Part shown: piece by piece, positions 1 to 26,093 of the stretch
Numbering within the stretch: position 1 is the first letter of the stretch
Layout: each line of letters begins with the position of its first letter
Source of the DNA: a virus
DNA length: 26,093 bases
Direction: 5' to 3' (one strand)
Virus record (IMG/VR): IMGVR_UViG_3300040816_000925
Location: 1-26,093 of that record
The notes under the pieces: generated by a model
The model's database searches: none
What the model saw: the letters and a program-made list of their open reading frames with translations, nothing else
What the model was told of the DNA's origin: nothing
Program-made: the position numbers and the translations under genes

Positions 1-1676
1 AATCTTACATGTGAAGTGAATTTTTCTGCAAATTGATCACCACGGTGTGAGATTACAAATATATTATCGTCCTTATTTAGATTATTTAGAGTTTCGATCA
101 GGTTTTCCACACCAACATTATCCATAGCACCATCCAATGTTTCATCAAGAATGAGCAGATTTGTTGTTACCGAATTACGAAGTTTGGCAACGGATCGCCA
201 AGCCAACATAATTGATAAGGAGATGCGTAACTTTTCACCCTCAGAAAATGATGAGTATGAAAACGTATCCCGGAATCGAGACTTGATAATCTCATTAAAG
301 TTTTCGTCCAATTGAAAGTCTACAAATAAATCAAATGCACCAAGATATTTATTGATAAGTTTATTCATCACCGGAATATATTGTTTGATTATTTTAGCCT
401 TAATGCCACCATCCTTAAGAATAGTTGATACGACATTCAATGTGTCTCTTTCGTCAAGCATTTCAGCTCGATCTGTTTGATACACACCTAGTGTTTCCTT
501 GGCTGCCTGTAGTTTTGAACCATCAACTTCTTCTACTTCTTTTTCTGCTTTGTCTAATTCAGATTTATATTCTTTTAAAGCAGTTTTTGACATACGAATA
601 TGTACTCTATGCTCACTAATGGTCAGGTTTTTATCTCGAATTGTATCCTCAATCACAGAAATTTCCTCAATCCGAGCCTCATAACCTTTTACCTTTTCCG
701 ATAATTCTACAAGGGCCGCCTCGATCTCAGATACCTTTTTACTTTTTTCGGTAACTACATTTTCTTTGAACGAGTGCTCAATACCTTGTTTACAAGTAGG
801 GCAATTATCATGGTCATGGTAGAATGCTAATTCTTTATTGTAAGTTCTAATGGTTGACTCGAGTTCATGCTTTAACGAACTGGCCTTCTCGGCTTTGGAC
901 TTGACACTCGCCTTATCTTGGATGGTTTCAATGAGCGTGGTGATCTCACCTTCGACTGTTTCGATAGACTCTTTTTCTTGTTCCACCCTCGATATGTGCT
1001 CACCCATCTTCTCCTTAATTTTCTCGACCTCAGCCTCTTTTAATCCAAGCATTTCAGTCTGGTGTTCCTTTGCGGATTCAATTTTGGATTCAATGAGATC
1101 TATCTGGTAACTATTTTCATTAACATTTATTTTATTATCATTGATTTTATCTTTAACTAATAAATTCATAGTACTGAATACCTGAATATCTAGCAGATCC
1201 TCAATAATTTCACGGCGTTGACCCACCGGCAATTCCATAAATGGGACATAGGTAGCACTACCGAGGACAACAATCTGATTGAATGATTTATAGTTGATTC
1301 CCAGAATATTTTGTTCCAAATAAGACTGATAATCTCTTTTGGCTGAATCCTGGTTCAGTAAGGTACCGTCCTTAAAGATTTCAAACACATTTGGTTTCAT
1401 ACCACGGCGAATCATATATGTAGAACCACCAACGGCAAAGCTGACCTCAACCAGCATATCCTTTTTATTAATACTATTTACGAGCTGTGGTTTATTAATT
1501 TTACGGAAAGGCTTCCCATAAAGTCCATACACAATAGCATCCAATAGAGTTGATTTACCACTACCATTAGAACCACTTATAAGGGTAGTAGGTTTTCGGT
1601 CCAGTTGAATTGTCGTAAATGAATTTCCAGTGGAAAGGGTGTTTTTATATTTTACGCTTTTAAAAGTAATTCTCAT
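1..1676 (-). CDS. 46: gp46-like recombination endonuclease subunit (SbcC/Rad50 ATPase), 3' end cut by window edge
   Basis: This is the ATPase subunit of the phage Mre11/Rad50-type nuclease, which resects DNA ends for recombination-dependent replication. I translated it by hand from the ATG at 1676: it begins MRITFKSVKYKNTLS, has a Walker A GSNGSGKST at residues 35-43, a long central helical region with a zinc-hook CPTC at 292-295, an ABC signature SEGEK (about 238-224) and Walker B LLILDETLDG (about 155-125). 558 codons lie in the window; T4 gp46 is about 560 aa, so only a few residues should be missing. Its ATG shares one base with the stop of gene 47 (TAATG), so the two subunits are translationally coupled in the T4 order 47-46. 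Identity is near certain; only the C-terminus is unseen. Confidence 0.96.
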   Translation of the reverse strand, partial: MRITFKSVKYKNTLSTGNSFTTIQLDRKPTTLISGSNGSGKSTLLDAIVYGLYGKPFRKINKPQLVNSINKKDMLVEVSFAVGGSTYMIRRGMKPNVFEIFKDGTLLNQDSAKRDYQSYLEQNILGINYKSFNQIVVLGSATYVPFMELPVGQRREIIEDLLDIQVFSTMNLLVKDKINDNKINVNENSYQIDLIESKIESAKEHQTEMLGLKEAEVEKIKEKMGEHISRVEQEKESIETVEGEITTLIETIQDKASVKSKAEKASSLKHELESTIRTYNKELAFYHDHDNCPTCKQGIEHSFKENVVTEKSKKVSEIEAALVELSEKVKGYEARIEEISVIEDTIRDKNLTISEHRVHIRMSKTALKEYKSELDKAEKEVEEVDGSKLQAAKETLGVYQTDRAEMLDERDTLNVVSTILKDGGIKAKIIKQYIPVMNKLINKYLGAFDLFVDFQLDENFNEIIKSRFRDTFSYSSFSEGEKLRISLSIMLAWRSVAKLRNSVTTNLLILDETLDGAMDNVGVENLIETLNNLNKDDNIFVISHRGDQFAEKFTSHVR

Positions 1677-2740
1677 TATGTAATATTCATAGCCTCTATA
1701 TACAGATCATCGATTGTCTTTTTGACTTTATTTTTATCAACTGATGTATCTAGTGAATCAATATAGTTATGTAGGATTTCCTTAGTATCCTTAGTCTCGT
1801 CGAGTATTTCGTCAGCACCTACGGATTCAAGATTTAATGCATCATCCACCGCTTTAACATCTGCGGCACCTGAATCAGCCAACCTACTCATAAACAGATC
1901 ATATATGTAAGGGTTTGTTCTGTTTTTAACAATGACCTTGATATATGTATCATCTAGCATGGAGACATCCAACTGAGCAATATCGTCAACTGTCATGTCC
2001 GTGTCGTCATAATCCAATTTATGGAACACACGATTTGGATTTATAACCCGTGTCACATCGCGTGTTTCGGTGTCAAAGACATGGAACCCACGTTTGCCTT
2101 GGTAATCAGACCAAGTCATTTCATATGGGGCACCTAGGTATTCAATATTTCTATACCGTGATGGATGGTGGAAGTGTCCAGAATAAACAGATTCAAAGTT
2201 ACCGAATACACTCATATCCAAACCATGAGTACAAACAGTACCTTTCATCATCTCAAAGCCCTGTACCTCTAAATGTCCCATCAGAACATTTGCATCACTC
2301 TTTGAAATAGCATCCATACATTTGTCTACATTGTCACGAGTAATCCAGGGAACCATTAGAAACTTTGTAGATCCTAATTGTAGTTCCTCTGGCTCGTGTT
2401 CATATATTTTAAAGTTTTCATACTCACGAAGAAGCAAATTCATAGAATTTACCTCGTTCGTGTTTGTGTAGTAGGTCGTATGATTACCCACAAGAGCATG
2501 GTATTTAATACCACGTTTAGCCATTTGTTCAAAGAAGTATTGTTTACCTCGTTGTAGGCTCACATAATTAATATATTTACGGCGATCAAAAGTATCACCG
2601 AGATCAAATACGGTATCAATACCATGCTCATCCAGATATGGGAAAAATACTTCCATAAAGAATTTTTCTTGGTGGTTCTGAAAGACTTTACTGTCTCCTC
2701 GAACACCAATATGCATATCTGTTACAATTGCAATTTTCAA
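1676..2740 (-). CDS. 47: gp47-like recombination endonuclease subunit (SbcD/Mre11 nuclease)
   Basis: Calcineurin-like metallophosphoesterase that forms the nuclease of the gp46/gp47 complex. All manganese-binding motifs are visible: D8-x-H10 in the first strand, DLGDTFDRR at 46-54, VGNH at 84-87, GH at 155-156 and GHFHHP at 188-193. Length is 354 aa against about 339 in T4. The start codon is TTG at 2740: D8 and H10 lie too close to the N-terminus for a downstream start, and the TTG overlaps the upstream TGA stop (TTGA) with a GAGGG ribosome site just before it. Use of TTG may lower its translation relative to neighbours. It is followed directly by gene 46 with a TAATG junction. Confidence 0.96.
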   Translation of the reverse strand: MKIAIVTDMHIGVRGDSKVFQNHQEKFFMEVFFPYLDEHGIDTVFDLGDTFDRRKYINYVSLQRGKQYFFEQMAKRGIKYHALVGNHTTYYTNTNEVNSMNLLLREYENFKIYEHEPEELQLGSTKFLMVPWITRDNVDKCMDAISKSDANVLMGHLEVQGFEMMKGTVCTHGLDMSVFGNFESVYSGHFHHPSRYRNIEYLGAPYEMTWSDYQGKRGFHVFDTETRDVTRVINPNRVFHKLDYDDTDMTVDDIAQLDVSMLDDTYIKVIVKNRTNPYIYDLFMSRLADSGAADVKAVDDALNLESVGADEILDETKDTKEILHNYIDSLDTSVDKNKVKKTIDDLYIEAMNIT

Positions 2741-3150
2741 AGTTTGCCCTCTTCTCTCATCTTGGCTCTAATCTTGGTAGCAGAAATGTTATGGACTGCA
2801 TCACCAAGATCATGCTCTGTAAATGTATATCCAACACCTCTACCGTAGCTAATATCTACGATGTTCGGCACTTCTAAAATTAGATATTCATATCCATTTT
2901 GAAAGCCATGCGGTAACAATCCTGCCTCAATGTTATTAATCACCTCAATGATTCCAAACGGGTTATCATCTTGTTTAGCAGTTCGTCCAGCACCAGCGTC
3001 TTCACCAACAATTCCTCCTACATCTCTTACCATTATAACAACTTGTCCAGTAATGTCAACACATTTTTTGAACAAAGTTGTGTGGCCGTCATGCCACGGT
3101 TGCCAGCGACCTAGCATCTGAACTGTAGGCTTTTTATAATCAAACATCAT
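2737..3150 (-). CDS. HxGH-family nucleotidyltransferase (NMN adenylyltransferase/cytidylyltransferase-like)
   Basis: A 137-aa nucleotidyltransferase of the HIGH superfamily. The first signature is GRWQPWHDGH at residues 14-23, the second is ISATKIR at 122-128; both bind the nucleotide triphosphate phosphates. This pair is typical of NadM/NadR-type NMN adenylyltransferases and of cytidylyltransferase-like phage proteins. ATP sulfurylase belongs to the same superfamily, which matters because the two genes upstream are an APS-kinase-like protein and a DUF2061 protein. The substrate cannot be fixed from sequence: NMN, a sugar phosphate or sulfate are all possible. The start is ATG at 3150 (a second ATG follows at 3147); it overlaps the end of the preceding gene by 11 bases and has AAAGGG upstream. 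Confidence 0.85.
   Translation of the reverse strand: MMFDYKKPTVQMLGRWQPWHDGHTTLFKKCVDITGQVVIMVRDVGGIVGEDAGAGRTAKQDDNPFGIIEVINNIEAGLLPHGFQNGYEYLILEVPNIVDISYGRGVGYTFTEHDLGDAVHNISATKIRAKMREEGKL
3032..3059 (-). promoter_or_regulatory. Possible internal sigma70 promoter upstream of 47-46
   Basis: Inside the nucleotidyltransferase gene the minus strand reads TTGACA (3059-3054), 16 bases, TATAAT (3037-3032): both hexamers match consensus exactly. It also shares the GTTGACATT context of the other promoters in the window. It would give an extra transcript covering 47 and 46. Because it lies in coding sequence, a chance match is possible. Confidence 0.45.
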
Positions 3151-3367
3151 TTTTCCCTTTCAAACCAAATTTTATGTGTTTATACCATACTCGTTCATGC
3201 CCATAGTACAGGACAAACTTGATAATCAAATCAGCTACAAATACGGCTCCAACTGCCTTTGGTGGCAATCCAAAAAACCAAGCAATTAGTGCTGTAACTA
3301 TACTTGCAATAATTCTCCAGGTAATTGCCTTTGCCAAATGTCTCTTACGTGTTACTGACTCAGTCAT
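3140..3367 (-). CDS. DUF2061 small membrane protein
   Basis: A 75-aa protein with the DUF2061 layout: a basic N-terminus (TRKRHLAKAITWR), a first membrane helix at about 17-33, a short turn (GLPP), a second helix at about 39-55, then the conserved tail YYGHERVWYKHIKFG at 54-68. The ATG at 3367 is preferred over an in-frame TTG at 3376, because it gives an 8-base overlap with the stop of the upstream kinase and a normal N-terminus. DUF2061 has no established function. Here it sits between a CysC-like kinase and a nucleotidyltransferase, which suggests a membrane partner for that pair, but this is inference only. Confidence 0.85.
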   Translation of the reverse strand: MTESVTRKRHLAKAITWRIIASIVTALIAWFFGLPPKAVGAVFVADLIIKFVLYYGHERVWYKHIKFGLKGKNDV

Positions 3368-3782
3368 TTCGTTCAATCCAAGTTCGAACTACTTCCATGA
3401 GTTTCTCGTGTGTATCATCAAACCATTCTGCTACATGATAGTCACACTTTGGCGGTGCTTCAAACATTTTATTAGTATCTTCAAATCGACCTTCTTTAAT
3501 TGTATCCATCCAGATAGTAAAGTCTGGATTAAACTCTTGTCGAGCCTTTTCTGTAGGGCAAACAAAGTCCGCAATTGCAATCTTGCCAGCCATTACGACA
3601 CCATCAGAGAGATGACGCATCCGTTGAGCTTGGCGCATCCGACCTTCTGGACTAAAGTCCCAGTCATCATAACGACCACGGACCTCATCAGCGTTAATCC
3701 ATACACCACTCAATAGATTTGCAAGTGGTTTGCCTAGAGTACTTTTGCCACTACCAGGCAGCCCAAAAATCAAAATTTTCAT
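3360..3782 (-). CDS. CysC-like (adenylylsulfate-kinase-type) P-loop kinase
   Basis: A 140-aa P-loop kinase. Walker A is GLPGSGKST at residues 7-15, followed by NADEVR (30-35), DWDFSPEGRMRQAQRM (40-55), ADFVCPT (71-77) and the C-terminal segment ending MFEAP (about 106-110). The order and character of these blocks resemble APS kinase (CysC), where they bind adenylylsulfate and ATP, but the protein is shorter than the usual 180-200 aa and its substrate may differ. The start is ATG 3782: GAGGGA lies 9 bases upstream. An in-frame GTG at 3797 would overlap the gp55 stop and is less likely. It forms a tightly overlapping group with the DUF2061 and nucleotidyltransferase genes. Confidence 0.82.
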   Translation of the reverse strand: MKILIFGLPGSGKSTLGKPLANLLSGVWINADEVRGRYDDWDFSPEGRMRQAQRMRHLSDGVVMAGKIAIADFVCPTEKARQEFNPDFTIWMDTIKEGRFEDTNKMFEAPPKCDYHVAEWFDDTHEKLMEVVRTWIERND

Positions 3783-3793
3783 AATGTGATCCC

Positions 3794-4279
3794 TCACTTT
3801 TTCTTAGTTTTAATCTTATCCTCAAAATCGCTGATAAAATCATTAATGTATTCAGGAGCTGCATTCATATGAATTGCAACATCATTCGAATCATGAATAT
3901 GAGCTACCATCTGTGATGATTTAAACCGAATGTACATCTGCTTTTTTTCTTTTTGAATACGTCTCAAGAACGCGTACCAAATAATCTGTGTAAAATATGC
4001 AAAGGGGTTTTGTGATTTTTCAGGGTTAAAGTTGTGAATGTATTGTAGACAGTTTTCAATGCCGTCTGATATCATATCATCCTTATATGAGTAACCACTG
4101 AAATTGGGCTTAGTTGCTAGTCTTGTAGCAATCTGAAAAATGCAACTGCCGATGTAATCAGGAACTTTAGGGGTGGGATCCCCACAGTCCTCGGCCTCTG
4201 CGCATGCCTCTTTATAAACTATAAGAGCCTCAAGCAAGTCTTTATTGTTTACATAATTTTTTTTACGTTTTCCGGCCAT
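3794..4279 (-). CDS. 55: gp55-like sigma factor for late transcription
   Basis: A 161-aa divergent sigma70-family subunit that, in T4, lets host RNA polymerase recognise TATAAATA late promoters together with the gp33 coactivator and the sliding clamp. Visible features are the sigma region 2-like segment GYSYKDDMISDGIENCLQYIHN followed by NPFAYFTQIIWYAFLRRIQKEKK, which matches the region 2 core-binding and -10-recognition helices. There is no region 4, as expected for gp55 (T4 gp55 is about 185 aa). It is transcribed from its own sigma70 promoter at 4321-4349. The presence of two exact TATAAATA sites in this window fits the assignment. Confidence 0.9.
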   Translation of the reverse strand: MAGKRKKNYVNNKDLLEALIVYKEACAEAEDCGDPTPKVPDYIGSCIFQIATRLATKPNFSGYSYKDDMISDGIENCLQYIHNFNPEKSQNPFAYFTQIIWYAFLRRIQKEKKQMYIRFKSSQMVAHIHDSNDVAIHMNAAPEYINDFISDFEDKIKTKKK

Positions 4280-4320
4280 AGCAAATCAAGTTCCTTTTTA
4301 ATAATAGGTGAATTTTGTTT

Positions 4321-4349
4321 ATAATATCACGTATATGAAAAAATGTCAA
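4321..4349 (-). promoter_or_regulatory. Sigma70-type early promoter for gene 55
   Basis: Minus strand: GG-TTGACA (4349-4344), 17-base spacer, TATTAT (4326-4321). It lies about 40 bases upstream of the gene 55 ATG and behind an A/T-rich tract that could act as an UP element. One mismatch to consensus. Confidence 0.85.
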
Positions 4350-4393
4350 CCAAAATTTAGTAAAACTTTTTTAAACTTTTTTCATTCTACGTG

Positions 4394-4421
4394 TTGACAT
4401 TTGCTTAGTATTGTGTATAAT
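4394..4421 (+). promoter_or_regulatory. Sigma70-type promoter facing the 3' end of uvsW (antisense)
   Basis: Plus strand TTGACA (4394-4399), 16 bases, TATAAT (4416-4421): a 12/12 hexamer match. No plausible plus-strand gene follows (only a 15-codon reading frame from 4428), and transcription would run antisense into uvsW, which ends at 4446. It forms a back-to-back pair with the gene 55 promoter, the same layout as at 10513-10601. Confidence 0.7.
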
Positions 4422-4445
4422 AGGGTTATGCCCTTAAAAATACAA

Positions 4446-5933
4446 TTAAATATCTACTGTGTATATACGGAATGAAAACTCCTCCGAAGAGTAAATGTCA
4501 ATTCTCTTTCTAAAATGTTTTAAAGTGTAATTTTCAAATGAGCCTGAGCTCAAATCATCGGCAATATCATAAAGAGTAGCCTTGTCTGCATCATTACCTT
4601 TTCTCAAGGTTCTACCAATAGACTGAAGTACTTTAATTTCTGATTTAGATCCAGAAGCAAAGATTACATTATCAAGTTTCTTCAAGTTCACTCCAGTCGA
4701 GAATACACCATATGATGCAAGGATGTCGTGTTGTTTAATTGGATCATTTTCTACAAGATGTCGGATCCGTTCACGTTCATCACCCGAGGTTGCACCATAT
4801 ATAAAGTGAAGGTGACGATCGTCCTTGCGAAGCAAGGGTTCTAGGATCTTACCATGTTTTTCAACCAAGTCAAATAGAATGAGATTGTTTTGCCCTTCCA
4901 GTGACCAGAGCAGATTTCGTATGAACAGATTCCGTTTTTCGTGATTGACAATGAACTCTCGTTCAGCAGGGTATTTTTTAACCTTGTCGACCTTATTTAT
5001 GGCATCTTTAAATACTTTTCTAGCACCCTTTTCGTGTGAGAGAATAATTGCCTTTACTTTAAAATCAGCAACAGTACCCTGATCCATAAGATCCTTTGTA
5101 CTCACATATTTAACAACCGGTCCAAAGCAACCTTCTAACACCATTCTATGTGTTTTTGATTCTGTTGATTTTAATGTACCAGTAAACCCATGGCGATAAT
5201 CACAATCAGTGAGTTTTTCCATAATTTTTGTAAGTGATTTAGCCTGAAATAAGTGTGCCTCGTCACCTAGCACAACTCTGAATTGATCAAACCATTCCTT
5301 TGGCAATTTAATAAGTGACTGCCAGGTAGATATTACTATGGGAGCAACCGTATTCTTGTCAACCCCACCTTGTATTGTATAAATGTGCTCTGGGCTACAT
5401 CCATAGTCAATAAAGTCACCTTTCATCTGGTGGACCAATCCAATTGTGGGCACAATGATTAGAGTCCTATGCTGAAAGGCCTGATAATAATGTTGCTGTA
5501 TAAGATAAATGATTAAGGATTTACCAGATGATGTCGGCGATACCGATAGGGATCTTTTCTTTTTAATAGCATTTACTACATAATCATTCTGATAGTCACG
5601 TGGTGTGAATTTACAGTTGATTTCTTTTGCTACCTCATAGCCGTAATCATCTGGGACTGGTTCGTCAAGGAACTGTTGATCTACATTAAATTCGTATTCT
5701 CTAATCTCACAAAATTCTCTTAATTTTTCCAAGAGTCCTACATATAATATAGGTTTCATAGGATTGAACAAACGAATATAGCCATCCCAATATCTAGCTT
5801 TAAATGATGGATGAAACTGATATCCTTCAGGACGAAATGAGAAAAACTCTGAAATTTCCTGCTTCACACCAGCATCACATACTATTCTCATATGGACAGA
5901 ATTTAAATATTCTACATTTACAATGTCACTCAT
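4446..5933 (-). CDS. uvsW: UvsW-like superfamily 2 helicase
   Basis: A 495-aa DNA/RNA helicase (T4 UvsW is about 503 aa) that in T4 unwinds branched recombination intermediates and origin R-loops, helping the switch to recombination-dependent replication. Visible in order: an N-terminal substrate-binding region (1-100), PRDYQ (111-115), Walker A PTSSGKS (133-139), DEAH (224-227), TGT (251-253), then the second RecA-like domain with motif VI QSIGRTLRKG (437-446). Its ATG overlaps the upstream stop (ATGA), coupling it to the 72-aa gene. A consensus promoter points antisense into its 3' end from 4394. Confidence 0.96.
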   Translation of the reverse strand: MSDIVNVEYLNSVHMRIVCDAGVKQEISEFFSFRPEGYQFHPSFKARYWDGYIRLFNPMKPILYVGLLEKLREFCEIREYEFNVDQQFLDEPVPDDYGYEVAKEINCKFTPRDYQNDYVVNAIKKKRSLSVSPTSSGKSLIIYLIQQHYYQAFQHRTLIIVPTIGLVHQMKGDFIDYGCSPEHIYTIQGGVDKNTVAPIVISTWQSLIKLPKEWFDQFRVVLGDEAHLFQAKSLTKIMEKLTDCDYRHGFTGTLKSTESKTHRMVLEGCFGPVVKYVSTKDLMDQGTVADFKVKAIILSHEKGARKVFKDAINKVDKVKKYPAEREFIVNHEKRNLFIRNLLWSLEGQNNLILFDLVEKHGKILEPLLRKDDRHLHFIYGATSGDERERIRHLVENDPIKQHDILASYGVFSTGVNLKKLDNVIFASGSKSEIKVLQSIGRTLRKGNDADKATLYDIADDLSSGSFENYTLKHFRKRIDIYSSEEFSFRIYTVDI

Positions 5934-6148
5934 CTAGTAATGTCCACATTTGTTCCTGATGGCTTTGGTGATTCCACCAGTTCACCGTTCCTATTGTATA
6001 GAGTATATCCCAATTCTTGAACACGAATTGCGCCATTCACCATTTGGTGTTCAACGTGAGTTGTAACTAAGTCCTCGCCTACCCAAGAGGTACGAGTGTA
6101 ATTACTTACAATCTGTGTTGGAAGAATGGGTGGGATAGACTCTACCAT
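5930..6148 (-). CDS. Hypothetical 72-aa protein between uvsY and uvsW
   Basis: Not recognised. A small polar protein, starting MVESIPPILP, with several beta-prone stretches and no membrane segment, cysteines or known motif. It is supported by position: it begins 4 bases after the uvsY stop, has a GGAG site about 11 bases upstream, and its TGA overlaps the uvsW ATG (ATGA). T4 also carries small unnamed genes near uvsY and uvsW, but I see no clear homology. Confidence 0.8.
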   Translation of the reverse strand: MVESIPPILPTQIVSNYTRTSWVGEDLVTTHVEHQMVNGAIRVQELGYTLYNRNGELVESPKPSGTNVDITR

Positions 6149-6151
6149 TAT

Positions 6152-6589
6152 TTAATATTCTCCTGACTGAAACTTGAGCATATCAATACAATTTTTGATG
6201 ATAAAATTTCTACTGTGTATTGTTTTAATAATATCTTCCAGGAAATTTGCTCTGGCTGAATGATAATCAATTTTGAGACTCATCTTAATAACGTCAGGAT
6301 CTGCTTGTATATATTTATCCATATCTTGCCGGATAACTTTTTTCTGAAAAGGTCTCCATCCTCGTTCACGTAGATCCTCTTCAGCCATGGATCCATCAAT
6401 CCAATCACGCTTTGCCATTTCAAGCTCTTTGTAATCATATCGCAGCTTTTTGACTCTCAGTACTTCCTTAAAATACATATTGTAGTATTTACTATGAAGT
6501 GTAGGGATCCTTTTGGATTCCCCAACTAAATTTGTCTCGTCGATGGGAGAATCCTTTGCCCATAGTTCACTTATATCATCTGTGCTCAT
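6152..6589 (-). CDS. uvsY: UvsY-like recombination mediator
   Basis: A 145-aa protein (T4 UvsY is 137 aa) that loads the UvsX recombinase on gp32-coated single-stranded DNA. The second half matches the family pattern: ADPDVIKMSLKIDYHSA, then FLEDIIKTIHSRNFIIKN and a closing IDMLKFQSGEY. The N-terminus carries the conserved YYNMYFKEVLRVKKL-type helix. Position next to uvsW agrees. The ATG has AGGAT 8 bases upstream, and a consensus sigma70 promoter lies 30-58 bases upstream (6619-6647), so uvsY, the 72-aa gene and uvsW form one early or middle unit. Confidence 0.88.
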   Translation of the reverse strand: MSTDDISELWAKDSPIDETNLVGESKRIPTLHSKYYNMYFKEVLRVKKLRYDYKELEMAKRDWIDGSMAEEDLRERGWRPFQKKVIRQDMDKYIQADPDVIKMSLKIDYHSARANFLEDIIKTIHSRNFIIKNCIDMLKFQSGEY

Positions 6590-6618
6590 TATAAAATCCT
6601 AAGTTATTTCAACATTAC

Positions 6619-6647
6619 ATTATACCATAGGTACTATGAAATGTCAA
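6619..6647 (-). promoter_or_regulatory. Sigma70-type promoter for uvsY-uvsW
   Basis: Minus strand TTGACA (6647-6642), 17 bases, TATAAT (6624-6619): perfect hexamers and ideal spacing. The -35 box overlaps the last codons of the upstream tail gene, so the early uvsY unit is embedded behind a late gene. Confidence 0.88.
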
Positions 6648-7126
6648 TCATTCAAATTGTCGATTGTGAAATATGTATATCTGAAGGTTGCCGTTACCTC
6701 AGGATATATGACATCCTGGTTGGTAATATCCAATGAAATTGGTGATAAATCGGTAGGGAAACAATCAATAAAATTAAATCTAATGTTTGAATTTTTATGA
6801 CTGTTATTAATAATTACTGATATATCTGATACGTCTGTTTCGTTGTTATATGTACCCAATTCAGTTGGCTGTGCGTTTAATTTAATCCAAGCAAAAATCT
6901 CTTGGTAGTTGACCATTTGCTCGTCTACAATAAATGTGACATCCAAATCAGCAAACGCAATTTTCTGTTTTGGTTGGTAGATGTTATTAAGCGGCGTAAT
7001 TTGCTCGACGGAACCAGCCGACAAGCTTGGGATATTAACCTTCTGAGTAAAAAATTCCACACTAGGTAATCTATCAATCACAATAGAAAACGAGGTGGGG
7101 GTCAAATAGTTCTGGGCTAACGCCAT
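6644..7126 (-). CDS. T4 gp19-family tail-tube-like structural protein
   Basis: A 160-aa protein with the pattern of T4 gp19-type tube proteins: N-terminal FSIVIDRLPSVEFFTQKV followed by NIPSLSAG (about 28-37), then strands in PKQKIAFADLDVTFIVDE, the helix QEIFAWIKLN, and a final CFPTDLSPISLD...ATFRYTYF block. The fold is shared by the tail tube (gp19) and by baseplate/tube proteins gp48 and gp54, so the exact structural position is uncertain. It stands alone between uvsY and the topoisomerase genes, with a perfect late promoter (7162-7169) and a good AGAGG ribosome site, as expected for a virion component made late. Confidence 0.75.
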   Translation of the reverse strand: MALAQNYLTPTSFSIVIDRLPSVEFFTQKVNIPSLSAGSVEQITPLNNIYQPKQKIAFADLDVTFIVDEQMVNYQEIFAWIKLNAQPTELGTYNNETDVSDISVIINNSHKNSNIRFNFIDCFPTDLSPISLDITNQDVIYPEVTATFRYTYFTIDNLND

Positions 7127-7161
7127 TGTATACCTCTACATTAAATGATATGTAACACCAC

Positions 7162-7169
7162 TATTTATA
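7162..7169 (-). promoter_or_regulatory. T4-type late promoter TATAAATA
   Basis: Minus strand CTATATAAATAG context, exact TATAAATA, about 36 bases upstream of the tail-protein ATG at 7126. In T4 this octamer is read by RNA polymerase carrying gp55. It lies in the 61-base gap behind gene 52. Confidence 0.85.
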
Positions 7170-7187
7170 TAGAAGTAAGGGCCGTTA

Positions 7188-8537
7188 CTACAGCCCTTTA
7201 ATGTCCTGTAAGAATTGGTCTTGTGGTGATGTGTCAGTCCAATAGGCAATATTGGTATGGCATTCATTTATTTCCACCTCGAGCTGTTTGACCATTTCAT
7301 CTGTCAGGCTCAAGATATTAATTCGTAACAACCTATCAATGTCACCAGAAATTGCATCCGTATTTTTATGGATCTGTACTACAACCTCATCCTTCTTTTT
7401 ATTTTTAAATTCAATTTTATTATTTAAAACAGCCTGGATAAATTGCATTTTAACATTGAGCCACCGAGCACTTTCACGTTCATTCTCTAGGTTCTGATTA
7501 ATTCTTTTCTGTAAAATACTCAACCGATAATCACAGAAGTCCTTAATCAGATCACGCTCATCAGAATATTCCTTAAGATTGCCTTGTGGTCCAATAACAG
7601 TTAGGTTCTCAGTAAACGGTTTGCTTAATTTAAACTTTGAGATGATTTGGCTATCAGTCCAATTTGCAGATGTGTTCTGTTTTAATTTGACCTCAAATTG
7701 AAAACCTTTTTTATTACAAAGATCTTCATATGAAACAATATCACCATCATCCTCGAGCTTGTCAAGAATCTTTACATACGATTCACGATCAAAGCCATAT
7801 GGAACTTCATTAATCATTATTACAGTTTTGCTCTTTTTCACAAATCGACCAAGTACTGTATGTCTGCCATCCTCTTCGTTGAATTGAACAAGACCATTAA
7901 ACTCTGGAAATGAAACAGGAATCCGCTTTTTAATTTTACCGGATTTAATATATTCCGAACAAGCCTTAATAAGTGCTTTAGGATCACGAGGTAAGATATT
8001 TGTTGCAAATCCTGTCGCAATACCTTTGGCACCATTAGCCAACACCAACGGAATTACAGGAAGATAAAACGTAGGTGGCTCATGCTCTGGATCATCGTGT
8101 TGAGGTGATAATTCCAGATCGTGAATATATTTTGTAAAGTTATTGTGCAGTCGAGTGTAAACATACCGGGCAGCACCAGCCTCTTGCACGAGTCGAGTTC
8201 CAAATGATCCTCTACCTTCGACCAGACATATGTTATTATTCCATTCAGCTGCCATTAATTGACCAGCACCTGCCGCGGAAGCTTCTCCATGGTTATAACC
8301 GTAATCTGATATAATACCAGACACAGCCGATACCTTTTTAAAGTCATTTTTAGAATTCTTAATTGATGAATACAAATAGAATCGTTGTACCGGTTTTAAT
8401 CCATCAATCATATTAGGAATTGCACGAGCTTCTACTGTGTACATGGCGAATGATTTCCACTCATTAGATGCCACCTTAGAGATAGGGTAGTCACCTTTCA
8501 TTGGTTTGTCATCAACAAAATCCAAAACACTCATCAT
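7188..8537 (-). CDS. 52: gp52-like DNA topoisomerase II medium subunit
   Basis: The GyrA/ParC-like breakage-reunion subunit, 449 aa (T4 gp52 is about 442). It shows the N-terminal winged-helix segment (ARAIPNMIDGLKPVQRFYLY, 37-56), the YNHGEASAAGA block (81-91) and the active-site region GAARYVYTRL (121-130), where Tyr125 aligns with the GyrA catalytic tyrosine. A coiled-coil region rich in Lys, Asn and Glu follows from about 330. There is no GyrA C-terminal beta-pinwheel, as in T4. It starts at ATG 8537 (a second ATG follows) with AGGA upstream and overlaps the stop of a 43-aa gene that links it to gene 39. Confidence 0.96.
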   Translation of the reverse strand: MMSVLDFVDDKPMKGDYPISKVASNEWKSFAMYTVEARAIPNMIDGLKPVQRFYLYSSIKNSKNDFKKVSAVSGIISDYGYNHGEASAAGAGQLMAAEWNNNICLVEGRGSFGTRLVQEAGAARYVYTRLHNNFTKYIHDLELSPQHDDPEHEPPTFYLPVIPLVLANGAKGIATGFATNILPRDPKALIKACSEYIKSGKIKKRIPVSFPEFNGLVQFNEEDGRHTVLGRFVKKSKTVIMINEVPYGFDRESYVKILDKLEDDGDIVSYEDLCNKKGFQFEVKLKQNTSANWTDSQIISKFKLSKPFTENLTVIGPQGNLKEYSDERDLIKDFCDYRLSILQKRINQNLENERESARWLNVKMQFIQAVLNNKIEFKNKKKDEVVVQIHKNTDAISGDIDRLLRINILSLTDEMVKQLEVEINECHTNIAYWTDTSPQDQFLQDIKGL

Positions 8538-8665
8538 TTCTCATCCTTTACTAAAAAGTTTACTTTAACAACATTGCCTTTTTGCTTTCTAATATAAAAT
8601 TCTAATCCGTGTTCCAAAAAAATCTTTTTCAGATCTGATACAGTTTTTTCGTCTGTTATTTTCAT
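8534..8665 (-). CDS. Small 43-aa protein between the topoisomerase subunits
   Basis: Found by hand translation: MKITDEKTVSDLKKIFLEHG, then a short C-terminal half that includes LEFYIRKQKG and ends VKDEK. Its ATG overlaps the gene 39 stop (ATGA) and its TGA overlaps the gene 52 ATG (ATGA), so it is stitched into the operon on both sides. The protein is basic, probably a helix followed by a beta hairpin. No family recognised. It could act as a coupling peptide or a topoisomerase accessory factor; both are guesses. Confidence 0.8.
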   Translation of the reverse strand: MKITDEKTVSDLKKIFLEHGLEFYIRKQKGNVVKVNFLVKDEK

Positions 8666-10482
8666 GCGAACATAAACTCCTTGCGCAAGCCGGCATCTTT
8701 ACCGAACATCATTTCAAAAATTTTCACATCGTCCACAGTCACTGTGTCATATGTTGGTTTATTAATTATAACGTGATACTCATCCTCCTGAAGGCTGCCG
8801 AGTCCTTTTATATAACGGTGTTTCCAACCAGCCTGATTGGCTTTAAATTCCGAAGCCTCCTCATATGTATAGAACCATTTTGTATCTTTACCTTTGGTCG
8901 ATATCATAATAGGTGTCCGTGTGATTTTAACACGCCGTTCTTGTAACAAACGCGGCCAGAACTTGTAGAAGAATGCAATCAGCAATGGTGAGATGTGACC
9001 AATTCCGTCATGGTCAGCGTCTGTGAGTGTCGCAATACTTCCATATGTCATATCATCGACACTATTTGGGTTATTAATGTCTAGCCCGAGTACAGCAACC
9101 AATTCACTCAATTCTTTATTTTTAAGTACATCAGCTGGTTTCATATCCCAGGTATTCATAATAACACCACGCAATGGAAATGCACCAACCTTATTAGGAT
9201 CACGTACCTTTAATAGGAAACCCATGGCTGAGTCACCTTCCACAATTTTGAGTGTAGCATCATCTTTATTTGCCGCAATGTGTTTCGCAACCTTGACCTT
9301 CTTAAGTTTTTTCTGAGCCATGGTTGCGGCACGTCTATCAGCTGCAATCTTCTTTGCCAATTGAGCTTCGATGATCGGATCAATGATCTCGGGTGTGTTG
9401 AGAATTTTACGAGCATAGAATACAAAGTCCTTGCACTCAGCACTCTCATAATGTTCCTTTACATTGCTCATTGGGTTCGTCAATTTTTCCTTCGTCTGTG
9501 AATCAAACTTAGGATTGACAAAGTTTCGAGAGAATAGAACAAAGGTCAAACCATTTTTAATTGTGGCTTTTACAACATCAATTTTATGTTTCTTTTTAAT
9601 CATGGTGACCAGTTCTTCAACCACACCATTTACAATATAGTCAACATATGAACCACCCTGCCGTGTATTCACACCATTGACAAAACTGTTTGATCGGAAA
9701 CCATCCTCGGATGAACCAAAGAAAAATGATACGTTATCTGATTTTTCAATTACCACGTGTTCACTGAACAGAGCAGAATATTTTTTCAGATCCGAAACTT
9801 GAATCCGACGCTTATTAAAAGAGAAACGAATTTCCGGAAACGACATTTGAAGCGATACAAGACGTTCTTCAAGTAGTTCAATCGTATCTAAAGAGTTAAT
9901 TGAATCCGTCTCAAAAAGTTCATAGTCGGGAATGAAGCAAACCTCGGTGCCACTTCCTGCCTTTTCCTTTGTTTTGACATCAATATAATTGCCCCCATCC
10001 TTACAGATGACCTCAACCATTGTTCCATTCTGCCATGTTTTACCATGGAATTTTGTGGATAAGAAATTGGTTGCGGCTGAACCGACACCGTTTGTACCGA
10101 TTGTAACTCGTTCATCATCAAAACTTGTTCCGGCATTCACCTTAGTCCATGCTGCAACTGGTCTGAGAATATTCTCTCCAGTGGTCTCGTCGTATACCTC
10201 TTCTTGAGGAATACCACGGCCGTTATCGGTTACGATGATCTTGTCATCTTCGACCGATACATTAATTTTATTAGCATATTTAAAATTGGTACGGATCGCC
10301 TCGTCGATGGCATTATCCAAAATCTCGTCAACCATCTTGGATAAGGCTGGTACATAAACCGCCTTTTTCCATTTGCCGAGAACGAACCGTTCAATTTCTT
10401 CCATCGAACTTGATCCCATGTACATGCCGATACGCTCTCGGACGTGTTGACGGGCTGTAAGTATTCTAAATTGTTCTGTCAT
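8662..10482 (-). CDS. 39: gp39-like DNA topoisomerase II large subunit (unsplit)
   Basis: A 606-aa GyrB-like subunit: GHKL ATPase domain with LDNAID (55-60), DNGRGIP (86-92) and the lid GTNGVGSAATN (129-139), a transducer domain, then TOPRIM with IVEGDSA (413-419) and DADHDG (488-493), which bind magnesium for DNA cleavage. In T4 the TOPRIM region is split between genes 39 (516 aa) and 60; here the gene is continuous, the unsplit form. Its promoter at 10513-10540 starts the leftward unit 39, 43-aa gene, 52. GAGG lies about 11 bases before the ATG. Confidence 0.96.
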   Translation of the reverse strand: MTEQFRILTARQHVRERIGMYMGSSSMEEIERFVLGKWKKAVYVPALSKMVDEILDNAIDEAIRTNFKYANKINVSVEDDKIIVTDNGRGIPQEEVYDETTGENILRPVAAWTKVNAGTSFDDERVTIGTNGVGSAATNFLSTKFHGKTWQNGTMVEVICKDGGNYIDVKTKEKAGSGTEVCFIPDYELFETDSINSLDTIELLEERLVSLQMSFPEIRFSFNKRRIQVSDLKKYSALFSEHVVIEKSDNVSFFFGSSEDGFRSNSFVNGVNTRQGGSYVDYIVNGVVEELVTMIKKKHKIDVVKATIKNGLTFVLFSRNFVNPKFDSQTKEKLTNPMSNVKEHYESAECKDFVFYARKILNTPEIIDPIIEAQLAKKIAADRRAATMAQKKLKKVKVAKHIAANKDDATLKIVEGDSAMGFLLKVRDPNKVGAFPLRGVIMNTWDMKPADVLKNKELSELVAVLGLDINNPNSVDDMTYGSIATLTDADHDGIGHISPLLIAFFYKFWPRLLQERRVKITRTPIMISTKGKDTKWFYTYEEASEFKANQAGWKHRYIKGLGSLQEDEYHVIINKPTYDTVTVDDVKIFEMMFGKDAGLRKEFMFA

Positions 10483-10512
10483 ATATCGAAAATCCTCAAT
10501 TCAACTATACCA

Positions 10513-10540
10513 TCATATCACGTCTAGCTCAAATGTCAAC
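10513..10540 (-). promoter_or_regulatory. Sigma70-type promoter for 39-52
   Basis: Minus strand GG-TTGACA (10540-10535), 16 bases, TATGAT (10518-10513). It is back to back with the plus-strand promoter at 10573-10601, the two -35 regions forming an 11-bp inverted repeat. Confidence 0.82.
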
Positions 10541-10572
10541 CACTTTTTTTTAAAAAAAATACATCTTTTTGG

Positions 10573-10601
10573 TTGACATTGATTATGTAATATGGTAGTA
10601 T
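10573..10601 (+). promoter_or_regulatory. Sigma70-type promoter for metallopeptidase gene 10633
   Basis: GG-TTGACA (10573-10578), 17 bases, TAGTAT (10596-10601), about 31 bases before the ATG. A run of T and A bases at 10544-10570 precedes it. Confidence 0.85.
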
Positions 10602-10632
10602 ATATCTATATTGTATGTAACAAGGCGAAAAA

Positions 10633-11031
10633 ATGAACCAAGTATATGTATATAGTCACAAATACAAAAGAGAAACACTCGTTGAGGACGTAACTTACTT
10701 CTGCATCAAGGAACTTTTACCTCGGTTCAGTACATTAGATATAACAATAGAGCTAAGTAGTGACATGAGATCGGATCAATTTGGTGCGGTTGTTGCCTTG
10801 GATCGCCGAGAGTTCGAGATGGAACTCTCCGATAAGCTATCAGATGATGATCTGATCTCGACCATATGCCACGAAATGGTCCATGTCAAGCAATACGTTC
10901 GGAACGAAATACCCTTGGTTGGCGGTGTAAACTATAGAACATATAAAGAGTACCAAAACCAACCTCACGAGATCGAGGCCTTTGCATTAGAGAAAATATT
11001 GGCGAAAAAATTTAAAATAAATGCAAAATAA
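10633..11031 (+). CDS. Putative zinc metallopeptidase (HExxH, minigluzincin-like) 1
   Basis: A 132-aa protein with CHEMVHVKQ (HExxH at 80-84) and a downstream PHEIEA block (111-116), where a glutamate can supply the third zinc ligand; this is the layout of single-domain gluzincin-type peptidases. There is no signal peptide, so it should act in the host cytoplasm. It resembles the 12032 gene, which has HELVHVKQ and PWEKEA in the same positions. It is driven by the promoter at 10573 with AAGG before the ATG. Its last codons lie in a 36-base repeat that contains the next promoter. The target is unknown. Confidence 0.8.
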   Translation: MNQVYVYSHKYKRETLVEDVTYFCIKELLPRFSTLDITIELSSDMRSDQFGAVVALDRREFEMELSDKLSDDDLISTICHEMVHVKQYVRNEIPLVGGVNYRTYKEYQNQPHEIEAFALEKILAKKFKINAK

Positions 11032-11040
11032 TGGTTGACA
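11005..11040 (+). repeat. Promoter-bearing intergenic repeat, copy A
   Basis: A 36-base A-rich element running from the last codons of gene 10633 to the -35 box of the next promoter. It matches 25680-25715 at 33 of 36 positions by hand alignment. See the copies at 25680 and 26067. Confidence 0.8.
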
Positions 11041-11063
11041 TATAAGGCTATATATGATAGTAT
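11035..11063 (+). promoter_or_regulatory. Sigma70-type promoter for 11092-11795
   Basis: GG-TTGACA (11035-11040), 17 bases, TAGTAT (11058-11063). Predicted transcript start near 11070, leaving a leader of about 22 bases with AAAAGGAAC before the ATG at 11092. Confidence 0.85.
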
Positions 11064-11091
11064 GGTTATATAAGGTGAAAAAAAGGAACTT

Positions 11092-11190
11092 ATGATGATT
11101 AAATCGACTTTGACTTTTATGATGACTGAAACGCTTTCAGTAGTGTTTAACCTAAGCTTTATTGCTGCAATTATTTGGGTACTAGTGTAA
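11092..11190 (+). CDS. Tiny 32-aa membrane protein
   Basis: Read by hand: MMIKSTLTFMMTETLSVVFN and then a hydrophobic stretch FIAAIIWVLV to the stop. One probable membrane helix covers roughly residues 14-32. Support comes from the strong AGGAAC ribosome site 5 bases before the ATG, a promoter just upstream, and a TAATG overlap with the next gene at 11190. Function unknown; it resembles nothing I recognise beyond being one of two tiny membrane proteins placed between metallopeptidase genes. Confidence 0.72.
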   Translation: MMIKSTLTFMMTETLSVVFNLSFIAAIIWVLV

Positions 11191-11795
11191 TGATCAAATA
11201 CGATAAAATCGAATACCAAACATATCTTCTTAAGCATAGCCGTAAGCAGAATAAAGGTGCCGTAGGTAATGATACCGAAAAAACTAAGACCTACACTGCT
11301 GAATGGAGATTTGAACAGCAGTTAGGCAATAAGATCAAAGACTTTGGTAATATTGTCGAAGCTCAAAAATATGCGACAAAGGTGGTTAAGTCCAAAACTT
11401 GGAGAAAGCTACTTGATGAAAAGGACCGTTCCTTAAGTACCGTTAACGTAGTCGCAAAGAAACGCTCCACTGGTCGTAATACAGCTGGTTGGGCACGAGG
11501 TAATACAGTCACATTGGATATGATGTGTGGGCTAGATGAATACACCTTGCTCCACGAAATGGCTCATTGCCTAGGTAACTGGCACCATGGTCGGTCATTC
11601 CGCCGGGACCTTCTGAAATTGGTCTCCCGGTTTATGGGTTCTGATGCTGCTAAGACTCTTAAAGCTTCGTTTAAGGAATCAAAATTGGCTTGTGGGGAAC
11701 CACGCAAACCTTTGTCTTTCGATGCTTGGCAGGCAGCTAGGGCCCGGGCACAACATATGTTAGATGTCTCCGGATCACCTATTAAAAAGGTATAA
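11190..11795 (+). CDS. Putative zinc metallopeptidase (HExxH...HGxxF, SprT/WLM-like)
   Basis: A 201-aa protein. LLHEMAHCLGNWHHGRSF at 120-137 gives HExxH (122-126) and a third histidine six or seven residues on (132 or 133) followed by GRSF, the arrangement of SprT/WLM-type zinc peptidases. The N-terminal 100 residues are basic and lysine-rich and may bind nucleic acid; this is inference. The ATG at 11190 is chosen over an in-frame TTG at 11175, because it overlaps the stop of the 32-aa gene (TAATG) and the TTG lies within that gene. It is not closely similar to the two neighbouring HExxH proteins. Confidence 0.82.
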   Translation: MIKYDKIEYQTYLLKHSRKQNKGAVGNDTEKTKTYTAEWRFEQQLGNKIKDFGNIVEAQKYATKVVKSKTWRKLLDEKDRSLSTVNVVAKKRSTGRNTAGWARGNTVTLDMMCGLDEYTLLHEMAHCLGNWHHGRSFRRDLLKLVSRFMGSDAAKTLKASFKESKLACGEPRKPLSFDAWQAARARAQHMLDVSGSPIKKV

Positions 11796-11816
11796 CGATA
11801 TAACAAAATGATATAA

Positions 11817-11845
11817 GGGAGGGGTTGACATTCTCCTCTCTTTTT
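11817..11845 (+). terminator. Rho-independent terminator nested in the next promoter
   Basis: Stem GGGAGGGG (11817-11824) pairs with CTCCTCTC (11833-11840) over 8 bp with two G-U pairs; the 8-base loop is TTGACATT, and five T bases follow (11841-11845). The loop contains the -35 box of the next promoter. Confidence 0.7.
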
Positions 11846-11853
11846 GATAGAAT
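11825..11853 (+). promoter_or_regulatory. Sigma70-type promoter for 11861 onward
   Basis: GG-TTGACA (11825-11830), 17 bases, TAGAAT (11848-11853). The predicted start near 11860 coincides with ATGATGATG at 11861, so a transcript from here would be nearly leaderless for the first gene. Confidence 0.82.
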
Positions 11854-11860
11854 AGGTACT

Positions 11861-12019
11861 ATGATGATGTTACTTTGGTTACCATCCATAATTCTTCTCT
11901 TCCTCGGATTTATCGTCCTTGTCGCAGGCTTTAGTATTCTCACCTCAATGGTAGTATTTGTGTGGGAACATCCCTTAATAATTCTTTTACTTGTACTTGC
12001 TATATTTTTATTACTTTAA
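11861..12019 (+). CDS. 52-aa membrane protein
   Basis: MMMLLWLPSIILLFLGFIVL and onward: two hydrophobic helices at about 4-33 and 37-52 with a short WEHP turn. The start is ATG 11861 (or one of the next two ATGs). A TTG at 11825 in the same frame is the promoter -35 box and is rejected as a start. A weak AGG sits at 11854-11856. With so short a leader the gene may be read from a leaderless mRNA or from read-through. It could be a small holin-like or membrane-targeting protein; nothing specific identifies it. Confidence 0.7.
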   Translation: MMMLLWLPSIILLFLGFIVLVAGFSILTSMVVFVWEHPLIILLLVLAIFLLL

Positions 12020-12031
12020 TAGGAACTTTAT

Positions 12032-12457
12032 ATGTACTTTGATGTTGTGACTCCCTCTGCTAAAAACGCAAATGTTGGTTTGGCTGCCTATGCTACAATG
12101 GCTAGTAACTTTTTCTGTAAACAGTTAGGTATCAATCGTTTAAAATGTCATGTCACATTAACTATGCACCAAAAGTTATATATTGATGGGAAGGGAACTG
12201 AAGGGTCTTGTGAGGCAATATCGGATAGAGTTTTTAATGTTGATGTTGCACTGTATGGTAATTGGCTGAGTACTCTTGCTCATGAATTGGTCCATGTTAA
12301 ACAATTTGCTCGTGGTGAGCTCGATGATAGAATGACTCGCTGGAAAACTAATAAATATTGCGAGAACATTGATTATTGGGATCAACCTTGGGAAAAAGAA
12401 GCCCGGCGACTCCAAACAAAATTAATGGGTGACTTTGAAAAGTTTATGATGGAGTAG
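12032..12457 (+). CDS. Putative zinc metallopeptidase (HExxH, minigluzincin-like) 2
   Basis: A 141-aa protein with LAHELVHVKQFARGE at 82-96 (HExxH at 84-88) and DQPWEKEARR at 117-126, the PWExEA-type block expected to bring the third ligand glutamate. The two blocks match those of the 10633 protein, so the pair are probably diverged duplicates flanking the different SprT-like gene. No signal peptide. AGGAAC lies 8 bases before the ATG. It is followed after 3 bases by the glycosyltransferase gene, so it shares a transcript with the sugar cluster. Confidence 0.8.
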   Translation: MYFDVVTPSAKNANVGLAAYATMASNFFCKQLGINRLKCHVTLTMHQKLYIDGKGTEGSCEAISDRVFNVDVALYGNWLSTLAHELVHVKQFARGELDDRMTRWKTNKYCENIDYWDQPWEKEARRLQTKLMGDFEKFMME

Positions 12458-12460
12458 ATA

Positions 12461-13375
12461 ATGGATATTTTTCTTTTTAATTCTAAATTAAATGAGGATT
12501 ATCTTGCTGATCTGTTTATCGGCGAAATGCTTATATCGGATAAAATTGGTAGGATATATACTAACCACCTTCCTCCTTATCTGTTTACTGATTTTAATGA
12601 AAATCGTCCTCTGTATGGTCGAGGGTTTACAGTATTTAAAAAGATGGATCCTAAGCTCAAGAACAGAGTAACAATAATTCCACACGGCCAGATTCCTGAG
12701 TTTATCCAAAGCCAGACCGCTAAAAAGATCATATACACGAGTGTTCATCGTAGGGCATTTCCAGAGAATCACCATATGGCTGATTATTTTGGGCTTGTAT
12801 CTGAAGCCTATGATAAAAAGGACATTATAGTAATTGATGGTGAGGATTATGAAACAGTTAAACACAATGTCGCCGAGCAATCAACCTATTATAAACGAGA
12901 GCTTTTAAAGCACCAGGAAACTATTGCTAGTCCTATTTCGTTTTCATTCCCTCGCTTCCATAAAAAACCAAAACTGGCGGTAAAGGAATATTTACTAGCA
13001 CCCTGTGATCCTAGGTTTAGAGCTTCATATAAGTTTAATACGGAAGAGCAATACTATTCTCAATATTCAAAGGCATTATTTGCAGTTACAAAGAAAAAAG
13101 GTGGCTGGGATTGTATGCGGCATTATGAAATACTTGCATGTAATTGTCTTCCATACTTTTTATGCATCGAAGAGAAACCAGACACGACAATGTCAACGTG
13201 GCCTATGGAATTACAATTAGCTGCAAATCATCTATACGAGAGAATGTCAAGATCTAATATAAAGGACTTTGATCTTTATGAATGGGAGACATTAAATACC
13301 AAATTTCAAAAGTGGTTTAGAGCTGAAGGACACAGCAACATATATTTAAAGGTGATAAATGAATCCAAAACTTGA
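12461..13375 (+). CDS. Putative glycosyltransferase, exostosin-like C-terminus (paralog of 14829 gene)
   Basis: A 304-aa protein. The C-terminal third contains GWDCMRHYEILACNCLPYF (215-233), which resembles the sugar-nucleotide-binding segment of GT-B/exostosin-type transferases (G-D-x-x-R-x-YE...C-x-P). STYYKREL (141-148) and LLAPCDPRF (178-186) are shared with the 14829 protein, which has the same length and order of blocks. The N-terminus begins MDIFLFNSKL like a Rossmann strand. It is probably cytoplasmic. It heads a run of sugar and methyl transfer genes. The donor and acceptor are unknown. GGAG lies 7 bases before the ATG. Confidence 0.68.
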   Translation: MDIFLFNSKLNEDYLADLFIGEMLISDKIGRIYTNHLPPYLFTDFNENRPLYGRGFTVFKKMDPKLKNRVTIIPHGQIPEFIQSQTAKKIIYTSVHRRAFPENHHMADYFGLVSEAYDKKDIIVIDGEDYETVKHNVAEQSTYYKRELLKHQETIASPISFSFPRFHKKPKLAVKEYLLAPCDPRFRASYKFNTEEQYYSQYSKALFAVTKKKGGWDCMRHYEILACNCLPYFLCIEEKPDTTMSTWPMELQLAANHLYERMSRSNIKDFDLYEWETLNTKFQKWFRAEGHSNIYLKVINESKT

Positions 13376-14192
13376 AGGCTTTCCTAGCTGTTATGTAATT
13401 AATCTTGAAGAGGCAGAAGACCGCCGAGCATATATGAAAGAGCAATTTGCCAAACACGGCATTAAAAACTATCATATAAAACAATTTAAAAGATTTGATG
13501 ACGCTAATCTGTGTGTAAAGGCACCACAAGAAGTGGTGGATGTATTAGCACTTGGTCTTACCACTTCTCATTTATTGATGATTAAATGGTGGTATGAAAA
13601 CCGCACTGAAGATGTGTGTGCTATTATGGAGGACGATTGTGATTTTGATTTAATTCAGCATTGGAACTTTAAATTTAGTGATTACATCCGACAGTTTGGA
13701 CCGCTTTGGGATGCAATACAATTGTCTGTGGTTCATGAAGGCTGGCCCGTGATGGCACCGAGAGTTCGAGATCCTTGGGATCATGGGTTGCAATGTTATA
13801 TTATTAAAAGACATTATGCCAAAAAGATTGTTGAGTATTATTTTAATCAAGGTGCCTCCAATATTATTAGTATTAGAATGGTCTGGTGTCAGCGAGAGCC
13901 GTTTATGGTTAAATTACAACCAACGCCTGAGAATATTGTATTAGGGCTAGGGCATGTATATACACATCCAATTTTTAATCATAATGTACACGATTTCAAA
14001 TCAATGAACCCGACTGATAATGTTGGTCTGGCAAAGAGACAACATGAAAACTCGGAATCAACATATGTATATGTCAAGGAATGGTGGGAAAAGATAGGAA
14101 CTAATTCTACATTGGAACAGTTATTTGATTATGAGTACTGTTGCCCAGCCCATACGAATCAAAAGTTCATGTATATACCTATTGATGTGTAA
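13359..14192 (+). CDS. GT25-family-like glycosyltransferase
   Basis: A 277-aa protein with the GT25 (LPS biosynthesis-type) pattern: N-terminal CYVINLEEAEDRRAYM (11-26), a GLTTSHLLMIKWW segment (66-78) equivalent to the family's SH motif, and AIMEDDCDF (88-96), the acidic metal/donor-binding motif. A later DPWDHGLQCYIIKRHYAKKI block fits the acceptor side. It begins inside the end of the upstream gene (17-base overlap) with AAAGGTGAT before the ATG. GT25 enzymes transfer galactose or glucose to lipooligosaccharide or protein; which applies here cannot be told. Confidence 0.8.
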   Translation: MNPKLEGFPSCYVINLEEAEDRRAYMKEQFAKHGIKNYHIKQFKRFDDANLCVKAPQEVVDVLALGLTTSHLLMIKWWYENRTEDVCAIMEDDCDFDLIQHWNFKFSDYIRQFGPLWDAIQLSVVHEGWPVMAPRVRDPWDHGLQCYIIKRHYAKKIVEYYFNQGASNIISIRMVWCQREPFMVKLQPTPENIVLGLGHVYTHPIFNHNVHDFKSMNPTDNVGLAKRQHENSESTYVYVKEWWEKIGTNSTLEQLFDYEYCCPAHTNQKFMYIPIDV

Positions 14193-14200
14193 GGATAAGA

Positions 14201-14827
14201 ATGGAATACAAGTTTACAAATAAATGGTTTAGAAACTCAACGACATTTTCCGTGTGGGAAATACTTTTACGAGAGTGGAAACCAGAGCATATTATGGAAA
14301 TAGGCTGTTACGAAGGCCAATGCACTACATATATGATAGAACAAAATGATTGGTCTGACGATGTGAAGCTTTGGGCAGTTGATACCTGGGAAGGTAGCAT
14401 GGAACACACTGATGTAAATATGAGTGATGTTGAAAAGCGATTTGATTCAAATATAAAATTGGCCAAAACAAAAGCAAAACGAAGCACCCAGATTATTAAA
14501 GAAAAGACATATTCCCACCGGCTTATGAGTGCTATGATGGATAGATATGAAGGCAAGTTTGATTTGATTTATGTCGATGGGTCACATACAGCACCTGATG
14601 TTTTGCTAGACGCTACACTCGCCTTTAAACTCATTCGCCCTGGTGGTGTAATTATATTCGATGACTGGCATTGGAAGCCTTGGAACGACGAGCGATTTGA
14701 TAATCCCAATAATACACCTAAAGTTGCTATTGATACATTTGTAAATATACATTGGGACAAATTGAGTGTAATTAATATCGGAAACAAAACTGCATTAGAT
14801 CAACTGTTTATTAAAAAGAATATGTAA
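14201..14827 (+). CDS. Class I SAM-dependent methyltransferase
   Basis: A 208-aa Rossmann-fold methyltransferase of the Methyltransf_24 type. Motif I is IMEIGCYEGQ (31-40), the acidic end of strand 2 is AVDTWEGS (59-66), strand 4 is DLIYVDGSH (121-129) and PGGVIIFDDW follows at 147-156. Its place between glycosyltransferases suggests O-methylation of a sugar, but small-molecule or nucleotide targets cannot be excluded. AAGGAT precedes the ATG by 5 bases; the gap to the next gene is one base. Confidence 0.85.
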   Translation: MEYKFTNKWFRNSTTFSVWEILLREWKPEHIMEIGCYEGQCTTYMIEQNDWSDDVKLWAVDTWEGSMEHTDVNMSDVEKRFDSNIKLAKTKAKRSTQIIKEKTYSHRLMSAMMDRYEGKFDLIYVDGSHTAPDVLLDATLAFKLIRPGGVIIFDDWHWKPWNDERFDNPNNTPKVAIDTFVNIHWDKLSVINIGNKTALDQLFIKKNM

Positions 14828-14828
14828 A

Positions 14829-15707
14829 ATGAAATTGTTTATCTATAACCCTGACTTTACTCCTGAAACATTAAAGGATCTTATTATAGGTCATTTAATA
14901 TTTTGTGGTAATGTAGAAATATATGCAAATTCTCTCAACGCTGCATATTTTAATGATTGGGGAAATGCAACAAACCATTCGGTTTATAAAAACATCCCGG
15001 CATGGAAAAAAGAAAGAATTACTTGGATCTCACCTAAACAAGCTCATAATTATGATTTTGACATGGTTTTATTTTCCGACATCAATTGGCTATCCAAAAA
15101 TATGAATGCTCCTTTTGTGGAAAAGATATTTAAAAAATATAATAAAAAGAATATTGTTGTGATTGACTCTACAATGTCACATTCCCCACATTTAAATGTT
15201 GCTAGAAAATCGACCTACTACAAAAGAGAAATTGGCGAGCAAAAACATAAACTGGTGCATCCTATACACCATGCATTTCCTGTATATAGGCAACGATTTA
15301 CTCGTGAAGTAAAAACATCACTTTTGGCCCCATATGATTCCAGGTTTCTACCTAATTCAAATGTGTTTAAAGTAGAGCATTATTATTATGTGCAATTTCT
15401 TAAGGCAATGTTTGCAACAGTGACTTATAACGATCAATTAGGCTGGGATACTATGCATGTGTATGAGATTATAGCATCACATTGTGTACCATACTTTCCA
15501 GACATAGAGAAAAAACCTAAATATATAATGCACGACTACCCGGTGGATTTACAATTAAAGGCTAATAAGCTATTTGAATCATTAATCATCGGCTCCGAAC
15601 AAATATCAATAACCCAAGAATATCACGATATTCGAGACAAATTTGAGGAATGGTTTCAAGAATGCGGTACAAGTTACATTTATCATAAAATGTTTCAGCC
15701 AACGTAA
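14829..15707 (+). CDS. Putative glycosyltransferase, paralog of 12461 gene
   Basis: A 292-aa protein collinear with the 12461 product: STYYKREI (128-135), LLAPYDSRF (165-173), then GWDTMHVYEIIASHCVPYF (205-223), and a similar C-terminal tail ending in SYIYHKMF against SNIYLKVI. The two copies flank the GT25 and methyltransferase genes, so the group probably grew by duplication. Divergence is high, which argues for an old event or separate acquisition of two family members. It is the last gene before the promoter at 15715. Confidence 0.68.
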   Translation: MKLFIYNPDFTPETLKDLIIGHLIFCGNVEIYANSLNAAYFNDWGNATNHSVYKNIPAWKKERITWISPKQAHNYDFDMVLFSDINWLSKNMNAPFVEKIFKKYNKKNIVVIDSTMSHSPHLNVARKSTYYKREIGEQKHKLVHPIHHAFPVYRQRFTREVKTSLLAPYDSRFLPNSNVFKVEHYYYVQFLKAMFATVTYNDQLGWDTMHVYEIIASHCVPYFPDIEKKPKYIMHDYPVDLQLKANKLFESLIIGSEQISITQEYHDIRDKFEEWFQECGTSYIYHKMFQPT

Positions 15708-15714
15708 TTTTTTG

Positions 15715-15743
15715 TTGACATTCGTAAATGGACGTGATAGTAT
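15715..15743 (+). promoter_or_regulatory. Sigma70-type promoter for 15759-17895
   Basis: G-TTGACA (15715-15720), 17 bases, TAGTAT (15738-15743), immediately after the upstream stop. Predicted start near 15750, only about 9 bases before the ATG at 15759. It would also transcribe the two tRNAs. Confidence 0.85.
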
Positions 15744-15758
15744 AGTGGAGAACAAACA

Positions 15759-15968
15759 ATGCTAATAGACAATACAAATGGTGAGAACATGGGTTCAATG
15801 GAAAATAGAATGGAATCTCTGGTCCGAAAGCATCGGGATCTGGATCAACGTATTATTGCAATGGAAGCTGAAAAGGCTCCGGATCTGTACATTAATACTC
15901 TCAAAAGAGAAAAACTTCTTTTGAAGGACGAAATCACCAAAACAGAAAAACTCCTTTTGGAGGGATAA
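15759..15968 (+). CDS. DUF465 (YdcH-like) coiled-coil protein
   Basis: A 69-aa helical protein. After a polar N-terminus, MESLVRKHRDLDQRIIAMEA (18-37) and NTLKREKLLLKDEI (46-59) match the DUF465/YdcH pattern of a heptad-repeat hairpin ending in LKKxKLxLKDEI. Function of the family is unknown. GGAG lies 8 bases before the ATG but straddles the predicted transcript start. An in-frame ATG at 15789 would still keep the whole coiled coil. tRNA-Arg begins 6 bases after the stop. Confidence 0.82.
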   Translation: MLIDNTNGENMGSMENRMESLVRKHRDLDQRIIAMEAEKAPDLYINTLKREKLLLKDEITKTEKLLLEG

Positions 15969-15974
15969 AGTTAT

Positions 15975-16052
15975 CTCCGCTTAGCTCAGCTGGATTAGAG
16001 CAAGTGCCTTCTAAGCACTAGGTCGGGGGTTCGAATCCCTCAGCGGAGGCCA
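15975..16052 (+). tRNA. tRNA-Arg (anticodon TCT), CCA encoded
   Basis: Full cloverleaf read by hand. Acceptor CTCCGCT/AGCGGAG pairs over 7 bp, D stem GCTC/GAGC, anticodon stem AGTGC/GCACT with loop CTTCTAA giving TCT, and T stem GGGGG/CCCTC around TTCGAAT. Discriminator G is followed by an encoded CCA. It reads AGA (and AGG by wobble). Confidence 0.95.
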
Positions 16053-16059
16053 AATACAC

Positions 16060-16135
<76 letters not shown>

Positions 16136-16157
16136 AAATAAAAAAAAGGTTCGAACG

Positions 16158-16235
16158 ATGGATATAGATACTTTTATACACCATTGGATTGATGACCCAT
16201 GCGATGATGTAACACACTGGATAGGATTTATATAA
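16158..16235 (+). CDS. Possible 25-aa peptide upstream of the 56-aa gene
   Basis: Hand-read frame MDIDTFIHHWIDDPCDDVTH plus five residues, with AAAAGG about 8 bases before the ATG and its TAA directly abutting the next ATG at 16236. Position and ribosome site support translation, perhaps as a leader for coupling. No family recognised; very short, so uncertain. Confidence 0.45.
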   Translation: MDIDTFIHHWIDDPCDDVTHWIGFI

Positions 16236-16406
16236 ATGTGGACTTTAATAATTTTCAGTATTGTTACTGACATGGATGACTATGGTATTAGACATACAAT
16301 GTATGACGATTATAAAACCAGAGAGGCTTGCTTGATTCAAGCCTCTGTTCTGGAAGCAACATTTGAGGAGAAGGAAATAACTCTTTGTTATTTTGGTGAT
16401 GAATAA
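16236..16406 (+). CDS. Small 56-aa protein, tandem paralog of 16407 gene
   Basis: Read by hand: MWTLIIFSIVTDMDDYGIRH at the N-terminus, one cysteine in the middle (REACLIQASVLE) and a C-terminal CYFGDE. The next gene starts MWTLVFIYLYEG, also has a central cysteine (DCFYAREALG) and ends CVYMGEVE. The shared MWTL start, cysteine spacing and acidic Gly-Glu/Asp ending show they are duplicates. The protein probably folds as a small strand-helix-strand unit stabilised by the two cysteines. The gene is exactly head-to-tail with its neighbours (TAA-ATG on both sides). Function unknown. Confidence 0.72.
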   Translation: MWTLIIFSIVTDMDDYGIRHTMYDDYKTREACLIQASVLEATFEEKEITLCYFGDE

Positions 16407-16592
16407 ATGTGGACATTAGTTTTTATATATCTTTATGAAGGAATTTCATATTCTGAAACATATGATACATATAATAAAATGACAGATTGTTTTTATGCTA
16501 GAGAAGCATTAGGACAAGAAAACTCTGGGACATCAGGGCGCTTTATTCCTGGAACACAGGCGATTTGTGTGTATATGGGAGAAGTAGAATGA
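16407..16592 (+). CDS. Small 61-aa protein, tandem paralog of 16236 gene
   Basis: MWTLVFIYLYEGISYSETYD at the start, a central TDCFYAREALG, and a C-terminal AICVYMGEVE. It is the second of two tandem copies. The two cysteines lie at the same relative positions as in the 56-aa protein. GGTGATG precedes the ATG, and its TGA overlaps the ATG of the FkbM-type methyltransferase (ATGA). Function unknown. Confidence 0.75.
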   Translation: MWTLVFIYLYEGISYSETYDTYNKMTDCFYAREALGQENSGTSGRFIPGTQAICVYMGEVE

Positions 16593-17194
16593 ATTATGAT
16601 TTTATAGAGATTGGAACATCTGATTTTGACACGTGCATTCAATCCAGTAATGCCGGCGAAGCTGGATTATCAATTGAACCATTAAAGGTTTATCTTGATA
16701 GGTTACCGGACAAGCCAAATGTCACAAAACTAAATTGTGCAATTTCGCTTGACGGCACAGAATATAAAGATAAAATATATTGGATACACCCAGATGATCT
16801 TGCAAAGAATGGTTTGCCTGGTTATATAAAGGGCTGTAATAGAATTGGTGAGCCTCATATTCAGCATTTGACCGATAGGGTAAAGAACACAAATGCCGAG
16901 GTGCTTGCAACAGAAATTGATATGATCCCACTGTCAAAGATCTTTGATGACTATAATGTCGAGGGGGTTAAATTACTAAAACTAGATACAGAAGGTGCTG
17001 ATGTTCATATACTGAAATCATTTTTACCTTATTTGTCAGAACGCCCTAAGGAACATCGCCCGGACGAAATATTTTTTGAAGCAAATCAGCTCACAGCTGA
17101 CGAATTAGTTTTGGAAGTAATTGACCTATATAAGGATATGGGATATAGAATGGCACAGCGGACCTACCAAAATGTTCGACTAATAAAGGTTTAA
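16589..17194 (+). CDS. FkbM-family-like methyltransferase
   Basis: A 201-aa protein with the FkbM pattern: FIEIGTSDFDTC (5-16) as the SAM-binding strand-loop, GLSIEPLKVYLDRL (26-39) ending strand 2, and VKLLKLDTEGADVHIL (127-142), the family's characteristic K-x-D-x-EG block. FkbM-type enzymes O-methylate sugars and polyketides; the nearby glycosyltransferases favour a sugar. The start is ATG 16589: it gives an ATGA overlap with the preceding stop and has GGGAGAAG upstream; an earlier in-frame start at 16565 would lie within the previous gene and lacks support. Confidence 0.82.
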   Translation: MNYDFIEIGTSDFDTCIQSSNAGEAGLSIEPLKVYLDRLPDKPNVTKLNCAISLDGTEYKDKIYWIHPDDLAKNGLPGYIKGCNRIGEPHIQHLTDRVKNTNAEVLATEIDMIPLSKIFDDYNVEGVKLLKLDTEGADVHILKSFLPYLSERPKEHRPDEIFFEANQLTADELVLEVIDLYKDMGYRMAQRTYQNVRLIKV

Positions 17195-17196
17195 TA

Positions 17197-17895
17197 ATGA
17201 GTGATTTACATAGATATGCTTTAAATAATAATGGAAAAATGCTTCAAAAGTGGTTGCATTACTTTGACATCTACGAAAGACATTTTTCAAAATTTAGAAA
17301 CAAAAAACCAGTGATGCTTGAAATTGGTGTTCAAGGTGGTGGTTCATTAGATATGTGGAAATGGTATTTTGGCGAAGGGTGTCAGATTATAGGAATTGAT
17401 ATTGACCCAAATTGTAAGCAATATGAATCTGATAATGTAGACATATTCATTGGTAGTCAATCTGATCCTCAGATCCTTAAAAAGATTATGGCCAAGTATC
17501 CACAGATTGATATAGTGTTAGATGACGGTAGCCACTTCTCTAGCGATATGAAAGATTCCTACGATATGTTATATCACCACGTAGACGAGGATGGTGTGTA
17601 TTTTATTGAGGACACACACGCTTGTTATTTGCCCATGTCACCCTATAATGGTGGGCTTAAAAAGTCTGATAGTTTCATGGAATTTGCCAAAGATAAGATT
17701 GATGATCTTCATGCAAACTCAATACATACATGCATGACAAATACAATAAAACGTAGAAAACAAAACATACCTTACGGACCAGCAATATCTGATATTACTC
17801 GGTCAACTGATAGCATTCATTTTTATGATAGTATTGTAGTATTTGAAAAGAGGCGTCAAGGAGATCGTAGGCAAATCATTACTCAAAGTCTCTGA
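17197..17895 (+). CDS. Class I O-methyltransferase, MycE/rhamnosyl-O-methyltransferase-like
   Basis: A 232-aa methyltransferase. LEIGVQGGGSLDMWKWYF (41-58) is motif I with the G-G-G-S-L-x-MW extension seen in sugar O-methyltransferases such as MycE; GIDIDPNCKQYE (66-77), IDIVLDDGSH (104-113) and GVYFIEDTHACY (133-144) complete the core and include the aspartates and histidine that bind a metal in that family. Sugar O-methylation is therefore the best guess. It is the last gene of the rightward unit, with a rho-independent terminator 50 bases after its stop. Confidence 0.82.
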   Translation: MSDLHRYALNNNGKMLQKWLHYFDIYERHFSKFRNKKPVMLEIGVQGGGSLDMWKWYFGEGCQIIGIDIDPNCKQYESDNVDIFIGSQSDPQILKKIMAKYPQIDIVLDDGSHFSSDMKDSYDMLYHHVDEDGVYFIEDTHACYLPMSPYNGGLKKSDSFMEFAKDKIDDLHANSIHTCMTNTIKRRKQNIPYGPAISDITRSTDSIHFYDSIVVFEKRRQGDRRQIITQSL

Positions 17896-17944
17896 TGTAT
17901 CTTCTCGGGTGGAAGTAAAACACGCCCTGGTCGGGTTGGCAGTA

Positions 17945-17971
17945 GGGGGGAGCAATGCTTCCCCCTTTTTT
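17945..17971 (+). terminator. Rho-independent terminator of the sugar/methyltransferase unit
   Basis: GGGGGGAGC (17945-17953) pairs with GCTTCCCCC (17957-17965) across a three-base loop with one G-U pair, followed by six T bases (17966-17971). It works in the plus direction only; the T run overlaps the end of the convergent minus-strand gene. Confidence 0.9.
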
Positions 17972-18125
17972 AATCTTCTTTTTTCCAGATGGTCCATGCA
18001 CCATAGAAAATAGCAGCGTATGCAATTAAATCTACTGGTACCAAAATCATAGCAACACCAGTTGCAATAAGAACCGCACCATCAAGTGTAGTTCTTTCTG
18101 TTAATCTTTTTGTTAACCATTTCAT
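17970..18125 (-). CDS. 51-aa membrane protein
   Basis: Hand-read from ATG 18125: MKWLTKRLTERTTLDGAVLI, then a second hydrophobic stretch GVAMILVPVDLIAYAAIFYG and a short charged tail WKKED. Two membrane helices with a basic N-terminus facing the cytoplasm. GGAGAG lies about 7 bases upstream and the ATG overlaps the previous stop (ATGA). It is the last gene of the late leftward unit. Function unknown; its size and layout would suit a lysis accessory protein, but nothing proves it. Confidence 0.75.
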   Translation of the reverse strand: MKWLTKRLTERTTLDGAVLIATGVAMILVPVDLIAYAAIFYGAWTIWKKED

Positions 18126-18319
18126 TCTGATCTCTCCTTTAAAATATCTTTCATTACATTTGATGCTGTGTTAGTAAAGCATCTTGGTGCAACACTGTGA
18201 ATAATAAGTGCTGGCACCAAGAGCTGTAATTTAATGGCCGCTTTTAAGGCATGCCCCATGTGTTGTAATCCAGTTTCGCCAACTTCATCTAAGTGAGCTT
18301 TACATTGTTTACTTAACAT
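18122..18319 (-). CDS. DUF6356-like small membrane protein
   Basis: A 65-aa protein: CKAHLDEVGETGLQHMGHAL (6-25) followed by a hydrophobic helix KLQLLVPALIIHSVAPRCFT. The AHxxxVGExxxxHM start followed by a hydrophobic segment ending in H-x-x-P-x-x-F/CFT is the pattern of DUF6356 proteins. That domain has no known role. It overlaps its neighbours on both sides (11 bases upstream, 4 downstream), so it belongs to the small membrane-protein tail of the late unit. Confidence 0.65.
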   Translation of the reverse strand: MLSKQCKAHLDEVGETGLQHMGHALKAAIKLQLLVPALIIHSVAPRCFTNTASNVMKDILKERSE

Positions 18320-18602
18320 TTTTCTTTTTGCTTTCTAACTTTTGTATCCGTGTCTCCAAATCATCAATCTTTTTGGTGACTTTTGGATATCGTTTACGCC
18401 ATGCCTCTGGATCATCCTGAAGCCATTCCCATCCAAAGCGGTCCACCAGGTGGTCCAATAGGCCATCAAATTTACCCATCAAATATAGAGCGGCTTTTGT
18501 ATTTCGGAACCATGCTAAAAAGGCGGCACCTACAATGGATCCACCAATGGCAGTATAGATCCACAGCGTATCTCCAAACATCCTTGTGAGCATTTCCATC
18601 AT
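18309..18602 (-). CDS. 97-aa membrane-anchored coiled-coil protein
   Basis: An N-terminal membrane helix (DTLWIYTAIGGSIVGAAFLA, about 11-30), a middle Trp-rich section (DRFGWEWLQDDPEAWRKRYP) and a C-terminal basic coiled coil (KVTKKIDDLETRIQKLESKK). The ATG at 18602 overlaps the lipase stop (ATGA) and has AAAGGAT 6 bases upstream; an earlier in-frame start at 18620 is not needed. Family not recognised. The anchor-plus-coil layout is compatible with an inner-membrane lysis or spanin-like accessory protein, but there is no matching outer-membrane partner in sight. Confidence 0.72.
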   Translation of the reverse strand: MMEMLTRMFGDTLWIYTAIGGSIVGAAFLAWFRNTKAALYLMGKFDGLLDHLVDRFGWEWLQDDPEAWRKRYPKVTKKIDDLETRIQKLESKKKNVK

Positions 18603-19309
18603 GTTATATCCTTTGTACACCTAGTGTAATTATTCATTCCGTGATCAGCTGCACCATCCAAGAAACCGGATCTCCAACCCCTCCATCTATCCTTAAGTAA
18701 TTGCCAACCAGTCATTTTGCGAACATTTCCATAAAAGTTAATGTATTGTAATGAACCGTGATGCTTATAGCCCATAATGAACAATGGCACCTTGGTGACA
18801 ATATCATTATTATTAACATACCTAAGGTGAGTCGTAGAAATATTTTTTACAAATTTACGAGTACCAACTCTTGGTGAGCCGAAGGTGGTTAATTGTTCTA
18901 CCTTACGTTCCTCTTCAAAGCGAGATGTAGCAATAGTAGCCATCGCAGCACCTAATGAGTGCCCAGTGATGTACATTCTCTTTGTTTTGTGATTATTATG
19001 GTGTTTTACTATATCAGCCCAAAGTTTATCACATTCATTTCTGAAACCTGAATGTACCAAACCGTGAGTCATAGCACCTCGTGGAATAGCATTTAAATCT
19101 GCTAATACATCACTTAGTTCTGAAGGTTCTGTACCTCGGAATGCAAGGACATATTCCTCCTTGTTCCATACAGCATGGCATTGAGCACCATCATTTTCAA
19201 AGAATTTATGACCCGTGTAACCCAAGGCCTTCATTTTTGGTTTTGCCTTTGCACTATCCAAATATGCAAGTTCAGCTAATTGTGCCATTTTATGACAAAC
19301 GTTTGACAT
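18599..19309 (-). CDS. Class 3 lipase (alpha/beta hydrolase)
   Basis: A 236-aa lipase_3-type enzyme. The nucleophile elbow GHSLGAA lies at 116-122 (Ser118), followed by TTFGSPRVGT (141-150), the acid Asp169 in NNNDIVTKVP and the likely catalytic His223 in ADHGMNNY. FRGTEP (57-62) is the oxyanion-hole strand. These are all the elements of an active esterase. There is no signal peptide, so it would reach membranes from inside the cell or after lysis. It has a very strong AGGAGG site and lies in the late unit with several membrane proteins, which suggests phospholipid breakdown at lysis or a role on the virion. Confidence 0.9.
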   Translation of the reverse strand: MSNVCHKMAQLAELAYLDSAKAKPKMKALGYTGHKFFENDGAQCHAVWNKEEYVLAFRGTEPSELSDVLADLNAIPRGAMTHGLVHSGFRNECDKLWADIVKHHNNHKTKRMYITGHSLGAAMATIATSRFEEERKVEQLTTFGSPRVGTRKFVKNISTTHLRYVNNNDIVTKVPLFIMGYKHHGSLQYINFYGNVRKMTGWQLLKDRWRGWRSGFLDGAADHGMNNYTRCTKDIT

Positions 19310-19324
19310 TTAGTCCTCCTAGTA

Positions 19325-19546
19325 TCACCCACCGGGAACAAATCCTTTGGGCTTATAAAATATTTTTTGGTTGTGTATTCGGCCGAGAAGTTCTTGAATC
19401 TCGTGCATTTCATACCTCAATGTTGCAGATGTTTCACCGCTAGCAATAGCCATACCTCTTCGGCCAGCCTTTGCTCTTAATGCCTGTTCAATTAGTTCAA
19501 TATCTCTTACACCTAATGTAAAGTTTTTATTTGGTTTTGTAGCCAT
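19325..19546 (-). CDS. Hypothetical 73-aa protein
   Basis: Not recognised. A basic N-terminus (MATKPNKNFTLGVRDIELIE) is followed by a helix QALRAKAGRRGMA, a Thr/Ser segment, then an amphipathic helix (RYEMHEIQELLGRIHNQKIF) and a Gly/Pro tail. The NFTLGVRDIELIEQALR pattern suggests a helix-turn-helix-like or oligomerising small protein. GGAT lies 8 bases before the ATG; gaps to neighbours are 12-15 bases, consistent with the operon. Confidence 0.75.
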   Translation of the reverse strand: MATKPNKNFTLGVRDIELIEQALRAKAGRRGMAIASGETSATLRYEMHEIQELLGRIHNQKIFYKPKGFVPGG

Positions 19547-19558
19547 TATTTAGATCCA

Positions 19559-19870
19559 TTATAATTTGTTTTTATTTAATTTTTGTTTGAATAACTCACT
19601 ATCACTCATCTTCTTATTAGCTTTGATTGGTAATTTGGATTGGGAGTTTTGCCGTCGAAGGTCACTACTGGGCTGAACTTGTTCGGATATATCTTCTTTA
19701 TGAGAGGGTTGTGGCGGAAGATACGCCTTTCTGAGCTCAGCAATTCTTTTTGCTGTTTCATTATGCTTTTGAGTCCAATATCTCTCAATCATATTCTCCT
19801 TGAACCTACGGTCTATCTCTCCTTCAATATAATCCTTTAATAGCCAATCAAACAGAAATTGCTTAATCAT
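19559..19870 (-). CDS. Hypothetical 103-aa charged protein
   Basis: The start is set at ATG 19870 (MIKQFLFDWLLKDYIEGEID), because the upstream in-frame extension to 19960 is only the shadow of a cysteine-rich gene in another frame that has its own ribosome site. The N-terminal 50 residues form an amphipathic, highly charged helix (ERYWTQKHNETAKRIAELRK); the C-terminal half is Pro/Gln/Ser-rich and then Lys-rich, so probably disordered. It overlaps the cysteine-rich gene by 8 bases and has no ribosome site of its own, implying translational coupling. No family recognised. Confidence 0.7.
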   Translation of the reverse strand: MIKQFLFDWLLKDYIEGEIDRRFKENMIERYWTQKHNETAKRIAELRKAYLPPQPSHKEDISEQVQPSSDLRRQNSQSKLPIKANKKMSDSELFKQKLNKNKL

Positions 19871-19982
19871 GTTTTTTACATTTACATTTAGTACACACAT
19901 CATTAATGCAGTTCTTGCAGTCAGGTGCATAGCAATGGCATCGGTGCCCGCAGCTCTCACACGTTCTTTCAGGTCCTTGCAT
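19863..19982 (-). CDS. Cysteine-rich 39-aa mini-protein (putative zinc-binding)
   Basis: Found by hand in a frame hidden under a longer reading frame. It has nine cysteines and three histidines in 39 residues. TCESCGHRCHCY (7-18) gives a CxxC plus CxC, DCKNC (21-25) a second CxxC, and VCTKCKCKKHD (29-39) a third CxxC plus CxC. Such regular pairs imply two bound zinc ions or a disulfide knot. Support for translation: AGGAGAT lies 8 bases before the ATG at 19982, the upstream stop is 16 bases away, and its TAA overlaps the next ATG by 8 bases. Confidence 0.82.
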   Translation of the reverse strand: MQGPERTCESCGHRCHCYAPDCKNCINDVCTKCKCKKHD

Positions 19983-19998
19983 TATTATCTCCTATTTA

Positions 19999-20544
19999 TT
20001 AGTTTCCTGATAATGGATTATCCAATGCTTCTTGTAATGTTTTTCTTAAATCTGTATCCAGTTTATTCATTTTATTATCAATTCGTTCTTCTGTTTCACG
20101 CATTGTGTCTCTGGAATCCTTTTCTGATTCTCTTGTCAGATCAGATAATTGTCTTAGTCTGGTATCAATGTCATCCTGAATATTCTTTACACGAGAACTT
20201 GTAGAATCAGTAATTCTTTCTACTCTAATAATATCATCCTTTAAGCTGTTTTTAATATCCCGTGTATAATCAATTGCATCATCAAGCTTTCGTTCGATGG
20301 AAAGATTCCTGGCTTCTACAGCCTCCAAGTCCAATACCTCTAGCTTTTCACTCATTTCTTGAAACGCTTTATATGATTCAAATGCTCCATATAGTGTTCC
20401 TAGCAAAGCACTCACTACAGCGAAAAGTGCACCAATAGTAGATGGTGTTAGTGTAATTCCAAATAACTTCATTTTGGTGTTCTTGAGGTTCTCAACCTCA
20501 TTATCGAAAGCCTCTAAACCTTCTCCCAGATCTTTATCAGCCAT
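19999..20544 (-). CDS. 181-aa membrane protein with long coiled coil
   Basis: A charged N-terminus (1-30), one membrane helix at about 34-54 (PSTIGALFAVVSALLGTLYG), then more than 100 residues of charged heptads (LEVLDLEAVEARNLSIERK and on through DKMNKLDTDLRKTLQ-type repeats) predicted as a continuous coiled coil. No signal peptide cleavage site. Function unknown; it sits between the exported-protein genes and the lipase. An inner-membrane protein with a long periplasmic or cytoplasmic stalk could take part in lysis timing or in assembling an envelope complex. GAGG precedes the ATG. Confidence 0.78.
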   Translation of the reverse strand: MADKDLGEGLEAFDNEVENLKNTKMKLFGITLTPSTIGALFAVVSALLGTLYGAFESYKAFQEMSEKLEVLDLEAVEARNLSIERKLDDAIDYTRDIKNSLKDDIIRVERITDSTSSRVKNIQDDIDTRLRQLSDLTRESEKDSRDTMRETEERIDNKMNKLDTDLRKTLQEALDNPLSGN

Positions 20545-20553
20545 AAGTTACCT

Positions 20554-20976
20554 CTAGTTTTCAAATTGTAATTGTCTTAATTGTTGTATTTCCTGTTCTA
20601 ATTTCATTACCTCCAGCCTTTTCTTTTTTAATTCAAGCTGATACAATTCATTACAATTAATTCTAGCTTTAGGTTTAGCACCAAGCGGAATAATTATTCT
20701 AGCATATACCCCAACATCCTTAGGGCTACTACCAAGACTGTCATTATAATCATTAAAGCCATTATTATTTTGGTTCCTAGATATAATACCTGTGACTCCA
20801 AATTCAGTATATGTAGCTGAACCAATAGCATTCTGACAGTCCAAATCCCCTGCTCTGAATTTATCATATTGATGATTTCCAGGCGCAGTTGGGATTTGAA
20901 GGTTTAGTGAACTTGAATCTGCGTTTGCAATAGATACCATGCATAACGTAGCAGTCACTACCAAAAATCTCAACAT
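20554..20976 (-). CDS. Exported 140-aa protein
   Basis: A clear Sec signal peptide (MLRFLVVTATLCMVSIANA, cleavage after ANA at 19). The mature part carries a Cys at about 49 and another at about 108 (RINCNELYQLELKKK), a beta-rich centre (VGVYARIIIPLGAK) and a C-terminal amphipathic helix rich in Glu, Lys and Gln. Periplasmic or outer-membrane-facing location expected. Not recognised as a named family. It is the fifth consecutive exported product in the late unit. Confidence 0.78.
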   Translation of the reverse strand: MLRFLVVTATLCMVSIANADSSSLNLQIPTAPGNHQYDKFRAGDLDCQNAIGSATYTEFGVTGIISRNQNNNGFNDYNDSLGSSPKDVGVYARIIIPLGAKPKARINCNELYQLELKKKRLEVMKLEQEIQQLRQLQFEN

Positions 20977-20986
20977 CTCATTTTTC

Positions 20987-21373
20987 TCACTTTACTTTAG
21001 AACATATTTTTGAGGAGACAACGGTAGGCCCTCCCCCCTTTAGTAATTTAGATCTTGTACAAACATACCCAACACTATTGACATCTCTATCTCTAATGAA
21101 TACTGTAAATGATTTTCTGTCCAAGTAGTTTACTTTAAAGATTCGTTCAGTTGAAGCAAAAGGAATTTGCTCCCATTCTTTGTCAAATACTGATATTTCA
21201 TAATAGAGTACATCTGATCTTCTATTAAATAGTTTAAGATTAAGTTGTTTAACCTCCGGCATATATGAATTTCTAAGTTCAGGATACGCCGGAGTCATTT
21301 CATGCGACATTGCCTTGTTAGCTAGAAAAAGCATCATAAGACAAATCAGCACCGATAAAATCAAATATCTCAT
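20987..21373 (-). CDS. Exported 128-aa protein, beta-sandwich (pilus-chaperone-like)
   Basis: Signal peptide MRYLILSVLICLMMLFLANKAMS (cleavage near 23). The mature chain LNLKLFNRRSDVLYYEISVFDKEW reads as paired beta strands like the first domain of PapD-type pilus chaperones, and the tail carries two cysteines (VCTRS and KICSK). The chaperone comparison is a pattern impression, not a confirmed homology, and the second chaperone domain is absent. Its immediate neighbour upstream encodes a pilin-like protein, which is why the idea is worth recording. Confidence 0.7.
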   Translation of the reverse strand: MRYLILSVLICLMMLFLANKAMSHEMTPAYPELRNSYMPEVKQLNLKLFNRRSDVLYYEISVFDKEWEQIPFASTERIFKVNYLDRKSFTVFIRDRDVNSVGYVCTRSKLLKGGGPTVVSSKICSKVK

Positions 21374-21388
21374 AATAAAAGCCTATTT

Positions 21389-21907
21389 TTAGTTAGCGAT
21401 GCATTCTGCTTCAACGATAGATGTATATGTACCTGCAGGAAATGCAGTATTAAACCCATACGTAGCTGTCGAGGATACTGAAAACCAGGTAGTTCCTGCC
21501 ACAGATAAATCATATTCTGTTGCGTTATCAAATTCTACCTTTGCCGCTTCATACCCAGCCATATTAACATCTGATGTATTGGAAACAGTTGTGGATCCAG
21601 TCCAAGTAACCGTGTCAACTAGGGTCGGCGCTGTCGAGAAGGATAATGGATATCTAATCCTTGCCGTATAGTAATCTGCCTGAGCCACGTCGAAACGAAT
21701 GACGGGGCTAATACCACCGTCAGCACTCTCGGTACTCAACTCATTGGGTGTAGGGTTACCATATACACCTGCAGTGTCGGTAAAGATTGAACACTTAGCT
21801 TGAACATTTCCTATAATAGGTATGTCCTCTGCCGCTGCCACAGAAACATAACCAATTGCAGAAGCTAGGCTTATTCCTAATCCTGTAATTATTGGTTTGA
21901 TATTCAT
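21389..21907 (-). CDS. Exported 172-aa pilin-like/spore-coat-U-like protein
   Basis: Signal peptide ending SVAAA at 26. The mature protein is Thr/Ser/Ala-rich and beta-stranded, with exactly two cysteines placed near its ends (C39 and C169), the layout of chaperone-usher pilins and SCPU-type subunits. It ends in FPAGTYTSIVEAECIAN, resembling the final strand of such subunits. It has a good GGAG ribosome site. Secreted structural or adhesin role likely; alternatively a decoy surface protein. Family assignment is inference. Confidence 0.72.
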   Translation of the reverse strand: MNIKPIITGLGISLASAIGYVSVAAAEDIPIIGNVQAKCSIFTDTAGVYGNPTPNELSTESADGGISPVIRFDVAQADYYTARIRYPLSFSTAPTLVDTVTWTGSTTVSNTSDVNMAGYEAAKVEFDNATEYDLSVAGTTWFSVSSTATYGFNTAFPAGTYTSIVEAECIAN

Positions 21908-21927
21908 AAATTTACTCCGTTTTAGTT

Positions 21928-22854
21928 TTAGTTTTTATATTGTGATCTGACCATATCATTATGGACAGCATCTGAAGCCAAATTACTAAGAGCTCTTCTG
22001 TTGTCAGGAATATTAGAGTCTGATAATTTAACTGTTTCTGGATAGGCACCCCCAGGAATCTGTGCCTGATAATAAGTATTAAACTCTGGTACCGCTGATA
22101 GTCGTAACATTTTTTCCTGTTCTTTTGCAGTAGTAACAAAACCTTCTATGTCCATGCCAGCATTTAATTGTCTGATAGGATCATCTTCAGTGGCCTCTTC
22201 CTGCTGTGTCTTTCTTTGTTCTTTTTCAGTCACATCTTCTTCCTCATCACCCATTTGGTCCCTATTCATTACCAATTGGACGTATTCATCATAGTAAGGG
22301 TCACCTGGTTGTGGAGGTGCTTCAAAGAGTCCTTGATCTTGCATCCATGCAAATAAAGCATCCTCATACCCAGGACATTCTGGATTTGAAATTACTACAT
22401 AACACTCATCATACTTATAGCTGTATATGACAGTAGGGTTGTTAATAGTACCTTCACCTTCCGTTTGAATGGATCCTGTACCAAATGCTGTTGCTGGTGT
22501 ATTTTCAATCGAAATGAGCCTACTAATTGTGTTACCAGGTAAACCAGACCAATCGTCGGTACTTCTGAAAACATAGCCTGGCCCTTGTGCATTTTCATTC
22601 TGCACATGAACTAATAAATTATCACCCGGTTCTTTATCTACTGTATAGCGATAAAAAATATTACCGATAGTCAAGCCCGTCTGTGCTGGTAGTATATTAG
22701 CCATTACCCAGCTAAGTCCATTTGCGGCCGCATTATTTGTGGTACTGTAGACTTCAGTCCCCGTCCCTGTTACCCCTATTTCTTCAGAGTAACAAAAGGA
22801 GGAGGAGAGTGCCCAAAATACCACCGCCGATAAGAGTGCTCTTTGTCTCTTCAT
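21928..22854 (-). CDS. Exported 308-aa protein of unknown function
   Basis: Signal peptide MKRQRALLSAVVFWALSSSF with cleavage near residue 23. The mature N-terminal half is beta-rich (LTIGNIFYRYTVDKEPGDNL); a cysteine pair lies in the DECYVVISNPECPGY section; a strongly acidic, glutamate-rich stretch (MGDEEEDVTEKEQRKTQQEE) follows, then a helical C-terminus. Its start lies 71 bases inside the end of the upstream gene, yet is well supported by AAGG 6 bases before the ATG and by the signal peptide encoded there. Family not recognised. Confidence 0.8.
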   Translation of the reverse strand: MKRQRALLSAVVFWALSSSFCYSEEIGVTGTGTEVYSTTNNAAANGLSWVMANILPAQTGLTIGNIFYRYTVDKEPGDNLLVHVQNENAQGPGYVFRSTDDWSGLPGNTISRLISIENTPATAFGTGSIQTEGEGTINNPTVIYSYKYDECYVVISNPECPGYEDALFAWMQDQGLFEAPPQPGDPYYDEYVQLVMNRDQMGDEEEDVTEKEQRKTQQEEATEDDPIRQLNAGMDIEGFVTTAKEQEKMLRLSAVPEFNTYYQAQIPGGAYPETVKLSDSNIPDNRRALSNLASDAVHNDMVRSQYKN

Positions 22855-23353
22855 TTACTACCTTATTTTTGTTTCCAGGCATTTGATCCTGGTTTTCTTC
22901 CCAAGCAGCTTTAGCTTCTACACCAATTTTACCATCAAAGGGACATGGTGTGCCGGCATTCATCATTGCATTAAAAATACGCTCATCCTGACACATTACA
23001 GAAACAGCTGCCACCTTCATGCCCATATCATATAAAGTCTTAGCATTTTTTAACTTTTCACAATTCATATCACGAACAGTTTTACCTGCTGAAATTCCCA
23101 ATATTTGAGTCTGCACTGCCCCAGCAATACCTACGGTACACAGATCAGAATTTGCCGTATTAATCTGTGGAGATATAGCTGAAGGAGGAGCGGTTTTTAC
23201 TGTTGTGGTGGAATCACTTGTCGAGTTAATTGTACTCTGTGTAGTTGATTCTGTTTTAATAGTATCACTTGCTGTGCTGTCTGCTTCCTGACCTAATGCA
23301 AAATTAGGCAAGCATAACATCATTAACAAGAACATCATTTTAGATTTAGTCAT
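22784..23353 (-). CDS. Exported 189-aa protein with C-terminal membrane segment
   Basis: Signal peptide MTKSKMMFLLMMLCLPNFALG (cleavage about 21-22), then about 45 residues of Ser/Thr/Asp-rich linker, then a conserved-looking domain with four cysteines (SDLCTVGIAGAVQTQ, DMNCEKLKNAKTLYDMGMKV, VMCQDERIF, GTPCPFDGKIG) and a C-terminal hydrophobic run of Leu that should anchor it in a membrane. I recall proteins with the same cysteine domain from other marine phages, without known function. It is the first gene of the late unit, 39 bases downstream of TATAAATA. Confidence 0.85.
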   Translation of the reverse strand: MTKSKMMFLLMMLCLPNFALGQEADSTASDTIKTESTTQSTINSTSDSTTTVKTAPPSAISPQINTANSDLCTVGIAGAVQTQILGISAGKTVRDMNCEKLKNAKTLYDMGMKVAAVSVMCQDERIFNAMMNAGTPCPFDGKIGVEAKAAWEENQDQMPGNKNKVVNEETKSTLIGGGILGTLLLLLLL

Positions 23354-23391
23354 AGTATTAATCCCGTGTAATCATTATTTTATCACATGCT

Positions 23392-23399
23392 TATTTATA
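23392..23399 (-). promoter_or_regulatory. T4-type late promoter TATAAATA for the leftward late unit
   Basis: Exact TATAAATA on the minus strand 39 bases upstream of the ATG at 23353. It is the only obvious promoter for the eleven or more tightly packed genes down to 17970, whose intergenic gaps are small or negative. Confidence 0.88.
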
Positions 23400-23449
23400 C
23401 ATCCAGCCAGCCTATTTCTGTTAAAACTTACTGGTAGCCTTAGTTCTCC

Positions 23450-23491
23450 GTGTCACAAATGTGACACTACAAGGTTGTCAAAACTTTGACA
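23450..23491 (+). promoter_or_regulatory. Two TGTCA palindromes upstream of the PiT gene (Pho-box-like)
   Basis: GTGTCACA-AA-TGTGACAC at 23450-23467 and TGTCAAA-AC-TTTGACA at 23476-23491 share the frame TGTCAnA-NN-TnTGACA and are centred 25 bases apart. The second abuts the -35 box. Read as direct repeats, the first is GTGTCAC-AAAT-GTGACAC, close to the enterobacterial Pho box CTGTCAT-AAAT-CTGTCAT. Either a PhoB site or an operator for another dimeric regulator. Confidence 0.55.
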
Positions 23492-23520
23492 TTGACAAAT
23501 AAAGATTAATGTGTTAATAT
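23492..23520 (+). promoter_or_regulatory. Sigma70-type promoter for the PiT transporter
   Basis: TTGACA (23492-23497), 17 bases, TAATAT (23515-23520). Predicted start near 23527, which is the first base of the leader hairpin. Confidence 0.85.
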
Positions 23521-23526
23521 ATAGAG

Positions 23527-23581
23527 TAGGCAGTGGGTAAAGCGCTGTCTATTTCAATGCGAGCGACGGGGTAAAGCCGTC
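23527..23581 (+). promoter_or_regulatory. Twin leader hairpins with identical 7-base loops
   Basis: Hairpin 1: GGCAGTG (23529-23535) pairs with CGCTGTC (23543-23549), extended by two A-T pairs, loop GGTAAAG. Hairpin 2: GACGG (23565-23569) pairs with CCGTC (23577-23581), loop GGTAAAG. Stems differ but loops are identical, suggesting a bound protein, ligand or loop-mediated interaction. The ribosome site AAGGAG follows at 23588-23593. Confidence 0.65.
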
Positions 23582-23599
23582 AAGCAAAAGGAGAACTAA

Positions 23600-24565
23600 A
23601 TGGAACTACTCACAATGTGGAGTCTTATCGGATTCCTGCTTGCTGCGTATGCAGTTATCGCCAACGATTCAGTACAAACGCTCGGTACTTGGATGGCATC
23701 AAACAATGAGCGATTTAATTATAAAGTATTATGGGCAGCGGCATCCGCTGTTTTATTGTATACACTATGGTATGGTTGGTATATGAATGGTGGCGATATA
23801 TCTTATGGCCGTTTGAATAAAATTCCATTCCAAGATGTACAATGGTATCATGCCGCGGCACCTGCCATTCTTGTTTTACTAACACGAATGGGTGTTCCGG
23901 TTTCAACATCATTTTTAGTCTTATCAGTATTTGCTTCAACCTTTGTGTTGGAAAAAATGCTTATGAAATCAATTATGGGCTATGGTGTTGCTGCAGCATT
24001 TGCTTATGCTGTGTGGTTTGCTATCCATAAGTATTTTGGTAAATGGTACGACGAAACTCAACCAGTATCTGAAAGCAATAAAAAGTTTTGGCGTATTGCC
24101 CAATGGGTAGCAACAGGTGGATTATGGTTTACTTGGTTGTCGCATGATATTGCTAACATTGCAGTATTCCTACCACGTGCCATTCCTGTAGACCTAATGG
24201 TGTTTATCAGCATTGTGTTTGTTGCCGGCTTGTTCTTTATGTTTAGAGAAAAAGGTGGTAAGATCCAGAAGATTGTTTTGGAAAAACATAATACTCGATA
24301 TGTACGGTCAGCGACACTAATTGACTTGTTCTATTGGTTATGTCTGTACTTTTTCAAAGAACTGAATGATATTCCTATGAGTACCACGTGGGTATTTGTT
24401 GGGTTACTTGCAGGTCGTGAATTGGCTATGGCTACATATTTTGGTAAAAAGAAAACAAAATCAGTATTTCCCTTGGTCGCTAAAGACTTTGGTAAAATGA
24501 TGGTAGGACTTGGTGCCTCGGTTGCGTTAGTATTACTGATTCATTATGTTATAAACCCGTCATAA
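23600..24565 (+). CDS. PiT-family inorganic phosphate transporter
   Basis: A 321-aa integral membrane protein with the inverted-duplicate PiT signature. In the first half, ANDSVQTLGT (21-30) and GVPVSTS (98-104); in the second, SHDIANIAVFLPR (181-193) and IPMSTTW (258-264). In PiT carriers these ND/HD helices and P-x-S-T-T loops bind phosphate and the coupling cation. About nine to ten hydrophobic helices are visible, with a cytoplasmic loop at 145-165 and another at 215-235. It is smaller than most bacterial PiT proteins (400-500 aa). It should sit in the host inner membrane and raise phosphate uptake for phage DNA synthesis. AAGGAG is 6 bases before the ATG. Confidence 0.82.
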   Translation: MELLTMWSLIGFLLAAYAVIANDSVQTLGTWMASNNERFNYKVLWAAASAVLLYTLWYGWYMNGGDISYGRLNKIPFQDVQWYHAAAPAILVLLTRMGVPVSTSFLVLSVFASTFVLEKMLMKSIMGYGVAAAFAYAVWFAIHKYFGKWYDETQPVSESNKKFWRIAQWVATGGLWFTWLSHDIANIAVFLPRAIPVDLMVFISIVFVAGLFFMFREKGGKIQKIVLEKHNTRYVRSATLIDLFYWLCLYFFKELNDIPMSTTWVFVGLLAGRELAMATYFGKKKTKSVFPLVAKDFGKMMVGLGASVALVLLIHYVINPS

Positions 24566-24570
24566 ATTTG

Positions 24571-24599
24571 TTGACATTCCTCCTGTATTGATATATAGT
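24571..24599 (+). promoter_or_regulatory. Sigma70-type promoter for 24623-25681
   Basis: G-TTGACA (24571-24576), 17 bases, TATAGT (24594-24599), directly after the PiT stop. Predicted start near 24606. A 10-bp perfect inverted repeat spans it (see 24579-24618). Confidence 0.83.
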
Positions 24600-24618
24600 A
24601 CTATAGAGATACAGGAGG
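24579..24618 (+). promoter_or_regulatory. Inverted repeat that can hide the ribosome site of gene 24623
   Basis: CCTCCTGTAT (24579-24588) and ATACAGGAGG (24609-24618) are perfect complements separated by 20 bases. The right arm is the ribosome-binding site. The left arm lies in the promoter spacer, so it is absent from transcripts starting here but present in read-through RNA from the PiT promoter. Confidence 0.75.
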
Positions 24619-24622
24619 GTAT

Positions 24623-24862
24623 ATGTCAGAATATGATATTCAAGAAATAGCTGGAAGGTTGGCTTGGGATATTTTAACTAACGAAACCTACAGACCAGTA
24701 GATCGTAGTGGAAAAGCATGCCGAGAAAATATACATGATGCAATTGTAATAGCAATGTATAAAGGTGAGCTTCAACCGCTAAACGAAGAAATTATTGATG
24801 CAGCACTTGAAACTGTTGATGAAGTTCTCTTACAAATGAGAACACAAACAAAAGAAGATTAA
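24623..24862 (+). CDS. Hypothetical 79-aa acidic protein
   Basis: A small all-helical, acidic protein: MSEYDIQEIAGRLAWDILTN, then AIVIAMYKGELQPLNEEIID and ALETVDEVLLQMRTQTKED. No membrane segment, cysteine pair or catalytic motif. It has the strongest ribosome site in this region (AGGAGGG, 24613-24619), itself part of an inverted repeat, which implies that its level is tightly controlled. Early, promoter-proximal position and small acidic nature are typical of host-interaction proteins of phages; that role is inference. Confidence 0.78.
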   Translation: MSEYDIQEIAGRLAWDILTNETYRPVDRSGKACRENIHDAIVIAMYKGELQPLNEEIIDAALETVDEVLLQMRTQTKED

Positions 24863-24878
24863 ATAATGAGGATTTATA

Positions 24879-25448
24879 ATGAGACAACCAGTATGGGTAA
24901 CTTCACTCGGTAGACGAAATATTGAAGGTCTTGAGAAAGAATTAGATGATATCACGTCCCGTGGTACAGAATTCCTAGATGATGCTACTATAGAAGGTGA
25001 AGCTCTTCCTAGCGAAGAGATGCGTAAAAGTAAAATTAAATTTTTAAAAAATCCCAGAATTCATGAAATGGTCACGGATATTTTCCGCAGAGCAAACAAA
25101 GAAGTCTTTGGCTTTGATACCGATTATGTGTGGGATATGCAATATACGGAATATTCAGCTGACCGACAAGATCACTTTGATTGGCACCTTGATGTTGACT
25201 GGGGTAGCCAATTGATGCATGATCGAAAGCTAAGCATGTCAATACAATTATCAGATTCTGATGAGTACGAAGGTGGCGATTTAGAATTTGAAGGGCTTCA
25301 AGCTATGTCTCCAGCACAACTGCTTGAACAAAGACAAAAAGGATTAGTAATTGTATTCCCTTCCTATATGAAACATAGGGTAACAGAATTAACAAAAGGA
25401 TCTCGTAAGGCATTGGTATGCTGGATGGAAGGTCCACGGTGGAGGTAA
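24879..25448 (+). CDS. 2-oxoglutarate/Fe(II) oxygenase (prolyl-hydroxylase-like)
   Basis: A 189-aa double-stranded beta-helix oxygenase. The iron triad is visible: H103-x-D105 in FDWHLDVDW and the distal H166 in YMKHRVTELTKG, with R176 (GSRKAL) ten residues on, positioned to bind 2-oxoglutarate. RKLSMSIQLSD (116-126) and YEGGDLEFE (130-138) are the usual strands between them. Proteins of this type are common in T4-like marine phages; the substrate (protein, nucleotide or small molecule) is unknown. It follows the 79-aa gene by 16 bases with GAGGA upstream of the ATG. Confidence 0.9.
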   Translation: MRQPVWVTSLGRRNIEGLEKELDDITSRGTEFLDDATIEGEALPSEEMRKSKIKFLKNPRIHEMVTDIFRRANKEVFGFDTDYVWDMQYTEYSADRQDHFDWHLDVDWGSQLMHDRKLSMSIQLSDSDEYEGGDLEFEGLQAMSPAQLLEQRQKGLVIVFPSYMKHRVTELTKGSRKALVCWMEGPRWR

Positions 25449-25453
25449 CTTAA

Positions 25454-25681
25454 ATGCAAGTTGAAATTGAAGATATTGTTTTGGATGAGATTGTAGCTCA
25501 AAGGCTTAAAAGTGATGCCGAGATTATTGATGGTGATCTCACCCAGCTACAAGAAAAAATGAAAATGGTAGGGCTCACAGATGATGAGGATGTAGAATAT
25601 ATGTGGTTGGTTAATACCCTGGATGCCTTGAATACAGCATTAAAGTACTACACTGGTGTTGGTTGGCCACAGAGAGAGTAA
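25454..25681 (+). CDS. Hypothetical 75-aa acidic protein
   Basis: MQVEIEDIVLDEIVAQRLKS opens an acidic helical protein with a middle LQEKMKMVGLTDDEDVEYMW and a C-terminal LNTALKYYTGVGWPQRE. No family recognised. It lies 5 bases after the oxygenase stop, so it is probably cotranscribed and coupled to it. Its stop codon is at the left edge of a 27-base repeat that also ends the last gene of the window. Confidence 0.72.
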   Translation: MQVEIEDIVLDEIVAQRLKSDAEIIDGDLTQLQEKMKMVGLTDDEDVEYMWLVNTLDALNTALKYYTGVGWPQRE

Positions 25682-25706
25682 AAAAGTTAAAATAAATGTA
25701 AAAAAA
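25680..25706 (+). repeat. Promoter-bearing intergenic repeat, copy B
   Basis: A 27-base A-rich element, six A, then GTTAAAATAAATGT, then seven A. It is identical to 26067-26093 and nearly identical to copy A at 11005. It begins at the stop of gene 25454 and leads into the promoter at 25710. Confidence 0.88.
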
Positions 25707-25709
25707 TGG

Positions 25710-25738
25710 TTGACATTCGTTACTACCTGTGTTATTAT
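25710..25738 (+). promoter_or_regulatory. Sigma70-type promoter for gene 25766
   Basis: GG-TTGACA (25710-25715; shared first T), 17 bases, TATTAT (25733-25738). Predicted start near 25745, where an ATG begins; this shows that an in-frame ATG at 25706 lies in the promoter and is not the start. Confidence 0.85.
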
Positions 25739-25765
25739 GTATATATGATAACAAAAGGTGATGAT

Positions 25766-26077
25766 ATGACTAAGTTTGAAAAAGAATTGTTCCAGTGGGA
25801 CGGAATGTACTTAATGTACAAAGGCGACTACAAAGGTTCAGTATTGATGAACGAAGCTCATCCGGACTGCCACCCTTCATGGATAGGCAAAGTCAAACCT
25901 GCATTTATTGCTCGGTTTAAATATGGACAAAAACCTTGGAAATCTTGGGTTAAATGTCTGGTAGAAAACTATACTGTTGAGGGCTATCTGGCTGAGGTTG
26001 AAGCAACCAATCCGTTGGAAGCAGTTCAAAAAGTTGGTTATGCTGGCCGTGGTAGATACCTTCGTAAAAAAAGTTAA
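25766..26077 (+). CDS. Hypothetical 103-aa protein
   Basis: The start is ATG 25766 (MTKFEKELFQWDG), which has AAAGGTGA about 8 bases upstream; ATG 25706 overlaps the promoter and ATG 25745 would be leaderless. A basic C-terminus (GYAGRGRYLRKKS) follows a segment GKVKPAFIARFKYGQKPW and a helix ATNPLEAVQKVG. Two cysteines (about 35 and 64). Aromatic-rich and basic, possibly nucleic-acid or protein binding; not recognised. Its own stop lies inside the second perfect copy of the 27-base repeat. Confidence 0.75.
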   Translation: MTKFEKELFQWDGMYLMYKGDYKGSVLMNEAHPDCHPSWIGKVKPAFIARFKYGQKPWKSWVKCLVENYTVEGYLAEVEATNPLEAVQKVGYAGRGRYLRKKS

Positions 26078-26093
26078 AATAAATGTAAAAAAA
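26067..26093 (+). repeat. Promoter-bearing intergenic repeat, copy C (at window edge)
   Basis: Identical over all 27 bases to 25680-25706, and it contains the stop codon of gene 25766. The window ends exactly where copies A and B continue into TGGTTGACA, so another promoter is expected just outside. Confidence 0.85.

Follow-up and report, generated by a model that had tools for sequence, protein, structure and literature searches.

Small zincin-type metallopeptidases and membrane microproteins in a putatively early locus of a marine T4-like phage

Some of the group 2.2 jumbo phages carry one to three SprT-like metallopeptidases, and the patchy pattern of these genes has led to the proposal that the enzymes cleave host proteins (PMC7824862). 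A second described set is the cyanophage family T4-GC_70, annotated as a 'WLM protease domain', with members in P-SSM2 (gp74) and S-BM3. Outside the phages, the closest named enzymes are Spartan/SprT and Wss1/WLM and the archaeal minigluzincins selecase and abylysin. Lone SprT-like zincins of phages are usually filed as hypothetical proteins.

The locus described here is located in a virus record of 26,093 bases, the whole of which is called the window below. The record belongs to a marine T4-like phage and contains T4-like genes, including those of both topoisomerase subunits. The locus comprises three genes of small zincins (P1, P2 and P3) and two genes of membrane microproteins (m1 and m2). 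It is like the jumbo-phage set in having several small zincins in a T4-like phage and in its patchy distribution. Here, two unlike zincin families are joined repeatedly, and one of them has a conserved membrane partner. Our preferred reading, to which we give a probability of about 0.4, is that the locus encodes an early phage proteolysis module built of two kinds of small cytoplasmic zincin, P2 and the P1/P3 type, with m2 at P3 and with host proteins as the likely targets.

Layout of the locus and its transcription units

The features of the locus are listed below, with pN/pS values that refer to the comparison with L003, an independent contig.

8662..10482, minus strand: ATPase-type subunit of a phage type II topoisomerase, GyrB-type profile matches, divergent from P1
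10512..10539, minus strand: early-type promoter-like site directed towards the divergent topoisomerase gene, TTGACA-N16-TATGAT, from a consensus scan
10573..10601, plus strand: early-type promoter-like site of P1, TTGACA-N17-TAGTAT, counterpart in L003
10633..11031, plus strand: P1, 132-aa zincin with HExxHxxQ and PxExEA blocks (CHEMVHVKQ ... QPHEIEA), weak DUF6782 / SprT-like matches, phrog_10499 at E 6e-18, pN/pS 0.18/0.58
11035..11063, plus strand: early-type promoter-like site preceding the m1-P2 unit, TTGACA-N17-TAGTAT, counterparts in L003 and in contig L012
11092..11190, plus strand: m1, 32-aa microprotein with a single predicted TM segment, stop codon overlapping the P2 start (TAATG), homologues in L003 and L012, pN/pS 0.36/0.64
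11190..11795, plus strand: P2, 201-aa SprT/WLM-like zincin, LHEMAHCLGNWHHGRSF, HExxHxxGxxHHxxxF, N-terminal helical part, pI 9.9, pN/pS 0.14/0.57
11825..11853, plus strand: early-type promoter-like site preceding the m2-P3 unit, TTGACA-N17-TAGAAT, L003 counterpart TTGACT...TAGAAT
11861..12019, plus strand: m2, 52-aa microprotein with two predicted TM segments and a conserved loop F-x-W/Y-x-N/H, pN/pS 0.33/0.62
12032..12457, plus strand: P3, 141-aa zincin with HExxHxxQ and PxExEA blocks (AHELVHVKQ ... QPWEKEA), distant P1 paralogue of a separate clade, pN/pS 0.24/0.69

The earlier note on this DNA had placed five open reading frames, alternately peptidase and membrane protein, between 10633 and 12457, and all five were found there. 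In L003 the order is identical: topo39 in antisense orientation is followed by P1-m1-P2-m2-P3 and a GT-like gene. In the comparison of the two contigs pN is lower than pS in all five genes, and this, together with the kept position, rules out m1 and m2 as chance reading frames. The small genes, whose absence or breakage in all relatives the earlier note had named as refuting its reading, are kept intact, m1 in L003 and L012 and m2 with pN below pS in each of the 12 pairs compared. A blastn search of the whole locus against phage records gave no match.

The alternation of peptidases and membrane proteins, which had been taken as a conserved design, did not hold. The full five-gene order is confined to the source and L003, m1 occurs in three genomes, and most relatives of P1 and P2 have no membrane gene directly upstream; strict alternation as a general design is thereby ruled out. 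L012 has P1, m1, P2 and an m2-like gene, and its GT-like gene adjoins the m2-like gene where P3 would be.

The window contains 11 sites of the form TTGACA-N16-18-TANNAT, against 0.63 expected in the same consensus scan. An early-type promoter had been claimed for each section of the locus; consensus-like sites do precede P1, m1 and m2, all three with counterparts in L003, but P2 and P3 have none of their own. The promoter-like sites therefore define three transcription units: P1 alone, m1-P2 with its stop/start overlap, and m2-P3 with a gap of 12 nt. Since P2 and P3 lack a promoter of their own, a lone gene (P1) with two microprotein-peptidase pairs (m1-P2 and m2-P3) describes the locus better than an alternation. 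Only 7 nt separate the end of the -10 hexamer of the m2 site from the first of three m2 ATG codons (11848-11861), with identical spacing in L003, so that an m2 transcript would have next to no leader. P3 relatives that lack m2 often have a promoter-like site of their own about 60 bp upstream of P3.

Downstream, a GT25-like glycosyltransferase gene (13359-14192) is flanked by the genes of two proteins of about 300 aa that look alike (12461-13375 and 14829-15707); the first of these has no Pfam match. Elsewhere in the window, a 321-aa multi-TM protein (23600-24565) resembles by eye an inorganic phosphate transporter and is a possible auxiliary metabolic gene.

The two zincin families

P1 and P3 belong to one family, called the A-family here, and share the HExxHxxQ and PxExEA blocks, as had been noticed from the sequence. 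Searches yielded 402 stretches with P1 relatives and 53 with P3-type relatives, and P3 matches phrog_10499 (E 6e-17) much as P1 does. Five residues, H84, E85, H88, E121 and E123, are invariant in the alignment of 69 relatives, of which 47 match DUF6782 and 25 match SprT-like profiles. The AlphaFold2 model of P3 (pLDDT 93.5) places E121 and E123 on a helix (119-140), giving the gluzincin arrangement of an HExxH motif and a downstream Glu on the following helix. The structures that VIA matched to this model have a zincin fold or the zincin-like fold of YbeY; the best, the YbeY-family structure 1oz9, has Z 10.5, and M1 peptidases follow within 1 Z unit. M1 aminopeptidases, PPEP-1, Wss1 and Spartan are also among the structural matches, and a Foldseek search of the model against the PDB gave no match at E <0.001. 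P1 and P3 are most likely single-domain, gluzincin-like cytoplasmic peptidases.

In a tree of 94 rows of the family, which includes loci fetched with P2, P1 and P3 fall in different clades, that of P3 with an SH-aLRT value of 97. They belong to separate old clades of one family, and an origin of P3 by local tandem duplication of P1 is ruled out by the tree. In a scan of genome contigs, most of what was found lay on contigs that look phage-like or was a secreted relative from bacteria, with uninformative neighbours. On a contig binned to Lewinella (L238:99-2054), a zincin gene of the P1/P3 family lies directly 3' of a gene resembling the topoisomerase subunit of the source locus.

P2 belongs to a different family. 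A scan of viral contigs with the single sequence returned nothing; the alignment-based scan did succeed and found 325 relatives. H122, E123, H126, H132 and H133 are invariant in 42 aligned relatives. The HExxH motif with a further downstream His is the pattern of the SprT/WLM zincins, in which H132 or H133 would serve as a metal ligand. P2 of the source locus matches neither the SprT nor the WLM profile; the WLM profile is found in 21 of the 42 relatives with a best E of 3.4e-5, and scores stay below the curated cut-offs. The AlphaFold2 model of P2 (pLDDT 92.7) gave a VIA list led by zincins, with M1 peptidases at Z 6.5, Spartan at 6.3 (21% identity) and abylysin at 6.2; M1 peptidases and Spartan are tied, and all these values are under the tool's caution level of 8. 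Foldseek found no PDB match at E <0.001, and among viral models SprT-like and IrrE-like phage proteins were matched. The SprT/WLM-like label that the earlier note had given to the middle peptidase agrees with the WLM matches of the relatives and the presence of Spartan among the structural matches.

Assignment of P2 to the metzincins was considered and rejected. The metzincin signature HExxHxxGxxH is invariant in the P2 alignment, but no invariant Met that could form the Met-turn follows closely after the zinc motif, position 149 varying between Met and Leu. Metzincin chains are missing from the VIA matches listed, which excludes nothing. Among 33 distinct P2 loci (e.g. L139, L194), a PD-(D/E)XK nuclease is encoded nearby in 15 and a DUF932 protein in 13.

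The main rival to a host-directed module starts from these properties of P2. It holds that P2, and perhaps P1 and P3, are phage counterparts of Spartan and Wss1 that cut proteins trapped on DNA, for example stalled topoisomerase complexes, and so serve the phage's own replication and not takeover of the host. The nearest named families of P2 are WLM and SprT, and the P2 family is uniformly basic, with pI 9.6-10.3 (about 9.9) against a median of 6.1 for neighbouring proteins; this charge is only suggestive and would not by itself demonstrate DNA binding. The neighbours of P2 are often DNA-metabolism genes, such as the nuclease just mentioned, and a replication role fits them equally well. P1 is divergent from the topoisomerase gene, and P3 shares a locus with a topoisomerase gene in 38 of 53 loci, at a distance of 0.7-3.9 kb in 37 of the 38. 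This adjacency, however, is the synteny of one clade; the P1/P3 family is not basic (median pI 6.6) and has no recognisable separate DNA-binding domain, and clearing of trapped proteins gives no role to m2. We regard this explanation as possible but doubtful, and place it behind the early proteolysis module.

Linkage between the peptidases and the microproteins

The conserved signal that is stronger than the alternation is the coupling of the two unlike zincin families. Distinct loci were defined by shared tripeptides, gene calls were mechanical and many of the contigs are fragments. Of the 33 distinct P2 loci, 12 have an A-family gene within 300 bp of P2, as compared with 3 of 212 reading frames more than 1.5 kb away (Fisher p 3e-6, with the flanking slots counted as two per locus); 15 of the 33 have no A-family gene in the fetched stretch. 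The neighbouring genes occur in both orders and in several clades, with stop/start overlaps of one and four bases. On the A-family tree, adjacency undergoes eight or more changes and is therefore not one inherited arrangement. When neighbours were clustered, the loci fetched with P2 being included, the A-family ranked first among the neighbours of P2, and P2 ranked first among those of the A-family.

The loci fetched by P1 alone agree with this. An HExxH motif is present in 10 of 61 reading frames within 400 bp and in 4 of 206 distant ones (p 1e-4), and the partner zincins are of at least three kinds: P2, an SprT-like protein with HEVSHFVQY, and a DUF6647-like protein. In three contigs (L022:415-888, L023:7354-8004 and L032:7525-8004) a different SprT-like zincin (HEVSHFVQY...HGExFQ) has a four-base overlap with the start of the P1-family gene. 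In the cultured Methylophilales phage Melnitz, homologues of P1 and P2 are both present, far apart. The linkage shows a shared function of the two families; it does not show host targeting.

The membrane segments of the microproteins, one in m1 and two in m2, were predicted by simple hydropathy and by eye. Purifying selection between the source and L003 is indicated by Fisher p values of 0.013 for m1 and 0.002 for m2. For m1, which has homologues only in the source, L003 and L012, pN is below pS in the comparison with L012 (p 1e-5), the other two m1 pairs, over the same 29 codons, being marginal (0.05-0.08). In each of these genomes the P2 start overlaps the stop codon of m1, and m1-P2 therefore looks translationally coupled.

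The m2 homologues have a common layout of two segments and a short loop F-x-W/Y-x-N. An m2-like reading frame lies immediately upstream of P3 in 18 of 27 distinct rows of the P3 clade and in 3 of 67 family rows outside it (p 5e-10, a value that ignores shared descent), often at a gap of 2-20 nt; the other 9 of the 27 have none. At an E threshold of 0.05, a set of 25 m2 homologues gave no match to a PHROG profile, short hydrophobic proteins being hard to match. A scan for further loci with the full m2 alignment, which is too little conserved, found nothing, and a scan with a subset gave five loci, of which four lie on contigs that were in the collection before. Across many phages m2 is tied to one peptidase clade, that of P3, which fits an action near the membrane. 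In 13 of the 33 distinct P2 loci, a gene of a 112-aa multi-TM protein (DUF6552, E 2.7e-16; L172:5611-5946 and homologues) is found within 2.5 kb of P2.

Tiny membrane genes are abundant in the early regions of T4-like phages. In one alternative the peptidases do form a module, but the two microproteins are ordinary small early membrane proteins, with a role, for example, in exclusion or in disturbing the membrane, which do no more than share transcription units with the peptidases. The rarity of a membrane gene upstream of P1 and P2 in most relatives speaks for this, as does L012, which keeps an m2-like gene beside P2 with no adjacent P3. The preference of m2 for the position directly before P3, often at a close distance, and the m1/P2 overlap in each of the three genomes speak against it, and we consider it unlikely that the microproteins are bystanders.

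Proposed function and comparison with known systems

In the early proteolysis module that we prefer, P2, a SprT/WLM-like peptidase with a helical N-terminal addition and a strong positive charge, would most likely work on proteins bound to nucleic acid. The pairing of an A-family enzyme with an unlike second zincin in many phages suggests that both probably belong to a single pathway, in which they might, for instance, attack one and the same complex or work in succession. The m2 protein, a predicted membrane hairpin of two helices encoded directly ahead of P3, would most likely hold or activate P3 at the inner membrane; m1 may do likewise for P2 or merely set the dose of P2. Likely targets early in infection would be host proteins, such as those associated with the nucleoid, transcription or the membrane. 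The zincin nature of the enzymes and their coupling rest on the results of the programs used; the substrates, the recruitment to the membrane and the host-directed purpose are what we infer. A more specific version would be a membrane-tethered system of lytic phages, in which m2 is a dedicated anchor or activator of P3 at the inner membrane, and P2 and a P1/P3 enzyme are two proteases of one pathway by which a particular process of the host is taken apart soon after infection. This version is speculative, and we would not expect it to hold in full.

Processing of phage proteins, as in virion or tail maturation, has been proposed for some zincins of group 1 jumbo phages (PMC7824862). The promoter sites of the present locus are of early type, no recognised structural genes lie directly beside P1-P3 in the window, presence is patchy and the partners vary, all of which makes such a role improbable here. 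Least probable of all is that P1 and P3 are metal hydrolases with substrates other than proteins, such as RNases of the YbeY fold, since the YbeY-family match that heads the P3 list is tied with M1 peptidases, the sequence profiles favour peptidase families, and the motif retains the catalytic Glu of HExxH and the downstream Glu pair in gluzincin-like manner.

The early proteolysis module turns scattered hypothetical proteins of marine phages into a defined and testable unit, and gives a handle on whether T4-like phages employ targeted proteolysis in the early phase of infection. The homologues of P1 and P2 in the cultured phage Melnitz may open the module to genetic tests.

Of the known systems, those of defence and counter-defence were ruled out, the PADLOC profiles giving no match to P1, P2, P3 or m2. 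P2 is like Spartan/SprT and Wss1/WLM in its HExxH motif with a close His, in the WLM profile of half of its aligned relatives and in the structural match to Spartan; it differs by the extra N-terminal helical part, by having no recognised accessory motifs of crosslink repair and by scores below the curated cut-offs. The likeness to the archaeal minigluzincins is weak: the P1/P3 profile matches the MJ1213 selecase at E 0.009, and P2 matches abylysin and selecase structurally. The metallohydrolase family TIGR04338 (HEXXH_Rv0185) matches residues 51-164 of P2 (E 4.8e-7, 29.8 bits against a cut-off of 90), and P2 has an additional basic N-terminal region.

Among phage proteins, the T4-GC_70 family is homologous to P1/P3 by tblastn, P1 matching P-SSM2 and S-BM3. 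The four cyanophage proteins included in the tree branch off separately, and in the loci inspected no m2-like gene directly precedes them and P2 is absent from the stretch covered. The text on the jumbo-phage SprT-like set mentions neither a zincin pair from two families nor a membrane microprotein partner, and the source locus is likened to that set by description only (PMC7824862). Open-licence literature on WLM proteases in cyanophages and on phage-encoded proteases gave nothing relevant, and in the open-licence papers searched neither the coupling of the two zincins nor the pairing of m2 with P3 was found described. The earlier note knew of no described counterpart; this is too broad, as SprT-like zincins of phages and the idea of host-protein cleavage are published (PMC7824862) and T4-GC_70 has been named. 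Phage SprT-like zincins and the idea of their use in takeover are thus not new; what appears to be new is the coupling of the two zincins and the pairing of m2 with P3.
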